Source: Merismopedia glauca CCAP 1448/3 (lineage in GTDB: Bacteria > Cyanobacteriota > Cyanobacteriia > Cyanobacteriales > CCAP-1448). From it: a DNA stretch of 63,987 nt. The stretch is taken from contig NZ_PVWJ01000009.1 in NCBI RefSeq assembly GCF_003003775.1, forward strand, positions 1-63,987. The letters are read 5' to 3'. Within the stretch, counting starts at the first letter, position 1. Every line of letters starts with the position of its first letter. The notes below the pieces were generated by a model. It ran no database searches and had not been told where the DNA came from. It saw only the letters and a program-made list of their open reading frames with translations. Of the stretch, positions 1 to 63,987 are shown one piece after another. Both the position numbers and the translations under genes were made by a program.

Positions 1-43
1 CTTAGACACAGAGACGTCAACCATACCAGAGTGGCCCTGTGTA

Positions 44-2206
44 TTGGGGGAATCGCCACAACCAACTTTAACCTTAAAAGATGACGATTTGTTTTTAATT
101 ACGGATCATTTAGGGAATATTGCAGGTTATTGTACCGACGATCGCAATGCTAGTATGGGCTTATTCTGCAACGATACCCGCTTTTTGAGCCGTTTGGAAT
201 TACAGATAGATAAGCGATCGCCTGTACTCCTCAGTAGTACCGCCGAACAAGGTTTCACTTTGTCGGTGTTGTGTGCTAACCCCAAGCTACAAGAGGATAT
301 TCGTGCTGAAACTATTGGGATTCGCCGAGAAATAGTCCTCAATGGCGGTTTATTTGAGCAAGTTGAAGTCTCAAATTATAATACTCACGGAACTAAATTT
401 GAGATTTCGATCAGTTTTGCCGCAGATTTCTTAGATTTATTTGAAATTCGCGGTTTTAATCGGGAACAACGGGGACAAGAATTAAGGTTAGCCACTCCAC
501 CAGTCGCCACTGTAGAAGTTGACGGGGAACCCCAGCCAATTAATCAACTGATCATGGCCTACAAAGGGCTTGACGGCTCTTTAATGGAATCTCGGATTGA
601 ATTTGCTCACACTCAACCTACCCGTTTAGAAGGAAATACAGCTATTTGGGAGCTAGATTTAGCCTCTCACCAAACAGCGATCCTAGGTTATCGGTTAGAG
701 TTATTTAATAACAATCACTCAATTTCTCCCATTATCCGCACTCCAACGAATTTAGTTCAAGCCAAATCCGCTCAATTGGTGGAAGAAGAACATTGGCGAC
801 ATGAAGTTAGCCATTTTCGTGCCGATAAAAGTACCTTTAACCGGATTATTTCCAGAGCCGAGCAAGATATTTATATTCTCCGGCAAACCTTTGGCAAAGG
901 CAAGTCAATCTCGGCAGGAGTACCCTGGTTTTCGACTTTATTTGGCAGGGATTCCTTAATTACAGCTTCCCAATGCCTGGTTTTAGACTCATCTATAGCT
1001 CGCGAAACCCTGAGAGTTCTCGCTCAATATCAAGGTCAAAAAGACGATGATTGGCGAGACGAACAACCAGGAAAGATCTTACACGAATTGCGCTTGGGAG
1101 AAATGGCACGGTGTCAAGAAATCCCGCATACTCCTTACTACGGTACTGTCGATGCCACACCCTTGTGGTTGATGTTGTATTCTGAGTACTATGCTTGGAC
1201 AGGCGATCGCGAAACTCTAGATCAGCTATGGTGTAATGCAATGGCAGCGATGGACTGGATCGATCGCAACTTCCACGCTACTGGTTATCTCACCTATAGT
1301 TGTAAATCGACGCGAGGTTTAGTTAATCAAGGCTGGAAAGATTCGGGAGATTGTATTGTAGATCGCAAAGGAAACCAAGCCACTGGTGCGATCGCTTTGT
1401 GTGAAGTTCAAGCTTATGTTTACGCTGCTAAAGTCCGCCTCAGCCAAATCGCTAGGTTGAAAAAAAGAATAGATCTCGCAGATAGGTGGGAAGAAGAGGC
1501 AAGAGATCTTAAAATGCGCTTCAATCGCGATTTTTGGATGCCAGATCAAGACTTTTGTGCGATTGCGATCGATGGTGACGGCAATCAGATCGACAGTATT
1601 ACCTCAAATCCTGGTCAATGTTTGAGTTTTGGAATGCTCACTGATGACAAAGCTCACAGTGTCGCCGAGCGTCTCCTCGCCCCAGATATGTATAATGGGT
1701 GGGGAATTCGGACTTTGAGCAGCTTATCTCCAGCGTATAATCCAATGGGATATCACGTTGGCTCGGTTTGGCCTCATGATAATTCGTTAATTGCTCTAGG
1801 ATTGCGTTCTTTAGGGTTAGTAGACCAAGCTTTAGAAGTCTTCCAAGGTTTAGTAGATATGACCTTAGAACAGCCATATCAAAGACCTCCAGAGCTATTT
1901 TGCGGATATCAACGTAACGGAGAGAAAGAGCCAGTTAAATACCCTGTGGCTTGTTCTCCCCAAGCATGGGCGACGGGAAGCATTTTTCAGCTATTACAAA
2001 TGATTTTGAACTTAGTTCCCGATGCTCCTAATAATTGCTTGCGGATTATCGATCCTGCTTTACCTGAATCTATCAATCGCCTAAGTTTGCGTAATTTAAG
2101 GGTAGGAACTACTATCTTAGACTTAGAATTCGAGCGTTCTGACAAAACAACTGCTTGTCGAGTAGAACGCAAACGGGGGAACCTGCGGGTAGTAATTGAA
2201 GCTTGA
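44..2206 (+). CDS. Amylo-alpha-1,6-glucosidase (glycogen debranching-type), possibly 5'-partial
   Basis: About 720 residues with the two-part layout of bacterial debranching-type glucosidases. The N-terminal beta domain (about 10-215) carries DDDLFLIT and CDTRFLSRL-like motifs (here CNDTRFLSRL). The C-terminal (alpha/alpha)6 catalytic domain (about 260-650) carries PWFSTLFGRDSLI (near 292), GWKDSGD and GYHVGSVWPHDNSLIALGL. It should cleave alpha-1,6 branches or related alpha-glucans in the cytoplasm. No signal peptide is visible. The TTG at 44 is a poor start and the frame stays open to the window edge without ATG or GTG, so the true start probably lies upstream. The stop is followed at once by ATTGTTG and TGACTTC heptamer arrays. 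malQ at 39 kb is a plausible pathway partner. Confidence 0.85.
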   Translation: MGESPQPTLTLKDDDLFLITDHLGNIAGYCTDDRNASMGLFCNDTRFLSRLELQIDKRSPVLLSSTAEQGFTLSVLCANPKLQEDIRAETIGIRREIVLNGGLFEQVEVSNYNTHGTKFEISISFAADFLDLFEIRGFNREQRGQELRLATPPVATVEVDGEPQPINQLIMAYKGLDGSLMESRIEFAHTQPTRLEGNTAIWELDLASHQTAILGYRLELFNNNHSISPIIRTPTNLVQAKSAQLVEEEHWRHEVSHFRADKSTFNRIISRAEQDIYILRQTFGKGKSISAGVPWFSTLFGRDSLITASQCLVLDSSIARETLRVLAQYQGQKDDDWRDEQPGKILHELRLGEMARCQEIPHTPYYGTVDATPLWLMLYSEYYAWTGDRETLDQLWCNAMAAMDWIDRNFHATGYLTYSCKSTRGLVNQGWKDSGDCIVDRKGNQATGAIALCEVQAYVYAAKVRLSQIARLKKRIDLADRWEEEARDLKMRFNRDFWMPDQDFCAIAIDGDGNQIDSITSNPGQCLSFGMLTDDKAHSVAERLLAPDMYNGWGIRTLSSLSPAYNPMGYHVGSVWPHDNSLIALGLRSLGLVDQALEVFQGLVDMTLEQPYQRPPELFCGYQRNGEKEPVKYPVACSPQAWATGSIFQLLQMILNLVPDAPNNCLRIIDPALPESINRLSLRNLRVGTTILDLEFERSDKTTACRVERKRGNLRVVIEA

Positions 2207-2244
2207 TACCTCTCAACAATCTGCATTGCTGATTTGAAGTATGA

Positions 2245-2328
2245 ATTGTTGATTGTTGATTGTTGATTGGGTTTTCTTTCGCCCCGATCTCTCACTATTT
2301 TGACTTCTGACTTCTGACTTCTGACTTT
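2245..2328. repeat. Heptamer arrays ATTGTTG and TGACTTC
   Basis: Two 7-bp tandem repeats lie between the convergent 3' ends of the glucosidase and LysR genes. ATTGTTG occurs about 3.5 times at 2245-2269. TGACTTC occurs four times at 2301-2328, ending three bases before the LysR stop codon. Such short tandem heptamers are known in cyanobacterial genomes (STRR sequences). No coding signal is seen here. Confidence 0.85.
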
Positions 2329-2330
2329 GG

Positions 2331-3293
2331 CTATACTTTCTCTAACTCCTCTGTTTCCAAATCTACACTAGAGATATGGAGTTCGCGAACTAATTCGTAA
2401 AAGTGGCGAATCGGAGGGATGAGGAGGCGATCGCGTGTAGTTACCAGTACGACTTGTCGAGTTAACCCCAGATCTAAGCCGGTAGAGTTGGTAGTCGCCG
2501 GATTCGTCAGGATAGGTCGGATCGCCAGGGTAGGATCTTTACGGGCATCTTCTAGGGCAGAATGGGGTAGTAGGGCGATCGTTTCTCCTTGACGAACTAC
2601 ACCCCGAAAAGCGTCTAAGGTATTCAATTCAATAACTGCTTGCAACGTTTTACCTTGACGCGCAAATCTTTCTTGTACTAGCCTTTGCATCCCATAACCG
2701 TCTTTAAAGACGACTTGGGGATAATTTACTAATTCAGTCCAGGGAACCTCTGCGTACTGCGTTAGGGGGTGATTAGCTGCCATCAGGACTTCGATTGATT
2801 CATTGTAGAGGACTTCTACGACCATTTCGGGACTGTTGGCTAACCAGCGATTGTGCATCACGATCGCCACATCTACCATTCCATCACGTAATACCTTCAA
2901 AGCGCGATCGCTTCCCAATGCTGTGACTCGCAGTTGAACTTCTGGATATTGTTTGCAAAATTTCTGTAAAATAGGGGGTAAATGATGGGCGCAAACTGAA
3001 TGAATCGCAGCGACACATAATTCCGGCTGTTTTCCGGTCAATAGTTCGGCAATCTGACTTTTGGCACTTGACCACTCTTGAAAAATCTTTTTCGCATGAG
3101 GAAGCAAGCGATCGCCTGCTTGAGTTAATTTGGCTGATGCAGTTCTGTGAAATAATTCGGTTCCTATATCCGCTTCTAATGATTGAATTTGCCGACTAAT
3201 GGTCGATTGGGAAACTCCACATTGTCGTGCAGCTTTTTGGAAACTACCAGTTTCAGCTACAGCCACAAAGGCTTGCAACTGCTCTATCCGCAT
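2331..3293 (-). CDS. LysR-family transcriptional regulator, NtcB-like
   Basis: 320 residues, the usual LysR size. An N-terminal winged HTH (1-60) holds AETGSFQKAARQCGVSQSTI and RQIQSLEADIGTELFHRT. A periplasmic-binding-like effector domain (about 90-300) follows, with CVAAIHSVCAHHLPP and LGSDRALKVLRDGMVD. From memory these motifs resemble cyanobacterial NtcB, the activator of nitrate assimilation genes, rather than RbcR/CmpR/NdhR. That assignment is by eye only. No nitrate genes are adjacent, so context does not help. The spacer upstream (3294-3449) separates it from the divergent DUF952 gene and carries a paired-hairpin repeat. Family membership is certain; the NtcB label is moderate. Confidence 0.85.
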   Translation of the reverse strand: MRIEQLQAFVAVAETGSFQKAARQCGVSQSTISRQIQSLEADIGTELFHRTASAKLTQAGDRLLPHAKKIFQEWSSAKSQIAELLTGKQPELCVAAIHSVCAHHLPPILQKFCKQYPEVQLRVTALGSDRALKVLRDGMVDVAIVMHNRWLANSPEMVVEVLYNESIEVLMAANHPLTQYAEVPWTELVNYPQVVFKDGYGMQRLVQERFARQGKTLQAVIELNTLDAFRGVVRQGETIALLPHSALEDARKDPTLAIRPILTNPATTNSTGLDLGLTRQVVLVTTRDRLLIPPIRHFYELVRELHISSVDLETEELEKV

Positions 3294-3373
3294 AAACTTT
3301 TGTATTCTCTACCACAGTTAGACGAGATTAGCGGATTTACTCATTAAGTTTGGTAGAAATTGATACATTAAGC

Positions 3374-3423
3374 TGGCGGTTGAAACCGCAGCTACACAAA
3401 CTTTAGTCCGCGCAGGCGGACTA
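3374..3423. repeat. Paired-hairpin interspersed repeat, copy A
   Basis: Two perfect stem-loops joined by a short linker containing GCTACACAAAC: GCGGTTgaAACCGC (3376-3389) and TAGTCCGCgcagGCGGACTA (3404-3423), followed by an A-rich run. It lies 26 bp before the DUF952 start codon. Related copies with different but still complementary stems lie at 5671, 15373, 16387 and 16526. Confidence 0.8.
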
Positions 3424-3449
3424 AAAAATAAAGGGAGACATTAAATTTT

Positions 3450-3764
3450 ATGATTTATAGAATTACTAATAATTACGATTGGGATTTAGCCCAAAAAAAT
3501 GGTTACTTTGTCAGTGCAGATTTAAATCTTGAGGGATTTATTCACTGTTCTAGTATCGATCAAGTTGTCGAAGTCGCTAATCGACTATACAAAGGACAAA
3601 CAAATTTGCTCCTTTTAGAAATAGAAGAAACTAGATTAAGTGCCACATTAAAATGGGAAGATACTCATGGATCTGGAGAGTTATTTCCTCATGTTTATGG
3701 AACAATTGCTTTAGATGCGATCGCCCGTTGTCTAAATTTTCAACCCAATGTAGCGGGTTTGTAG
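3450..3764 (+). CDS. DUF952 domain-containing protein
   Basis: 104 residues, the full length of the DUF952 family. Typical motifs are present: MIYRITNNYDW at the start, the FIHCSS block near residue 30, LLLLEIEETRL near 52 and the FPHVYGTIALDAI block near 76-90. The fold is related to ADP-ribosyltransferase-like small proteins, but the biochemical role is unknown. The start ATG is preceded by AAAGGGAGAC, a good ribosome site. The last codons and the stop (…NVAGL) are encoded by the left end of an interspersed repeat that fills the gap to the convergent ABC ATPase gene. The native C-terminus may therefore have been replaced by repeat-derived codons. Confidence 0.85.
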   Translation: MIYRITNNYDWDLAQKNGYFVSADLNLEGFIHCSSIDQVVEVANRLYKGQTNLLLLEIEETRLSATLKWEDTHGSGELFPHVYGTIALDAIARCLNFQPNVAGL

Positions 3765-3867
3765 GGGAGGTTGCGAGTCTGGCGTTGCACGGCAGACTTC
3801 TAGCAACCGTGCGGGTTTTGCCAGCCAATTCAGCCGAAGCTATCGATATCAAATCAAACCCGCCCTC
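3753..3867. repeat. Repeat R1 copy 1 (GCGGGTTT…AAACCCGCCC)
   Basis: About 115 bp bounded by inverted GCGGGTTT (3753) and AAACCCGC (3856-3863). Inside are nested inverted segments: GGTTGC with GCAACC, AGTCTG with CAGACT, and GCACGG with CCGTGC. The core matches the copy at 27948-28071 with one mismatch that I can see. It exactly fills the gap between two convergent genes and supplies the DUF952 stop codon. It could fold strongly in either transcript and may act as a bidirectional terminator. Confidence 0.8.
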
Positions 3868-3875
3868 TTGGGATC

Positions 3876-4973
3876 TTAAGTTTGAGGGTACAGTTTCTCA
3901 CCTGTTGCTGGATCGAAGACGAACATTTGAGCTAAATCCAATGTAATCTGTAAGCGATCGCCTACTTTTCCTGCCCAATTACTGCTAGATATAATCTGCA
4001 AAATAGTCTCGGAATCAGGCAATATGCCACGGATTAAAGTTTCTCTTCCTAAAGGTTCAATTAGTTGAACTTCTAATAGTAGATCGCCTCTATTTTGCTC
4101 TGTATAATTATCATTTAATCTCATCTGTTCTGGACGAATTCCCAAATCGAATCCTTGTCCTTCACGAGGTTGATATTTATCTTTAAATTCGGGAGGACAG
4201 GATAAAGATTGTCCAGAAACCATGAAATTTCCCATGTAGATAGCTGGCAAAATATTCATGGGTGGATTCCCCATAAAAGTTGCTACCATCCGATTGGCTG
4301 GGTGATGATAAATTGTGTTTGGAGTGCCAATTTGTTGAATTTGACCGCGATTGAGAACGATAATTTGGTCAGCCAAAGTCATCGCTTCGATTTGATCGTG
4401 GGTGACGTAGATAGTTGTAATATTGAGACTAGAGTGCAGTTGCTTTAATTCCGCGCGGGTATCGTCTCGTAATTGAGCATCCAGGTTAGATAGGGGTTCA
4501 TCGAGGAGAAAGACTTGCGGTTCGCGAGCGATCGCTCTTCCCAAAGCGACACGCTGCTGCTGTCCTCCAGAAAGTTGCTTGGGTTTGCGATCTAGCAGGC
4601 GATCTATGTTGAGCGATCGCGCCACTGTTTCTACTCGTTCTTTGATTTTAATCGGGTTAGTTTGCCGCATTTTCAACCCAAAAGCCAAATTTTCTGCCAC
4701 ACTCATATGCGGATAAAGAGCATAGTTTTGAAATACCATTGCAACATCTCTGTTTCTAGCCGGAATATGATTAACTAAAGCCTCTCCAATATAAATATTT
4801 CCCGAAGTAGCTGTTTCTAAACCCGCAATAGTCCTCAAAATTGTTGATTTACCGCAGCCAGACGGTCCAACCAACACCCAAAACTCTCCTTTGGGGACGG
4901 TGAAGCTGATATTGTCGATAATGACCGTATTACCAGCCTTGCGAGAGAGATTTTCGAGTCTAACACTTGCCAT
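3876..4973 (-). CDS. ABC transporter ATP-binding protein, UgpC/MalK type
   Basis: 365 residues, the size of carbohydrate-importer ATPases with a C-terminal regulatory region. It has Walker A GPSGCGKST (about 37-45), a Q-loop in VFQNYALYPHMSV, signature LSGGQQQR, Walker B VFLLDEPLSNLDAQLR and the H-loop YVTHDQ. The TOBE/MOP region from about 240 includes FMGNPPMNILP and GIRPEQM. It should energise uptake of a sugar or glycerol-3-phosphate in complex with permeases. None are nearby, so it probably serves transporters encoded elsewhere, as common MsmK/UgpC-like ATPases do. The substrate cannot be told from sequence. Confidence 0.88.
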   Translation of the reverse strand: MASVRLENLSRKAGNTVIIDNISFTVPKGEFWVLVGPSGCGKSTILRTIAGLETATSGNIYIGEALVNHIPARNRDVAMVFQNYALYPHMSVAENLAFGLKMRQTNPIKIKERVETVARSLNIDRLLDRKPKQLSGGQQQRVALGRAIAREPQVFLLDEPLSNLDAQLRDDTRAELKQLHSSLNITTIYVTHDQIEAMTLADQIIVLNRGQIQQIGTPNTIYHHPANRMVATFMGNPPMNILPAIYMGNFMVSGQSLSCPPEFKDKYQPREGQGFDLGIRPEQMRLNDNYTEQNRGDLLLEVQLIEPLGRETLIRGILPDSETILQIISSSNWAGKVGDRLQITLDLAQMFVFDPATGEKLYPQT

Positions 4974-5163
4974 ATGCTGATTTAAGCAACTAGCTTTTAT
5001 CTTCTCATAATTCCTCTGTTCAATGGCGATCGCCCGTTTCCCTTTACAGAAAATGCATTGGGGGGCGATCTCGTTGAGCTTAGGCTAGCTTTATCTGTCA
5101 GGATTTTACGGATATTTTGGGGAATAATATCACAAGGACTTTTACGCACTGAAACGAATTGAC

Positions 5164-5661
5164 ATGAAAAACAAGACAAAAATATGCTTGACTTTAGCAG
5201 TATTTAGTGTTTCCACAGCCTTTTCTCTTCCTGCCAATGCACAAACCAACCAAACTTTAGGGAAATGTATATCAGAGGTGAGAAAGTCTTCTAACTATGC
5301 GATATCTAGCGATAAAGCTGCCGAATCATGCGTTAATACATTAAGATACCAATCACCGGTAGAAAATTTAGGGGAATGTATATCAGGGGTTAGAGAGTCT
5401 TCTAACTACGCGATATCTAGTGATAATGCTAGTCAATTATGTCAATCTCTATTAGCACAGCAATTACAACAACAAGGAGGAGGGAATAACAATAATGGTA
5501 GCACCATTATTGTTATTCCTAATGGTCAACAGCCAACTCCTCAACCCCAGAGACGTACCCAAAAACAATGTGTAAATAAAATGTTCAATCAAGTTTGGGA
5601 CGACATTCACTGTCAGTTTAACAATGGGATGTTTGAATGGAGAACAGTTTATTTGGATTAA
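5164..5661 (+). CDS. Secreted protein with two tandem Cys-bracketed modules
   Basis: 165 residues, not a family I recognise. An N-terminal signal peptide (1-26, hydrophobic core LTLAVFSVSTAFSLP, likely cut after ANA) predicts export. Two copies of a roughly 25-residue module follow, LGxCISxVRxSSNYAISSD…C, at about 31-56 and 68-93. The modules are also very similar at DNA level, so the duplication is fairly recent. After a Gln/Gly/Asn-rich linker comes STIIVIPNGQQPTPQPQ and a Cys-containing tail ending in FEWRTVYLD. Paired cysteines suggest disulphides in the periplasm or outside the cell. It is transcribed divergently from the ABC ATPase gene, with about 190 bp between them. Confidence 0.7.
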   Translation: MKNKTKICLTLAVFSVSTAFSLPANAQTNQTLGKCISEVRKSSNYAISSDKAAESCVNTLRYQSPVENLGECISGVRESSNYAISSDNASQLCQSLLAQQLQQQGGGNNNNGSTIIVIPNGQQPTPQPQRRTQKQCVNKMFNQVWDDIHCQFNNGMFEWRTVYLD

Positions 5662-6009
5662 ATAAACTCGGCGATTAAAATCGCAGCTATACGAACAAAA
5701 TCAGCCTGCGCGGGTTAAAATGCGATCCTAGTCCGCGCCGGCGGACTACCCTATGCCTACGGTAGGCTACGCCAACGGGAACGCTGGACGAACGTTTGAC
5801 CTAGCGGGTCGAGAAACGTGCTTGTCAAGTCGCCTATGAGAACTTTTTCCAGATCTGCTTAACATCGATTGCATAGGCGCTAATACCAATTCACCTTGGA
5901 GATGCGACAAATCTTGGGTAGGGGCGCAATGCATTGCGCCCCTACAAATCTAGATAAAGTCTTATCATGAGGGGTGTCGAGGTAGCAGTTACTAGATTTC
6001 CCCAAATTT
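5662..6009. repeat. 348-bp spacer with paired-hairpin repeat copy B and 28-bp palindrome
   Basis: No gene is seen. The spacer holds GCGATTaaAATCGC (5671-5684) and TAGTCCGCgccgGCGGACTA (5729-5748), which is copy B of the paired-hairpin family with extra sequence between the hairpins. At 5881 an element begins TAATACCAATTCAC and runs into a perfect 28-bp palindrome (5918-5945), half-site GTAGGGGCGCAATG. The same palindrome, with the centre changed symmetrically, occurs at 24798 and 35098. The promoter of the exporter operon must lie in the last 60 bp. Confidence 0.7.
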
Positions 6010-6993
6010 ATGTCAATCGTCGCGGTAGAAAACTTAAGTAAAGTCTACCCAGTAGCCATTAAAGCACCTGGTTTAAAAGGAACGATCGCCCACTTTTTTC
6101 GCCGTCAATACCGAAATATCAAAGCTGTCCAAAATGTCTCATTTGAGATTGAAACTGGAGAAATAGTTGGCTTTTTGGGTGCTAACGGTGCGGGAAAAAC
6201 TACTACATTGAAAATGCTCACGGGATTGATTCACCCTTCTAGCGGTAAGGTGAGAGTGGCTGGATGCGTCCCGTTTCGTCGCCAAGAGCAGTTTCTCAAC
6301 AAAATTACCCTGATTATGGGGCAAAAGCAGCAACTGATTTGGGATTTGCCCGCGATAGACTCTTTGAAGATGAATGCGGCTGTGTATGGGATTAGCGATC
6401 GCGATTTTCAGCAGCGAGTGGGTGAATTAGTCGAAATGCTGTCTTTAAATGAGAAACTAAACCAACCAGTTCGCAAACTCTCTTTGGGAGAGAGGATGAA
6501 AGCTGAATTACTCGCAGCCTTATTACATCGTCCCCAAGTTTTATTTCTAGATGAACCTACTCTAGGATTAGATATCAATGCTCAAGTCGGGGTGCGAGAA
6601 TTTTTACGGGAATATAATCAACGCTATCAAGCCACAATTTTGCTTACCAGTCACTATATGGCAGATATTACCGCTTTGTGCCAACGGGTGCTGCTGATTC
6701 ACGAAGGGATGCTAATTTATGATGGTAGTTTGGATGGACTTCTCGAAAGTTTTGCTCCCTATCGGGAAGTTAAGGTAGAACTGTCTCATCTCCTCCCCAA
6801 AGAAAAACTAGCTGTCTATGGGGAAGTTGAAGCAATTGAAGGTAGAGAAGTGCGGTTTTTGGTGGAAAGAGAGTTTCTTACTCGCTCTGTTGCCCAAATT
6901 TTAGCAGATTTGCCAGTCCTTGACTTAACTATCACAGATCCCCCAGTCGAAGAGGTGATTGGTAGAGTATTTAAATCTGGGGTAGTGCGATGA
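6010..6993 (+). CDS. ABC-2 type exporter ATP-binding subunit
   Basis: 327 residues. It has Walker A GANGAGKTT (about 56-64), the Q-loop region LIMGQKQQLIWDLP, signature LSLGERMKAEL, Walker B VLFLDEPTLGLD and the switch region LLTSHYM. The LSLGE signature and WDLPAIDSL segment are typical of the uncharacterised ABC-2 ATPases of the COG4586 type. It should drive export or flipping of an unknown compound with the two permeases that follow. Its stop overlaps the next start by four bases (6990-6993, ATGA), so translation is coupled. It is the first gene of a three-gene operon. Confidence 0.88.
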   Translation: MSIVAVENLSKVYPVAIKAPGLKGTIAHFFRRQYRNIKAVQNVSFEIETGEIVGFLGANGAGKTTTLKMLTGLIHPSSGKVRVAGCVPFRRQEQFLNKITLIMGQKQQLIWDLPAIDSLKMNAAVYGISDRDFQQRVGELVEMLSLNEKLNQPVRKLSLGERMKAELLAALLHRPQVLFLDEPTLGLDINAQVGVREFLREYNQRYQATILLTSHYMADITALCQRVLLIHEGMLIYDGSLDGLLESFAPYREVKVELSHLLPKEKLAVYGEVEAIEGREVRFLVEREFLTRSVAQILADLPVLDLTITDPPVEEVIGRVFKSGVVR

Positions 6994-7778
6994 AAAAAGC
7001 CATCAAAACTGCAACCACTTTCCTAAGCATCTATTATGCTTACATGACGGAATACAGAGCCGAGTTAATTTTATGGATGCTATCTGGCTCATTACCCCTG
7101 ATATTAATGGGTGTATGGACACAAGCGGCTCAAACGGGAAAATTTGCCCTGCAACCAGCCGAATTAGTCCGCTACTTTCTGATGGTTTTTCTAGTCAGAC
7201 AGCTAACGGTAGTTTGGGTGATTTGGGAATTTGAAAAGGAGGTAGTGCAAGGAAAACTATCATTTAGGTTACTGCAACCACTAGATCCAGTTTGGCATCA
7301 TGTAGCTTCTCATTTATCAGAAAGAATAGCCAGACTCCCATTTGCGATCGCATTGGCAATTTTGTGTATTCTGTTATATCCTGAAGCAGCATGGCAACCA
7401 ACTTTGGGGCAAATTGTCGGGTTTACTGGGGCTATTTTTTTAGTATTTGGCTTAAGATTCCTGATTCAGTACACTTTTTCGTTGCTAGCTTTCTGGACAG
7501 AACGAGCCAGCGCTTTAGAGCAAATTTGGTTTATTTTTTATCTATTTCTTTCAGGATTAATTGCTCCCATTGAATTATTTCCCGAATCCGTCCGTCAATT
7601 TGTACTTTGGACACCTTTCCCCTACTTAGTTCACTTTCCGGCGGCGATTTTAATTGGATTACCCATAGATTTAGGACAAAGTTTACTTGTCATGTTGGGT
7701 TGGGGTGCGATATTTTTTGTGGCTAATCGTTGGTTGTGGCGACAAGGACTTAAGCAGTATTCTGGTATGGGCGCGTGA
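6990..7778 (+). CDS. ABC-2 family permease, first subunit
   Basis: 262 residues with about six hydrophobic segments (near 28-50, 60-80, 108-130, 135-165, 175-195 and 230-250). This is the layout of COG4587/COG3694-type ABC-2 permeases. A conserved YRAELILWML block follows the first amphipathic helix, and the LFPESVRQFVLWTPFPYLVHFPA region is typical. It forms the membrane channel with the downstream permease, powered by the upstream ATPase. It overlaps the ATPase gene by four bases. The substrate is unknown. Confidence 0.82.
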   Translation: MKKAIKTATTFLSIYYAYMTEYRAELILWMLSGSLPLILMGVWTQAAQTGKFALQPAELVRYFLMVFLVRQLTVVWVIWEFEKEVVQGKLSFRLLQPLDPVWHHVASHLSERIARLPFAIALAILCILLYPEAAWQPTLGQIVGFTGAIFLVFGLRFLIQYTFSLLAFWTERASALEQIWFIFYLFLSGLIAPIELFPESVRQFVLWTPFPYLVHFPAAILIGLPIDLGQSLLVMLGWGAIFFVANRWLWRQGLKQYSGMGA

Positions 7779-7811
7779 TTGGAGAGACACGGTGACACGG
7801 TGAGTTTTAAA

Positions 7812-7855
7812 ATTTGCTTTCCCTTCTTCCTTCTTCCCTCTTCCCTTCTTCCTTC
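7812..7855. repeat. CTTCTTC-type pyrimidine heptamer array abutting a start codon
   Basis: A run of CTTCCTT/CTTCTTC/CCCTCTT units reaches the base just before the ATG at 7856. It replaces the expected purine-rich ribosome site. The related GGAAGAA array lies at 30945-31004 on the other strand sense. A start codon upstream of the array (TTG at 7814) would translate it into Leu/Ser/Phe/Pro. Confidence 0.75.
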
Positions 7856-8638
7856 ATGCAGAGATACTTGCGAGTTTTAGGTTTATTTTGGAGTACAGCG
7901 ATCGCGGCTGAGTTGGAATATCGTGCTAACTTTATTCTGGCTACTTTTAGTAGTGTGGGTAATTTAGTCGGTAGTATTTTTGGGATTTCTCTGTTTTACC
8001 GCAATGGTTATACTTTTGCTGGTTGGAAATGGGAAGAAGCTTTGGTGGTTTTGGGCGTGTTTACGGTTTTACAAGGTTTTTCTGCGACTTTCTTAGTTCC
8101 TAATCTTAATAAAATAGTCGATCGCATTCAACAAGGAACTTTAGATTTTGTGTTATTGAAGCCTATCAGCAGCCAATTTTGGCTTTCAACTAACACCATC
8201 TCGCCTTGGGGGTTGCCAGATTTGTTATTTGGCTTATTTGTGATTGGTTACGCTGGCAATCGCCTCCATTTGACCTGGAATAACTACTTGTTAGGGGTCA
8301 TTCCTTTAGTTTTAGGCATGGCGATCGTGTACAGCTTATGGTTTATGTTAGGAGCTACTAGCGTTTGGTTTGTGAAAATCTACAACGCGACAGAAGTATT
8401 GCGGGGTTTACTAGAAGCTGGTAGATATCCAATGGTGGCTTATCCAGCCGCATACAGGTTTTTCTTTACCTTTATCGTTCCAGTGGCTTTCCTAACAACT
8501 ATCCCAGCAGAGGCTATTCTGGGTAGGGTAGAAATTAATTGGGTGTTTGGAACTGCAATTTTAGCTGCTTTGCTGTTTTTCGCTTCTAACCGATTTTGGC
8601 AGTTTGCTTTGCGTTTTTACACTAGTGCTTCTAGCTAA
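7856..8638 (+). CDS. ABC-2 family permease, second subunit
   Basis: 260 residues from the ATG at 7856. I prefer this over a TTG at 7814 because the extra 14 residues are encoded by a low-complexity heptamer array. MQRYLRVLGLFWSTAIAAELEYRANF matches how this permease family begins. About six membrane segments follow, with the DFVLLKPISSQFW block (near 98) and the PVAFLTTIPAEAILG block near 215 characteristic of COG3694-like permeases. It pairs with the permease at 6990 and the ATPase at 6010 in an exporter of unknown substrate. No Shine-Dalgarno is visible, so translation may depend on coupling or reinitiation. Confidence 0.82.
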   Translation: MQRYLRVLGLFWSTAIAAELEYRANFILATFSSVGNLVGSIFGISLFYRNGYTFAGWKWEEALVVLGVFTVLQGFSATFLVPNLNKIVDRIQQGTLDFVLLKPISSQFWLSTNTISPWGLPDLLFGLFVIGYAGNRLHLTWNNYLLGVIPLVLGMAIVYSLWFMLGATSVWFVKIYNATEVLRGLLEAGRYPMVAYPAAYRFFFTFIVPVAFLTTIPAEAILGRVEINWVFGTAILAALLFFASNRFWQFALRFYTSASS

Positions 8639-8642
8639 GTCA

Positions 8643-8723
8643 TGACTTACGCAAGTCCCCCTTAAAAAGGGGGATCTTCGGGGGTTGAAATGGTTGGTTT
8701 TTCGTTAGTTGTGCGTAAGTCCT
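8643..8723. mobile_element. Small MITE-like element with GACTTACGCA inverted ends
   Basis: About 80 bp bounded by GACTTACGCA (8644-8653) and TGCGTAAGTC (8712-8721), with an inner hairpin CCCCCTTaaaAAGGGGG. There is no coding capacity. The form and size suggest a non-autonomous transposon derivative. I cannot define a target duplication with confidence. Confidence 0.6.
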
Positions 8724-8789
8724 GTAAGTGCGATCGCCAATCAATCTCACTATTAATATAGTAGATTAGATATTTAGGCGATCTAGAAC

Positions 8790-9221
8790 ATGAAAAAACC
8801 AGCCAAATCAAAAAAAACAGCAAAGTCCCAAAAAACAGACAAATCAACTTCAAGCCTCATTCATGTAGATGGTCAGCGTCCAGTTGACCCCAAAAGCCTA
8901 GAAATTGCCGAAACAGTGGAAGATGACGGCGCACGTCCCATCGCCAAAAGAGATTTTGAAATCGAAGAAATAGTAGAAGATGACGGCGAACGTCCCATCG
9001 CTAAAAGCAACTTTAAAGATAGTAAGATCCTGACTATAGACGGCGAACGTCCCGTAGACCCCAGCGAGTTAGAAGTTGAAGCAACAGTGGATATAGATGG
9101 GGAACGTCCAATTGTTAAAAGTGACTATGAGATTAAAGATACACTCGATATAGATGGTCACCGCCCCATCACTGCCAATAACACTCAAAAACCAGACATG
9201 ATCAAAGATTATATCGACTAA
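8790..9221 (+). CDS. Protein of six 19-residue DGxRP repeats
   Basis: 143 residues. A Lys-rich, low-complexity N-terminus (1-25) is followed by six units of exact 19-residue period, each starting DGxRPI or DGxRPV (DGQRPV, DGARPI, DGERPI, DGERPV, DGERPI, DGHRPI). Each unit continues with an acidic stretch such as SLEIAETVED. The body is strongly acidic and the head strongly basic. No signal peptide or membrane segment is seen. I recall similar GxRPI repeats in uncharacterised cyanobacterial proteins but no function. Units alternate between xRPIAK and xRPVDP variants, which suggests higher-order duplication. It follows the exporter operon by about 150 bp but probably has its own promoter. Confidence 0.7.
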   Translation: MKKPAKSKKTAKSQKTDKSTSSLIHVDGQRPVDPKSLEIAETVEDDGARPIAKRDFEIEEIVEDDGERPIAKSNFKDSKILTIDGERPVDPSELEVEATVDIDGERPIVKSDYEIKDTLDIDGHRPITANNTQKPDMIKDYID

Positions 9222-9342
9222 CAAGAGACGATCGCCAAACGTCCAAAATGCTGCATAATGGAAAAGCTTTGGGGTCGATTGGCTTCAGAGCTAGATTAAT
9301 ACAGATAAAGCGATCAGATCGACAGTTAGATTTATTTGAGCT

Positions 9343-11133
9343 ATGCGAAGTTATTATTGCGGCGAACTCCGAAGCCACCATATAGGAGAAACAGTAACGC
9401 TTTACGGTTGGGTGGATCGTCGCCGCGACCACGGAGGTGTAATATTTTTAGATGTACGCGATCGCTCTGGTATTATTCAAATTGTGAGCGATCCAGAACG
9501 TACTCCCGCTTCATATCCGCAAGCTGATGGCTTAAGGAACGAGTATGTAGTCAAAATCGTAGGTAAAGTTAGCCAACGTCCTCCAGAATCTCTCAATCCT
9601 CGGCTTCCTAGTGGGGAAGTAGAAATTTACGCGACTGAAATCGAACTGCTAAATCGGGTTTATAAACAACTACCGTTCCAGGTTTCTACTGCTGAAACTG
9701 AGAATGTGAAAGAGGAATTGCGGTTAAAATATCGCTATTTGGACTTAAGACGCGATCGGATGAGTCGGAATATCCAACTGCGTCACCAAGTCATGAAAGC
9801 CATCCGACGCTATCTAGAAGACGAACAAGGATTCATTGAAGTTGAAACCCCCATCCTCACCAAATCTACTCCTGAAGGCGCAAGAGATTATTTAGTTCCC
9901 AGTCGCGTCAACCCCAGCCAATGGTACGCTTTACCCCAATCACCACAGCTATTCAAACAAATCTTGATGGTATCTGGACTAGATCGATACTATCAGATCG
10001 CTCGTTGCTTCCGCGATGAAGACTTACGCGCTGACAGACAACCAGAATTTACTCAGTTAGATATGGAAATGAGTTTCCTCTCTGAAGATGAGATTTTGGA
10101 TTTAAATGAAGGATTAGTCTGTCATATCTTCAAAAAAATCAAAGAAATAGATTTACCTCGCCCATTCCCCCGCTTAACTTACGCAGAAGCAATGGAGCGC
10201 TATGGGAGCGATAAACCAGATACCCGCTTTGGTTTGGAATTAGTTAACGTTTCTGACTTATTTAAAGACTCTGGTTTCAAAGTTTTCTCCCAAGCAGTTG
10301 CTTCTGGGGGAACTATCAAAGTTTTACCCATTCCTGGAGGAAATGATGCAATTTCCAATGTTAGGATCAAACCAGGTGGCGATTTATTCACCGAAGCTGC
10401 CAATGTCGGCGCTAAAGGTTTAGCCTTCATCCGCGTGCGAGAAGATGGCGAAATTGACTCTATTGGCGCGATTAAAGATAATCTGACTCCAGAACATAAA
10501 CAGGAACTATTAGCCCGTACAGGCGCTAAAGCAGGACATTTATTGCTATTTGGGGCTGGAGAAACCGGATTAGTCAATAAAACTCTAGATCGCTTGCGTC
10601 AAGTCATCGGCGAGCAAATGGGATTAATCGATCCAGATAAGATTAACTTACTCTGGGTGACAGAGTTCCCCATGTTTGAGTGTAATGCAGACGAAAAGCG
10701 CCTAGAACCACTGCATCACCCCTTTACTGCCCCCAATCCAGAAGATTTAGCAGATTTAAAGAAGGCGCGATCGCAAGCCTATGACTTAGTTTATAACGGC
10801 TATGAAGTCGGCGGCGGCAGTCTGCGGATTTATCAAAGAGAAGTTCAAGAAAAAATCTTTGATACTATTGGTTTATCTCCAGAACAAGCGCGTCAGAAAT
10901 TTGGCTTTTTCCTGGAAGCCTTTGAATACGGCGCACCTCCCCACGGTGGTATCGCTTATGGAATCGATCGCCTAGTCATGCTATTAGCTGGGGAAGAATC
11001 CATTCGCGATGTGATGGCATTTCCTAAGACACAACAAGCTAGTTGTCTGCTAACAGAAGCACCTTCTGGAGTAGATGAGAAGCAGTTGAAGGAGTTGCAT
11101 ATCAATTCTACTTACAAACCCAAAAAAGAGTAA
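9343..11133 (+). CDS. aspS: Aspartyl-tRNA synthetase
   Basis: 596 residues, full length for bacterial AspRS. It charges tRNA-Asp (and possibly tRNA-Asn in cyanobacteria, as the bacterial-type enzyme can be non-discriminating). The N-terminal OB-fold anticodon domain (1-110) has [19 protein letters not shown]. Class II motif 2 [18 protein letters not shown] lies near 225. The bacterial GAD insertion is at about 300-415, and motif 3 [15 protein letters not shown] near 540. The ATG at 9343 matches the conserved MRSYYCGEL start. The stop codon itself sits in a TAAAGAG heptamer repeat (11124-11146). Confidence 0.97.
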
Positions 11134-11239
11134 AGAGTAAAGAGTTAATGTAATTGGGACAATTGGGAACCATTGCAGGATCTATACCCATAATTTTGCG
11201 TACCTACTTAACATTGGGGTGTAGCAGGTATTTAGGAAA

Positions 11240-11986
11240 ATGGTATTATCTATGCGGATTTGGTATCAGGTTGAAAACCCGCCAATCTCTAAAAAACCTT
11301 TTTTTGTCACTCAATTGTGGAAATTTTTGAGGCGGTATTACCCATTACTCTTTCTAGTAGGGATAGTTCTAGTTTTCTGGTTCACGCCCTTGCGTCAACT
11401 GTTAAATAAAGATTTTTTGACAGATGAACTCCAAAAATGGGGATTTTGGGCTGTACCTATCTTTGTTTTGACGTATATTATAGTGACGGTTTTGGGTTTA
11501 CCAATTACAGCCCATACTTTGGCTGGAGGCGTGCTTTTTGGGATAGTTTGGGGCACGATTTGGTCTACAATTGGAGCAACATTAGGCGCGATCGCGGCTT
11601 TTTGTTTAGTGCGTTATTGGTTGCAAAATTGGGCGATGGCTAATTTTGGCAGTCACAAGCTCTTGGCTAATCTGAATCAAGCTGTCGATAGTCGCCCTTT
11701 TAACCTAACTTTAGCCCTTCGATTCGCTCCAATTGCTCCTTTTAATCTTATTAACTTCCTGTTGGGTTTAACTACTATCGATCTCAAGGTTTATAGCCTA
11801 GCTACCCTGATTGGAGTTATTCCTGGAACGATCGCATATACTTGGTTGGGAATTACAGGTACTGATGCACTCCAAGGAAAGGATAAACTGAATTTTGCGA
11901 TCGCTTTGCTGTTTTTTACCTTCATCTCACTTTTGCCATTTTTGATGAAACGAAGAGGGAAGAGGGAATCGGGAATCGGGAATTAA
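11240..11986 (+). CDS. TVP38/TMEM64 (VTT/DedA-like) membrane protein
   Basis: 248 residues. About five or six membrane helices (near 33-50, 70-95, 100-125, 150-175, 185-205 and 215-235) surround the conserved VTT block. That block includes TAHTLAGGVLFG (near 90), GATLGAIAAFCLVRYW and the ALRFAPIAPFNLINFLLGLT segment. The family acts as lipid scramblase or transporter in membranes. A second in-frame ATG lies five codons later (MRIW). The C-terminal codons run into a CGGGAAT heptamer (RGKRESGIGN). It is convergent with the small gene at 11989, with only two bases between the stops. Confidence 0.85.
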   Translation: MVLSMRIWYQVENPPISKKPFFVTQLWKFLRRYYPLLFLVGIVLVFWFTPLRQLLNKDFLTDELQKWGFWAVPIFVLTYIIVTVLGLPITAHTLAGGVLFGIVWGTIWSTIGATLGAIAAFCLVRYWLQNWAMANFGSHKLLANLNQAVDSRPFNLTLALRFAPIAPFNLINFLLGLTTIDLKVYSLATLIGVIPGTIAYTWLGITGTDALQGKDKLNFAIALLFFTFISLLPFLMKRRGKRESGIGN

Positions 11987-11988
11987 CC

Positions 11989-12237
11989 TCAATCTTCAGG
12001 TAAATTTTCCATTTGTTCGGCGATTAAATCTTGAAATTCTTGACTGCAATGAGCTTGAAGATGAATTGCAGATGCCAATAATTCTGCTAAGATTTCTGCT
12101 TCCTGCGTTGGATTCAGATCGGGTAGCTGTAACTGACTAACTAAAGTATTTACGTTTTGGCACTCGGCATTTAACTCTAAAATTAAAGCTTTCAACGTGG
12201 AATTAGATCCTGGCAAAGAAATCTCACGAATCTGCAT
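11989..12237 (-). CDS. Small acidic helical protein, unknown
   Basis: 82 residues, not recognised. It is predicted largely helical, with LKALILELNAECQNVNTLVSQL and an acidic C-terminus EQMENLPED. Four Gln-rich turns and His/Cys residues occur near 55-65. No signal or membrane segment is seen. It starts three bases after the stop of the neighbouring small gene, so the two form an operon. Both lie downstream of valS on the same strand and could be cotranscribed with it. Confidence 0.55.
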   Translation of the reverse strand: MQIREISLPGSNSTLKALILELNAECQNVNTLVSQLQLPDLNPTQEAEILAELLASAIHLQAHCSQEFQDLIAEQMENLPED

Positions 12238-12240
12238 AAG

Positions 12241-12426
12241 TCACTTTCCTAATCGTTTATGAGCTTGTTCTATACCTTTTTGAAAAGCACTAATTTCTTT
12301 GCGCCAATGTTCAATTAAATCTAGATCTGGTGATTCTTTTTGAGATTCTAATTCGATTTTTTCTTGATGCTCTATTATTCGGTTGTTAAGACTATTAATA
12401 GTTTTTTTATGATGCTTTTTGCCCAT
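12241..12426 (-). CDS. Small basic coiled-coil protein, unknown
   Basis: 61 residues with a basic head (MGKKHHKK) and a heptad-like helix from about 12 to 58 (INSLNNRIIEHQEKIELE, then IEHWRKEISAFQKGIEQAH). There is no catalytic motif. It is the first gene of a two-gene unit with the acidic 82-residue protein that begins three bases later. Opposite charge and shared helical character suggest the two products may bind each other, though this is inference only. The valS stop lies 55 bp upstream. Confidence 0.5.
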   Translation of the reverse strand: MGKKHHKKTINSLNNRIIEHQEKIELESQKESPDLDLIEHWRKEISAFQKGIEQAHKRLGK

Positions 12427-12481
12427 GATAGCGAATAATTAATTCCCCATGACATCTCTAAATAATGCCACGGGGTTAAGT

Positions 12482-15211
12482 TTAACTCAATTGGCGTAAG
12501 CGATCGCGCAAGATTTCTGCTTGTTTTTCAAGTTCGGCTAAACTATCTCTGGTGGCTTGAACTACTTCGGCGGCGGCTTTATTGACAAAGTTGGGGTTAT
12601 TCAACTTGCCTGAGGTAATTTTCATATCATTTTCAACTTTAGCCAGCTTTTTCTCTAATTTACTCCGCAAAGCAGCCACATCTACTACCCCAGTTAAAGG
12701 TAGTAAAACCTGAACTGTTCCCACCACACTAGCCAAGGTTTGTTCTGGTTCGGTTTCTAAGGCGCTTGTCACTTGGAGAGAATCGACTTTCCCTAAGTCT
12801 TGGATGTAGATTTCGCCAGCAATCAAGATTTCTCGTTCGGTTTCGCTTTGGGTTTGCAGAATTATGGCAGCTTTGACGTTGGGTTTCACATCAGCTTCAG
12901 CGCGCAGGTTGCGGATGCTGCGGATGGTTTCAAATAGGAGTTCAAACTGCTGTTCTAATTGGGGAGCGATCGCCTTACTATCTACTTCAGGATAGGATTG
13001 CAATGCTAGTGTGGCTTCTTCTCCGGTTTGAGTCAGGGTATGCCAAATCTCTTCGGTGATGTGGGGCACAAAAGGATGTAATAGCTTCAAAATTCCTTCT
13101 AAAACATGAGCTATAGTTTGCTGCGCCACTAGGCGAGAACCAGCTTCTGCATCCTTAGCTAAGCGAGATTTAACGAGTTCGATATACGAATCGCAAAAGT
13201 CTCCCCAGACGAACTCATATAATCCCTTCGCGGCTTCCCCTAACCCATAGACTTCAATTTGCTGACGGGTTTGCAAGATTACTTGATGATAGCGTGAAAG
13301 AATCCAGCGATCGCTCAAGGTTAACCCAGTTTCCGGTTTACCCAAGGCTGATGGACTTTTCCCATCTAGGTTCATCATCACAAACCTAGAGGCATTCCAC
13401 AACTTGTTAGTAAAATTGCGACTGGCTTGCACCGCTACAGATTCGTCAGTATCCCGATTATACTGGAAGCGGATATCTTGACCCGCACCAGCCACATCCC
13501 GTACTAAACTGTATCTCAGAGCATCTGTACCGTATTTATCCATCATTAACAGAGGATCGATGCCATTCCCCTTAGTTTTAGACATCTTTTCCCCATTTTC
13601 ATCCAATACTAAGCCGTGGATGTAGACATCTTTGAATGGCATAGTTTTCGTAAAATACCCAGCCATCATCGTCATCCGCGCTACCCAGAAGAAGATAATA
13701 TCAAAACCAGTGACTAGAGTGCCTGTAGGATAGTAAAAATCTAGGTCTTTTGTATTTTCCGGCCATCCCAATGTAGAAAAGGGCCACAATCCCGAAGAAA
13801 ACCAGGTATCGAGGACATCTGGATCTCGGAGCATCTTGACATTTGTGCCAAATTGTGGTAAGAGTTTCTCTAGTGCCTCCGCTTCACTACCAGCTACCAC
13901 AAACGGGGTACTATCGGTAATCTCTCCACCCGTCTCGCTGACTGCATACCAAGCCGGAATTTGATGTCCCCACCACAGTTGACGAGAGATACACCAATCC
14001 TTCAGCTTGACTAACCAATCCCGATAAACCTTAGTCCAGCGTTGGGGGACAAATTGCGGTGAATTGCCACCATCCAAACATTCTAAAGCTGTTTTCGCCA
14101 AAGGTTCCACTTTGACAAACCACTGAGTCGATAACAGAGGCTCAATGGGAACCTTACCGCGATCGCTGTATGGTACACTATGCTCGTAGTCTTCTATTTT
14201 GACTAAAAACCCTTCTGATTCCAGTTTTTGCACCACATTTTTGCGCGCTACAAATCTATCTTGTCCCGCAAACTCTCCAGCGACTTCATTCATCGTCCCA
14301 TCTTTATTCATCACATTGATGAAAGGTAATTGGTGACGTTTTCCCATTTCAAAGTCATTGGGGTCATGAGCCGGAGTAACCTTAACGCAACCAGTTCCAA
14401 ATGCAGGATCTACGAACTCATCGGCAATAATTGGAATTTGTCGGTTGACTATTGGTAAATTAACCGTTTTTCCAATCAAACTTTCGTAGCGAGGATCTTT
14501 GGGATTCACCGCAACTGCTGTATCCCCTAACATAGTTTCAGGACGAGTAGTAGCTACTTGGACGTAACCGGAACCATCAGCCAACGGATAGCGGAAATGC
14601 CACAAATTCCCTTTAACCTTGCGATTATCGACCTCCAAATCCGACACCGCCGATTGGGATGCAGGACACCAATTAACTAAATAATTGCCCCGATAAATCA
14701 AACCATCTTCATATAGACTAACAAAAGCCGTAATAACAGCCTTAGACAGCCCCTCATCCATCGTAAAGCGTTCCCGCGACCAATCTACCGATAAACCCAA
14801 ACGCCGGATTTGATGAACTATCGCACCCCCAGAATTTTCTTTCCACTCCCAAGCGCGTTTGAGGAATTCCTCGCGACTCAAATCTTGACGAGTTTTCCCC
14901 TCTTTTTGCAGTTCTCTCTCTAGCATCACATGAACTGCGATGCTGGCGTGATCCATTCCTGGAACCCACAAGGTATTTTTCCCATTCATGCGATGATAAC
15001 GGACGATAATATCCATAATCGTCTGTCCCAAGGCGTGTCCCATGTGCAGACTTCCGGTGACGTTGGGAGGAGGAATCACCATCGAAAAAGCTTCGCCACC
15101 TTTGTCGGGATTAGCTTTAAATACTTGGTTCGCTTCCCAATATTTCTGCCATTTCGCTTCTGTCGCTTGGGGTTCGTACTGAGTGGGGAGGTTAGGGATA
15201 TTTTCGGTCAT
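12482..15211 (-). CDS. valS: Valyl-tRNA synthetase
   Basis: 909 residues from the ATG at 15211 ([15 protein letters not shown]). The frame is open 44 codons further upstream, but that extension is not protein-like and overlaps repeats, so I reject it. The Rossmann class I core has HMGHA at 56-60 and KMSKTKGN near 540. The editing domain lies at about 190-340 ([15 protein letters not shown]). The anticodon-binding domain follows, then the C-terminal ValRS coiled-coil arm (about 840-905, [16 protein letters not shown]). All parts are intact. The tRNA-Val gene at 41259 is one of its substrates. Confidence 0.97.
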
Positions 15212-15574
15212 GGGAAAGGTTGTGATGCGGTAAATCCTTCCACAGTTTATCAAATATACCTCTCTCCTAGGAGGAAAGCGACAACTGCCAGGGGTTAAAA
15301 ACCCCTGTCTCATAGCTAAAGTCCTCTGTTCGCGTAGCGTCACGCAGTGATAGAGGACTATGGAGTAGTTTCAGTCCACTTGAGTGGACTTGAGCTATGA
15401 GCCGTGAACTTGAGTTCACGGCGGAGTAAAGGTTTCGCGTTAAGTTGACGCTGATGAATGCATTGCGCCCCTACCATGCCAATTGCATCCAATGGCAAAC
15501 CCGCATCGGCTGTCCCACAGCACTACTCATAAAATCTCTAAAATAAGTTCATATCTTAAATTTAACTGCTATTT
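15212..15574. repeat. 363-bp spacer with palindromes and paired-hairpin copy E
   Basis: No gene is seen. It holds CAGGGGTTaaaAACCCCTG around 15290, an imperfect AGTCCTCT…AGAGGACT hairpin (about 15321-15360), and copy E of the paired-hairpin family: AGTCCACTtgAGTGGACT (15373-15390) and GCCGTGAACTtgAGTTCACGGC (15401-15422). A half-copy of the GTAGGGGCGC palindrome (GCATTGCGCCCCTAC) occurs near 15460. Confidence 0.7.
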
Positions 15575-16356
15575 ATGAGCTATTGTCTCAACCCCACCTG
15601 CCAAAAACCCCAGAACCCACCAGAAAGCCTATTTTGCCTCAACTGCGGCTCAAAACTTATTTTACGAGAACGTTACCGCGCCCTCAAAGTCATTGGACAA
15701 GGTGGTTTCGGCAAAACCTTCTTAGCGGTAGACCAAGATAAACCTTCAAAACCACGGTGCGTCATCAAACAATTTTATCCCCAAGCGCAAGGCACAGACA
15801 ACGCCCAGAAAGCCGCCGCACTTTTTGACCAAGAAGCCGTGCGTTTAGACGATTTAGGCAGGCATCCCCAGATACCGGAACTATTAGCCCACTTCACCCA
15901 AGATACTCACCTAAAAAATATCGATTACCTAGCGAAGCGGAATGGGAATATGCTTGTCGTGCTGGAACAACTACACCCTTTCATTTTGGTGAAACAATTA
16001 CGACAGAAGTAGCGAACTACGACGGGAATTATACATACGCCTCAGCCCCAACAGGTGTCTATCGCAAGCAAACCACAGATGTAGGTATTTTTCCACCGAA
16101 TACTTTTGGTTTATACGATATGCACGGAAATGTGTGGGAATGGTGCGCCGATCCTTGGCATGATAATTACAATCGTGCCACTACCGATGGTAGTGTTTGG
16201 GAAAAAAGTGGTAATGATAATCGTTATTGTCTGCGGGGCGGTTCCTGGTACAACAATCCTAATTACTGCCGTTCTGCTAATCGCAACAATGGTACGCGCG
16301 TTGGCTTCTACGATAGTCTCGGTTTTCGCGTCGTGTTGTCTTCTGGCAGGACTTAA
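15575..16356 (+). pseudogene. Internally deleted Ser/Thr kinase / formylglycine-generating-enzyme gene
   Basis: The first part (from ATG 15575) encodes a four-Cys zinc ribbon, CxxxxCxKPQNPPESLFCLNCG, then a kinase N-lobe with IGQGGFGKTFLA and CVIKQFYP up to LLAHFTQD near 15903. There the reading switches to frame 1, where PKKYRLPSEAEWEYACRAG begins a FGE/SUMF1-type C-terminal domain. It continues through MHGNVWEWC, RGGSWYNN and GFRVV to the stop at 16354-16356. Cyanobacteria have fused kinase-FGE proteins of this order. The kinase C-lobe, linker and first half of the FGE domain are gone and the halves are out of frame, so this looks like an internal deletion. The kinase frame reads on into nonsense and stops at 16012. 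Confidence 0.8.
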
Positions 16357-16386
16357 TTGCCCTCTATCCTCTTGCCCTCTTGCGCT

Positions 16387-16573
16387 CAGACTGAAGTCTG
16401 GCGCTATACAGACGAAGCCCACCTGCGTGGGCTATTTGACGGGAATGCAAATCTTGTTCAACGCAAATATCGCATAATTATGACGTAATTACCCGCAAAG
16501 GCGATGCCTCAAGGGTATTTTCTCTAGCCCGCGTAGGCGGGCTTTGTTTGTGTAGCCGCGACTTAAGTCGCCA
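16387..16573. repeat. Paired-hairpin repeat copies C and D
   Basis: Copy C: CAGACTgaAGTCTG (16387-16400) and AGCCCAcctgcgTGGGCT (16416-16433), linked by GCGCTATACAGACGA. Copy D runs the other way: AGCCCGCgtaggCGGGCT-like stem (16526-16543), then TTGTTTGTGTAGCC, then GCGACTTAAGTCGC (16558-16571). They fill most of the 280-bp gap between the pseudogene and the Rpn-type gene. No gene is seen in the remainder. Confidence 0.75.
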
Positions 16574-16636
16574 GGTGAAAAGAGCGTAATAAAAGGTGAG
16601 ATAATTGCTGAATTCTGCTTTCTCTCCTGTCTACCA

Positions 16637-17464
16637 GTGATTGACAACATTTCCAAATTTCTCATCGAACAGTATTCAACTGATTTTGCAGCTTGGCTAT
16701 TAGGCGAACCAATTGCTCTCACCACCATCAATCCTACCGAACTAAACGTCGAGCCAATTCGCGCCGATTCCGTCATGTTCCTGCAATCTGCTCAACTTAT
16801 TCTACATACCGAGTTCCAAACGGTTCCTGATGAAACCATGCCCTTCAGAATGGCGGATTATTACTTAAGGTTACGCAGGAAGTTTCCCAATAGAGAGATT
16901 CAACAGGTAGTCATCTATCTCAAGCCTAGCAATTCCGATTTAGTCAGACAGACGCAATATCAAACACCTGTCATGAGCCATCAATTTCGCGTCATTAGGT
17001 TGTGGGAAGAGCCACTGAAGGTATTTTTAAATACACCAGGATTATTACCCTATGCAGTCTTAAGTCAAGCCACAAATAAAGAAGAAGTATTGCAACAAGT
17101 TGTTAACGAAATTGCCAGAATTCCAGATCTCAGAGAGCAGAGCAATCTAGCCGCAGCGACAAGCATCTTAGCTGGATTACAATTGACAGAAGAGACAATT
17201 CGGCGATTAATGGGGAGTCCAGTGATGCGTGAGTCTACGATGTATCAATCTATTTTACGAGAAGGTCGGGCTGAAGGGCGAACTGAAGGGCGGACAGTAG
17301 AAGGTCAAATTCTAGTTCTCAAGCTACTTACTCGCAAGTTTGGTAGTCTATCACCAGAATTGCAAGTACGAGTAACTGCTTTAAGTATCGATCGCTTGGA
17401 GGCTTTGGGTGAAGCTTTGTTAGATTTTCAAACTGTGGCAGATTTAGAAAGTTGGTTGAGTTGA
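16637..17464 (+). CDS. Rpn-family PD-(D/E)XK nuclease / DUF4351 protein
   Basis: 275 residues from a GTG start (MIDNISKFLIEQYS). The N-terminal PD-(D/E)XK core shows RADSVMFL (near 41) and ILHTEFQT (near 56), then MPFRMADYYLRLRRKF and QQVVIYLKPS. This matches the YhgA/Rpn recombination-promoting nuclease family, long misannotated as putative transposase. A low-complexity REGRAEGRTEGRTVEGQ linker (about 208-222) leads to a C-terminal DUF4351 helical domain (VLKLLTRKFGSLSPE to LESWL). The catalytic D and ExQ appear present. These genes are numerous and mobile in cyanobacteria. The physiological role is not established. Confidence 0.8.
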   Translation: MIDNISKFLIEQYSTDFAAWLLGEPIALTTINPTELNVEPIRADSVMFLQSAQLILHTEFQTVPDETMPFRMADYYLRLRRKFPNREIQQVVIYLKPSNSDLVRQTQYQTPVMSHQFRVIRLWEEPLKVFLNTPGLLPYAVLSQATNKEEVLQQVVNEIARIPDLREQSNLAAATSILAGLQLTEETIRRLMGSPVMRESTMYQSILREGRAEGRTEGRTVEGQILVLKLLTRKFGSLSPELQVRVTALSIDRLEALGEALLDFQTVADLESWLS

Positions 17465-17520
17465 AAAGTTGGATTCCCGACTCCTCTCTTCAGGAAAAGA
17501 TGGGGTAAAAAGTGACAAAA

Positions 17521-17709
17521 TTAGCTTGAAGAACTGGGTTTAATCCACAAGGCTGTCACTAAAGCAACAGTACCACCTACAGCCCCAAATAACAGCCACC
17601 GAGTGAGACTATAACCTTTGCGCCAAGCGACGATTCCCGCAGCAGCACCTATAGCAAAATGCAAAATGGCAAGTAGGTACAGTTTATACTCCAGCATAAA
17701 TTCAGCCAT
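17521..17709 (-). CDS. Small two-helix membrane protein, unknown
   Basis: 62 residues with two hydrophobic segments (about 8-28, LYLLAILHFAIGAAAGIVAW, and 36-56, WLLFGAVGGTVALVTALWI), a basic turn RKGYSL and a Ser-rich tail. I do not recognise the family. The Gly-rich helices suggest tight packing, so it may be a membrane oligomer or subunit. It is transcribed away from the kinase gene at 17789, with a shared spacer of about 80 bp. Confidence 0.55.
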   Translation of the reverse strand: MAEFMLEYKLYLLAILHFAIGAAAGIVAWRKGYSLTRWLLFGAVGGTVALVTALWIKPSSSS

Positions 17710-17788
17710 TGGGAATACTCATAATTTTTGATGCGGGATTGGCAAGGTCAGCCTTGGAGATACTACCATAGGTAATCGTAGAAAATCC

Positions 17789-19441
17789 GTGCAAGAACCA
17801 TTTGTGATCGGTCAATTACTAGACGGGCGCTATCGTGTCATTCAACCATTGGGTGCAGGCGGATTTGGTCAAACCTATCTGGCGCAAGATACAAAAATCC
17901 CCAATCATCCTACTTGTGTTGTCAAGCATCTGAAGCCCGTGAGTAACGACCCCCAGGTTTTAGAAACGGCAAGGCGTTTTTTTAAAAGTGAAGGGGAAAC
18001 CTTAGCTGTTTTAGGCAATCATCCCGACATTCCCAGATTATTAGCTTACTTTGAAGAAGAGCGAGAATTTTATTTAGTCCAAGAGTATATTCCAGGAAAC
18101 ACCCTGAATCGGGAAATTGTCACCGGACAAAAGTGGACTGAAGGACAAGTTATTAACTTACTCCAAGAGGTATTGGAGATTCTTGATTTTGTCCACAATC
18201 AGGGGGTAATCCATCGGGATATCAAGCCAAGTAACTTGATTAGGCGTTCTCCTCAATCAACTCCAGGTGTCAGAGATACTGGAAGTCTGGTACTGATTGA
18301 CTTTGGTGCTATCAAACAAATTCAAACCCAAGTAGCTACAAATGCCGCCCCTTTAAGTGTAGCGATCGGTACACCTGGGTATATGCCTGCCGAACAAGTG
18401 AAGGGTCAACCCCGCTTCAGCAGCGACATCTACGCTTTGGGAATGGTTGCCATCCAAGCTGTGACGGGGATGTTACCTACAGAGTTACCAGAAGATCCGA
18501 ATACTGGAGAGTTTGTTTGGCAGCATCTAGCCTCAGTTAGTCCTGCTGTGGCTGGTATCCTCAGTAAAATGACCCGCTATCACTTCAAGGATCGTTATTA
18601 CAGTGCTTCTGAAGTACTTTTTGACTTGCAACGACTCCAGCAAACAATTAACCCAATTCCAGCCGCACCAGTTAGTTATCCCCAAAATTGGAATCCGCCT
18701 CAGCAGCCAAATATCCCGACACCAACTCCACCAGTCCCCACCCTTCCTGTTTCTCCACCCAACGGTAATTCACCACCACCTCGCAAAAGCCCTCTAGTTC
18801 CCCTGTTGATAGCCGGAGGAGTAACGGCTGCTGTTGGTGCAGGATTGGCGGTTTCTCCCTACCTAGTGCAAGTTTTTAATTCCAGCGATGCAAATCTAGC
18901 GACACCGACACCTACATCTTCCATCGTTGCTACTTGTCGGGTGGTAATTTCAGGACTTAATATCCGTTCTGAACCCAACGGGAGAGTTATCGATATTCTC
19001 AATCAAGGTGATTCCGTCTCGTTAACGGGTGAAAAAAACGGAACTTGGCTGAAAATTGTCTCTCCGAAAGAAGGTTGGGTGAGGAAACGCGACACTAATG
19101 GTAAGGTTTTAGTTACTTGTCCTGGAGATGTAACGGTGGAAGAGACTCCCAATCCTCCTGTAATTAGGCGTTCTCCTCGCATCAGAAATACTCCCAGAGT
19201 CATAAATCCTAGCACTCCTACCCCAACTATTAAACCCACACCAACACCGACTCCCACACCTACACCGACACCTACCCCTAGCGAGACTCCCACACCGACA
19301 CCTACCCCTAGTGAGACTCCTATTCCTTCTGTGACTCCAACACCTGTAGAAACACCAACCCCCGAAGTTCCCGCAGCTACAGAAACACCGATTCCGATTG
19401 AAGTTCCCACTCCAGAAACCCCTGCGACAGAAAGCAATTAA
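17789..19441 (+). CDS. Membrane Ser/Thr protein kinase with extracytoplasmic SH3 domain
   Basis: 550 residues from a GTG start. The Hanks-type kinase domain (about 10-285) has glycine loop GAGGFGQTYLAQ, Lys in CVVKHL (near 45), HRD motif VIHRDIKPSNL (near 140), DFG in LIDFGAIK (near 170) and the activation-segment GTPGYMPAEQ. All catalytic residues look intact. A proline-rich linker follows, then a membrane helix (about 338-362) and a bacterial SH3 domain (about 382-445, LNIRSEPNGRVI, GTWLKI, GWVRK). The Thr/Pro tail (about 465-550) contains PTPTPTPTPSETP units. The tail and SH3 domain should face outside and could sense the wall. The FHA gene starts 43 bp later. Confidence 0.9.
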   Translation: MQEPFVIGQLLDGRYRVIQPLGAGGFGQTYLAQDTKIPNHPTCVVKHLKPVSNDPQVLETARRFFKSEGETLAVLGNHPDIPRLLAYFEEEREFYLVQEYIPGNTLNREIVTGQKWTEGQVINLLQEVLEILDFVHNQGVIHRDIKPSNLIRRSPQSTPGVRDTGSLVLIDFGAIKQIQTQVATNAAPLSVAIGTPGYMPAEQVKGQPRFSSDIYALGMVAIQAVTGMLPTELPEDPNTGEFVWQHLASVSPAVAGILSKMTRYHFKDRYYSASEVLFDLQRLQQTINPIPAAPVSYPQNWNPPQQPNIPTPTPPVPTLPVSPPNGNSPPPRKSPLVPLLIAGGVTAAVGAGLAVSPYLVQVFNSSDANLATPTPTSSIVATCRVVISGLNIRSEPNGRVIDILNQGDSVSLTGEKNGTWLKIVSPKEGWVRKRDTNGKVLVTCPGDVTVEETPNPPVIRRSPRIRNTPRVINPSTPTPTIKPTPTPTPTPTPTPTPSETPTPTPTPSETPIPSVTPTPVETPTPEVPAATETPIPIEVPTPETPATESN

Positions 19442-19484
19442 TTAGAGGTGATCTAACCCCAAAGACACGGAGAACACACAGTTT

Positions 19485-21563
19485 ATGTCTGCAAAAACTG
19501 AAAAGTTAGCTCAAAAAATCCAAGATGTCAAAAAGTTTGTTTTAGCTAAAGAGAATCGCTATTTAAGTTTTAGCGCGATCGCCACGGAACTGGATAGTTT
19601 ACTCACCTGTTTGCAAACTCAAAAGTTAAATTTAAAAATTATCAGTCGCTACCCCATATTATCTCAAGCAGTACAGAACTTAATTAATAGGAACGATGAG
19701 CTTAAACCTCTTTATTATTTACAAACAGAGACTTTAGCGGGGATAAAACTAGAAACTGAAGCCAAATCTCCAGCATCTTTGTTATTGAAAGGCGATCCTA
19801 GTAATAAAACCCAAAAAACTCGTTATTTACTATCCTTAGAGCAAAAAGTTGCGATCGGGCGCAGTCTTGATTGTCAAATCCAGTTACCTGTAGATTGCAC
19901 GACTGTATCGCGCCACCATGCAGAAATTCGCCCATTTTTAAATTCTGGGGCTAATAAACCAACCGTAAGTTGGGTAGTTTACGATCTCAATAGTGCTAAT
20001 GGTACTTATGTTAACGATATCTCTTTGAAAGGAAATAGTCGGGCGCTGACAAATGGCGATCGCATTATCTTAGGAAAATACCACGATTGTACTGGACCAG
20101 AATTTGTCTTTGAAGATCGCTCAACTTCTGTTACATCTCCAGAAGATGAGTTAAAACAGTTACTTAAAGGTGGCGATATGCTGGGTTTAGTCATCAATCC
20201 CATCCAACCTTTATCTAGAGAAGAAAAAACCGTAATTTCTCTGGCTCAAAAAGCTAAGTTTGTCAAAATTATCTTGATTGCAGATACATCAGCAGCTCTT
20301 CAAAATCAAGAGATTATTCAAACTAATTTAGCTGAAATCAAAGTTTGGCAAAACTCGGAAAAACTGAATGATATTTTAATAATAAAGTCTCTACCGTTGA
20401 AAAGCTTTTATCATCAAGAGCAAAGTTTCATTGATGCAGAAGTTCAGCAGGATATTGATAGTTTTAGCCGCTTGATGCAACAGTTATTAGCTGAGCGAGG
20501 AGAAGATCTAATTAAAGATAGAGTCAAGTCTCAATTTTTAGCTCAACTATCTCTTATCGATACAGTTTTTGATGAGAAATTAGCAACTTTAAAACAAGAA
20601 CTGGAGCAACAGCAAAAATCTTTGGGTGGAAAAACTTTAGAAGAATTGAGCGAACAACTTAAAAAAGCTGTCAAACAAGTAAATGAGGAAAGAGAAAGGA
20701 CTATACCTCAAATCAAATTTGAGTTTAATGAATCGAAACTTAGCTTAGTAGATGCTTATCAAAAGCATAGTTTAATTTATAAAATCAAAGTGTTTGCAGA
20801 TGAACTAAAAGCTATAGTTACTGAAAGAAATGGAGAGAAAATCATTATTCTCAAAACCGACAAAATGCAAGATGAGGAAACTATCCATAATTATGCAACT
20901 CGGCTTTGCAATGTTGAAATATTTAAATGGTCAACTCAAGAATGGGAGAGGATTTGTCAAAACTATGCTAATGGAGGATTAAAAGAATTTTTCCAAAAAA
21001 CTTATAACATTCTCAGTTTTTTACACAACTTAGATTTAGATAATTCTTTATTCAAACCAGCCGACAAATTTGATGTTTCTAAATGCCTCAGAGAATCTTT
21101 TCTAGAGTTTGAAAAAACTCATATATCTTTACCAGAAACATCTAAAAAAGGAGACTTTATTCTGGGGGGAGGTGCTGTAATTGGTGCTGTAATTGGCGCT
21201 GGTGCAAATCCAATGGCAATTCCTTTATTATTAATTCAACCTGTGGCAATGCTTTTAACTCGCGATGATGCCAGACAGCAAGCTTTACTAAATAGAAAAG
21301 AACAGCAAATAGAAGGTTTTAGAAAAGGTGTATTTAGCCATTATCAAAACTTTGCTAAGTCGATGACTGAAAAAGTAGCACGTAACTTTACTTTAGGATT
21401 TCAAACTGAAGAAAGGCGTTGGAAAGAACTAGTGGAACAAAGTATCGAGAAAATCAATTCTCATTTGGCTCAAACTAAGAAGTCTTTAGCTGAAAATAAT
21501 AGCAAGCAAAATCAGATTGCTAAAGAGAAAGCTGAATTACTAGATATTATTAAAAAACCTTAG
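19485..21563 (+). CDS. FHA-domain protein with coiled coil and C-terminal glycine-zipper hydrophobic region
   Basis: 692 residues. After a helical head (1-100), an FHA domain (about 112-205) shows the phosphothreonine-binding signature: VAIGRSLDCQIQLP, SRHHAEIRPF and NSANGTYVNDISL. A central region has long coiled-coil stretches (about 360-420, KLATLKQELEQQQKSLGG). A Gly-rich hydrophobic segment (about 562-590, GGGAVIGAVIGAGANP) and a charged helical tail follow. The size and layout recall dynamin-like or membrane-remodelling proteins, but I see no GTPase motifs. It is cotranscribed with the kinase upstream, so it is likely a reader of that kinase's phosphorylation. Confidence 0.8.
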   Translation: MSAKTEKLAQKIQDVKKFVLAKENRYLSFSAIATELDSLLTCLQTQKLNLKIISRYPILSQAVQNLINRNDELKPLYYLQTETLAGIKLETEAKSPASLLLKGDPSNKTQKTRYLLSLEQKVAIGRSLDCQIQLPVDCTTVSRHHAEIRPFLNSGANKPTVSWVVYDLNSANGTYVNDISLKGNSRALTNGDRIILGKYHDCTGPEFVFEDRSTSVTSPEDELKQLLKGGDMLGLVINPIQPLSREEKTVISLAQKAKFVKIILIADTSAALQNQEIIQTNLAEIKVWQNSEKLNDILIIKSLPLKSFYHQEQSFIDAEVQQDIDSFSRLMQQLLAERGEDLIKDRVKSQFLAQLSLIDTVFDEKLATLKQELEQQQKSLGGKTLEELSEQLKKAVKQVNEERERTIPQIKFEFNESKLSLVDAYQKHSLIYKIKVFADELKAIVTERNGEKIIILKTDKMQDEETIHNYATRLCNVEIFKWSTQEWERICQNYANGGLKEFFQKTYNILSFLHNLDLDNSLFKPADKFDVSKCLRESFLEFEKTHISLPETSKKGDFILGGGAVIGAVIGAGANPMAIPLLLIQPVAMLLTRDDARQQALLNRKEQQIEGFRKGVFSHYQNFAKSMTEKVARNFTLGFQTEERRWKELVEQSIEKINSHLAQTKKSLAENNSKQNQIAKEKAELLDIIKKP

Positions 21564-21664
21564 TTATTAACATGACACAATTCCAGCCCGTGCAGGCAAG
21601 ATGCCTGCGCCACAAGAAAATAGTTTTACCATTTTCCTAGTAGGATTGCGCCCCTACAGAAAAT

Positions 21665-22699
21665 TCATACTAAGCCCTCAATCTTGCCTTGACATTTATT
21701 TTCCAAAGCAGAAACTATCTTCTGTTCTTCTGGCGAAATTACCCCATCTCTTTGCGCTAGATAACGACATTGCGCCAGCAAAGATACGCTAAAATCGCAA
21801 TCTAACTGCTCGATTAAACTTTCTAAAGGTTGGGGAGATTTCAGTTCGCGGGCAATAGATATTAAGGAGTCAGCATCTAGTTGTAAAGCTTGCAGTTCTG
21901 GCAAAATATTATCCCATTTCTTTTCGGGATAGCTTGCCAAAATCATATGAACTAAGACTTTATTAATAATATCTTGCTGACCGATAGCGCGATCGATAAA
22001 CTGTTCGGTATCTTGATGAATTTGTTGTAAAGTCGCATCTGTAGGCTGGAGGCTAGCTGCTTTTTGCTTGGCTTCATAGAAGCGACAAGCTGCATAACCT
22101 AAAGAATACAACATCGTGGCATCGGTTCCCGCACCGATCGCCGCCCCAGCTACGGGAATATTGCGTAAAAAGCCCAAACCAGCTTTCAGAGCATTTCTTC
22201 CTCCTAATGCAAGTCCAAAAACTCCCATTATTTCTCCCTTTCTGGCTGGATCTCTTAAATCCATGCCATAAGCGGCAGCAATTTGATACACCATCTCCGT
22301 TTGAATCGCGGCGGTTGCGGCTAAATCTACCGCCAAAAATGGCAGCGCAAACCCAGGTAACAAACTAGTAGCTAACCCAACTCCCCCAGCTTGGAGAGAT
22401 TTTTGCACGATGATGCGATGGGCGATTTGGCTGATGGTTTCTTTGGGATAAGCGGTTTGCAGTTTTTTCACCTCAGCTTGAGCTTTAGCAACATCTACAT
22501 CGCCAATCAGCCCTAAGAACCAGTCCATTCTCAAAAGACCGACAAACGGACGCAAGAAAGGCAGGTTGCTCACATAAGACATGGCTTTACCAGCATTTTG
22601 GGTGCTTTCTTCGATCCATTTCAAGGTTTGCTGGCTGGTAACTTTACTAAGACTAGAAATAGTATTGGCGATCGCATTGCCACTTGGAGATGATGTCAT
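21665..22699 (-). CDS. EcsC-like protein with TerB-like tail
   Basis: 344 residues. The central region (about 60-220) resembles the EcsC family, with hydrophobic GGVGLATSLLPGFALPFLAVD, then AAIQTEMVYQIAAAYGMDL and ALKAGLGFLRNIPVAGAAIG. The C-terminal 55 residues (SVSLLAQCRYLAQRDGVISPEEQKIV) resemble a TerB/tellurite-type helical motif with an EF-hand-like acidic turn. Function is unknown; both modules are often membrane-associated or stress-linked. It is convergent with the FHA gene. The spacer (21564-21664) holds a GTGCAGGCAaGATGCCTGCGC palindrome-type repeat. Confidence 0.65.
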   Translation of the reverse strand: MTSSPSGNAIANTISSLSKVTSQQTLKWIEESTQNAGKAMSYVSNLPFLRPFVGLLRMDWFLGLIGDVDVAKAQAEVKKLQTAYPKETISQIAHRIIVQKSLQAGGVGLATSLLPGFALPFLAVDLAATAAIQTEMVYQIAAAYGMDLRDPARKGEIMGVFGLALGGRNALKAGLGFLRNIPVAGAAIGAGTDATMLYSLGYAACRFYEAKQKAASLQPTDATLQQIHQDTEQFIDRAIGQQDIINKVLVHMILASYPEKKWDNILPELQALQLDADSLISIARELKSPQPLESLIEQLDCDFSVSLLAQCRYLAQRDGVISPEEQKIVSALENKCQGKIEGLV

Positions 22700-22829
22700 G
22701 TAGTTTCATAAAAGTAGGCTGATAGTAGAGTATCAATCTAGGTAAAGGCATTTCTTGTATCTACAGTTGGATTCGGAATTACTTCTAGGTGTATCTTCAG
22801 ACACAAAATTCGGAATTCGGTATTGAGTC

Positions 22830-22857
22830 TGACTTCTGACTTCTGACTCCTGACTTC
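22830..22857. repeat. TGACTTC heptamer array
   Basis: Four TGACTTC-type units (one reads TGACTCC) end exactly where the MgtC gene's 3' end begins; its stop codon is at 22857-22859. This is the same family as at 2301, 39137, 47161 and 58242. Confidence 0.8.
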
Positions 22858-23294
22858 TACAAATACCTTTCTACCTTTTTGACAACTTTCAGCACCAAAT
22901 AAGATAGCACCCCTCCGATTAAACTAATTTCCCACAAACCGCATCCAGCTAGAGTTCCCAAAGCGGCTGATACCCAAATAGCAGCAGCAGATGTCAACCC
23001 GCGTACCTCTTCTTTGTCAGAATTTAGGCGATGAGAACGAATAATTTCTCCACCACCTAAAAAACCGATTCCCGCAGCTATCCCTTGGATAGTTCGACTG
23101 ACTCCTAACTGAGCATCTGGTGTAGGTAATTTCAAACTTGCCAAAATAAACAAAGCTGAGCCAAAACTGACTAGCATATGAGTTCTTAACCCTGCTGGCT
23201 TATGACTGGTTTCTCGCTCAACTCCAATTAGTGCCCCAACCAACAACGCTAAAATCAGTCTCAAGACTACAGTGAGTAAATCATCTACTCTCAT
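22857..23294 (-). CDS. MgtC/SapB family membrane protein
   Basis: 145 residues with four hydrophobic helices (about 8-25, 38-55, 72-90 and 100-130). It carries the family signature GALIGVERETSHKPAGLRTH near 20-40, with the conserved Arg-Glu and Gly-Leu-Arg-Thr residues. MgtC relatives modulate magnesium or phosphate homeostasis through P-type ATPases and ATP synthase. The exact role in cyanobacteria is not settled. The short form lacks the C-terminal ACT-like domain. It is divergent from the aminopeptidase gene with only 29 bp between start codons, so the promoters must overlap coding sequence or each other. Confidence 0.88.
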   Translation of the reverse strand: MRVDDLLTVVLRLILALLVGALIGVERETSHKPAGLRTHMLVSFGSALFILASLKLPTPDAQLGVSRTIQGIAAGIGFLGGGEIIRSHRLNSDKEEVRGLTSAAAIWVSAALGTLAGCGLWEISLIGGVLSYLVLKVVKKVERYL

Positions 23295-23323
23295 TGGCTT
23301 AAACCATTTTCATCTTTTCTTCA

Positions 23324-24694
23324 ATGTACCCCCAAAGAGCAAATTTACCTGAAGCTTTAGCAAATAGACGAGAGAAACTCAGCAAATTAGTGGATTTTCC
23401 TGTCATTTTGTGGTCTGGAAGTCCTTTGTCGCGCAACTTTCGGGCTAATGTTTACCCCTTTCGAGCTAGCAGTCACTTTTTATATTTTGCGGGTTGGGGG
23501 TTAGAAAATGCAGCAATTTGCCTTGAAGCAGGAAAGTTAGAATTATTTATCGATGCACCTTTGCCTAGCAGCACCTTATGGCATGGAGAAACTCCAACAC
23601 CCTCAGCTATAGCAGAAACGATCGGTGCAGATGCTGTCTATCCTCTCTCAGAACTGAGCAGTAAAGCCGCAGGTGCAGCGACTATTCCAGTCCAAGATAT
23701 CAGCACCTACCAACAGCAGTGTGACATTTTGGGGCGATTTTTGCCACCAGCAGACAAATTACAGGGCATAGATTTAGTTTTAGCAGAGGCTATAGTTAAG
23801 TTGCGATCGCACCACGATGCAGCCGCTTTAGCTGAAATTAAACAAGCCGCAAATTGCAGTATTGAGGCACATTTAGCCGGAATTAGAGCTAGTCGCACTT
23901 CTACCACCGAAGCCGAAGTCAGAGCCGCGATGGAAAGAGTTATTCTGGCTCAGCAGATGACTTGCGCTTACAATAGCATTGTCACTACCCACGGAGAGAT
24001 TCTGCATAGCGATCGCTATCACCATTCCTTGCAACCAGGAGATTTGCTGTTAGCAGATGTAGGAGCCGAAAACTCGATGGGATGGGCATCAGATATCACC
24101 CGTACTTTCCCAGTTTCTGGCAAATTTTCCCCGACTCAAAGGGAGATTTATCAGATAGTACTAGCTGCTCATGACGATTGTATTGCTAAAATTCGCCCAG
24201 GAGTCGAGTATCGAGATTTGCATTTATTAGCTGGGGAAGTTATAACTCAAGGATTGGTAGATTTAGGGATTTTAAAGGGTAAAGTTGCCAATTTGCTCGC
24301 AAGGGATGCCCATGCTTTATTTTTCCCCCACGGAGTAGGACATTTGTTGGGCTTGGATGTCCACGATATGGAAGATTTAGGGGATTTAGTTGGATATCAA
24401 GCCGGAAGAACCAGAAGCGATCGCTTTGGTTTATGCTACTTGCGTCTAGATCGCCCTTTAGAAACTGGAATGGTAGTCACCATCGAACCTGGATTATATC
24501 AAGTACCTGCGATTTTAAACGATCCAGACAAGCGAGCCAAATATCAAGATGCAGTCAATTGGGAACGATTGGCTCAATTTAGCGATGTGAGAGGGATTCG
24601 GATTGAAGACGATGTATTAGTCACAAATATTGGAGCAGAAGTCTTAACAGCCAAATTACCCACAACTATAGAGGCAATGGAAGGTAATGGGTAA
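23324..24694 (+). CDS. Xaa-Pro aminopeptidase (M24B, aminopeptidase P family)
   Basis: 456 residues: an N-terminal creatinase-like domain (about 1-180) and a pita-bread catalytic domain (about 190-440). All five dimetal ligands are visible: Asp in LLADVGAE, Asp in DITRTFP, His in HGVGHLLGLDVHD, Glu in TIEPGLY and Glu in GIRIEDDVLV. It should remove N-terminal residues in front of proline in the cytoplasm. The TTRSDRFGL-like insert (GRTRSDRFGLCYLR) before the Glu ligand is normal for the long aminopeptidase P form. The start ATG at 23324 fits the usual N-terminus. Confidence 0.92.
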   Translation: MYPQRANLPEALANRREKLSKLVDFPVILWSGSPLSRNFRANVYPFRASSHFLYFAGWGLENAAICLEAGKLELFIDAPLPSSTLWHGETPTPSAIAETIGADAVYPLSELSSKAAGAATIPVQDISTYQQQCDILGRFLPPADKLQGIDLVLAEAIVKLRSHHDAAALAEIKQAANCSIEAHLAGIRASRTSTTEAEVRAAMERVILAQQMTCAYNSIVTTHGEILHSDRYHHSLQPGDLLLADVGAENSMGWASDITRTFPVSGKFSPTQREIYQIVLAAHDDCIAKIRPGVEYRDLHLLAGEVITQGLVDLGILKGKVANLLARDAHALFFPHGVGHLLGLDVHDMEDLGDLVGYQAGRTRSDRFGLCYLRLDRPLETGMVVTIEPGLYQVPAILNDPDKRAKYQDAVNWERLAQFSDVRGIRIEDDVLVTNIGAEVLTAKLPTTIEAMEGNG

Positions 24695-24797
24695 TATATA
24701 TAATATAGAGCGCTATTCCTATAGCAGTACGCATCAAGGTTAGGACACTCTAGAAGACTGGAACCATTGAAGCAACTGGTTTTAACTTCTGACTTCT

Positions 24798-24825
24798 GTA
24801 GGGGCGCAACGCGTTGCGCCCCTAC
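24798..24825. repeat. 28-bp perfect palindrome within TGACTTC repeats
   Basis: Half-site GTAGGGGCGCAACG followed by its exact reverse complement. It is flanked on both sides by remnants of the TGACTTC array (ACTTCTGACTTCT before, TTCTGACTTTCT after), so the palindrome appears to have been inserted into the array. The other copies are at 5918 and 35098. Confidence 0.8.
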
Positions 24826-24871
24826 TTCTGACTTTCTACTAAATTAAAGTTAACGGATAGTTTAGTTGCCA

Positions 24872-27658
24872 ATGCTACTTAGTCAACCTCAAATTTCGAC
24901 TGAAGCGATCGCCTTAGCGCAACTAATCGCTTCTATGACAGAAGCTACTTCTGAAAGCGAAATTTACACTACATTCGTGGATTTGTTGCCCCAAATTTTG
25001 CCAATCGAGCGAGTTAGTGTCAATCTTCTTAATTCTAGCCGTCAAGACTTAGAGATCGTCGCACTTCAGGGAATCGAAGCCCAAATGCCTAGGGGAACCA
25101 AGATCCCTAGCGATCGCCTCGTGAGTGCTAGAACCCTAGAAACTAGGCAAACCCAAATCGAAATTACCGATCCTCAAAGTAGTTTTGTAGATAGCGCCAA
25201 ACTAGCTGAAACTGGCATCCAAAAACTAATTAGCACTCCTTTAATCGTTCATAAACAAGCCATTGGTACTATCGATGTAGGAGTCTGTCTCCCTGATACT
25301 GATACCCAGAAAATAACCCCAATTATCCTCCAAGTGGTGGGATTAATGGCTACGCAACTGGAAAAAAGCTTCAAAATAGAACAGGCGCAAGCTACAGTTG
25401 ACAGATATCGCTTATACAGCGAACAGTTGCAGATTTTAAATGATATTGCCTACAAATTATCCTCATTAATGAGTGAAGGGGAAATCTTCGATTTGCTAGC
25501 TCAAGCAATGGTAGACAATTTTCCTCTACAGCGCGTCAGCTATGCCAAGTTGGAGCCAGATGGTAAATTTATCAGAGTATTCAAGCAAGTGGGGGATAAC
25601 ACAATTCTCACTAATGCGCTTTTACCTGTTGTCCATAGCATTTTTGCTTGGGTTGTAGAACACAATCAACCTTTGATCTCAAGCGATTTAGACAGATCTA
25701 TTTACAATGCTCACCAAATTTTAGCCGCTTCTGGTTTTAAGGCATCTTGGTCAGTACCAGTTTTGGTTGGGGGTGAAGTTATAGGAGTTTTAAACGCAGC
25801 AACTACTCAATCTCAAGTCAATATTGACGAACTACGTGACTGTTTGCTAACCCTAGGGCGTTTGATGGGAGCTACAATTGAGCGGATTCAAATGCAAGAG
25901 CAAGCTGCTGGCGTACTTCGAGCTAATGAAGCCAGGATGCTTGCCTTAGTTGATGATAGCCCCTTACTGCTGATAGTAGTCAACGTAGATCGAGAGATTG
26001 TGAGAGTTAGTCGTTTTGGAGCTTCCCAATTAGGATATCAACCAGAAAACCTAGTCGGATTGCCCTTTAGCAGCTTACACCCAGAAAGCGATCGCCCAAG
26101 TATTAAAAGTTATCTCGATCAGCTACTAGAAATCGAAGGAGGGGAGATTAGCCATCAAGAAGTAAATATGTCTCGATGCGATGGAAAACGAATTTGGGCG
26201 CGTCAGACAGCTAGGAAAATCTACAATCCCCAAGGAGAGCCAGAAATACTATTTGTTTGCGAAGATATTACGGAATTGCGATCTCTTACCGCCAAATTAG
26301 AACATCAAGCTCATTACGACAATCTGACTCAATTACCCAACCGGACTAGATTCAACCAAGCGTTAGTAGACACAATCTTCCTAGCTCAAGATGCTAACCA
26401 AGAAGTGGCATTATTGTTTATCGATCTAGATCGGTTTAAAAGTGTTAATGATATCTTAGGTCATCTAGTGGGCGATCGCCTGTTAAACTCAGTAGCTCAA
26501 CGTTTTACGCAAACATTACGCTCTTCTGATTTAGTCGCTCGATTGGGTGGTGACGAATTTGTCGTAATTTTACCTCAAGTTAAAACCATTGAAGGAGTAG
26601 CAATAGTTGCTCAAAAGCTAATTTCTCAACTAGAGCCAAGTTTTACTATTTCCGATCGTGAAATTTCTATCGGTTGCAGTATTGGAATTGCTTTATTTCC
26701 TCGTGATGGGCAAACGCCTAGCAATTTGATGAAAAATGCTGATATTGCCATGTATGAAGCCAAAAAACAAGGCGGTAATTCCTACTTTTTCTATCAAAAC
26801 ACCCTTTCAGAACAAATCAGCACCAGATTAACCTTAGAAAACTATCTGAAAGATGCGATCGCCAATCAAGAATTATATTTAGTTTTTCAACCCCAAGTTA
26901 ATATCATTACAGGACAAGTAGAAGGATTAGAAGCTCTGCTCAGATGGGAGCATCCTATCTTAGGCAATATAACTCCTGCTACATTTATTCCCATTGCTGA
27001 AGAAAATCACTTAATTGAAGAATTAACTAACTGGGTTCTCCAGCAAAGTTTGCAAGTTTTGAAAAAACTTCACCAGCATTATCATCATCTTTGTATGGCG
27101 GTTAACGTTTCCGCTCGCGGATTTACGGCTTCCGATCCTTTAGATCGGCGCATTTCCCATTTGTTAACTGAATATGAACTCTCTGGCTGTTATTTAGCAC
27201 TAGAAGTTACTGAACGATTTTTTATGGAAAACACGGCGAGAAGTGCCGAAATGATGGCTAATTTGAGAAAGCAAGGGATAAGAATTGCGATCGATGATTT
27301 TGGCACGGGTTTTTCGTCTTTGACCTATTTAGCTGATTTACCCATCGATACTTTGAAAATAGACCGTTCTTTTACCAAAGATCTAGATACCGATTCTCGC
27401 AAAAAAGGGATTATGAGCGGGATTGTAGCGATCGCTCGCAGTTTAAAGATTCAATGCATCGCTGAAGGCGTTGAATCGCAAACCCAACTCATTCAACTAT
27501 CAAGTCTTGGTTGTCATCAATATCAAGGTTTTTTGTTCAGTAAACCTGTGAAAGTAGAGCATTTACCAGCTATTTTAGAGCCAGATTATCGCCAACTTAG
27601 GGGCACAGAAGCAGGGGAGCATGGGAGCAGAAAAGACAGATATAGTTCCGAACTTTGA
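24872..27658 (+). CDS. GAF-GAF-PAS-GGDEF-EAL cyclic-di-GMP enzyme
   Basis: 928 residues from ATG 24872 (a TTG two codons upstream is possible). Two GAF domains (about 15-165 and 185-335), a PAS domain (about 350-475, RVSRFGASQLGYQPENLVG), GGDEF (about 485-645) and EAL (about 660-905). The GGDEF motif is intact (RLGGDEFVV, near 557), as are EALLRWEHP (near 686) and DDFGTGFSSLTYL, so both cyclase and phosphodiesterase activity are possible. The GAF domains lack an obvious chromophore Cys in the phytochrome or CBCR position, so light sensing is not supported. It is cytoplasmic with no membrane helix. The last codons (GTEAGEHGSRKD) run into a gene-end repeat-like sequence. Confidence 0.92.
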   Translation: MLLSQPQISTEAIALAQLIASMTEATSESEIYTTFVDLLPQILPIERVSVNLLNSSRQDLEIVALQGIEAQMPRGTKIPSDRLVSARTLETRQTQIEITDPQSSFVDSAKLAETGIQKLISTPLIVHKQAIGTIDVGVCLPDTDTQKITPIILQVVGLMATQLEKSFKIEQAQATVDRYRLYSEQLQILNDIAYKLSSLMSEGEIFDLLAQAMVDNFPLQRVSYAKLEPDGKFIRVFKQVGDNTILTNALLPVVHSIFAWVVEHNQPLISSDLDRSIYNAHQILAASGFKASWSVPVLVGGEVIGVLNAATTQSQVNIDELRDCLLTLGRLMGATIERIQMQEQAAGVLRANEARMLALVDDSPLLLIVVNVDREIVRVSRFGASQLGYQPENLVGLPFSSLHPESDRPSIKSYLDQLLEIEGGEISHQEVNMSRCDGKRIWARQTARKIYNPQGEPEILFVCEDITELRSLTAKLEHQAHYDNLTQLPNRTRFNQALVDTIFLAQDANQEVALLFIDLDRFKSVNDILGHLVGDRLLNSVAQRFTQTLRSSDLVARLGGDEFVVILPQVKTIEGVAIVAQKLISQLEPSFTISDREISIGCSIGIALFPRDGQTPSNLMKNADIAMYEAKKQGGNSYFFYQNTLSEQISTRLTLENYLKDAIANQELYLVFQPQVNIITGQVEGLEALLRWEHPILGNITPATFIPIAEENHLIEELTNWVLQQSLQVLKKLHQHYHHLCMAVNVSARGFTASDPLDRRISHLLTEYELSGCYLALEVTERFFMENTARSAEMMANLRKQGIRIAIDDFGTGFSSLTYLADLPIDTLKIDRSFTKDLDTDSRKKGIMSGIVAIARSLKIQCIAEGVESQTQLIQLSSLGCHQYQGFLFSKPVKVEHLPAILEPDYRQLRGTEAGEHGSRKDRYSSEL

Positions 27659-27719
27659 ACTGCTATTGGCAAGTTTTAGATAGAATGGGAAGGTTGTCTG
27701 TAATTTTTATTTAACTTCT

Positions 27720-27899
27720 ATGGCAGTTCCTAAGAAGAAAACCTCCAAATCTAAAAGAGATCAGCGTAAAGCCAATTGGAAACGTAAAGCAGCAGTTGAA
27801 GCCCAAAAGGCTTTGTCATTAGGTAAATCTATCTTAACTGGACGTTCCAAGGGTTTTGTCTATCCAAGTGAAGAGGCATCAGAAGACTCTGAATCTTAA
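27720..27899 (+). CDS. rpmF: 50S ribosomal protein L32
   Basis: 59 residues, the usual bL32 length. It starts [20 protein letters not shown] and continues [19 protein letters not shown] with a cyanobacterial acidic tail [10 protein letters not shown]. It lacks the zinc-binding Cys residues found in some bL32 proteins, as is normal for the Cys-minus form. The ATG at 27720 is preceded by an AT-rich leader. It is a small component of the large ribosomal subunit near the peptidyl transferase region. Confidence 0.95.
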
Positions 27900-27940
27900 G
27901 TCTCAGTAGGTGGGTATAATTAAACACCTACAGATTGTAA

Positions 27941-28120
27941 GGGCGGGTTTGTAGGGGCAGGTTTGTAGGGGAGGTTGCGAGTCTGGCGTTGCACGGCAGA
28001 CTTCTAGCAACCGTGCGGGTTTTGCCAGCCAATTGAGCCGAAGCTATCGATATCAAATCAAACCCGCCCTCTTCATCGCAAGTTCAGACGAAGCGATCAA
28101 AATCAAACAAAACCCGCCCT
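27941..28120. repeat. Repeat R1 copy 2, extended
   Basis: It starts GGGCGGGTTT (27941-27950) and ends with two AAACCCGCCCT units (28060-28070 and 28110-28120). The inner core of about 110 bp matches the copy at 3753. A second partial unit with GCGATCAAAATCAAAC has been added at the right. It fills the spacer (27900-28224) between rpmF and purA; nothing else is seen there. Confidence 0.8.
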
Positions 28121-28224
28121 CTTCAGATCGAATTCATGCAAAGCGTTCGCGCGTCAGTTGACACTAACGACAATAGTTGGGGATAATTATAGTTTGTGTA
28201 AACTATACCTTTTTTAATAAACCT

Positions 28225-29559
28225 TTGGCTAACGTTGTTGTGATCGGTGCCCAGTGGGGCGATGAAGGTAAAGGAAAGATAACAGATCTACTCAGTAAAT
28301 CAGCAGATGTTGTCGTTCGTTACCAAGGTGGGGTGAATGCAGGGCATACTGTCGTGGTGGAAGGAGAAACCTTTAAACTACACCTGATCCCTTCAGGAAT
28401 TTTGTATCCTGGTACAGATTGTATAATCGGCTGTGGGACAGTAATAGATCCCCAAATACTTTTGGGTGAACTAGATCGGCTAGAAGCCTTAAAGATCCCT
28501 TTGGGAGACTTATGGATCTCTCAAACCGCCCATGTGACTATGCCTTATCATCGCTTGTTAGATACAGCAGCCGAAGCCAGTCGCGGAAATCAGAAAATTG
28601 GAACCACAGGAAGAGGTATAGGACCAACTTACGCCGACAAGTCAGAGAGAACAGGGATTCGGATTCAGGACTTGATGGATGAAGAATTACTCAAAGAGAA
28701 GCTAGCTTGGACGATTGACTACAAAAATGCCATTCTGGAAAAGCTCTATAATCTGCCACCATTAGATGCAGAAGTTGTAATTTCCGAGTATTTGGGATAC
28801 GCCGATAGATTGCGTCCTTATGTGGTGGATACATCTTTAAAGATTTATGATGCGATCCAACACCGTTTGAATATTTTGTTTGAAGGCGCTCAAGGGACAC
28901 TGTTAGACTTAGATCATGGCACCTATCCTTATGTGACTTCTTCCAATCCTGTAGCAGGTGGTGCGTGTATTGGAACTGGAATCGGTCCTACCACAATTGA
29001 TCGCGTGATTGGGGTAGCTAAAGCCTACACTACCAGAGTCGGAGAAGGACCATTCCCCACCGAACTTGATGGAGAGTTAGGAGAATTGTTGTGCGATCGC
29101 GGTGCGGAATTTGGGACAACTACTGGTCGTCAGCGTCGCTGTGGCTGGTTTGATGGGGTAATTGGTCGTTATGCTGTCCGAATCAACGGTTTGGACTGTC
29201 TGGCTATTACTAAACTTGACGTATTAGACGAAATGGACGAAATCAAAGTCTGTGTCGCTTACGAAATAGATGGGAAAAGCAGACAAGATTTTCCCAGTTC
29301 TGCCCGCGATTTTGCCCATTGTCAGCCAGTTTATGAGACTTTAGCGGGTTGGAAACAATCTACCGCCCATTGTCGCACTTTGGCAGATTTACCAAAAGCG
29401 GCTCAAAATTACTTGACCTTTTTGGCTGAGTATATGGAAGTGCCGATCGCTATTGTTTCTGTAGGTGCAGGTAGGGAGCAAACAATTATTATCGAAGATC
29501 CGATTCACGGTCCCAAACGGGCTTTATTGTACACAGATCGCGACCCAGTTATTGCTTGA
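28225..29559 (+). CDS. purA: Adenylosuccinate synthetase
   Basis: 444 residues from the TTG at 28225. I choose this because the protein family starts (M)[21 protein letters not shown] 16 codons further up would add non-conserved residues. The P-loop-like GDEGKGK, the NAGHTVV loop, [15 protein letters not shown] (near 130), the [12 protein letters not shown] region (near 300) and GAGREQT at the C-terminus are all intact. It makes adenylosuccinate from IMP, aspartate and GTP in AMP synthesis. The TTG start has no clear Shine-Dalgarno, which may keep expression low. Confidence 0.95.
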
Positions 29560-29642
29560 ATCAATCTAGAATCGCCAGTTTGTAATATCATGTCCGTTGG
29601 CATTGTGTCTCAAAAATGAGAACAATTTACAGGATTTAGGGC

Positions 29643-30944
29643 ATGAGTAGTGAACTGTGGCGACAGGTAAGGATATTGGACTCAGTTTCCAGTAGCGATC
29701 GCATTGCTGATGTGTTGATAACTGATGGGGTAATTCAGGAGGTAGCAGCACCAATTTCTGATTACCCTCCAGGTACAGAGATTCAAGATGGTGCAGGGCT
29801 GGTTTTAGGAACTGGTTTAGTCGATCTATACAGTCATAGTGGCGAACCTGGGTTTGAATCTAGGGAAACCTGGGATTCTCTCAAGCAAGCAGCGACTGCT
29901 GGCGGATTTACTCGCTTAAACATTCTCCCAGATACTCAACCAACTGTAGATCGTCCCTCTCATTTGACTTTGTGGGAACGGAGATACGCAGAAGAAAGTC
30001 ACCGTGTCTCCGCGTCTTTTCCACACAAAGATACATCCCCCCAGATTAGGGGATGGGGAGCAATTACCCAAAAGTTGCAGGGAGAGCAAATGACCGAACT
30101 GGCAGAAATGGCTGCGGCTGGAGTGGTAGGCTTTACTGATGGTCAGCCGATTCGGGATTTATTGCTCTTACAGCGAGTCTTGGAATATGTTAAGCCTTTA
30201 GACAAGCCTATTGCCCTTAGAGCCAGCGATCGGCAGTTAGCAAGTCAGGGAGTAATCAGGGAAGGTTCCATTGCTCTGAGACTGGGTTTACCCATCAATC
30301 CGACCATTTCTGAAACCACATCCCTAGCTGCTATTTTAGAAGTAGTTGCAGTCGTCGGGACTCCAGTCCACATCATGCAAGTTTCGACAGGTAGGGGAGT
30401 AGAGTTAATTAGGCAAGCCAAAACCCAAGGGTTACCGATTACAGCTAGCACGACTTGGATGCATTTATTGCTAGATAGTCAAGATTTATGCAGCTATAAC
30501 CCTAATTTACGGTTAGAACCACCTTTAGGAAATCCTCAAGATCGCATAGAGTTAATTGCAGGGGTAAGATCGGGTATTATTGATGCGATCGCAATCGATC
30601 ACGCACCCTACACCTACGAAGAAAAAACCGTTGCCTTTACTGATGCACCACCAGGGGCGATCGGTTTAGAATTAGCTTTACCCTTATTGTGGCAAGCCTT
30701 TGTCGCTACAGGTCAGTGGTCTGGATTGGAACTTTGGCAGCGTTTGAGTAGCTTTCCCGCCCGATGTTTGGGGCAACAACTATCAGCTATTACCCCTGGA
30801 AATCCGGCTGAATTAACTTTATTTGCGCCCAAAGCTGCTTGGTCAGTTAATTCTCAAACTATACACAGTCTTTCTACTAATACGCCTTGGTGGGGTCAAG
30901 AGCTAACAGGTAGAGTCCTCAAAACCTGGAACCCTAGGACATAG
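29643..30944 (+). CDS. Dihydroorotase-like protein, probably non-catalytic paralogue
   Basis: 433 residues with the amidohydrolase TIM-barrel plan of dihydroorotase. The usual DxHxHxR metal motif reads LVDLYSHSGEPG, so the first His is Tyr and the Arg is Gly. The barrel His usually in LHxST reads MQVSTGRG, and the HAED block reads RASDRQL. Only AIDHAPYT keeps its Asp. I see no carbamylated-Lys motif. It is therefore likely a pseudo-enzyme, perhaps a structural partner for aspartate carbamoyltransferase as known for inactive dihydroorotase homologues. A second paralogue is 1 kb downstream. The stop runs directly into a GGAAGAA array. Confidence 0.8.
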   Translation: MSSELWRQVRILDSVSSSDRIADVLITDGVIQEVAAPISDYPPGTEIQDGAGLVLGTGLVDLYSHSGEPGFESRETWDSLKQAATAGGFTRLNILPDTQPTVDRPSHLTLWERRYAEESHRVSASFPHKDTSPQIRGWGAITQKLQGEQMTELAEMAAAGVVGFTDGQPIRDLLLLQRVLEYVKPLDKPIALRASDRQLASQGVIREGSIALRLGLPINPTISETTSLAAILEVVAVVGTPVHIMQVSTGRGVELIRQAKTQGLPITASTTWMHLLLDSQDLCSYNPNLRLEPPLGNPQDRIELIAGVRSGIIDAIAIDHAPYTYEEKTVAFTDAPPGAIGLELALPLLWQAFVATGQWSGLELWQRLSSFPARCLGQQLSAITPGNPAELTLFAPKAAWSVNSQTIHSLSTNTPWWGQELTGRVLKTWNPRT

Positions 30945-31125
30945 AAGGAAGAAGGAAGAAGGAAGAAGGAAGAAGGAAGAAGGAAGAAGGAAGAAGGAAG
31001 AAGGGGGATGGGGACACAGAGACACTCCAGACACGGAGATCGAAATAATAAGTTTATCAGTGCCCAATGCCCGATGCCCGATGCCCAATCAACCATCAAC
31101 CATCAACCATCAACCATTAACCATT
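30945..31125. repeat. Three adjacent heptamer arrays
   Basis: Three 7-bp families lie side by side in the gap between dihydroorotase-like and lepB 3' ends. They are AAGGAAG about 8.5 times (30945-31004), TGCCCAA/TGCCCGA four times (31061-31088) and AACCATC/AACCATT five times (31091-31125). No coding sequence is seen in the 193-bp spacer. Confidence 0.9.
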
Positions 31126-31137
31126 AACAATAATCCC

Positions 31138-31725
31138 TTAAGAAGTTGGTTGAAGTACTTCATTAGGAGTATTAGGCTTTGATTCTTCACTCAATCCGCC
31201 CATCCGATCTAAAGGCCAAAAACGTAATACAGCTTTACCTATGATTTTTTCTCGTGGGACGAATCCCCAGTAATGGCTATCGTAACTATTATTGCGATTA
31301 TCGCCTAAAACTAAATATTGATTAGGAGGAACACTGACAGGTCCAAAATTGTAGCGGGGCTGTTCTTGAATATAATTTTCTGTCAAAGCTTTACCATTAA
31401 TATAAACTTTACCACCTCTAACTTCAACTTTGTCACCTGGTACGCCAATGACTCGTTTAATAAAAGCATCGTGATAGTTTTGCTTTTGTAGCTCTTCTGT
31501 GGGATCGAACACCACAATATCTTGCCGTTCTGGGTTTTTCAAGTGATAGCTGACTTTATCAACGATTAAGCGATCGTTAATTTGCAAAGTTGGTAGCATT
31601 GAACCAGAGGGAATATAGCGGGCTTCAGCTACAAATTGGCGAATACCTAAAGCTAATATGGCGCTTAGAGCCAGGGTTTTAGCTAATTCAATGCCAATAT
31701 TTTCAGATTTTGATGGTACGGTCAT
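31138..31725 (-). CDS. lepB: Signal peptidase I
   Basis: 195 residues. It has one N-terminal membrane helix (about 12-30, TLALSAILALGIRQFV) and the catalytic Ser in PSGSMLPTL (near 38). The general-base Lys lies in FIKRVIGVPGD (near 90), and LGDNRNNSYDSHYWG (box E) is near 143. It removes signal peptides from exported proteins at the cytoplasmic or thylakoid membrane. All catalytic boxes are present. It lies between, and opposite to, the two dihydroorotase paralogues. Confidence 0.95.
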   Translation of the reverse strand: MTVPSKSENIGIELAKTLALSAILALGIRQFVAEARYIPSGSMLPTLQINDRLIVDKVSYHLKNPERQDIVVFDPTEELQKQNYHDAFIKRVIGVPGDKVEVRGGKVYINGKALTENYIQEQPRYNFGPVSVPPNQYLVLGDNRNNSYDSHYWGFVPREKIIGKAVLRFWPLDRMGGLSEESKPNTPNEVLQPTS

Positions 31726-31922
31726 ATATTGTATTCGACAGGAGTTATTTATTATTTTACTGATTTACTAAACTACAAGGTTGCCCAAGATAACTTCGCA
31801 CAATTAGCAATTACCAATTAGGGATTCAGAAATTTCTCCATCCCTTGGGCTTACTTGTACTAAGCTTTGTCAAAGTAGCACTAGTCGAAGTCCAATCATC
31901 CACACTTTTCGTGAGTCGGCTT

Positions 31923-33242
31923 ATGTCTGTAAATAATACCCTATTAATTCGCAATGCTTGTATTCTCTTACCTAATGGTAATTTTTTGACTGGAGATGTT
32001 GAGGTTCGAGGCAAAATTATTGCTCAAGTTGCCCCAAAGTTATTAGTTTCTCAGGTAGATAGGGAAATAGACGCGACAGGTTTAACTTTGTTGCCAGGAG
32101 TTATCGATCCTCAAGTTCATTTTAGAGAACCAGGATTGGAACATAAGGAAGATTTATTTACTGCTAGTTGTGCTTGCGCTAGAGGGGGAGTCACTTCATT
32201 TCTAGAAATGCCGAATACTAAGCCTTTGACTACTACTCAAGCGGCGTTAGATGATAAGTTACAACGGGCGGCGAGTAAATGTTTAGTCAATTATGGCTTT
32301 TTTATGGGGGCAACTCCAGAAAATTTGCCAGATTTACTTGTTGCTAATCCTACTTGTGGGATTAAAATTTTTATGGGTTCGGCTCACGGCGATTTACTAG
32401 TAGATAATAAATCAGCTTTAGAGCCGATTTTTGCCCAAGGAGATCGATTAATTGCCGTTCATGCTGAAGATCAAGCCAGAATTAATCAAAGACGCTTAGA
32501 ATTTGCCGGAACTACAGATCCTGCTGTTCATTCTCAAATTCAAGATAATCAGGCGGCGTTACTCGCAACTCAACTAGCTTTGGGATTATCGAAGAAATAT
32601 CACAGAAGATTGCATATTTTGCACCTATCTACTGCCGAAGAAGCCGAGTTACTGCGTCAAGATAAACCTAGTTGGGTGACAGCAGAAGTTACCCCCCAGC
32701 ATTTATTACTCAATACTAGTGCTTACGCTAAAATTGGCACTCTAGCGCAGATGAATCCGCCCTTGCGATCGCCCCACGATAACGAAGTTTTGTGGCAAGC
32801 TTTATTAGATGGGGTAATTGACTTCATTGCCACAGATCATGCCCCCCACACCCTAGAGGAAAAAGCTAAGGGTTACCCCAATACCCCTTCAGGAATGCCT
32901 GGAGTTGAGACTTCTTTACCCCTGATGCTCACCCAAGCGATGCAAGGTAAGTGTAGCGTACCTCAAGTCTCTAACTGGATGTCTAGCGCCGTAGCCAAGG
33001 CTTATCAGATTCCCAATAAAGGCATTATCGCCCCTGGTTTTGATGCAGACTTAGTTTTAGTAGATTTAGAGACTTATCATCCGGTTTTGCGAGAGGAATT
33101 ACAAACTAAATGCGGTTGGAGTCCATTTGAAGGTTGGAATCTGACGGGATGGCCGATCGTAACTATTGTAGGCGGTCAAGTTGTCTATGAAAGAGGTCAA
33201 CTTCACACCGAAGTGCGGGGAGAAGCTTTGAGTTTTGGGTAG
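31923..33242 (+). CDS. pyrC: Dihydroorotase (likely active paralogue)
   Basis: 439 residues from ATG 31923 (MSVNNTLLIRN). An upstream in-frame extension of 26 codons is not conserved-looking. It retains most metal and substrate motifs: DPQVHFREPG (the first metal His is Gln, the second His and Arg kept), GIKIFMGSAHG with the Lys expected to be carbamylated, AVHAED, LHLSTAEE and ATDHAPHT. It should close carbamoyl aspartate to dihydroorotate in pyrimidine synthesis. The His-to-Gln change is notable and may be subfamily-typical; I cannot check here. Confidence 0.88.
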   Translation: MSVNNTLLIRNACILLPNGNFLTGDVEVRGKIIAQVAPKLLVSQVDREIDATGLTLLPGVIDPQVHFREPGLEHKEDLFTASCACARGGVTSFLEMPNTKPLTTTQAALDDKLQRAASKCLVNYGFFMGATPENLPDLLVANPTCGIKIFMGSAHGDLLVDNKSALEPIFAQGDRLIAVHAEDQARINQRRLEFAGTTDPAVHSQIQDNQAALLATQLALGLSKKYHRRLHILHLSTAEEAELLRQDKPSWVTAEVTPQHLLLNTSAYAKIGTLAQMNPPLRSPHDNEVLWQALLDGVIDFIATDHAPHTLEEKAKGYPNTPSGMPGVETSLPLMLTQAMQGKCSVPQVSNWMSSAVAKAYQIPNKGIIAPGFDADLVLVDLETYHPVLREELQTKCGWSPFEGWNLTGWPIVTIVGGQVVYERGQLHTEVRGEALSFG

Positions 33243-33420
33243 ATATTCGATCTAACCGTTCAAATAACCTAATTTATGACGAAATAAGATCTTTAGAGTT
33301 CGTCTAGACTCACCCTACTATGAGATTAGGGATAATTTTAGCATCCAACTATTTGTGTCAGAATCGATTTGGGGCGATCGCTGCGGCTTCTCCTCAATCA
33401 ACTGCAACTAAACTGGAACT

Positions 33421-34929
33421 ATGGCTAGAGACTTACGGGGATTTCTGAAATTACTAGAAACCAAAGGACAACTGCAAAAAATAGACGCTTTAGTCGATCC
33501 AGATTTAGAAATAGCTGAGATTTCTAACCGAATGTTACAGCAAGGCGGCCCAGGGTTACTCTTTACCAACGTCAAAGGTACTCCTCATCCAGTCGCAATC
33601 AACTTGATGGGAACGGTAGAGAGGATCTGTTGGGCGATGAACCTGGAACATCCCCTAGAATTGGAAGATTTGGGTAGAAAATTAGCTTTATTGCAGCAAC
33701 CAAAGCCCCCTAAGAAAATCTCTCAAGCCGTAGAATTCGGTAAAGTTCTGTTTGACGTTCTCAAAGCTAAACCAGGTCGAGACTTTTTCCCAGCTTGCCA
33801 GCAGGTAGTAATTAAAGATGAAGCTGTAGATTTAAATAAATTGCCTTTAATTCGTCCCTACATAGGAGATGCAGGCAAAATAATCACGTTGGGATTGGTA
33901 ATAACCAAAGATTGCGAAACCGGAACCCCAAATGTCGGGGTATACAGGTTGCAGTTGCAATCGCACAATACCATGACAGTTCACTGGCTGTCGGTGCGGG
34001 GTGGCGCGAGACACTTGAGGAAAGCCGCAGAACAAGGGAAAAAACTGGAAGTAGCTATAGCCCTAGGGGTCGATCCCCTAATTATCATGGCAGCAGCTAC
34101 CCCCATCCCCGTAGACCTGTCAGAATGGCTATTTGCAGGGTTATACGGCGGATCTGGAGTCCAGCTAGCTAAGTGTAAAACCGTAGATTTAGAAGTTCCC
34201 GCCGATTCCGAGTTTGTTTTAGAAGGAACTATTACCCCAGGGGAAGTATTACCAGATGGCCCCTTTGGCGATCATATGGGATATTACGGCGGCGTGGAAG
34301 ATTCCCCCTTAATTCGGTTCCAATGCGTCACCCACCGCAAAGATCCGATATATTTGACCACATTTAGCGGTCGTCCCCCCAAAGAAGAAGCCATGATGGC
34401 GATCGCCCTCAACCGGATCTACACCCCCATTTTACGGCAACAAGTCTCGGAAATAGTCGATTTCTTCCTCCCGATGGAAGCCTTGAGCTACAAAATGGCG
34501 ATTATCTCCATCGATAAAGCCTATCCAGGACAAGCCCGTCGCGCAGCTTTAGCTTTCTGGAGTGCCCTACCCCAATTTACCTATACTAAGTTTGTAGTAG
34601 TGGTAGATAAAGACATTAATATCAGAGATCCGCGTCAGGTAGTTTGGGCGATTAGTTCTAAAGTAGACCCCTCCAGAGATGTATTTATCCTTCCCGATAC
34701 ACCTTTTGACACTTTAGACTTCGCCAGTCAAAAAATCGGTTTAGGTGGACGCATGGGAATCGATGCGACTACCAAAATCCCGCCAGAAACCAACCATGAA
34801 TGGGGTGAACCCTTAGAATCAGATCCAGATGTCGCAGATATGGTAACCAGGCGTTGGGCAGAATACGGCTTGGGCGATTTAGATTTGAAAGAGGTCAATC
34901 CTAATTTGTTTGGGTATGACATGAAGTAG
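33421..34929 (+). CDS. UbiD-family decarboxylase
   Basis: 502 residues, full length for UbiD. It starts MARDLRGFLKLLETKGQL. The prenylated-FMN and Mn/K-binding segments appear at NVGVYRLQLQSHNTM (near 162), HWLSVRGGARHL (near 182) and PDGPFGDHMGYYGG (near 280). The E-R-E catalytic triad region lies in the EGTITPGEVLPDGP block. It should decarboxylate an aromatic or alpha,beta-unsaturated acid with prenyl-FMN. In cyanobacteria the substrate of this conserved member (plastoquinone pathway is one proposal) is not settled. The last 176 codons are duplicated at about 35775-36301. Confidence 0.92.
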   Translation: MARDLRGFLKLLETKGQLQKIDALVDPDLEIAEISNRMLQQGGPGLLFTNVKGTPHPVAINLMGTVERICWAMNLEHPLELEDLGRKLALLQQPKPPKKISQAVEFGKVLFDVLKAKPGRDFFPACQQVVIKDEAVDLNKLPLIRPYIGDAGKIITLGLVITKDCETGTPNVGVYRLQLQSHNTMTVHWLSVRGGARHLRKAAEQGKKLEVAIALGVDPLIIMAAATPIPVDLSEWLFAGLYGGSGVQLAKCKTVDLEVPADSEFVLEGTITPGEVLPDGPFGDHMGYYGGVEDSPLIRFQCVTHRKDPIYLTTFSGRPPKEEAMMAIALNRIYTPILRQQVSEIVDFFLPMEALSYKMAIISIDKAYPGQARRAALAFWSALPQFTYTKFVVVVDKDINIRDPRQVVWAISSKVDPSRDVFILPDTPFDTLDFASQKIGLGGRMGIDATTKIPPETNHEWGEPLESDPDVADMVTRRWAEYGLGDLDLKEVNPNLFGYDMK

Positions 34930-35045
34930 AGAAGTTTCCCGTGAAAATCTATTTAAGATATTTTCCTCAACTTTACCAGACAGTTTCTGGCTATCATAGT
35001 TCAATAAGACAAAATTTTCTGCAAAAGCTATTGTTGTTTCCCCGT

Positions 35046-35162
35046 TTTGTTGAGTTTAATACCAATTCACTATTTATCTGCTACATTTTAATCCTCGGTA
35101 GGGGCGCAACGCGTTGCGCCCCTACCCAGAATTGTCGCATCTCTAAGGTTTGTTGAGTTTAA
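35046..35162. mobile_element. Palindrome-bearing element flanked by 14-bp direct repeats
   Basis: The 14-mer TTTGTTGAGTTTAA occurs at 35046-35059 and again at 35149-35162. Between them lie 89 bp starting TACCAATTCAC, with the perfect 28-bp palindrome (35098-35125, half-site GTAGGGGCGCAACG) and ending CTCTAAGG. Most of the arm (AGAGATGCGACAAT… in reverse) matches the element at 5881. Direct repeats flanking a non-coding element suggest insertion or slippage. The right repeat ends three bases before the brnT start codon. Confidence 0.65.
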
Positions 35163-35165
35163 CCC

Positions 35166-35453
35166 ATGAATTTTGAGTGGGATGAGCCAAAAAATCAGAT
35201 TAATATCGATAAACATGGCTTTGATTTTGCCGATGCATACCGAGTTTTCAATCTGCCAATGGTGGTTGACCTGGATGAGTGCAGCACCTATGGTGAAGAT
35301 CGATGGATTGGAATCGGACTGCTAGATGCGCGTGTAGTGGTTATTGTCTTCACCGAACCTGATGAAAAAACAACTCGTATTATTTCCTTAAGAAAAGCAC
35401 TCTCTCACGAAAGGAAGCGTTATGAGCAATATCTCCAGAACGGATTGGTCTAG
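35166..35453 (+). CDS. brnT: BrnT-family toxin (type II toxin-antitoxin)
   Basis: 95 residues. It has the BrnT hallmarks FEWDEPKNQINIDKHG at the N-terminus, a central RWIGIGLL strand and RIISLRKALSHERKRYE near the C-terminus. BrnT is a RelE-fold ribonuclease that blocks translation and is held by BrnA. It overlaps brnA by 32 bases, the usual toxin-first order. The gene sits between the complete ubiD and its truncated copy, directly after a palindromic element, consistent with arrival as a small cassette. Confidence 0.88.
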   Translation: MNFEWDEPKNQINIDKHGFDFADAYRVFNLPMVVDLDECSTYGEDRWIGIGLLDARVVVIVFTEPDEKTTRIISLRKALSHERKRYEQYLQNGLV

Positions 35454-35703
35454 AATTGATGCTATGGGGGACGATAATATCGACACGTCAGATATCCCGC
35501 CTCTTACAGACAAGTTTTTCTCAAATGCTAAGCTGCGAATACCTTCGTCATCGGTGGCTACAGTGGCAGTTAATGTTGATTCTGAGACACTAGCTTGGTT
35601 TCAATCAAAAGGTGAAGAGGCTGCACCACATATGGCTGCTGCGCTCAAAATTTATGCAGAAGCACAGAAGACCTCTGCTACTATTGTGCGTCAGTCAGCT
35701 TAG
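35422..35703 (+). CDS. brnA: BrnA-family antitoxin
   Basis: 93 residues. The N-terminal region WSRIDAMGDDNIDTSDIPPL is the toxin-binding segment typical of BrnA. The C-terminal half, VAVNVDSETLAWFQSKGEEA then MAAALKIYAEAQK, is the ribbon-helix-helix-type DNA-binding domain. It neutralises BrnT and should repress the brnTA promoter. Start ATG 35422 lies inside brnT. About 65 bp of unrelated sequence follows before the truncated ubiD copy begins. Confidence 0.85.
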   Translation: MSNISRTDWSRIDAMGDDNIDTSDIPPLTDKFFSNAKLRIPSSSVATVAVNVDSETLAWFQSKGEEAAPHMAAALKIYAEAQKTSATIVRQSA

Positions 35704-35774
35704 CTATAAGTTCCGACGAACAGAACAAAGACTTGTTTTACTCGATGAAGATCTTTGGTATGTGCGATGGCATC

Positions 35775-36301
35775 GCCCTCAACCGGATCTACACCCCCAT
35801 TTTACGACAGCAAGTCTCGGAAATAGTCGATTTCTTCTTGCCAATGGAAGCCTTGAGCTACAAAATGGCAATTATCTCCATCGATAAAGCTTATCCAGGG
35901 CAAGCGCGTCGCGCAGCTTTAGCTTTCTGGAGTGCCCTACCCCAGTTTACCTACACTAAGTTCGTCGTAGTAGTAGATAAAGACATTAATATTAGAGATC
36001 CGCGTCAGGTAGTTTGGGCGATTAGTTCTAAAGTAGACCCTTCTAGAGATGTATTTATCCTTCCCGATACACCTTTTGACACGTTAGATTTTGCCAGTCA
36101 GAAAATTGGTTTGGGGGGACGCATGGGAATCGATGCGACTACCAAAATCCCGCCAGAAACAAATCACGAATGGGGTGAACCTTTAGAATCAGATCCAGAC
36201 GTAGCGGCGATGGTAACCAGGCGTTGGGCAGAATATGGCTTGGGAGATTTGGATTTGAAAGAGGTGAATCCCAACTTGTTTGGGTATGACATTAAGTATT
36301 A
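35775..36301 (+). pseudogene. 5'-truncated second copy of ubiD
   Basis: From ATCGCCCTCAACCGG to the stop it repeats the last ~176 codons of the ubiD gene at 34402-34929. By eye there are about 40 base differences over 527 bp, almost all at third codon positions. Only two residues change inside (VADMV to VAAMV, GYDMK to GYDIK) and one Tyr is added at the end. The N-terminal two thirds, with the cofactor site, are missing, so it cannot be an active enzyme. An open frame continues upstream to about 35733, giving a possible 189-residue product. The synonymous pattern says it diverged while still part of a functional gene. Confidence 0.88.
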
Positions 36302-36433
36302 GAATGATAATTATCAATATGCCCATTTAAAGCGGTTATTTGCGGTTTCCGTTGGGTTTCCTTCGTCAAACTAACCTACGGGCGATGGGCGATCGCACTA
36401 GCAGTTTTTTAGGTGGTTTTTCCACAGAATCAC

Positions 36434-36481
36434 ATCCAGAAAAATTCTGGATAATATGACTATTAGGTATATTATCCAGAA
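36434..36481. promoter_or_regulatory. Triple half-site palindromic operator
   Basis: ATCCAGAA (36434-36441), TTCTGGATAATAT (36445-36457) and ATATTATCCAGAA (36469-36481). The first pair makes a perfect palindrome with a 3-bp centre. The second pair makes a perfect 13-bp inverted repeat around 11 bp. The shared middle half-site suggests cooperative binding of a dimeric repressor. It ends 62 bp before the ATG at 36544. Confidence 0.6.
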
Positions 36482-36543
36482 AATTTATTGTTACCATCGT
36501 GTAATACACCGAAAGTAATGTTTCTTCTTGAGAAGGCTTTGTA

Positions 36544-37461
36544 ATGAAGATCATTAGAGTTGTTCATGCCAACACTGCTAAAGAACTTGAAGTTGAAAGG
36601 CAAGCTTTCATACTCCAAAATTATGACTTAGAGGAATTCTTAGTAAAATACGAATCTGAAATTATAAGAGAGGCTAGGCTGGCAGAAATTGAGTTAGCCT
36701 ATAAAAGTGCTAAAAACAGCGCTCTGAAAATTGGACAAATCATGATGAGGTCATTGCCAGTAACTTCTATTTTCGCCGAAGAGTTACTCATTAATCCTAA
36801 GTCTTTTATTAGATTTTCTAAGATAGCCATTTTAACTTTTCTGCAAGATCTTCAAGTCAAGTTAGAAGATGTAGAAGTTCTGCCGCTTGAAGTAGCTAAG
36901 GAAAAGTATCCAAGTAGTCATAACCTTTCAACTGGAACTTATACGCTTCACCCGCGTGATGGTAGCAGGCTTACTCGCCTTGAGTACTATCATAGAAACC
37001 TAGCTCAGGAAAAGGATGATGAATTAATAGTACTACTTGGAAAAATGGGAGCTAAATCACTGAAAATTTTAGAAAGTGATATACAAGATAATTCCATCTC
37101 TGCACGATTACAAATAGATGCAATTGCAATAGATGCAAATAGTAGCATGAATCTTTCTAAAAAAATTGAAAAAGGTAAAGAGCTAATTGTAAATTTTGAA
37201 GGCAATGCTACTAAAATAGAATCAAGTCTATTGGAAAATTCATTGTGGTTTTCAGACGATAGTAAGCTTCATTCAATATTTGAGAGTAGGTTACTAAACT
37301 CCAACAGAATTGAGGAATATGTACTGAAAACTACATATACTGAAACATTCGATTTTGATTTTAGCCTAGCAACAAAATACCTCACATTATATGTTGACTT
37401 AAAGGCAGAGTACCAGTCTCTAAGTAGAAGAGAACGATTTTTCTATGTAAAGTTTGGATAG
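36544..37461 (+). CDS. Orphan 305-residue protein, unknown function
   Basis: I do not recognise this protein. The N-terminal 130 residues are helical and charged (ELEVERQAFILQNYDLEEFL). A more conserved-looking centre reads STGTYTLHPRDGSRLTRLEY YHRNLAQEKDDELIVLLGK, then MGAKSLKILESD. That resembles bacterial unknowns with a xHPxxxxxY…FHR…LLxxLGA pattern. The C-terminal half is beta-rich with LENSLWFSDDSKLHSIFESR and ends SRRERFFYVKFG. No signal peptide or membrane helix is seen. Codon use is AT-rich and HIP1 is absent, unlike its neighbours, which suggests transfer. It has a reasonable ribosome site (GAGAAGG) and a strong palindromic operator upstream. TAGGTTGGGTT-type repeats lie on both sides in opposite orientation. 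Confidence 0.6.
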   Translation: MKIIRVVHANTAKELEVERQAFILQNYDLEEFLVKYESEIIREARLAEIELAYKSAKNSALKIGQIMMRSLPVTSIFAEELLINPKSFIRFSKIAILTFLQDLQVKLEDVEVLPLEVAKEKYPSSHNLSTGTYTLHPRDGSRLTRLEYYHRNLAQEKDDELIVLLGKMGAKSLKILESDIQDNSISARLQIDAIAIDANSSMNLSKKIEKGKELIVNFEGNATKIESSLLENSLWFSDDSKLHSIFESRLLNSNRIEEYVLKTTYTETFDFDFSLATKYLTLYVDLKAEYQSLSRRERFFYVKFG

Positions 37462-37689
37462 TCTTCCTCAAGAGCGAGACTTAAATAACGATTACTGAAC
37501 CTAATTTAATTAGATAGTGTGATCGCAGATCTCGTAGGTTGGGTTGACCTTAGGAAACCCAGCACTTTTCAAACAACATTATTCGTCTAGATCCCGAACA
37601 TCCAGGCATTTTCCAAGCGAGTCAACCCCAGCACAAGCTCCAGATCCAGCTAAAATAGATAGGGGGTAAGTGGCAACGAGATCCAAGCT

Positions 37690-37965
37690 ATGACACTCAG
37701 GCAACCCCGCTACAGTAAAGAAGAATTCGCTCGGCGTGGCAATGAAATTTATGAAACTCAAGTGCGCCAACAAGTTGAGGAAGGCAATTATGGCAAGATA
37801 GTGGCGATAGACATTGAAACCGGAGCCTTTGAGGTTGCCGATGAGTTGTTAGCGGCATCGAAACATCTCTTAGCGCGATCGCCAGATGCTCAGACATGGT
37901 TTGTTCGGATTGGGCATCCAGCAGTCGATCGCTTTGGTGCGCGGAGTTTGAGAACGACGCGATGA
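37690..37965 (+). CDS. Cyanobacterial small protein paired with retropepsin
   Basis: 91 residues. It starts MTLRQPRYSKEEFARRGNEI YETQ and continues KIVAIDIETGAFEVADELLA, ending in a basic tail. I have seen this kind of protein upstream of clan AA aspartic proteases in cyanobacteria; its function is unknown and it may behave like an antitoxin. Its TGA stop (37963-37965) overlaps the ATG of the protease gene (37962-37964) as ATGA, giving translational coupling. Start ATG 37690 is preceded by ATCCAAGCT with no strong ribosome site. Confidence 0.7.
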   Translation: MTLRQPRYSKEEFARRGNEIYETQVRQQVEEGNYGKIVAIDIETGAFEVADELLAASKHLLARSPDAQTWFVRIGHPAVDRFGARSLRTTR

Positions 37966-38330
37966 TGCAAGGATTTGTGAATCAGAGTTGTGAGGCAACG
38001 TTGCCGATTGTCATTAAGAATAATGCCACAACACAACTGGTAGATACCGTGATTGATACGGGATTTTCTGGCTTCTTAACCTTGCCATTCGATATTATCT
38101 CGGCTTTGGGACTTAGTTGGGAAGGTCGTGATGTTGCGACATTGGGTGATGGGACTTCCTGCACTTTTGAGGTCTACATGGCGATCGTCATCTGGGATGG
38201 GCAATATCGCGAGATTTACGTCAATGAATCAGAAACAGCACCTCTAATCGGGATGAGGTTATTGAGAGGTTACGATTTGCGGATTCAGGCAATTGAGGGC
38301 GGTACTATTACGATTGAAGCCTTGAAATAG
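37962..38330 (+). CDS. Clan AA (retropepsin-like) aspartic protease
   Basis: 122 residues from ATG 37962. The catalytic flap region is TVIDTGFSGFLTLP (D-T-G motif near residue 32), followed by LGLSWEGRDVATLGDG and the closing hydrophobic-G motif PLIGMRLLRGYDLRI. It is half-pepsin sized, so it should work as a dimer. Substrates are unknown. Upstream in-frame codons overlap the previous gene and are not used, because the ATGA overlap is a clear coupling signal. The pair forms a compact two-gene unit. Confidence 0.85.
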   Translation: MMQGFVNQSCEATLPIVIKNNATTQLVDTVIDTGFSGFLTLPFDIISALGLSWEGRDVATLGDGTSCTFEVYMAIVIWDGQYREIYVNESETAPLIGMRLLRGYDLRIQAIEGGTITIEALK

Positions 38331-38848
38331 AGCAAGTGCGATCGCTTAAACTAAAGAAGCTCGCTTGCACTAATGTAAAGTTATGCGCTCAAATGTCGAT
38401 CTCTTAATCCCGATGTCTTGAGAAATAGAATCGAACAATTTATTGAGCATTGCGAAAATACATCACAGAGCGATCGCTAAACGTTTCGTAAGTGGCTGGG
38501 CGATCTTCCTGCATCAGTGCAATTTGGGAAGGGTTGGGGAGCGATCGAGCGTTCTAGAATATAGAGATCTCTAATAACCCAAATTTTACCAAGATGGATC
38601 GGAGTTTAAGGCTAATTTCTGGAGAAATCTCCTCAGTTATTGAAGCAGCAGACTAGCGCTAACATCTGAGGGAGTATGTCAAAATAGACTTAAAGCTAAG
38701 TTAAGGAGAGCAATAGCGTTACTGTTATGCTATCGGCGATCGCTTTATACCGATCTACTCAGAAACACTAGTAATTGCTCGTCTAAAATTCCCAGCAATC
38801 GCTCAATTTCTTCATACCCCGTCTAGTTTCTCAAGTTAAATTCTGGCT
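38331..38848. other. 518-bp spacer with possible decayed coding sequence
   Basis: No intact gene. One frame near 38412-38560 reads RNRIEQFIEHCENTSQ, a stop, then FRKWLGDLPASVQFGKGWGA. This looks like eroded protein of unknown family. GCAAGTGCGA…TCGCTTGCAC forms an inverted pair near 38335-38375, and several HIP1 sites are present. The promoter for the gene at 38849 must be in the last 100 bp. Confidence 0.4.
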
Positions 38849-39097
38849 ATGTTACAGCACACCCAAACCATCCGTTACTACCAAAAAATTACCGACGCCT
38901 TCGTCGATATGTGGAATCGAGGCTATCGATTTGATGAGTTACGTTTGTATTTGGAAGGTTATTTAGCTTCTTTGCATCATAGTAGTGCGTTAGAACCTTA
39001 TCTGATTCACCGTCTTGAAGAAGAAGCTACTCGCTTTTTATACGATGTTTCTAATTTTGAACCAGCAGTTCAAACTCAACCTGATTACAATTATTAA
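38849..39097 (+). CDS. DUF6761-type cyanobacterial conserved protein
   Basis: 82 residues: MLQHTQTIRYYQKITDAFVD, then MWNRGYRFDELRLYLEGYLA and YLIHRLEEEATRFLYD. It is predicted all-helical, soluble, and about the length of its family. As I recall it is conserved across cyanobacteria (DUF6761), with no known function. It is convergent with malQ; a TGACTTC array fills the gap and touches the malQ stop codon. Confidence 0.72.
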   Translation: MLQHTQTIRYYQKITDAFVDMWNRGYRFDELRLYLEGYLASLHHSSALEPYLIHRLEEEATRFLYDVSNFEPAVQTQPDYNY

Positions 39098-39136
39098 ATG
39101 AAGTCAGATATCAAAACTATTGAAAACCAATACTTC

Positions 39137-39164
39137 TGACTTCTGACTTCTGACTTTTGACTTC
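39137..39164. repeat. TGACTTC heptamer array abutting malQ
   Basis: Four units of TGACTTC (one TGACTTT) ending at the base before the malQ stop codon (39165-39167). The exact contact with the coding end is the same pattern as at the MgtC and LysR genes. Confidence 0.8.
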
Positions 39165-40667
39165 CTAACTAGGTAGTCGTCCAAAAACTGCCCCTAAATT
39201 CTGGAGGCGATCGCTAATTTGCGGCTGTAAATGCCCTTCTTGATAGCGCCATTCCCAGTTTCCAGTAGCTGTACCAGGATAGTTCATCCGTGCTTCGTTC
39301 CCTAAGCCTAATAAATCCTGAACGGGGATAATTGCCAAATTAGAGATGGATGAGTAAGCTAAACGAATCAGATCCCAATGGACTCCATCTGCACTAATCC
39401 CACCCAGATAATCTATCAGGGTTTGTCTTTCTCCGTCAGATAGCTGTTCAAACCAACCGCCTGTAGTATCGTTGTCGTGGGTGCCACTATAAACTACACT
39501 ATTTCGGGTGTAGTTGAAAGGTAGATAGGGGTTACCTGCACCCCCTCCAAAAGCGAACTGCAAAATCTTCATCCCAGGAAACTCAAAGCGATCGCGCAAG
39601 GCTTCCACTTCTGGAGTAATTACACCCAAATCTTCCGCAATGATGGGCAATCTTCCCAGTTGTTGCTTAATCGCCTCAAAAAACACCGCTCCAGGACCTT
39701 TCAACCAAGCTCCATTCATGGCTGTAGTCTCCCCTTGAGGTACTACCCAATAGCCTTCAAAGCCCCGAAAATGGTCGATTCGGATTAAATCTACATAGTC
39801 TAGTATAGATTGGAATCTTTGTACCCACCAACCGTAATTATCCTGCTCTAATTGCTGCCAATCATAGACGGGATTGCCCCATAGTTGCCCAGTTTCGCTA
39901 AAATAATCGGGTGGTACGCCCGCCATTAATGCTGGTTCCCCAGTTTCTTCATCCAAGCGAAAGTTTTCGGGATATGCCCAAACATCAGCACTATTATGCG
40001 CCACATAAATGGGAATATCTCCAATAATCTCGATTCCACCTTGGTTAGCGTAAGCTTTTAGTTCCTGCCATTGGTGAAAAAACTCAAATTGAATATATTT
40101 CTGGAAAAATATCTGATTACTTAACTGAGAACGCCAGCGATCTACAGCTTCCGGTTCTCGTCTAGCAATATCTTTTTCCCATGTATGCCAGCTAGCGCCT
40201 TGATGTACTTCTAGCAAAGCCATGAATAAGGCATAGTTATCGAGCCAATAAGCTTTAGATTCGCAAAAACGAGCAAAATCCTTATGTTGACCTGGTGAGG
40301 CAGAATTTTTAAAGCTATCGCACGCTTTTTCTAATAAGGGCATTTTGGTAGCAACAACCTGCTGAAAATCAACCCGTTCTGGGGGAAAGTCAGGTGCCTT
40401 TAAAAGATCGTCACCCGTTAAAAATCCATTATGGTACAGCTTTTCCAAGCTGAGCATCAACGGATTCCCCGCCATTGCCGAAAAGCACATATAAGGAGAA
40501 TTCCCAAATCCAGTTGGGCCTAGAGGCAGAATTTGCCAGTAACGTTGCTTACCAGCTACCAAAAAATCGATAAATTCGTAAGCTGACTTACCAAGATCGC
40601 CAATGCCAAAACGACTGGGAAAAGAAGTCGGATGTAGTAGAATACCGCTAGCTCTGGGAAGAGGCAT
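39165..40667 (-). CDS. malQ: 4-alpha-glucanotransferase (amylomaltase)
   Basis: 500 residues, normal for bacterial GH77. It starts MPLPRASGILLHPTSFPSRF GIGDLG. Catalytic motifs: nucleophile Asp in IRIDHFRGFEGYW (near 296), acid/base Glu in IIAEDLGVITPEV (near 345) and YSGTHDNDTTGGW (near 398). It transfers glucan segments between maltodextrins during glycogen or starch breakdown in the cytoplasm. The debranching-type enzyme at 44 is a likely pathway partner. Its start lies 116 bp from the divergent NUDIX gene. Confidence 0.95.
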   Translation of the reverse strand: MPLPRASGILLHPTSFPSRFGIGDLGKSAYEFIDFLVAGKQRYWQILPLGPTGFGNSPYMCFSAMAGNPLMLSLEKLYHNGFLTGDDLLKAPDFPPERVDFQQVVATKMPLLEKACDSFKNSASPGQHKDFARFCESKAYWLDNYALFMALLEVHQGASWHTWEKDIARREPEAVDRWRSQLSNQIFFQKYIQFEFFHQWQELKAYANQGGIEIIGDIPIYVAHNSADVWAYPENFRLDEETGEPALMAGVPPDYFSETGQLWGNPVYDWQQLEQDNYGWWVQRFQSILDYVDLIRIDHFRGFEGYWVVPQGETTAMNGAWLKGPGAVFFEAIKQQLGRLPIIAEDLGVITPEVEALRDRFEFPGMKILQFAFGGGAGNPYLPFNYTRNSVVYSGTHDNDTTGGWFEQLSDGERQTLIDYLGGISADGVHWDLIRLAYSSISNLAIIPVQDLLGLGNEARMNYPGTATGNWEWRYQEGHLQPQISDRLQNLGAVFGRLPS

Positions 40668-40783
40668 GAGTTACCTTAGATCGAAGATGATGCCAAAAGA
40701 TCATTGTAGTATTAAGCTGAGTTTCTAATTCCTCATCCATTAGACTGAGTTTCGCCAAGTCCCAATCCCCAATTCCCAATCGG

Positions 40784-41209
40784 ATGACCTATCGTAATCC
40801 TGTTCCTACCGTCGATATTATCATTGAGTTGAGCGATCGCCCCCATCGCCCGATTATCCTGATTGAAAGGCTCAATCCTCCCTTTGGTTGGGCAATTCCT
40901 GGAGGATTTGTCGATTATGGGGAATCTCTAGAAACTGCTGCTGTCAGAGAAGCTTTGGAAGAAACGGGTTTATCTATCGAATTAATCGAGCAATTTCACG
41001 TTTACTCCAATCCAGAACGGGATGCCAGGAAACACACCATCAGTACTGTCTTTCTCGCCACAGCTACGGGAGAACCCCAAGCTGGAGATGATGCTAAGGG
41101 AATCGGGATTTTTCCGCTTTGGGAACTTCCCACTCCCCTGTGCTTCGATCATGCCCAAATTATGCAAGATTATAGGCGCTATCGCGACTATGGCATTCGC
41201 CCTCGTTAG
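40784..41209 (+). CDS. NUDIX hydrolase
   Basis: 141 residues. The full Nudix box is present, [20 protein letters not shown] then ETGL, matching GX5EX7REUXEEXGU (about 44-66). N-terminal [20 protein letters not shown] and C-terminal [19 protein letters not shown] fit the ADP-ribose pyrophosphatase / MutT-like subgroup. It should hydrolyse a nucleoside diphosphate linked to another group; the exact substrate is unclear. It is divergent from malQ. Confidence 0.9.
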
Positions 41210-41258
41210 AAATATGGATAATGGCGATCGCTCTTTGTCTAAAACTAGAATATCGAGA

Positions 41259-41330
<72 letters not shown>

Positions 41331-41474
41331 GATAGTCTCCCTAGTATACCACATATCTCACTAAAAGCAATAATTTTTCATTCCAAATCTAGAACGCTCT
41401 TAATAGCCGTGAAAAAAGGTTTCATACTATAACTGTGGTGTATTTTTAGATCGAAGCCTCTGTAGGGAAATTTA

Positions 41475-42779
41475 ATGAAGCGATCGCTCAAACTCCGCAG
41501 TGACTCTCTCCCTCGCGTGGAAATGTCTTTGAGGGTTAATGGTTTCTTGAGTCAAAAGGCGTTAGCTGAAGATGTAGGACTAGCCTTATCTACAGTTAGC
41601 AATTTCCTCACTGGTAAGCCTGTAGATCGTCTCACCTTCGTCGAGATTTGTCATAGATTGGATTTGGAGTGGCGGGATCTAGCCGATCTCGAAATACCTG
41701 TCACCCAAACTCCTCCTTTCTCTGATTTCCCCTACTCTCCACCTCTACCAGATGCAGAACCTGAATTACCAGAAGGTCAGGTGGATCTGTCCTCAGCTTT
41801 CTATGTGGAAAGAGTGCCAGTCGAAGCTCTTTGTTACCGAAATATTGTGAAACCTGGAGGTTTAGTACGGATTAAAGCACCTAGACAAATGGGCAAAACA
41901 TCTTTATTGGCACGGATTATGCATTATGCCTATCAAAGCGATCATATCACTATTCCTCTGAATTTTCAACTTTTAGATGAAGCAGATTTTACTAATATAG
42001 ATCGACTTTTACAAAGATTTGCTGCGAGTGTAGCTCGTCAATTAAGATTACCAAATCGACTTAGTGATTATTGGGAGGATTTCTTAGGTAGTAAGGTCAA
42101 TTGTACCACTTATTTTCAAGAATACTTATTACCTGAAACTCAGCAAAATTTGGTTTTAGGATTAGATGAGGTAGACAGAATTTTTCAATATCCAGAAGTA
42201 GCGGCTGACTTTTTAGGAATGTTGAGAGCTTGGCATGAAGAAGCTAAAATTAATCATATTTGGAAACAGTTAAGATTAGTTTTAGTACATTCTACCGAAG
42301 TTTATATTCCTTTAAATATTAATCAATCTCCTTTCAATGTTGGTTTAGCAGTAGAGTTATCAGAATTTACACCTCAGCAAGTCCATGATTTAGCTAAACG
42401 ACATCGACTTAAATGGGAAATAACACAGGTCGATCTATTGATGGGAATGGTGGGGGGACATCCATATTTAATTCGCTTGGCTTTATATCATATTGCTTTG
42501 GGAATGGAGTTAGCTGAAGTCTTAAATAATGCACCTACCGAAAGTGGACTTTATTCCGAACATTTACGCCGTCATTTGTGGAACTTAGAGCAAAATCCTC
42601 ACTTGACTATCGCGATGAAAGCAATTATAGAGGCTGAAAAACCTTTGAAGTTAAATAGTATGGATGCTTTTCATTTGAATAGTATGGGATTAATTAAAAT
42701 GGAGGGTAATGAGTGTCTGCCTATGTGTAATTTGTATCGACTTTATTTTCGCGATCGCCTTCAAAAGCTTGACGTATAA
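41475..42779 (+). CDS. HTH plus AAA-like (pfam14516-type) ATPase
   Basis: 434 residues. The N-terminal XRE/LacI-like HTH (about 24-60, QKALAEDVGLALSTVSNFLT) is followed by an AAA-like domain (about 105-400). That domain has a variant P-loop APRQMGKTSLL (near 137), Walker B LVLGLDEVDRIF (near 230), a sensor-like LVLVHSTEVY and the GHPYLIRLALYHI block. Such AAA-like proteins belong to STAND-related signalling ATPases common in cyanobacteria, often paired with effector or repeat domains. Here the only extra domain is the HTH, so it may be a nucleotide-controlled regulator. A second AAA-like protein with WD40 repeats lies 0.8 kb downstream, beyond cynS. Confidence 0.82.
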   Translation: MKRSLKLRSDSLPRVEMSLRVNGFLSQKALAEDVGLALSTVSNFLTGKPVDRLTFVEICHRLDLEWRDLADLEIPVTQTPPFSDFPYSPPLPDAEPELPEGQVDLSSAFYVERVPVEALCYRNIVKPGGLVRIKAPRQMGKTSLLARIMHYAYQSDHITIPLNFQLLDEADFTNIDRLLQRFAASVARQLRLPNRLSDYWEDFLGSKVNCTTYFQEYLLPETQQNLVLGLDEVDRIFQYPEVAADFLGMLRAWHEEAKINHIWKQLRLVLVHSTEVYIPLNINQSPFNVGLAVELSEFTPQQVHDLAKRHRLKWEITQVDLLMGMVGGHPYLIRLALYHIALGMELAEVLNNAPTESGLYSEHLRRHLWNLEQNPHLTIAMKAIIEAEKPLKLNSMDAFHLNSMGLIKMEGNECLPMCNLYRLYFRDRLQKLDV

Positions 42780-42964
42780 CCAATAACTAAATTATTGATC
42801 GACTCAACTCTAAAAATGTCAAGGATTGCCTATTTAAACTCAAGTTAGGTATTGACAAAAAACTAAAAGTATCTTTGTCTGTAAATATAGCGTTTCTCTG
42901 GAATTGGCTCAAGTGAGTCAACCACAAAGTCACAAAGTTCACAGAGTTAATCCCCAAAAAATTC

Positions 42965-43405
42965 ATGTCTATTTCAGAAATTACTCAGCAGCTACTAGCG
43001 GCTAAACAGTCAAAAGGCTTAAGTTTTGCAGATCTTGAGCAAATTATTCATCGAGATGAGGTTTGGATTGCAGCCTTATTTTATCGTCAAGCTAGTGCTT
43101 CTGAGGAAGAAGCACAAAAATTAACTCAGGCGTTAGGATTAGGAAAAGAGATTGCAGAAAAACTTACTGAGTATCCTGTTAAAGGTAATAGTTCTATCGT
43201 ACCTACAGATCCTTTAATATATCGCTTCTATGAGATTATGCAAGTGTATGGAATGCCAATCAAAGAGGTAATTCAGGAGAAGTTTGGTGATGGCATTATG
43301 AGTGCCATAGATTTCACTTTAGATATTGAAAAGGAGGAAGATCCCAAAGGCGATCGCGTTAAAGTAATTATGTCTGGTAAATTCTTGCCGTATAAAAAGT
43401 GGTAA
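42965..43405 (+). CDS. cynS: Cyanate hydratase (cyanase)
   Basis: 146 residues, full length. The N-terminal helical domain (1-80) has [15 protein letters not shown]. The catalytic C-terminal domain (about 85-146) has the signature [14 protein letters not shown] with Arg and Glu of the active site, and [16 protein letters not shown] with the active-site Ser. It turns cyanate and bicarbonate into ammonia and CO2; cyanobacteria use it for nitrogen and detoxification. A TTGACA lies at about 42852, but I see no well-spaced -10 and no NtcA box of the GTAN8TAC form. Confidence 0.95.
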
Positions 43406-43499
43406 AACGACTTTATCTAGTTTAGCTGTGTCGCGATCGCTCAACTGAAGCTGATAACATAATGAGTAATAAGCAATAAGTACGTAATTATTTTACTTG

Positions 43500-43534
43500 T
43501 TACTCTTTACTCCTTACTCCTTACTCCTTACTCC
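43500..43534. repeat. TTACTCC heptamer array before a start codon
   Basis: Five units (first TTACTCT) ending five bases before the ATG at 43540. It takes the place of a normal ribosome site, like the CTTCTTC array at 7812. Confidence 0.85.
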
Positions 43535-43539
43535 CCCAA

Positions 43540-46500
43540 ATGGATCGCGACAACTATGAATATCAAGTGGGTGGTAGTTTACCAGCAGAGGCTCAAAGTT
43601 ATGTAATTAGACAAGCCGATACTGAATTATTAACTTGGCTAAAAACCGGAGAATTTTGTTATGTTCTTAATTCTCGCCAAATGGGTAAGTCTAGTTTAAG
43701 AGTTCAGACGATGCAAAAACTAGCTGCGGTAAATATTCAATGTGCAGCTATAGATTTAACTAAAATTGTCAGCCATAATTCTACTCAAGAACAGTGGTAT
43801 GCGGGACTTATTAAAACTTTAATTACTGAGTTTAACTTATCTGCAAAAGTTAATTTAAGAAATTGGTGGAGAGAAAGAGATTTTCTCGCACCAGTGCAGA
43901 GGTTTAGTGAGTTTATCAGTGATGTATTATTGATAGAAACTAAAGCTCCTTTGGTTATTTTTATAGATGAAATTGATAGTATCCTTAGTTTAAATTTTCC
44001 AGTAGATGATTTTTTTGCAGCAATTAGAGCCTTTTATAATCAAAGGGCTGACGATCCTATTTATCGCCGTCTGACTTTTGCTTTATTTGGAGTAGCTACT
44101 CCTTCAGACTTGATGCCAGATAAGCAAAAGACTCCTTTTAATATTGGCAGAGCGATCGCACTAGAAGGGTTTAAATTTGATGAAGTTCAACCCCTAATTG
44201 ATGGATTAGTTACTAAAGCAATTAATCCCCAAACTGTCATCCGAGAGGTTTTATTCTGGACGGGGGGACAACCATTTTTAACTCAAAAGTTATGTCAGCT
44301 AATTCAAGAGGATCAAGAATTGATTTTGGTGGGAGCAGAAGCCAACTATGTAGCTAAATTGGTAAACGATCGCTTGGTGAATAATTGGGAAATGCAAGAT
44401 GAACCAGAGCATCTCAAAACTATCTGCGATCGCTTAATGTTTGGTTCTCAATTTAGTGGCAAAGATCGGGTTGAAATTAGATCTAGTTATTCTGATAATA
44501 CGATTCAAGTTTTGGGACTATATCAGCAGATTTTACAACCTCAAAATAACTTGATTTCCGATCTTTATCCAGATCGCCAAGCTATAGCTCGATTGTTACT
44601 TTCTGGTTTAGTTGTTAAATCTCAAGGCAAGCTTCAAGTTTATAATCAAATTTATGCTTCTATCTTTAATCTTGATTGGGTTCAAAAAACTTTAGACGAT
44701 CTTCGTCCCTATGCGGATAAATTAGCAGCTTGGCTGCAATCTCAATGCCAAAATTCTGCCTATCTTTTGCAGACTAAAGAACTGAAAAATGCTCTGAGTT
44801 GGGCAGCTAATAAAAATCTTAGTTATCAAGATTATCAGTTTTTGGATGCAAGTCGGGAACTGGAAAACCAAAATATTAAAAAAGCTTTAGAAGCTAAAAT
44901 TAAGGCTAATAAAATCTTGGCTAAGGCTCAAGAAAAAGTTCAATTGGCTTTAGCTGAAGAGAAAGAGTCCAACCAAAGATTAATTACCACTCAAAAACGA
45001 ACTCGTCAAACAATTAGATTTGGGTTTAGTATTTTATTGGCAATCTCGATAGTTTCTTTAGCTGTGGGTTTACAAGCTTTTTTCCTCATGCAAAAAGCTG
45101 AATCTAGAAGAAAGTTAGCCGAAATTGAAATGCTAAGTGCAGCTTCTCAATGGCAGTTTACTAAACATAATCAAATCGAAGCTTTGCTAGCTAGTATTAA
45201 AGCTGTTAAGCAGCTACAAGATAGTAAGATTGGACAAGATTTACAACAAAATACGATTAATACCTTACAACAAATCCTTTATAATGTTCGCGAATTTAAT
45301 CGTTTAGTCGGACATCAAGACAAAGTTAATACAGTTATATTTAGTCCAGATGGGAAAGCGATCGCTTCTGCTAGTAACGATGGCACGATTAAATTATGGA
45401 AAGCTGATGGTACTATTATTAAAACTTTAGTTGGTCACGGTAAATCTGTCAGAAGCATTGCCTTTAGTCCAGATGGAAAATATCTAGTTTCTGGTAGTCA
45501 CGATCGCACCATTAAAATATGGCAAGTCAAAGATGGATTGTTGAAGAAAACCATTAATGCTCATTTAGAAGAAGTCGAAACTATTCGCTTTAGTCCTGAT
45601 GGTAGTTTTATCGCTGATGGTAGTTTTGATAATACAGTTAAACTTTGGACTAGTAACGGTGAACCAATTAAAACAGCAAATGTTCTCAAAAATGAAGGGG
45701 CAATTTATAGTTTAACTATCAGTCCGGATAATCAAATAATTGCTGTAGCTGGTCAACAAAGTGCGATCGCACTTTGGAACCGTCAAGGGGTTAAAATTAA
45801 ACAATGGTCGGCTCACAGTCAGCAAATTAATAGCCTTGAATTTAGTCATCATGGCAAGTTTTTAGCTTCTGCTAGTAGCGACGGTACAATTAAAATTTGG
45901 AATGTTGAAGGAAAGCTGCTAAAAGTCCTAACTGGACATACCAGTCGTGTCAATAGTATCAGTTTTAGTCCAGATGACCTGACTCTAGTTTCTAGCGGTC
46001 ATGATGGTACAGTTAGATTATGGCGTTTAGTCGATGGATTTAATGTTGACACTTGGGAAGGACATCAACGTCCAGTTTATGGCGCTAGTTTTAGTCCTAA
46101 CGGTGAAATAATTGCTTCAGCTAGTTATGATGGAAGCATTAAACTTTGGCGTTATAATCCCTGGCGACAAGAACTCAAAGGTCACTCTTTAGAAGTAAAT
46201 AATGCTAGCTTCAGCCTTGATAGTCAACTGGTAATTTCTGCCAGTCAAGACGGAACTTTAAAACTTTGGGGACGTAACGGCGTTTTTTTAGAAACTCTAT
46301 CTGATAGTCCTGGTTGGTATCGAAGTGTTACTTTTAGTCCTAATGCTAAGCAGGTAGCAGCAGCTATTGAAAAGACAGTAAAGCTGTGGAATTTTCTCCC
46401 TTGCGAAGACCGATCTAAATGTTTATATCGTTTGCATTTAGTCAGAACATTTACAGGTCATAAAGGTCGAGTCTACACCGTTAGTTTTAGTCCCGATGGT

Positions 46501-47238
46501 CAAACAATTGCTTCTGGTAGTTATGACAAAACTATCAAATTATGGAATATTGATGGTCAGTTAATCCATTCTTTAAATGGACATCTTGATGCTGTTTATA
46601 GTGTTAATTTTAGTTCTGATGGGAAAGTTATAGCTTCAGGAAGTGCCGATAGCACAATTAAATTATGGCAACCTGATGGTAAGTTTTTACGTAGTTTAGT
46701 TGGTCATTTAGATCGAGTTAATAGTGTCGTTTTTAGTCCAGATGGCAAAATCCTTGCTTCTGCTAGTAATGACAATACAATTAAACTTTGGAACGTAGAT
46801 GGCACTTCTTTACTAACTTTAAATGGACATCAAAGTCAAGTTAATAGTGTAGCTTTTAATCCAGATGGCAAAACTTTAGCTTCTGCTAGCGATGACAATA
46901 CAATTAAACTCTGGAACGTAGATGGCACTTCTTTACTAACTTTAAACGGACATCAAAGTCAAGTTAATAGTGTAGCTTTTAGTCCAGATGGGAAAACCTT
47001 GGCTTCTGCTAGTTGGGATCAAACAGTAATGCTGTGGAATTGGAATTTAAGTAGAGACGATCTGCTTAGTTATGGATGTGATTGGTTGCGAAATTACTTA
47101 CGAACTAACCCTCAAGTTAAGCCAAGCGATCGCCGTACTTGTGACATCATGTATCAAATCAGAAGTCAGAAGTCAGAAGTCAGGAGAAACAATCAACAAT
47201 CAACAATCAACAATCAACAATCAACAATCAACAATTAA
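43540..47238 (+). CDS. Membrane-anchored AAA-like ATPase with 14 WD40 repeats
   Basis: 1232 residues. The AAA-like domain (about 1-330) has variant P-loop [11 protein letters not shown] (near 44), Walker [12 protein letters not shown] (near 143) and [15 protein letters not shown] helical linker and coiled coil (about 430-485) lead to one membrane helix (about 488-512, [20 protein letters not shown]). After a short stalk come 14 WD40 repeats (about 590-1167), enough for two seven-bladed propellers. Blades 9 and 4 are degenerate. Blades 12-14 are almost identical, so the array has grown recently. The final ~27 residues are translated heptamer repeats. It is a STAND-like sensor with a propeller scaffold; the ligand is unknown. 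Confidence 0.88.
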
Positions 47239-47243
47239 CAATT
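47161..47243. repeat. AGAAGTC and AACAATC arrays inside and beyond an ORF end
   Basis: AGAAGTC three times (47161-47181) and AACAATC six times with two AACAATT units (47188-47243). They are read in frame as RSQKSEV and repeated QQSTINN until the TAA at 47236-47238. The array also touches the 3' end of the convergent CPP1-like gene (47242). Confidence 0.9.
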
Positions 47244-47868
47244 AACGCAAGAAACTAGTAATCAACCACAGTAAAACAAAAGTCACTAAACTACTAAACT
47301 TATCACCAGTTAAATTGAGACTTTCTAGTGGAGTTGCTAATACATTAGCTAAAAGACTACCAACTGCAATTCCTACAAATAACCCCACTAAAGTTAATCC
47401 TATAGCTCTCCCAAACTGTCTTTCTTTACGATTAATAAAAAATAGACTAAATCCAAATCCCAAAGCCAAGAAAAAAGATAAACTTGAGCTAGGCGAACCA
47501 GGGAAAACCGCAAAGACTGCTAAAGCCGCAAAGACTCCCGTACTCCACAATAACTCTTGGGTAGTGGGAGTGTCGATGAAACGAGATACCCACCCAGAAG
47601 AAACCTGAATAGGTGTAATGGGGGGAAATTTGGGAGTAGTAGTCGTTACTCTGTCAGCATACTGGATTTCTTCGGCTACTTTAATTGTTCCTTCTTGTCG
47701 TCTTTTCAAACGATCCATCAAGATGGCATCATAAGCAGCTTCGATATTTTCTCTGACAAAGCGATCGCTATTATGTTCCTGGATTAAACGTCCTTTGGCT
47801 GCCTGAATTTCGTCAAAGGAAGCATCTGTACTGATACCTAGTGTCTCATAGGGGTTTTGCTCAGACAT
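47242..47868 (-). CDS. CPP1-like (J-like chaperone) membrane protein
   Basis: 208 residues. The N-terminal J-like domain (about 1-65, NPYETLGISTDASFDEIQAAK) lacks the HPD motif of true DnaJ. The C-terminal half has three or four membrane helices (about 105-125, 130-145, 152-172 and 187-205). This is the layout of CPP1 (chaperone-like protein of protochlorophyllide oxidoreductase). In plants CPP1 stabilises POR in chloroplasts; a similar role in chlorophyll synthesis is possible here. It is convergent with the WD40 gene. Confidence 0.82.
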   Translation of the reverse strand: MSEQNPYETLGISTDASFDEIQAAKGRLIQEHNSDRFVRENIEAAYDAILMDRLKRRQEGTIKVAEEIQYADRVTTTTPKFPPITPIQVSSGWVSRFIDTPTTQELLWSTGVFAALAVFAVFPGSPSSSLSFFLALGFGFSLFFINRKERQFGRAIGLTLVGLFVGIAVGSLLANVLATPLESLNLTGDKFSSLVTFVLLWLITSFLR

Positions 47869-48085
47869 TCGTAAACCTCCGCCAAGTTCCCTGAATTAAT
47901 GTATATTTTTCACTGAAATTTATATAGTATTGGTGACTCAATTACACTCATCACCAGTAAGAATTTGCCACCGCTAATTCGCTTCAAGTTGTACCACTGT
48001 AATCTACGAGCCGAACCGAATTTTTCGCCTCAATTATCTAGTTTAGCTTAATCCACCAAAACCCCGCATCTGACGATAATCCGAT

Positions 48086-48340
48086 CTAATCTTGAGAAGC
48101 ATCCACCCTTTTGGTAGAGGTTTCTGGAGATTCCAGCATAGCTGGAGTAGTACTAGTTTCTTCTAAATGTTTAACTTCTTTTTTGAACTCGTTTTCAAAG
48201 TCTCTAGAAGCATCTTGAAAACCACGAATCGCTTTGCCTAAACTCCTACCGATTTCTGGCAATTTCTTGGGACCAAATACTAATAAAGCAATTGTTAAGA
48301 TTACTGCCATTTCTGGCAAGCCTACACCAAAAACATTCAT
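48086..48340 (-). CDS. tatA: Twin-arginine translocase subunit TatA/E
   Basis: 84 residues. An N-terminal membrane helix (about 3-21, GVGLPEMAVILTIALLVFG) is followed by the FGPKKLPEIGRSLGKAIRGF amphipathic helix with the Phe-Gly hinge, and an acidic tail. It forms the protein-conducting oligomer of the Tat pathway in the thylakoid or plasma membrane. It lies 160 bp downstream of psbH on the same strand. Confidence 0.95.
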   Translation of the reverse strand: MNVFGVGLPEMAVILTIALLVFGPKKLPEIGRSLGKAIRGFQDASRDFENEFKKEVKHLEETSTTPAMLESPETSTKRVDASQD

Positions 48341-48502
48341 AATAGCGACTCTTATACAGACAAAATTACGGTAATTGTCGTTGATTGATTCTTGATTAAC
48401 TAATCACTTAACTGGTTAGTAGTTTCCCAAAAACCACAAAATGAGTGTTAAATTTTGACTCAGTATTTAACACTCAACACCGACTACAGGCATAAAGATT
48501 TA

Positions 48503-48700
48503 TTAGCTACCAGTCCAGCTAACATCAACACCTTCAATCAGGAGAGAAGAGTTGTAAACCTGCAAAATAATCAGTAAAAATACGAAAAACAGCAGCATAA
48601 AAATGCCCATCACTGTAGTACTTCCCCATCCGGGAACTACTTTCCCGTATTCTGAGTTGAGGGGTCTAAGAATATCTCCCAGCTTAGTCTGTTGTGCCAT
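48503..48700 (-). CDS. psbH: Photosystem II reaction centre protein H
   Basis: 65 residues with one membrane helix (about 30-50, [20 protein letters not shown]). Conserved features are [20 protein letters not shown] before the helix and [14 protein letters not shown] after it. The product is a single-helix PSII subunit needed for QA-QB electron flow and assembly. The cyanobacterial form lacks the phosphorylated N-terminal extension of plants. It is divergent from psbN, the usual cyanobacterial arrangement. Confidence 0.97.
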
Positions 48701-48960
48701 AAATCACCCGCTATTTAGATTTTTTTACAGTCGCTATTTAAATGCTTGCTAGCTGACATCATCATCATACCATGCCAACTACTACGACTATGTAGAGGTG
48801 GCGATAGCGTAGCGCTGACTTGTCAGTTCGTTCTTTCGTCACCCCAGCAGCCTGTCTCCTCAAAATCTAGTTTGCTAGTGGAATCTAGAAATCGAACCCA
48901 GATTAGTGCCAAATAAAAGGTAGGATTATATAAGAAAAAGACTCATTATTGATTAAACTC

Positions 48961-49092
48961 ATGGAACCTGCAACAGTTCTTATTATTTCGTTAGCCGCAG
49001 TCACGATTGCGATCGCTGGATTTGCCATCTATACTTCATTTGGTCCTCCATCTCAAGAATTAAGAGATCCATTTGAAGAACATGAGGATTAA
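48961..49092 (+). CDS. psbN: PsbN, photosystem II assembly protein
   Basis: 43 residues: MEPATVLIISLAAVTIAIAG, then FAIYTSFGPPSQELRDPFEE HED. It has one membrane helix at the N-terminus and the invariant FGPPSxxLxDPFxxHED tail. It assists PSII assembly and repair rather than being a core subunit. It is opposite in strand to psbH with about 260 bp between the two starts, where both promoters must lie. A 29-bp palindrome begins seven bases after the stop. Confidence 0.97.
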   Translation: MEPATVLIISLAAVTIAIAGFAIYTSFGPPSQELRDPFEEHED

Positions 49093-49099
49093 GTCAGAA

Positions 49100-49128
49100 G
49101 TACAGACGTAGCAGTGCTACGTCTGTAC
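49100..49128. repeat. Palindrome GTACAGACGTAGC within AGAAGTC repeats
   Basis: 13-bp perfect inverted repeat (GTACAGACGTAGC) around AGT, flanked on both sides by AAGTCAGAAG heptamer remnants. A second copy lies at 56011-56039, again inside TGACTTC repeats. It is just after the psbN stop and could end transcription, but there is no T-run. Confidence 0.75.
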
Positions 49129-49157
49129 AGAAGTCAGAAGTAGGGTCGAATTTGTAG

Positions 49158-49360
49158 GGGCGGGTTCAATACGGTTCGGATAAGCTCTCCATGACCTTGA
49201 TTAACAGTTTAGATACCGCAGTGTCTCGTCAATTGAACATGGTAATTTTGGTCTAACCGAACCGTATTGGGGGCGGGTTTACGGCAGACTTTTAGCAACC
49301 GTGCGGGTTTAGCAGATCGATATTAATTTTACAGGTTGATATTCAACAAAACCCGCCCTC
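49158..49360. repeat. Repeat R1 copy 3, interrupted
   Basis: GGGCGGGTT (49158) to AAACCCGCCCTC (49349-49360), with ACGGCAGACTTTTAGCAACCG and GTGCGGGTTTAGC matching the R1 core. It is split by a 103-bp MITE. It fills the gap between psbN and the convergent mannosidase gene, ending eight bases before its stop codon. Confidence 0.75.
49167..49269. mobile_element. 103-bp MITE nested in R1
   Basis: Perfect 13-bp terminal inverted repeats, CAATACGGTTCGG (49167-49179) and CCGAACCGTATTG (49257-49269). They are flanked by direct repeats GGGGCGGGTT (49157-49166 and 49270-49279), a 10-bp target duplication. There is no coding capacity. A 10-bp duplication fits an IS4-type transposase acting in trans, but the parent element is not in this window. 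Confidence 0.88.
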
Positions 49361-49368
49361 TTCCGATC

Positions 49369-52300
49369 TCAAAGTATCGTAAAAGTCGCAATTTCCCAAG
49401 GATTAATTGGGAAATTCGGTTTTTTAGATAACTTAGTTTTAGGTCTTTCTAAGAGATCTACTGGCTCAAAGAGACTAATTCCCAAATCGCTTTCTAAAGT
49501 TAATTTTGTCGCTACACCATGAGACTCATAACATCGCAAAACCCAAGTGCGGTTATCTGTTTCCGATTGTTTAAAGCTGACTAAAACCAAGTTTTCGGCA
49601 GGTATACTCAGCAATTTTCCCACACTGGGTAAACCATTTTGAGTTTGATTTTCTGTAGTCAGATTAGCCAAAATTACTGGTAATATCGGCTGATTCAATT
49701 CATAACCCCGTCTCACTGTTTGAGCTTCTTGCCAATTTCCTAAATGGGGATAGACAGCGTAGGTGAATTCCTGATGTCCTACATCTGCTTGGGGATCTGG
49801 CCAAGTAGCACCGCGAAGTAAACTCAAACGTAATTGTCCTGGTTTGGCATCGTAACCGTATTTACTATCATTTAATAAGCTAACTCCATAATTATTACTC
49901 GTTAAATCTGCCCACCGGAAAGCAGGCACTTCCCATTTAGCTTTTTCTTCGGGAGTTTGCGGACGGGTGGTTCTACTAATTACACCACAGGGAATTTCAT
50001 AAGTAACTGCATCTGCTGACCAATTAAAGTCAAAAGCAGCTTTGACAAAAATATGTCTCTCTCGCCAATCTACTTGAGTGGCAATTTTCAAGATGGGGGA
50101 ATTACAAGTAAGAATGTAGTCTTGAATAAATTCCGAGTTGTCTAAGAGTCTTTTGACACGAATTGATTGTCTCAATTCCCCACTTTCTCGCCATTCGATA
50201 GATATTAACTTCGACTCTGGTAACTGCTTTTGTTGATAGTTAGGATCGATGTTCCACGCATCCCAATATTGTCCTTCATCGGTAAAAGATTGTAATTGGT
50301 TTCCGCCTGAAGATCCTAAGACTTCCTGCCGATTTATTTTGTCGAAAATACTAGCTAAATTACCAGTTTTGGAATCAATAGTAACTCTGACAAATTGATT
50401 TTCTAACTCCCATATTTTAGGGGGTAAATTAATAGTTTGATTTTTTAGCGTTTTTTCTGCTGTACTGATGTTATAGTGAGAATAGGTGTGCCCCTGTAGT
50501 CCGGTTTCCCGTTCGCCATCAGCTTTCTCAGCCAACCAGAATAATTTATACCCTACTCCTGGAATACTTTCAGCTAAAAAGAGGAACTCTTCACCTGTAG
50601 ACTGAGTTGGTATTTGGTCACCAGAGGAGTCATAGATTTTCCAGGTAGCTTGAGCTTTTTTGTTAAGTAAAGTTACAAGTTCTGAACGTTCCCAGTTCAG
50701 GGGGTTAAACACCACAATAGGTATAGCATTTGGCTGAGGTGGTTGGGGAAGATGGATGGAATTGGCGATCGCCTCTAAAGATTGTTGTAAGATCTGGCTA
50801 CCAACCTGCTTAACTTGTTCCCAATCACGATTGGCATCTACATAGACTGATGGGATAGCCGTACCTGGGAGGATGTCGTGAAACTGGTTGAACAAGATTT
50901 GTTTCCAAGCAGATTCCAGTTCGGTTTTGGGGTAGGGTTGACCGCAGGCGAGCGCAGCTAGGGAAGCAAATAGTTCGGCTTGATATAACAAATCCTCACA
51001 GCGACGATTGGCTAATTTTTGATCTGCGTGGGTAGTGTAGCAACCCCGATGGAATTCTAAGTACAGTTCGTCTCGCCATACGGGTGCGGTATCGCCAATT
51101 TCCTGAGCGATCGCATTTAGATAACTAGCCGCAGTGGTAAATTCTAATTTGGATAAGAAGGGAGATACTTGCCACCTTCTAGCAACTTCCAGCATATCGC
51201 GAGTTGGCCCACCTCCGCGATCGCCAACTCCAGGCAACCACAAAGGATTTTTCAAACCTGTTTTTTCTAACCAATCGACAGCATACTTTGACATTTTAGG
51301 AGGTTCAATTCCTTCTCCAATCGGTGCAGACATCAAACTAAAAATGCGCGTGCCATCTGGAGCTTCCCACCAAAAGACTTCATGGGGAAACTGATTTGTA
51401 TCGTTCCACAACAACTTTTGAGTCACAAAAAATTCAATTCCAGCTTGTTTGAGAAACTGGGGTAACTGCCAACAGAAACCAAATGTATCTGGTAGCCAAG
51501 CAACTGTAGCAATTTCACCAAACTTGTCTTTGGTATAAGCTTGTCCGTAAAGTAGTTGACGAACAATCGATTCACCGCCAATAATATTTAATTCAGGTTC
51601 TATCCACATTCCTCCAACCACTTCCCATCTTCCAGCTATTACTTGTTGTTTAATCTGGGTAAATAAGTCTGGTCGATGGGTTTCAATCCATTCGTATAAT
51701 GCAGGAGTAGAATGACAAAAAGTCAGTTCGGGAAACTCTTGCATTAAATTTAAGGCAGAGGTGAAAGTTCTTTGTGCTGCTTTCCAAGTTTCTTCAATAT
51801 CCCATAGCCATGCCATATCTAAATGGGAATGACCTAGTAAATGAATTTTGGATTTTGGATTTTGGATTTTGGATTGCAGATAGTTACGGATAGAGGTGAG
51901 AGATAGTTCAAATTCTTCTATATTATCTGGTAAACTTTCCCAGTCAATTTGATGAACTAGTTGGTTGAATTCTTCAAGTTTTTCGGGATGGAATTTAGAT
52001 AGGGAATAGGATACCATTTCTAATTCGTCAGCGATGAAACCTGGTTCTAATTTGTTAGTATCGTTTGGCTGTTCGTAAATATAAGTTGAATGAACTAATG
52101 CACCTGTATCGTGACTGGGACTAACTAAACGTAAAGCGATCGCATATGTTTCTCCTGGAGTTACACTGTTACTAACTAAAATCCTCGCCGCACACTCAAA
52201 TAGATCGCCCTCTTGAACCAGCTTTCCATTAATATAAATTTGAGCGAAATTTGTCCACCATCTCAAAGCTATTCTTAAAACTAATCCCGATAGCGGATAT

Positions 52301-52542
52301 CCCTTTAAAGTTGCCGGAATTACTATTTCTTGTTTCAGCCAAATTACCTGTTTTCCCGCAGCCCAACCGACGTGACCTTTTTCGTTTATTTCTACAGGTT
52401 GCCATCCCGTATAAGTATCGGCGAAGACTTCAGATAATGGGAGATCTATATGAGTATAACGCCAAAGCGATCGCCCATCTATTTGAGAGAAGTTACGCAG
52501 TTGATTAATTTGGGAGACTATCTTTAAATATTGAGATTCCAT
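49369..52542 (-). CDS. Alpha-mannosidase, glycoside hydrolase family 38
   Basis: 1057 residues, typical for bacterial GH38. An N-terminal jelly-roll-like domain (about 1-225) precedes the catalytic barrel. The barrel has zinc-binding HLLGHSHLDMAWLW (near 235), the nucleophile Asp in WLPDTFGFCWQLPQF (near 354) and GDRGGGPTRDML. The GH38 central and C-terminal beta domains follow (about 600-1050). It should remove alpha-linked mannose from glycans. No signal peptide is seen, so it is probably cytoplasmic and acts in glycan turnover. A short in-frame low-complexity stretch (QSKIQNPKSKIH, near 222) looks like translated heptamer-type repeat. Confidence 0.93.
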   Translation of the reverse strand: MESQYLKIVSQINQLRNFSQIDGRSLWRYTHIDLPLSEVFADTYTGWQPVEINEKGHVGWAAGKQVIWLKQEIVIPATLKGYPLSGLVLRIALRWWTNFAQIYINGKLVQEGDLFECAARILVSNSVTPGETYAIALRLVSPSHDTGALVHSTYIYEQPNDTNKLEPGFIADELEMVSYSLSKFHPEKLEEFNQLVHQIDWESLPDNIEEFELSLTSIRNYLQSKIQNPKSKIHLLGHSHLDMAWLWDIEETWKAAQRTFTSALNLMQEFPELTFCHSTPALYEWIETHRPDLFTQIKQQVIAGRWEVVGGMWIEPELNIIGGESIVRQLLYGQAYTKDKFGEIATVAWLPDTFGFCWQLPQFLKQAGIEFFVTQKLLWNDTNQFPHEVFWWEAPDGTRIFSLMSAPIGEGIEPPKMSKYAVDWLEKTGLKNPLWLPGVGDRGGGPTRDMLEVARRWQVSPFLSKLEFTTAASYLNAIAQEIGDTAPVWRDELYLEFHRGCYTTHADQKLANRRCEDLLYQAELFASLAALACGQPYPKTELESAWKQILFNQFHDILPGTAIPSVYVDANRDWEQVKQVGSQILQQSLEAIANSIHLPQPPQPNAIPIVVFNPLNWERSELVTLLNKKAQATWKIYDSSGDQIPTQSTGEEFLFLAESIPGVGYKLFWLAEKADGERETGLQGHTYSHYNISTAEKTLKNQTINLPPKIWELENQFVRVTIDSKTGNLASIFDKINRQEVLGSSGGNQLQSFTDEGQYWDAWNIDPNYQQKQLPESKLISIEWRESGELRQSIRVKRLLDNSEFIQDYILTCNSPILKIATQVDWRERHIFVKAAFDFNWSADAVTYEIPCGVISRTTRPQTPEEKAKWEVPAFRWADLTSNNYGVSLLNDSKYGYDAKPGQLRLSLLRGATWPDPQADVGHQEFTYAVYPHLGNWQEAQTVRRGYELNQPILPVILANLTTENQTQNGLPSVGKLLSIPAENLVLVSFKQSETDNRTWVLRCYESHGVATKLTLESDLGISLFEPVDLLERPKTKLSKKPNFPINPWEIATFTIL

Positions 52543-52718
52543 AAGGAGAATTTAAGTGAATATTGGCGTGTCTGAGATGATAGTTTATCTAGCTTTTATC
52601 TACGGCAATTATTGAATGTCAAGTTGCTCATCATATTATTGTCTATTTGTTAAAATTAGAATTACCAGAAGAAACATTGCCAAGTCAAATTTAGCCAGAA
52701 CTATCCATATTTTTGAGC

Positions 52719-54725
52719 ATGACCAACAGCCAATTCGATCTAACCGCGCCATTTACTCCCACTGGCGATCAACCGAGTGCGATCGCTCAACTATTATCTT
52801 ACCTGCAACGCGGAAATACATATCAAACTCTTTTAGGTGCAACTGGTACGGGAAAAACTTTTACCATCGCTGGCGTAATTGAAAAGATTGGTAAACCTAC
52901 CCTAGTATTAGCTCATAATAAAACCTTAGCCGCCCAACTTTGTAACGAACTACGAGAGTTTTTTCCTGATAACGCTGTTGAATATTTTATTTCCTATTAC
53001 GATTACTATCAACCAGAAGCTTATATTCCGGTGACAGATACATACATCGAAAAAACGGCGGCGATTAATGATGAAATTGATATGCTGCGTCATTCGGCTA
53101 CCCGTTCTTTGTTTGAACGAAAAGATGTCATAGTCGTTGCTTCAATTAGTTGTATTTACGGGTTAGGAATGCCTGCTGAATATTTGAAGGCGGCGATTCC
53201 TTTACAAGTGGGAACAGAAGTCAATCAAAGAGAGATTTTACGAGATTTAACTACTGTCCAATACTCCCGTAACGACATAGATTTGGGTAGGGGGAAATTT
53301 AGAGTTAGGGGAGATGTTTTAGAAATAGGTCCCGCTTACGAAGATAGAATTATTAGAGTGGAATTCTTCGGCGATGAAATTGAAGCCATTCGCTATGTAG
53401 ATCCGGTGACGGGAGAGATATTAGAAAGCTTAAATGCTTTAAATATTTATCCAGCCCGTCACTTTGTTACCCCAGAAGAAACGTTAGAAATAGCTTGTCA
53501 AGATATTGAAGCCGAACTCAAGCAGAAAATAGTTGAATTAGAAGCAGAAGGGAAACTATTAGAAGCTCAAAGATTGCAGCAACGCACCCGTTACGATTTA
53601 GAAATGCTGAGGGAAGTTGGTTACTGTAATGGAGTAGAAAATTACTCCCGTCATTTAGCCCGTCGCCAACCAGGAGAACCACCAGAATGTTTAATAGATT
53701 ACTTCCCTAAAGACTGGTTATTAGTTATAGATGAATCTCACGTTACAGTACCACAAATACGGGCAATGTACAACGGCGATCGCGCGCGCAAAGAAGTATT
53801 AATCAATTACGGTTTTCGACTTCCGAGTGCAGCAGATAATCGCCCGTTAAAAGCCGAAGAGTTTTGGCAAAAAGTCAATCAATGTATCTTCGTTTCTGCT
53901 ACTCCAGGAAATTGGGAATTAGAAGTTTCTCAAGATAGAATTGCCGAACAAATTATCCGTCCTACAGGGGTAATAGATCCAGAGATATTTGTGCGTCCAA
54001 GTGAAGGTCAAGTAGACGATTTACTATCAGAAATTCAAGACAGAATCGATCTCAAAGAAAGGGTTTTAGTCACTACTTTAACCAAGCGCATGGCAGAAGA
54101 TTTAACTGAATATATCCAAGAAAGAGGAGTAAAAGTTAGATATCTCCACTCCGAAATTCAAGCGATCGAACGAATTGAAATATTGCAGGATTTGCGTCAA
54201 GGCAACTTTGATGTTCTGATTGGAGTTAACTTATTAAGGGAAGGTTTAGATTTACCCGAAGTGTCTTTAGTGGCGATTTTAGATGCAGATAAAGAAGGGT
54301 TTTTGCGATCGGCTAGATCTTTAATTCAAACTATCGGCAGGGCAGCGCGTCACCTACAAGGACAAGCAATTCTATATGCTGATAACTTAACTGATAGCAT
54401 GAAACAAGCCATTGATGAAACCGATCGCCGTAGAGGAATCCAATTAGCCTACAACCGGATGCATCATATTACCCCGCAACCAGTAATTAGAAAAACTACC
54501 AATTCCATCCTCAACTTTTTAGATGTATCTCGCAGGTTAAATGCTCAAGAATTGGAAACCGTTTGGCAACAAGCTGACGAACTGCCTTTATCAGATATTC
54601 CTCAATTAATTAGTCAATTGGAACTACAAATGAAGGAAGCAGCCAAAAACTTAGAGTTTGAATCAGCAGCCACATTACGAGATAGAATCAAACATTTGCG
54701 ATCGCAACTTTTGGGTAAAAAGTAA
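52719..54725 (+). CDS. uvrB: Excinuclease ABC subunit B
   Basis: 668 residues from ATG 52719 (a TTG two codons before is possible). Walker [10 protein letters not shown] (near 38), helicase motifs [13 protein letters not shown] and [17 protein letters not shown], motif [16 protein letters not shown] and motif [11 protein letters not shown]. The C-terminal UVR motif (about 630-665, [18 protein letters not shown]) binds UvrC. It is the damage-verification helicase of nucleotide excision repair. The protein is intact. The disrupted vapB lies 19 bp downstream. Confidence 0.97.
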
Positions 54726-54744
54726 TTGAAACAAGAGATAATGT

Positions 54745-55040
54745 ATGAATCTTCAAATTGATGAATTATTGATCGAAGAAGCTTTAGCTTTTGGAGAAAA
54801 TATCACCAAACAATATGTTGTAGAACAAGCTTTACGCGAATATATTAAACGTCGCCAGCAGATGAGGATAATCGATTTATTTGGTACTAAGCTGCTCCGC
54901 ATTTAAATCATATACTTGGGGCAGGCAGGATGCCTACCCCACAAGAGATGAACTCAATTTCCAGATCCAAATTAGATACGTTTTAGCTTATCGACTATGA
55001 CGAAAATTACGATTATAAACAGCAGAGACAACAATCATGA
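54745..55040 (+). pseudogene. VapB-type antitoxin gene split by a MITE
   Basis: The first part (54745-54889) encodes MNLQIDELLIEEALAFGENI, then TKQYVVEQALREYIKRRQQM and IIDLFGT, a VapB-like antitoxin. After a 99-bp insert the frame resumes at TCGACTATGACGAA… as DYDENYDYKQQRQQS and stops at 55038-55040. Joining GGTACTA to TCGAC restores DLFGTIDYDENYDY. As it stands, translation ends in the insert at 54904-54906 (53 residues). The VapC toxin that should follow is absent: ATGAAATAG gives an immediate stop. The locus is a dead remnant. Confidence 0.8.
54890..54988. mobile_element. 99-bp MITE with TA target duplication inside vapB
   Basis: The insert begins AGCTGCTCCGCATTTAAAT and ends with the reverse of AGCTAAAACGTATCTAATT. 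These are imperfect inverted ends sharing AGCTnnnnCGnATnTAA. TA is duplicated at 54888-54889 and 54989-54990. The centre carries GGGGCAGGCAggaTGCCTACCCC. A TA duplication is the mark of IS630/Tc1-type transposition; an IS630 remnant occurs at 62298. Confidence 0.8.
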
Positions 55041-55102
55041 AATAGGGATTTTGACCATTATAAAAAGTATCTGCCAATCAATTTGTTAGAATAAAACTTC
55101 AA

Positions 55103-55975
55103 CTATTTGCCCAGCAAAGGTAGTATCAAAGTGACAAAATAGTAAACAATTGGTGCGGTAAACACATAACTATCTGTCCGATCTAAAATACCGCCATGAC
55201 CTGGTATTAACTGTCCAGAATCTTTAACTCCAGCATCTCGCTTCATCATCGATTCTGTCAAATCTCCCACCAAACTGACTACCCCAATTAATAACCCTAA
55301 AATCGCGCCGCTAAGCATCCAACTGGGCCAATTTAGCCAATTAGCACCTACTGCACCCACTACGGCACTGCCTAAAATCCCAAATACTGCCCCTTCCACC
55401 GTTTTCTTTGGACTTATCTGAGATAGCTTTGTCCGTCCAAAATACTTTCCTACTAGATACGCCCCAATATCTGCTGCCCAAATACAGCTAAAAGCCAAGA
55501 GAGTCACGGTTAATCCTTGAGGCATTGCACCCATATCCGTCCAAGAGGTGGGCCAATAACCATTTAAAGGCAAAGGAGCCGCGATCGCTGGCGTTAATTC
55601 TAATCTTAGCCGAATCCAGTAAGTAGGTAAATAACCCCCATAAAATAACCCTAAAATTGACGTTGAAATATCAGCAATAGTTGCTAGTTGAGGTTGAAAA
55701 ATTAGATAAAAACAAATTAACATCCCAGCTAGGGGAAACAAGGGATCGGCTAATTGGGGTGCAACACACGCAATTATTAGTAATAATAAACTCAAGACTA
55801 CCGTAGTTTTAGCAGCAGGGTTAATACCCTTGGCGCGTACTAACTGAAAATATTCCCATTCCCCCAAATAGACAATAATCCCAAAAGCAAGAGTAAAATA
55901 CCATCCTCCCAATAACAGCATTCCCAAAGCTAGGAAAATGGCAATTATTGCACTGATTACGCGGGACCAAGACAT
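55103..55975 (-). CDS. cdsA: Phosphatidate cytidylyltransferase
   Basis: 290 residues with about eight membrane helices. The family signature near the C-terminus is complete: SMMKRDAGVKDSGQLIPGHG then GILDRTDSYVF (about 238-268). It makes CDP-diacylglycerol from phosphatidate and CTP, the precursor of phosphatidylglycerol, which cyanobacteria need for photosystems. It is followed (in the upstream direction) by cbiT and the PLP decarboxylase on the same strand, an order I recall from other cyanobacteria. Confidence 0.95.
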   Translation of the reverse strand: MSWSRVISAIIAIFLALGMLLLGGWYFTLAFGIIVYLGEWEYFQLVRAKGINPAAKTTVVLSLLLLIIACVAPQLADPLFPLAGMLICFYLIFQPQLATIADISTSILGLFYGGYLPTYWIRLRLELTPAIAAPLPLNGYWPTSWTDMGAMPQGLTVTLLAFSCIWAADIGAYLVGKYFGRTKLSQISPKKTVEGAVFGILGSAVVGAVGANWLNWPSWMLSGAILGLLIGVVSLVGDLTESMMKRDAGVKDSGQLIPGHGGILDRTDSYVFTAPIVYYFVTLILPLLGK

Positions 55976-56010
55976 AGGTTCTCAATAAATTATTCTGATT
56001 TCTGACTTCT

Positions 56011-56039
56011 GTACAGACGTAGTAGTGCTACGTCTGTAC
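56011..56039. repeat. Palindrome GTACAGACGTAG, second copy
   Basis: 12-bp perfect stem around TAGTG, with TGACTTC units on both sides (55999-56010 and 56044-56058). It has the same architecture as the copy at 49100. It lies between cdsA and cbiT on the minus strand. Confidence 0.75.
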
Positions 56040-56058
56040 GAATGACTTCTGACTTCTG

Positions 56059-56658
56059 CTATAGTTTCTCACCACTGAGAATAAATATGGGGTCAACTGC
56101 GACAAAGTTTTGATGCATACCTCGCACTTCTAACCGATTCACTGCTGACTGCACCACTTCAATGTTTCGGGCGTGCAGGTCGGAAAAGCTTTCCGAAATT
56201 GCATACAGACTTTCTAGATTACCAGCCGTTGCTACTACTCTGCCAGTATCAGGCAGATATTGCCATACTTGTCTCAATATATCTTTACTAGAACGTCCTC
56301 CCTCAATACAAACCCTTTCTGGGAGATGGGAGATCGAAGACAAACATTCAGGTGCTGTACCTTCGATAACTTCCACATTTTGCACCCCAAAGCGATCGCA
56401 GTTGCGCCTAATCAAGCTCGCTACTTCTTCGTCTCTTTCTACTGCTACAATCTTACCTTGAGGGCACAACAATCCAGATTCTACTGCAATCGTACCAGTT
56501 CCCGCACCAATATCCCACAATACCCCATCAGATTTGAGGCGCAAAGCTGCCAGAATTAATACTCTCACTTCTCTCTTGGTTAAAGGAATGCCTGGTAAGC
56601 GTTCAAATAGTTCATCAGGAATTCCAGGGGTAATATAAGACCAAATCTGTGAGGGCAT
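56059..56658 (-). CDS. cbiT: Precorrin-6B C5,15-methyltransferase subunit CbiT
   Basis: 199 residues, the length of stand-alone CbiT. SAM-binding motif I is VLWDIGAGTGTIAVE (near 46). GIPLTKREVRVLILAALRL precedes it and ERVCIEGGRSSKDIL lies near 115. It carries out C15 methylation and decarboxylation in cobalamin synthesis. A heptamer array TTGGGGA/ATCGGGA begins three bases upstream of its start codon, taking up the leader. No cobalamin riboswitch is visible in the 67-bp gap to the decarboxylase gene. Confidence 0.92.
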   Translation of the reverse strand: MPSQIWSYITPGIPDELFERLPGIPLTKREVRVLILAALRLKSDGVLWDIGAGTGTIAVESGLLCPQGKIVAVERDEEVASLIRRNCDRFGVQNVEVIEGTAPECLSSISHLPERVCIEGGRSSKDILRQVWQYLPDTGRVVATAGNLESLYAISESFSDLHARNIEVVQSAVNRLEVRGMHQNFVAVDPIFILSGEKL

Positions 56659-56660
56659 TT

Positions 56661-56712
56661 TTGGGGATTGGGGATTGGGGAATCGGGAATCGGGATTGGG
56701 GAATCGGGATTG
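56661..56712. repeat. TTGGGGA/ATCGGGA heptamer array in the cbiT leader
   Basis: Seven units mixing TTGGGGA and ATCGGGA with exact 7-bp period, two bases upstream of the cbiT start. It could influence cbiT translation because it replaces the ribosome-binding region. Confidence 0.85.
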
Positions 56713-56725
56713 TGACTTTTCCCCG

Positions 56726-58177
56726 TTACCTTTTAACTACCTTAAAACTTTTCAGGAGCGGATCGCTACAGCCTGTAATTGTACCTCCACTGGCTAGGAC
56801 TGAATCTAGATAATTCAACGCTTCTAAAGTAATTACTTCCCCTGGCATTAATAAAGGAATTCCTGGTGGATATGGGCAAATTAATTCGCTACTGAGGCGA
56901 TCGCGCGCTTCCTCTCTGGTCACTCTCTCTGTCTGGCTAAAATAAGCCTCCCGTGGCGACATTTCGGATTTAATCGGTATATTAAGAAAAGTTAAAGGCT
57001 CTTGCGTAATTAATTTATTTGGGGTAGAATTCTGGATAATGGAAAATCTGTGCCCAAGTAGGTCAATGTCTGTTTGAGTGTTTCCCAAGCTGATAATAAA
57101 CGTCAAATGCTGTAGAGAAGGTAACTCTGCAATAACACCTTGGTCTATTAACATTTCATCAGCTTCAAACCCAGTAATTCCCAGTTCTGCTACCCGTACC
57201 GTCAGACGAGTTGGATCTAAAGCTGTAAAACCAGGGGTGTAGCTAGGCTTTAGGATAGACAAACTTGGAAGAGAAGAGATTTGATTTTGAGCGATCGCCG
57301 CTAGTGTTAAAGTTCTAGATAGTAACTCTTCCCCTTGAGTCGCCATTTGGTGACGAGCAGCATCCAAAGAAGCTAATAACAAAGCATTAGGACTAGTAGA
57401 TTGGACTAACTGTAAAGCTTGAGAGATCCTATCTGGATCGACTCTATTTCCCCGAAGGTGTAACATAGAAGCTTGACTGACAGCGCCCAAAACCTTGTGA
57501 GTAGACTGTACCGTTAAATCCGCACCAGCAGCCAAAGCGGAAATAGGTAAATCGGGGTGAAAAGCAAAATGAGCGCCATGAGCTTCATCTACTAATAAAG
57601 GGATACGATACCCATGAGTAAGTTCTGCGATCGCCTCAATATCGCCGCACGCACCAAAGTAAGTCGGGTAAACCATCAAGACTGCCTTAGCATTTGGATG
57701 CGCTTCTAAAGCCTGTTTTACCGCCTCTGGAGTAATACTATGAGCCAAGTCTAATTTCGCGTCGTACTCCGGTTGAATAAAAATCGGGATAGCGCCAGAC
57801 AAAATTAGCCCAGAAACCACAGAATAATGGACATTGCGAGGGATAATTATTTTATCTCCAGGAGCGCAAGTCCCCAAAATCGCCGCTATTATACCACAAG
57901 TCGAACCATTGACCAGAAACCAGGTGCGAGCGCTCCCAAAAGTTTCAGATGCTAACTCTTGAGCCTCTAAAATAACCCCTGCTGGAGCAAATAAATTATC
58001 TAATTGGGGTAATTCCGGCAGATCTAGAGCAAAAACAGCCGAACCAAAAGCTGCTGTCAGGCGATCGCTAATTCCCACCCCTCTTTTATGTCCGGGCGCA
58101 TAAAAAGGTGCATGATATAAACTACCACACTCAATTAATGCATCTAATAGAGGGATTTTACCCTGGATCTGCGTCAT
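56726..58177 (-). CDS. Orn/Lys/Arg decarboxylase-family PLP enzyme
   Basis: 483 residues, the short cyanobacterial form. FYAPGHKRGVGIS (near 25) and the PLP-binding Lys in LTVQSTHKVLGAVSQ (near 226) are present. So are VDEAHGAHFAF (near 197) with the cofactor Asp and His, and a C-terminal domain with CPYPPGIPLLMPGE. It should decarboxylate a basic amino acid to a polyamine or cadaverine; arginine or lysine cannot be separated by eye. The N-terminal wing domain of the inducible E. coli enzymes is absent, as in the compact family. Confidence 0.9.
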   Translation of the reverse strand: MTQIQGKIPLLDALIECGSLYHAPFYAPGHKRGVGISDRLTAAFGSAVFALDLPELPQLDNLFAPAGVILEAQELASETFGSARTWFLVNGSTCGIIAAILGTCAPGDKIIIPRNVHYSVVSGLILSGAIPIFIQPEYDAKLDLAHSITPEAVKQALEAHPNAKAVLMVYPTYFGACGDIEAIAELTHGYRIPLLVDEAHGAHFAFHPDLPISALAAGADLTVQSTHKVLGAVSQASMLHLRGNRVDPDRISQALQLVQSTSPNALLLASLDAARHQMATQGEELLSRTLTLAAIAQNQISSLPSLSILKPSYTPGFTALDPTRLTVRVAELGITGFEADEMLIDQGVIAELPSLQHLTFIISLGNTQTDIDLLGHRFSIIQNSTPNKLITQEPLTFLNIPIKSEMSPREAYFSQTERVTREEARDRLSSELICPYPPGIPLLMPGEVITLEALNYLDSVLASGGTITGCSDPLLKSFKVVKR

Positions 58178-58234
58178 TCAGTATCCGTTCTCAATGGTAC
58201 AAGGCAAATAACGAGTACCTCAAAAATTTTACCC

Positions 58235-58648
58235 CTACTTCTGACTTCTGACTTCTGACTTCTGACTTCTGACCTTACGTTTAGCCGGTTTTTCTCCTGG
58301 CAAAAAGCGGTCTAAAGCTGCTTTCAACTCTTGAATTTCTACTTCAATATTGCCTTCTCGAGCAGCCCTAGCAATGCATTGAGTTAAATGTTCATCTAAA
58401 ATAATTCTTGATACCCGATCCAATGCCCCCCGAACGGCGGCGATTTGGATTAAAACTTCTGGACAATCAGTATCTTCCTGAACCATAGTTTTAATCCCCC
58501 GAATATGACCTTCTAGACGGGATAAACGATTAATAATTTGTCGTCGAGAAGATTCTGTATGTACGTGAGCATGAGTATGTTCTTTCTCCCCATGAGTGTG
58601 GCGATCTAGGGTAGAACTTTCCTCAGTCAAGGAGTTAGATACAACCAT
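58235..58648 (-). CDS. CsoR/RcnR-family metal-sensing repressor, InrS-like
   Basis: 137 residues from the ATG at 58648; an ATG at 58684 would add a 12-residue hydrophobic lead that I think is not used. The His-rich head HTHGEKEHTHAHVHTESS precedes the four-helix DUF156 core (about 35-115). Likely metal ligands are the His near the core start, Cys in EDTDCPEVL, His in LDEHLTQC and Cys in the same motif, the set used by Synechocystis InrS to bind nickel. It should repress metal export genes until metal binds. The tail [14 protein letters not shown] is translated TGACTTC-type repeat. It is divergent from the HhoA-type protease gene. Confidence 0.88.
   Translation of the reverse strand: MVVSNSLTEESSTLDRHTHGEKEHTHAHVHTESSRRQIINRLSRLEGHIRGIKTMVQEDTDCPEVLIQIAAVRGALDRVSRIILDEHLTQCIARAAREGNIEVEIQELKAALDRFLPGEKPAKRKVRSQKSEVRSQK
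58242..58276. repeat. TGACTTC array inside the 3' end of the metal-sensor gene
   Basis: Five 7-bp units (the last TGACCTT), read on the minus strand as RSQKSEV. The stop codon lies just outside (58235-58237). Confidence 0.85.
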
Positions 58649-58747
58649 TGCAGATGACAGGAAAAGAGTGAAGGTAGTACTCAAGATTGTAGTCTAAGTG
58701 CCACACTGATGGTAATAAACCTTTCTGTTGAGAGATAAATTATACTC

Positions 58748-59896
58748 ATGAGATTTGCTCAGTTTACTAATTTCAGGCGTGTTTCGATCCAGTATGTGGT
58801 GGCGATCGCTTTAAGTATATGCTTATGGTTAAATACGGTTCCAGTTAGCGCTGCTCCCCAAGCTCTGACTCATTCGGAAAGTTTTGTGGCTCTAGCCGTC
58901 AAGCGAGTTGGTTCGGCTGTAGTTAGGATTGATACGGAAAGAACCATAGAGCGTCGCAGCGATCCGATGCTAGAAGACCCGTTTTTCCGCCGTTTTTTTG
59001 GCGACGATTATTTCCCGCAAATGCCCCAATCGGAAAGATTAAAGGGACAAGGTTCTGGCTTTATTATTGATAGTAGTGGAATAGTTTTAACTAACGCTCA
59101 TGTAGTCGATCGAGCCGATAAAGTAACTATTACCCTCAAAGATGGGCGTAATTTCCCTGGAAAAGTTCAAGGAGTAGATCGGGTAACAGATTTAGCTGTG
59201 GTTAAACTCCAAGGTGGAAGTAACCTACCTGTAGCACCTCTAGGAGACTCAACTCAAGTAGAAGTTGGAGATTGGGCGATCGCTGTAGGTAATCCTCTTG
59301 GTTTAGATAATACAGTAACTTTAGGTATTGTTAGTACCTTGAAACGCTCTAGTGCTGCTGTAGGGATTCCAGATAAACGCTTAGATTTCATTCAAACTGA
59401 TGCTGCGATTAACCCAGGAAATTCGGGAGGACCTTTACTCAATCAGCAAGGCGAAGTAATTGGGATTAATACGGCGATTAGACCAGATGCAATGGGAATT
59501 GGCTTTGCTATTCCTATTGATAAAGCTAAACAAATTACTTCCCTCTTAATTAGGGGAGAAAAAGTTGCTCATCCCTACTTAGGGGTACAAATGACTACTC
59601 TGACTCCGGTTTTAGCCGCAGAAAACAATAACGATCCTAATTCTGCCATCGAGTTACCAGAAGTCAATGGAGTTTTAGTGGTTCAGGTATTACCAAATAC
59701 TCCAGCAGCCAAAGCAGGTTTACGTCGAGGAGATACTATTTTGCAAATAGATGGTCAATCAGTTACTACTGCTGATGGCTTGCAAAGTGTTATAGAAAAC
59801 TCTCAGGTAGGTAGTTCCATAAAACTAAAACTCCAACGTGGAAAATCAGTACTTTCACTAGATGTAAAAACTGGGGAACTAGAGAACGCAGCTTAA
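58748..59896 (+). CDS. HhoA/HtrA-type serine protease with one PDZ domain
   Basis: 382 residues. An N-terminal signal or anchor helix (about 15-36, [19 protein letters not shown]) is followed by a trypsin-like domain. The catalytic triad is His in LTNAHVVD (near 117), Asp in TDLAVVKL (near 148) and Ser in [10 protein letters not shown] (near 226). One PDZ domain follows (about 285-375, [16 protein letters not shown]). Cyanobacteria have three such proteases (HhoA, HhoB, HtrA) in the periplasm or thylakoid lumen that clear damaged protein; this could be any of them. It is divergent from the metal sensor with about 100 bp between starts. Confidence 0.92.
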
Positions 59897-60017
59897 AGCT
59901 AACAACTTAATAATTACAACGCGAGTAAAGCCTCGCGTATTTTATCTAATTGAATCGCTGGAAATGCTTCATAAACATGATCGTAAATCTGGAAGTGATT
60001 TGGTAACTTTCTTCAGC

Positions 60018-60812
60018 CTATTTTGTGACACTAAAAGGTAAACGCTGATACTTAAGATAGAAACCACCCAATACCAAGACAACAATGATTAATGTCCCAA
60101 TGCCTAGGGGACTGGGAAGCCAAAATCCTGTCTCAACGCGGTTGATTTCTCCTGGTTTGAGGTGCCAAACTACTTGATGAGGTGAAGTTTCTGCAACTGC
60201 GCTTTGACTTCCTCTAGTGATGGGTTTTGGTTGACTGGGAGAATTGATAATCAGACTTAAATCAGCGATAGAATCGGGACTGAGGACTATGTTACCGCTA
60301 GAAGAGAGAACACCAAGCGATCGCAAGTCTACTTCATAACTTAATTTGTTTCTAATAAACAGTAAAAAGTTGCTTTGATAGACTTTAAATTGAGAGGCAA
60401 AAGTTGGGATATTTACACCCTCAACTGGTTGAAGATTAGTCGTTTTAACCGGATTGAAAAAGCTATTGAGTTTGGTTTCTAATTCTTTGGTTGTATTAAA
60501 AGGGATCGTGACTGTTACTTCTCGATCGGAGACTCGCTTAGTTCTTCCTTGTAAAGATTTTGTCCGCCTTTCCAGACTATTTAACCAAGCTTTGGCTTGA
60601 GAGTCATTGAAGCTAGTTAATTGTTCTTCTAAGCGGACGTGTTGAACAATTTCTCCATGATTGACTCCTTTAAAATTTATCCCCAAATCGTATTTAAGAC
60701 AGCCAGAAAGTAGAGTTGATGTTAATATCACTACTACTAAGACTCGAAATACTCTAGCCAGATGGCTGAGCAACTGGAAGATATGACCTCTAGCTAGAGA
60801 CGCTGACTTCAC
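60018..60812 (-). CDS. DUF3153 lipoprotein
   Basis: 264 residues. An N-terminal signal with lipobox-like TLLSGC (Cys near 38) is followed by YDLGINFKGVNHGEIVQHVR, a DUF3153 hallmark. A C-terminal membrane helix (about 234-254, PLGIGTLIIVVLVLGGFYL) has a short basic tail. It should be a membrane-tethered protein with its central domain outside the cytoplasm. It is conserved in cyanobacteria and algae, function unknown. It is on the same strand as pmbA, 44 bp downstream, so probably cotranscribed. Confidence 0.82.
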   Translation of the reverse strand: MKSASLARGHIFQLLSHLARVFRVLVVVILTSTLLSGCLKYDLGINFKGVNHGEIVQHVRLEEQLTSFNDSQAKAWLNSLERRTKSLQGRTKRVSDREVTVTIPFNTTKELETKLNSFFNPVKTTNLQPVEGVNIPTFASQFKVYQSNFLLFIRNKLSYEVDLRSLGVLSSSGNIVLSPDSIADLSLIINSPSQPKPITRGSQSAVAETSPHQVVWHLKPGEINRVETGFWLPSPLGIGTLIIVVLVLGGFYLKYQRLPFSVTK

Positions 60813-60856
60813 GGGAATCTCTCCTATCTTTAAATACTATATAAGCAAATTATGGA

Positions 60857-62161
60857 TTACTGACGGGCTGCCACGCCAAGTTTTTCAAACAAAATACTGG
60901 GGACATAAGCACTACCACCAACCCATTCAGGGCGATCGCTTAAATCTACTAGGTGGTTGAAAGCTTCAAAAATGCTCCCAGCTACCATCGTATTCTTGAC
61001 GCGACCGACTATCTCGCCTTTTTCAACTTTATAGCCCAAGTCTAGATTAACTGAAAATTCTCCCGCTAATTGATTAGATTGTCCAGCCCCCAAAACTTGC
61101 TCGACGATTAATCCTTCTTCGATATTGGCGATTAAATCAGCCACAGAGGTTTTTCCAGGGGAAACGCATAAATTGACCAAATCTGGACCAGGACGGGATA
61201 AACCGCCACGGAAGCCATTTCCAGTCGATTCACAACCACCTCTGGCACCCCAACGCCGATCCCAGTAAAAGCGTTCAACTGTACCTTCAGCAATTAAGAC
61301 TTTTTGGCTAGTCGGAGTCCCTTCATCGTCAAAAGGACTAGCACTAGGACCAATTGTAGGATCTTCAAACAAGGTGAGGCGAGAATCGAATAGGGTTTGA
61401 CCTAGTTTATCGGCTAGTGGGGAAGCCTTTTGGACTACGGTTTGACCGGATAGAATGGTATCAAATAAACCCCAAATTGTGGAGGAACTAGCTCTAGGAG
61501 TGAAAAATACGGGGAAAGTCCCGCTATTAATTGTCGCAGAACGTTCTGCCCATCGGTACTTTTGGATTAAGTCAGCTAGGAGGCGATCGCAATCTGGCAT
61601 TTCCTCTTTTGCCACATCATAGCTGTAAACTTGGAGGAAATCTTCTCCCTGCACCAAGTTACCCGAAATACTAGCACTGACGATTTTCCTAGTTCTCGCA
61701 CCATAGACATCTTTGGTAGTAGCAATTTTCACATTTCCGGTGCGAACGTGAAAGCCTACATCTACCAGGATCTCTGAATTATAAGCATGAACTTGCTCAA
61801 TTAAACTTTTTCCCTTTTCTACCAACTCTTGGGTACTTGGTGGAGTATAGCTACTTCCAACATCAGGAAATTGGATACCGCTAGCAAATTCAAACTCAGC
61901 CAAGTCGCCAATCCCTGCGGTTTGAACAGCAGCGTCAACTAAGTCTTCTACACGGGTTAAGTCTGTAGAACTAGCAAAACCCAAACGTCCATTGTGGATA
62001 ACTCGTAAAGCTACTCCTTGAACGGCTTTGGTTTGCAGAGATTTAAGCCGATTATTTTCAAATTCAATCGGTGTATCTTGACTGGATAAATAGTAAACTT
62101 CAGCCACATCGACTTTGGCGGCGGCTAATTGCAGAATTTGCTCTAGTTTTGAGTCACTCAC
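60857..62161 (-). CDS. pmbA: TldE/PmbA-family metalloprotease subunit
   Basis: 434 residues. The N-terminal domain has EVYYLSSQDTPIEFENNRLK and GVALRVIHNGRLGFASS. The C-terminal domain has GLFDTILSGQTVVQKASPLA, DDEGTPTSQKVLIAEG and LVNLCVSPGKTS. No HExxxH is present, which is right for TldE; the zinc motif is in partner TldD. TldD/TldE together trim leader peptides and degrade unfolded peptides. tldD is usually just upstream, but here that side is an IS630 remnant, so the partner lies elsewhere or was separated. Confidence 0.88.
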   Translation of the reverse strand: MSDSKLEQILQLAAAKVDVAEVYYLSSQDTPIEFENNRLKSLQTKAVQGVALRVIHNGRLGFASSTDLTRVEDLVDAAVQTAGIGDLAEFEFASGIQFPDVGSSYTPPSTQELVEKGKSLIEQVHAYNSEILVDVGFHVRTGNVKIATTKDVYGARTRKIVSASISGNLVQGEDFLQVYSYDVAKEEMPDCDRLLADLIQKYRWAERSATINSGTFPVFFTPRASSSTIWGLFDTILSGQTVVQKASPLADKLGQTLFDSRLTLFEDPTIGPSASPFDDEGTPTSQKVLIAEGTVERFYWDRRWGARGGCESTGNGFRGGLSRPGPDLVNLCVSPGKTSVADLIANIEEGLIVEQVLGAGQSNQLAGEFSVNLDLGYKVEKGEIVGRVKNTMVAGSIFEAFNHLVDLSDRPEWVGGSAYVPSILFEKLGVAARQ

Positions 62162-62297
62162 GATGAATCTATGTGTGGGGATGCTTTCTTACACCATCTT
62201 AGGCGATCGCATCTGGTTCTGTTTCATTTTCAGTCGGTAAGTGCTGAATCAAAATAAATTTATCGAGGAGATGGAGACACTTGTGGAGATAAGCACT

Positions 62298-62605
62298 TAA
62301 ACAAAATTAATTGTATATTTAGTTCCAACTTGCCGCAGAATGTCTTCCACAGAACTAACTAGAGCATCCCAATTTTCATAAGCTCGACCATCAAGCCATT
62401 CATATTTCATTTTCTGCCATAACAACTCAATTATATTCAGTTGAGGAGAATAAGTGGGTAGCTTTGAAAATACTCAACCCTTTTTGCTTCCATTGTTCTT
62501 CCCGCTCTCTGAGCTTCTTAGTGTAGTGAATTGAGGCTTTATCTAAAACTAAGACGGTTTCTTGAGTTAAAGAATCAGGGGAACCAGCTACAGTGGATAG
62601 GTTGA
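62298..62605 (-). pseudogene. IS630-family transposase 3' remnant, frameshifted
   Basis: Minus-strand reading gives TVAGSPDSLTQETVLVLDKA, SIHYTKKLREREEQWKQKGL and SIFKA, then a one-base insertion near 62460. The next frame reads LPTYSPQLNIIELLWQKMKY then EWLDGRAYENWDALVSSVED to a TAA at 62298-62300. These are the second Asp (LDKASIH) and Glu (LNIIELLW) regions of the IS630 DDE domain. The N-terminal half is missing. The inactive remnant sits upstream of pmbA, where tldD might be expected. Confidence 0.85.
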
Positions 62606-62782
62606 CCCCAGAGCAAAAGCTGTACTATAGTTCCACCACAGTATATGCTATATGCTCATATGTCGGTAGTGCCAGAGCGCCCAGAGCATCAAGAGCGCCA
62701 GTTACAGGAAATGGAGAGGGATTAGAAACTAACCTTCAAAAAATGCCATTGGCTCGGTCAGAGCTTCTGCGACTAAAAATAG

Positions 62783-62812
62783 TTGCATAATTAGGCTTCA
62801 AACTACGATAAT
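62783..62812 (+). promoter_or_regulatory. Candidate sigma-70-type promoter for hicAB
   Basis: TTGCAT (62783-62788) and GATAAT (62807-62812) with 18 bp between, 26 bp before the hicA ATG. It fits consensus at most positions, though AT-rich DNA makes chance matches common. Confidence 0.35.
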
Positions 62813-62837
62813 AGAAGTAGTCAACGGGTAAATCCTC

Positions 62838-63092
62838 ATGACCCGCAGAGAAAAATTAATTCAGCGTTTTCTGACTTTGCCCAAAGATTTTACGTGGTCA
62901 GAGTTGGTTAAGCTGCTAGTGGGATTGGGATTTGAGCTAGTCAGTACTGGAAAAACAGGTGGTTCGAGGCGACGTTTTGTGAACGATTCTGGAGTGATCA
63001 TTAGTTTGCACGAACCTCATCCCCAGAATATCTTGAAGCGATACCAACTTGAGCAAATTATCGCTATTCTTCAGCAAGAGGGACTGTTATGA
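62838..63092 (+). CDS. hicA: HicA-family toxin
   Basis: 84 residues with the dsRBD-like HicA fold: DFTWSELVKLLVGLGFELV, then GGSRRRFVNDSGVIISLHEP and ILKRYQLEQIIAILQQEGLL. HicA is an mRNA interferase neutralised by HicB. The catalytic His usually found after GS (GSHxxF) is replaced here by Arg (GGSRRRF), as in a known-looking variant group, so activity may use HEPHP or be altered. The stop overlaps the hicB start as ATGA (63089-63092). Confidence 0.85.
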   Translation: MTRREKLIQRFLTLPKDFTWSELVKLLVGLGFELVSTGKTGGSRRRFVNDSGVIISLHEPHPQNILKRYQLEQIIAILQQEGLL

Positions 63093-63442
63093 ATGACATG
63101 ATGGAATATAAAGATTATTTAGGCTCAATTCAATACAGTCAGTCAGATGGAATTTTATATGGAAAAGTGGAGTACATTCGTAGTTTAATTAGTTTTGAAG
63201 CCGAAGATATTGCGACTTTGAAGGCAAGTTTTCAAGAAGCTATTGATGATTATTTAAACCTGTGTCAAGAGCGGGGAATAGAACCTGAAAAACCATTTAA
63301 AGGTAGTTTTAATGTCCGAGTAGGTACTCAACTTCATCGACAAGCTATCTTGTTTTCTCAGCAAAAAGGACTCAATCTCAACCAATTAGTGACCAAAGCC
63401 CTAGAGAGTTATCTGGGTCAAGAGGCAAGGAACCATCAATAA
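63089..63442 (+). CDS. hicB: HicB-family antitoxin
   Basis: 117 residues. The N-terminal partial RNase H fold has YLGSIQYSQSDGILYGKVEY, LISFEAEDIATLKASFQEAI and DDYLNLC. The C-terminal ribbon-helix-helix domain GSFNVRVGTQLHRQAILFSQ ends NQLVTKALESYL. It binds and inhibits HicA and should repress the operon through the C-terminal domain. It is coupled to hicA by a four-base overlap. The unknown gene 13 bp downstream may be cotranscribed. Confidence 0.88.
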   Translation: MNDMMEYKDYLGSIQYSQSDGILYGKVEYIRSLISFEAEDIATLKASFQEAIDDYLNLCQERGIEPEKPFKGSFNVRVGTQLHRQAILFSQQKGLNLNQLVTKALESYLGQEARNHQ

Positions 63443-63455
63443 CATCTAGGAGCAG

Positions 63456-63926
63456 ATGAGTGAACCAAATCAACATTTGTACCAAGCAATTGGGACGGTA
63501 TACGGGATACTAGAGATCAACCCACCTAACACAACTTTGACTGTAGGAAATCGGGTGTTTCCTGCCAGCGTTAAAGGTGCAGTCCAAAAACGGCATCAAC
63601 CAGGACAAGTAGAGTTGTTCAGGTTTTATCCCCAACTCATTTCAGGGCAGATAGCATTTCATCTGATTGGCATTGTTACAGATGCAGAAGCGCAGACCGA
63701 AGAGCAACCATCCGGGCAACTGATTCTCAACGGCTGTTGGGAACTGTATCAAGACGAGCCTTACTTTATCATCTACCGAAATGAGATTCGTGGTTTAGGC
63801 GATCGCCTAACCCGAATGTTAGTACCAGTAGTTTGGTCAAATGCACCAACACCAGACGGACAATTTTGGGAAGCTAGAGCCACTTTCCAAGATGGAGCCT
63901 TTGTCATTACTAGACCTCTTGCATAA
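63456..63926 (+). CDS. Unknown 156-residue protein downstream of hicAB
   Basis: I do not recognise a named family. The protein is beta-rich and soluble: AIGTVYGILEINPPNTTLTV, GNRVFPASVKGAVQKRH, GQIAFHLIGIVTD, NGCWELYQDEPYFIIYRNEI and a basic-then-hydrophobic close. It has no signal or membrane helix, and an OB-like barrel is possible. It starts 13 bp after hicB and could be part of the same transcript, so it may be cargo of the toxin-antitoxin region or simply a neighbour. Similar proteins near replication or toxin genes in cyanobacteria come to mind, but I cannot confirm this. Confidence 0.6.
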   Translation: MSEPNQHLYQAIGTVYGILEINPPNTTLTVGNRVFPASVKGAVQKRHQPGQVELFRFYPQLISGQIAFHLIGIVTDAEAQTEEQPSGQLILNGCWELYQDEPYFIIYRNEIRGLGDRLTRMLVPVVWSNAPTPDGQFWEARATFQDGAFVITRPLA

Positions 63927-63987
63927 CTCCATTAATGTTAATATTAAGATGTGGAGTTTGCTCTAAAAATGATGAGGTATGAAATTA

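What the first reader, a model, noticed from the sequence alone, without database searches (positions are those of the whole stretch)
36434..37461. Orphan gene behind a strong three-half-site operator
ATCCAGAA/TTCTGGATAATAT/ATATTATCCAGAA forms two overlapping perfect palindromes 62 bp before a 305-residue protein of no known family. That protein has AT-rich codons and no HIP1 sites. TAGGTTGGGTT-type repeats lie on both sides in opposite orientation. This suggests a recently gained, tightly repressed gene.
Basis: partly seen in the sequence, partly recalled or inferred. Interest (0 to 1): 0.58.

Follow-up and report, generated by a model that had tools for sequence, protein, structure and literature searches.

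The report
Mobile orphan gene beside dispersed repeat
A rare cyanobacterial gene belongs to a widespread but unnamed bacterial protein family, some of whose members sit beside virus-defence genes, while the striking palindrome in front of it is one copy of a scattered DNA repeat rather than a private control switch.

Summary
In detail: overlapping perfect inverted repeats (36434-36452, 36445-36481) end 62 bp before a 305-aa ORF (36544-37461) with no significant Pfam, NCBIfam, PADLOC or PDB-sequence match.

The private-operator reading fails. The palindrome is the core of a ~119-bp dispersed repeat with six other matching places in this genome, beside unrelated genes, and matches in 5 of 99 other genomes. 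It is absent upstream of three close homologues. Missing HIP1 sites are uninformative (P 0.31).

'Recently gained' is supported. Close homologues (about 50% identity) are patchy: one other genome of 388 in the order sample, a Calothrix plasmid, and Desulfonema. The gene is AT-rich and lies behind a BrnT/BrnA pair and a displaced 3' ubiD fragment.

The protein belongs to an unnamed superfamily sharing a C-terminal domain. Members lie beside PADLOC candidate pair PDC-M24A/B (Desulfonema), inside a type III restriction-modification gene pair (Planktothrix plasmid), beside a PDC-M09A gene, and, in a more distant branch, in small-GTPase operons, one next to TRADD-N and CHAT-NACHT genes. Many other members show no such neighbour.

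Best guess: a mobile accessory component of anti-phage or conflict systems. Its activity and fold are unknown; both structure models were poor.

The parts
36544..37461 (+). 305-aa orphan gene; variable helical N-terminal part (about 1-100) and conserved C-terminal domain (about 105-305)
36398..36516 (.). copy of a ~119-bp dispersed repeat that contains the palindromes
36434..36452 (.).
36445..36481 (.). 13-bp perfect inverted repeat, 11-bp gap; core of the dispersed repeat
36351..36379 (-). degenerate TAGGTTGGGTT-type repeat (reverse orientation)
   Evidence: a similar element precedes the C44 copy of the palindromic repeat
37534..37562 (+). TAGGTTGGGTT-type repeat downstream of the gene
35166..35453 (+). 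BrnT-type toxin gene
   Evidence: Pfam BrnT_toxin E=7.4e-24
35422..35703 (+). BrnA-type antitoxin gene
   Evidence: Pfam BrnA_antitoxin E=0.018, below the curated cut-off; position directly behind brnT
35766..36302 (+). displaced 3' fragment of ubiD, 92% identical to the intact upstream copy, starting at a HIP1-like site
33421..34929 (+). intact ubiD

Best explanation
Two separate things lie side by side. (1) Shown: the palindrome is the core of a copy of a dispersed, palindromic DNA repeat found at several unrelated intergenic places in this genome and in some other cyanobacteria; it is not a control site that belongs to this gene. (2) Shown: the gene is a horizontally moving accessory gene of an unnamed bacterial protein superfamily with a variable N-terminal part and a conserved C-terminal domain. 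Inferred: it works as an accessory component (effector or sensor/adaptor) of anti-phage or conflict systems. The conserved C-terminal domain would recognise a partner or trigger, and the variable N-terminal part would carry the output, which is membrane-directed in the branch with hydrophobic segments and probably soluble here. The biochemical step is not known.
For: Repeat: a second palindrome with the same 11-bp spacer elsewhere in the genome, control pattern 0; six other matching places, E 4.5e-23 to 4.2e-4, two of nearly full length (alignment), beside unrelated genes; 5 of 99 other genomes; absent upstream of 3 of 3 close homologues examined. Mobility: 1 of 386 genomes of the phylum sample (its own); strong hits in 2 of 388 of the order sample (own and G587; two further weak distant hits); a Calothrix plasmid behind a relaxase gene; Desulfonema, another phylum (1 real hit of 291 genomes of its class); AT-rich. 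Superfamily: a profile of the four close members ranks 14 more distant members (E 2.5e-6 to 0.006) above the first unrelated ORF (0.015) among 647 ORFs, and a profile of the middle branch finds the close branch back (window E=1.6e-7); close versus middle branch collinear over 241 columns (hhalign E 6.3e-5, probability 64.5%). Defence-type neighbours: Desulfonema member 118 bp behind PDC-M24A (1.1e-57) and PDC-M24B (3.5e-87); Planktothrix plasmid p3 member between a type III methyltransferase (1.9e-152) and a restriction endonuclease, 4-bp gene overlap; L013 member beside a PDC-M09A protein (3e-18) with a caspase-domain gene nearby; 9 of 9 loci of the most distant branch have small GTPase - small membrane protein - member, one of them next to TRADD-N and CHAT-NACHT genes. 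DUF1829, part of the Desulfonema neighbour, was recently validated in phage defence in another system (PMC13092281, passages).
Against: No experiment and no fold (pLDDT 54 and 44). Of 28 member neighbourhoods looked at, only 4 (L002, L013, L114, L152) have neighbours with clear defence or conflict profile hits; not every neighbour was scanned, and many members (L001, L014, L080-L087, L093, L110, L153) show none that I recognised. L080, L081, L082 and L085 share one ordinary chromosomal neighbourhood. The GTPase-linked branch is joined weakly to the rest (hhalign probability 8.0% and 6.7%; middle-branch profile does not reach it), and its 9 loci are about 3 lineages. In the window itself no recognised defence gene adjoins the gene, only a toxin-antitoxin pair. 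PDC systems are candidates, not proven systems. Neighbourhood in islands and on plasmids can arise without functional linkage.
Confidence: 0.55

Rival explanations
1. One reading: the palindrome is a dedicated three-half-site operator bound by a cognate repressor that keeps the gene off.
For: Perfect arms 62 bp before the start codon; far from chance; two promoter-like matches lie symmetrically inside it (where 6 sites were found against 4.2 expected).
Against: Dispersed repeat, six other places in the genome beside unrelated genes and in 5 of 99 other genomes; conserved beyond the arms over about 119 bp; absent upstream of three close homologues. A regulon with several sites is not strictly excluded.
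Confidence: 0.08
2. The gene is a plasmid or genomic-island passenger with a role in element maintenance or transfer, or no selected function, and its defence neighbours are only co-travellers.
For: Calothrix member directly behind a relaxase gene on a plasmid; members on Planktothrix and Pectobacterium plasmids; different neighbours in every close member; many members without defence neighbours.
Against: Tight gene overlap inside a type III restriction-modification pair; repeated three-gene GTPase operons; strong conservation of the C-terminal domain between phyla (60% identity to Desulfonema over that part), which indicates selection.
Confidence: 0.3
3. The gene is a toxin or effector that has joined or replaced toxin-antitoxin modules and is controlled by a neighbouring antitoxin.
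For: BrnT/BrnA lie upstream here. In G587 the gene follows a DUF433 gene, reads on from a short N-terminal stretch that I recall as DUF5615-like, and could be translated together with it.
Against: brnT and brnA both appear intact here; the partner differs in every close member; no toxin-like motif found; in the window the gene is separated from brnA by 840 bp including the ubiD fragment.
Confidence: 0.1

Closest known systems
PDC-M24 (DUF6978 + DUF1828/DUF1829 pair, PADLOC candidate defence system)
   Same: The Desulfonema close homologue lies directly downstream on the same strand.
   Different: The orphan itself matches neither PDC-M24 model, and no such pair is next to it in the window, in Calothrix or in G587.
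Type III restriction-modification (mod/res)
   Same: A middle-branch member sits between the two genes on Planktothrix agardhii plasmid p3.
   Different: The window gene has no methyltransferase or restriction gene beside it.
NTP-dependent conflict systems of multicellular bacteria (TRADD-N, CHAT-NACHT, GTPase-centred)
   Same: The GTPase-linked branch has a small Arf/Roc/Ras-like GTPase gene and a small membrane protein gene in front; one locus adjoins TRADD-N and CHAT-NACHT genes.
   Different: PMC7159879 (passages) says its GTPase-centric systems are nearly absent from cyanobacteria, so this GTPase operon is probably not that system; the window gene has no GTPase partner beside it.
Small dispersed palindromic repeats of bacteria (REP, REPIN, MITE kinds; listing only)
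   Same: Short, palindromic, intergenic, several copies, partial copies.
   Different: Only about seven places found; no target-site duplication, transposase or Rfam match identified (one search covers 35000-38800).

Membership tests
Gene-specific operator | Site specific to the gene's promoter, conserved upstream of homologues | tested here: not met
Gene-specific operator | Bound by a cognate repressor | not testable with these tools
   needs a binding experiment
Dispersed palindromic repeat | Several copies at unrelated loci with similarity across the element | tested here: met
Dispersed palindromic repeat | Stem kept by paired changes (folded nucleic acid) | tested here: inconclusive
   87.2% of cells paired against 37-55% for slid versions, but covariation no better than shuffles (302 of 500 shuffles reach it); none of 13 predicted pairs with a both-side change
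MITE | Terminal inverted repeats, target-site duplication, parent transposon | not tested
   element ends were not defined well enough
Known protein family (Pfam, NCBIfam, PADLOC, PHROGs, PDB sequences) | Significant profile match of the orphan | tested here: not met
   only weak PDC-M08B lines for 2 and 1 of 24 superfamily members, none for the orphan
Unnamed superfamily described here | C-terminal domain found both ways by profiles | tested here: met
   close and middle branches both ways
Unnamed superfamily described here | GTPase-linked branch belongs too | tested here: inconclusive
   found by close-branch profile (7.5e-6 to 1.2) and (about 1e-10 with a profile that held L013 and L014), but hhalign probability 8.0% and 6.7%
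Anti-phage defence component | Lies in or beside defence genes | tested here: inconclusive
   yes for 4 of 28 neighbourhoods by clear profile hits; not for the window gene
Anti-phage defence component | Protects cells from phage | not testable with these tools
   needs phage challenge

The most novel reading that the evidence does not exclude
The conserved C-terminal domain is a new shared sensor or adaptor module of bacterial immunity, used by type III restriction-modification operons, PDC-M24-type pairs and membrane GTPase/CHAT-NACHT conflict systems, and the window gene is a stand-alone anti-phage member that travels by itself.
Probability: 0.25. Interest if true: 0.7.

Novelty: new variant of a known kind. 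Interest (0 to 1): 0.4.

Why it matters
If the inference is right, a domain without a name in Pfam or NCBIfam links several bacterial conflict systems, and its members point to untested defence genes. The correction matters as well: a perfect palindrome in front of an orphan gene looked like an operator until the whole genome was searched, when it proved to be one copy of a scattered repeat.

Tried and rejected
Chance as the source of the palindrome: rejected. Absence of HIP1 as evidence of foreign origin: rejected. RNA families: none at E up to 1 in 35000-38800. RNA hairpin or terminator: the strand folds better than shuffles (z -3.15), but no terminator-like site was found and the stem shows no covariation beyond shuffles. 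Viral homologues: four scans of viral contigs and the phage collection with the window protein found none; a middle-branch query found one gut scaffold filed as a bacteriophage (MT836227) whose other ORFs look bacterial to my eye. Solved structures by sequence: only designed proteins, spider silk and similar chance lines. Structure prediction: two jobs, both poor, so no fold search was run. The G741 hit (E=0.004) was rejected because its ORF lies opposite a histidine-kinase-like gene (by eye); it still ranks at 0.015, above seven of the weaker true members. ubiD fragment as a simple recent tandem duplicate: 36 synonymous against 3 other codon differences in 175 codons (one of the 3 is the stop), and both copies are equally far from relatives (75-81%), so it more likely came from, or evolved as, a working gene. 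Synteny: none of the 10 other window proteins tested lies beside ubiD in 10 loci fetched from 9 other genomes.

Papers: PMC7159879, PMC8195603 and PMC13092281 were seen as passages only; the rest as search listings. These searches were not able to show that the family is absent from print.

Full report
What the finding says and what is there. The letters are as described: 8-bp arms at 36434-36441/36445-36452 and 13-bp arms at 36445-36457/36469-36481, ending 62 bp before the ATG of a 305-aa ORF. Such inverted repeats average 0.03 per window-sized random sequence, though the window holds several others of that size. The gene has no significant match in Pfam, PADLOC, NCBIfam or PDB sequences. It is the lowest-GC ORF of 35 in the window, though only just (34.1% against 34.4% for the next). 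It lacks HIP1 sites, which is expected by chance in about a third of genes of this length.

The palindrome is a dispersed repeat. The narrow pattern with a gap of up to 6 was found only here, but TTCTGGAT-N3-30-ATCCAGAA also occurs at C61:14400-14436 with the same 11-bp spacer, and the control pattern gives none. A search with 176 bp of upstream DNA found six further places in the same genome: C110 (79%, 117 bp), C61 (77%, 119 bp), and shorter matches at C106, C65, C77 and C44 (E 5.8e-12 to 4.2e-4). The alignment shows similarity running well beyond the arms. The copies lie near unrelated ORFs at varied distances. With the C106 copy as query, 6 of 100 genomes including its own had matches at E up to 1e-4. 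The C61 copy has four direct repeats of a 25-bp unit at spacings of 40, 40 and 32. The C44 copy is also preceded by a TAGGTTGGGTT-like element. In the 260-300 bp upstream of the three close homologues there is no such palindrome. A gene-specific operator is therefore unlikely; a multi-site regulon is not strictly excluded.

Close homologues and mobility. A scan of genome contigs found two: Calothrix sp. PCC 7716 plasmid p6 (50%) and the Desulfonema magnum chromosome (48%). The plasmid collection gives the Calothrix plasmid alone; the phage collection gives none. In the phylum sample only the own genome of 386 matched. In the order sample 4 of 388 matched: the own genome, G587 (E 6e-130), and two weak distant hits. 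In the class of Desulfonema 2 of 291 matched, one being Desulfonema itself and the other a rejected chance ORF. In G587 the gene follows a DUF433 gene, and its reading frame runs on from a short stretch that I recall as the start of a DUF5615 protein. In Calothrix it follows a mobilisation gene.

The window's own surroundings. Upstream lie brnT (E 7.4e-24) and a weakly matching brnA (E 0.018), then a 3' fragment of ubiD 92% identical to the intact copy upstream. The codon differences are 36 synonymous and 3 others in 175 codons. The fragment starts at a HIP1-like site. In G062 a separate, 97% identical 272-bp ubiD fragment starts at the same HIP1 site. These point to recombination at this locus; they do not date it.

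The superfamily. Iterated searches found distant members: 21 of 340 genomes of the order with a six-row profile, and 14 of 242 with a fourteen-row profile in the order of Calothrix, a set that overlaps the first, as contig lengths and places show. In a test set of 647 ORFs, a profile of the four close members ranks 14 distant members (E 2.5e-6 to 0.006) above the first unrelated ORF (0.015), and the other seven between that ORF and the next unrelated one (1.5). A profile of the middle branch, built without close members, recovers the window gene at 1.6e-7 and the other close members at up to 9e-4. A profile of the GTPase-linked branch recovers Desulfonema at 1.4e-4 but the window gene only at 1.8. 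Profile-profile comparison gives E 6.3e-5 (probability 64.5%) for close against middle, and only 8.0% and 6.7% probability for the GTPase-linked branch. I take close and middle as one family and the GTPase-linked branch as probable. No member has a significant known-family match. PADLOC PDC-M08B appears weakly for 2 and 1 of 24 members (best E 0.006). The N-terminal part of 7 of 10 middle-branch members has a 19-residue window of hydropathy of at least 1.6, but the window protein only 1.05, so a membrane role is not indicated here.

Neighbourhoods. I looked at 28: four close, fifteen middle, nine GTPase-linked. Clear defence or conflict profile hits adjoin four. In Desulfonema, PDC-M24A (1.1e-57) and PDC-M24B (3.5e-87) end 118 bp before the gene. 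On Planktothrix agardhii plasmid p3 the member lies between a type III methyltransferase and a restriction endonuclease gene, overlapping the latter by 4 bp. At L013 the next gene matches PDC-M09A (3e-18) and, below cut-off, LRAT, with a caspase-domain gene nearby. At L114 the member follows GTPase and membrane-protein genes and adjoins TRADD-N and CHAT-NACHT genes, with a short gene behind it that I read as LRAT/papain-like but that has only a sub-threshold C97 line. All nine GTPase-linked loci have the same three-gene order (the small gene of L089 is seen as an ORF); five come from one genus and three are nearly identical, so about three lineages. The GTPase assignment was tested in three of them and passed Pfam's cut-off in one. 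Against this, L001, L014, L080-L087, L093, L110 and L153 show no defence neighbour that I recognised, and not every neighbour was scanned.

How it most likely works. Shown: a mobile, rare gene in a superfamily with a conserved C-terminal domain, sometimes in defence operons. Inferred: it is an accessory part of anti-phage or conflict systems, with the C-terminal domain sensing or docking and the variable N-terminal part acting. DUF1829, present in the Desulfonema neighbour, has been validated in phage defence within another two-gene system (PMC13092281, passages). The biochemical activity is unknown and both structure models were poor. I give the whole explanation 0.55; the repeat half alone deserves about 0.9.

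Noticed in passing
35766-36302; L048:3508-3783: 3' fragment of ubiD starting at a HIP1-like site; an unrelated cyanobacterial genome (G062) carries its own 272-bp ubiD fragment starting at the same HIP1 site, which may be a recombination hotspot.
   Followed up: partly
5918, 24798, 35097: Dispersed palindrome around GTAGGGGCGCAAC occurs at least three times in the window.
   Followed up: no
36305-36316: TGATAATTATCA palindrome right behind the ubiD fragment; resembles what I recall of Fur/Zur boxes.
   Followed up: no
37690-38330: Small unknown gene overlapping a clan AA aspartic protease gene (NCBIfam E 1.2e-15), perhaps another two-gene cassette.
   Followed up: no
L088-L092, L111-L114: Cyanobacterial three-gene operon: small GTPase, small membrane protein, distant superfamily member; possibly an undescribed conflict system.
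   Followed up: partly
L117:6282-6418: Four direct repeats of AGAAACTTTCTGGATAT type at 40, 40 and 32 bp spacing in one copy of the dispersed repeat.
   Followed up: partly
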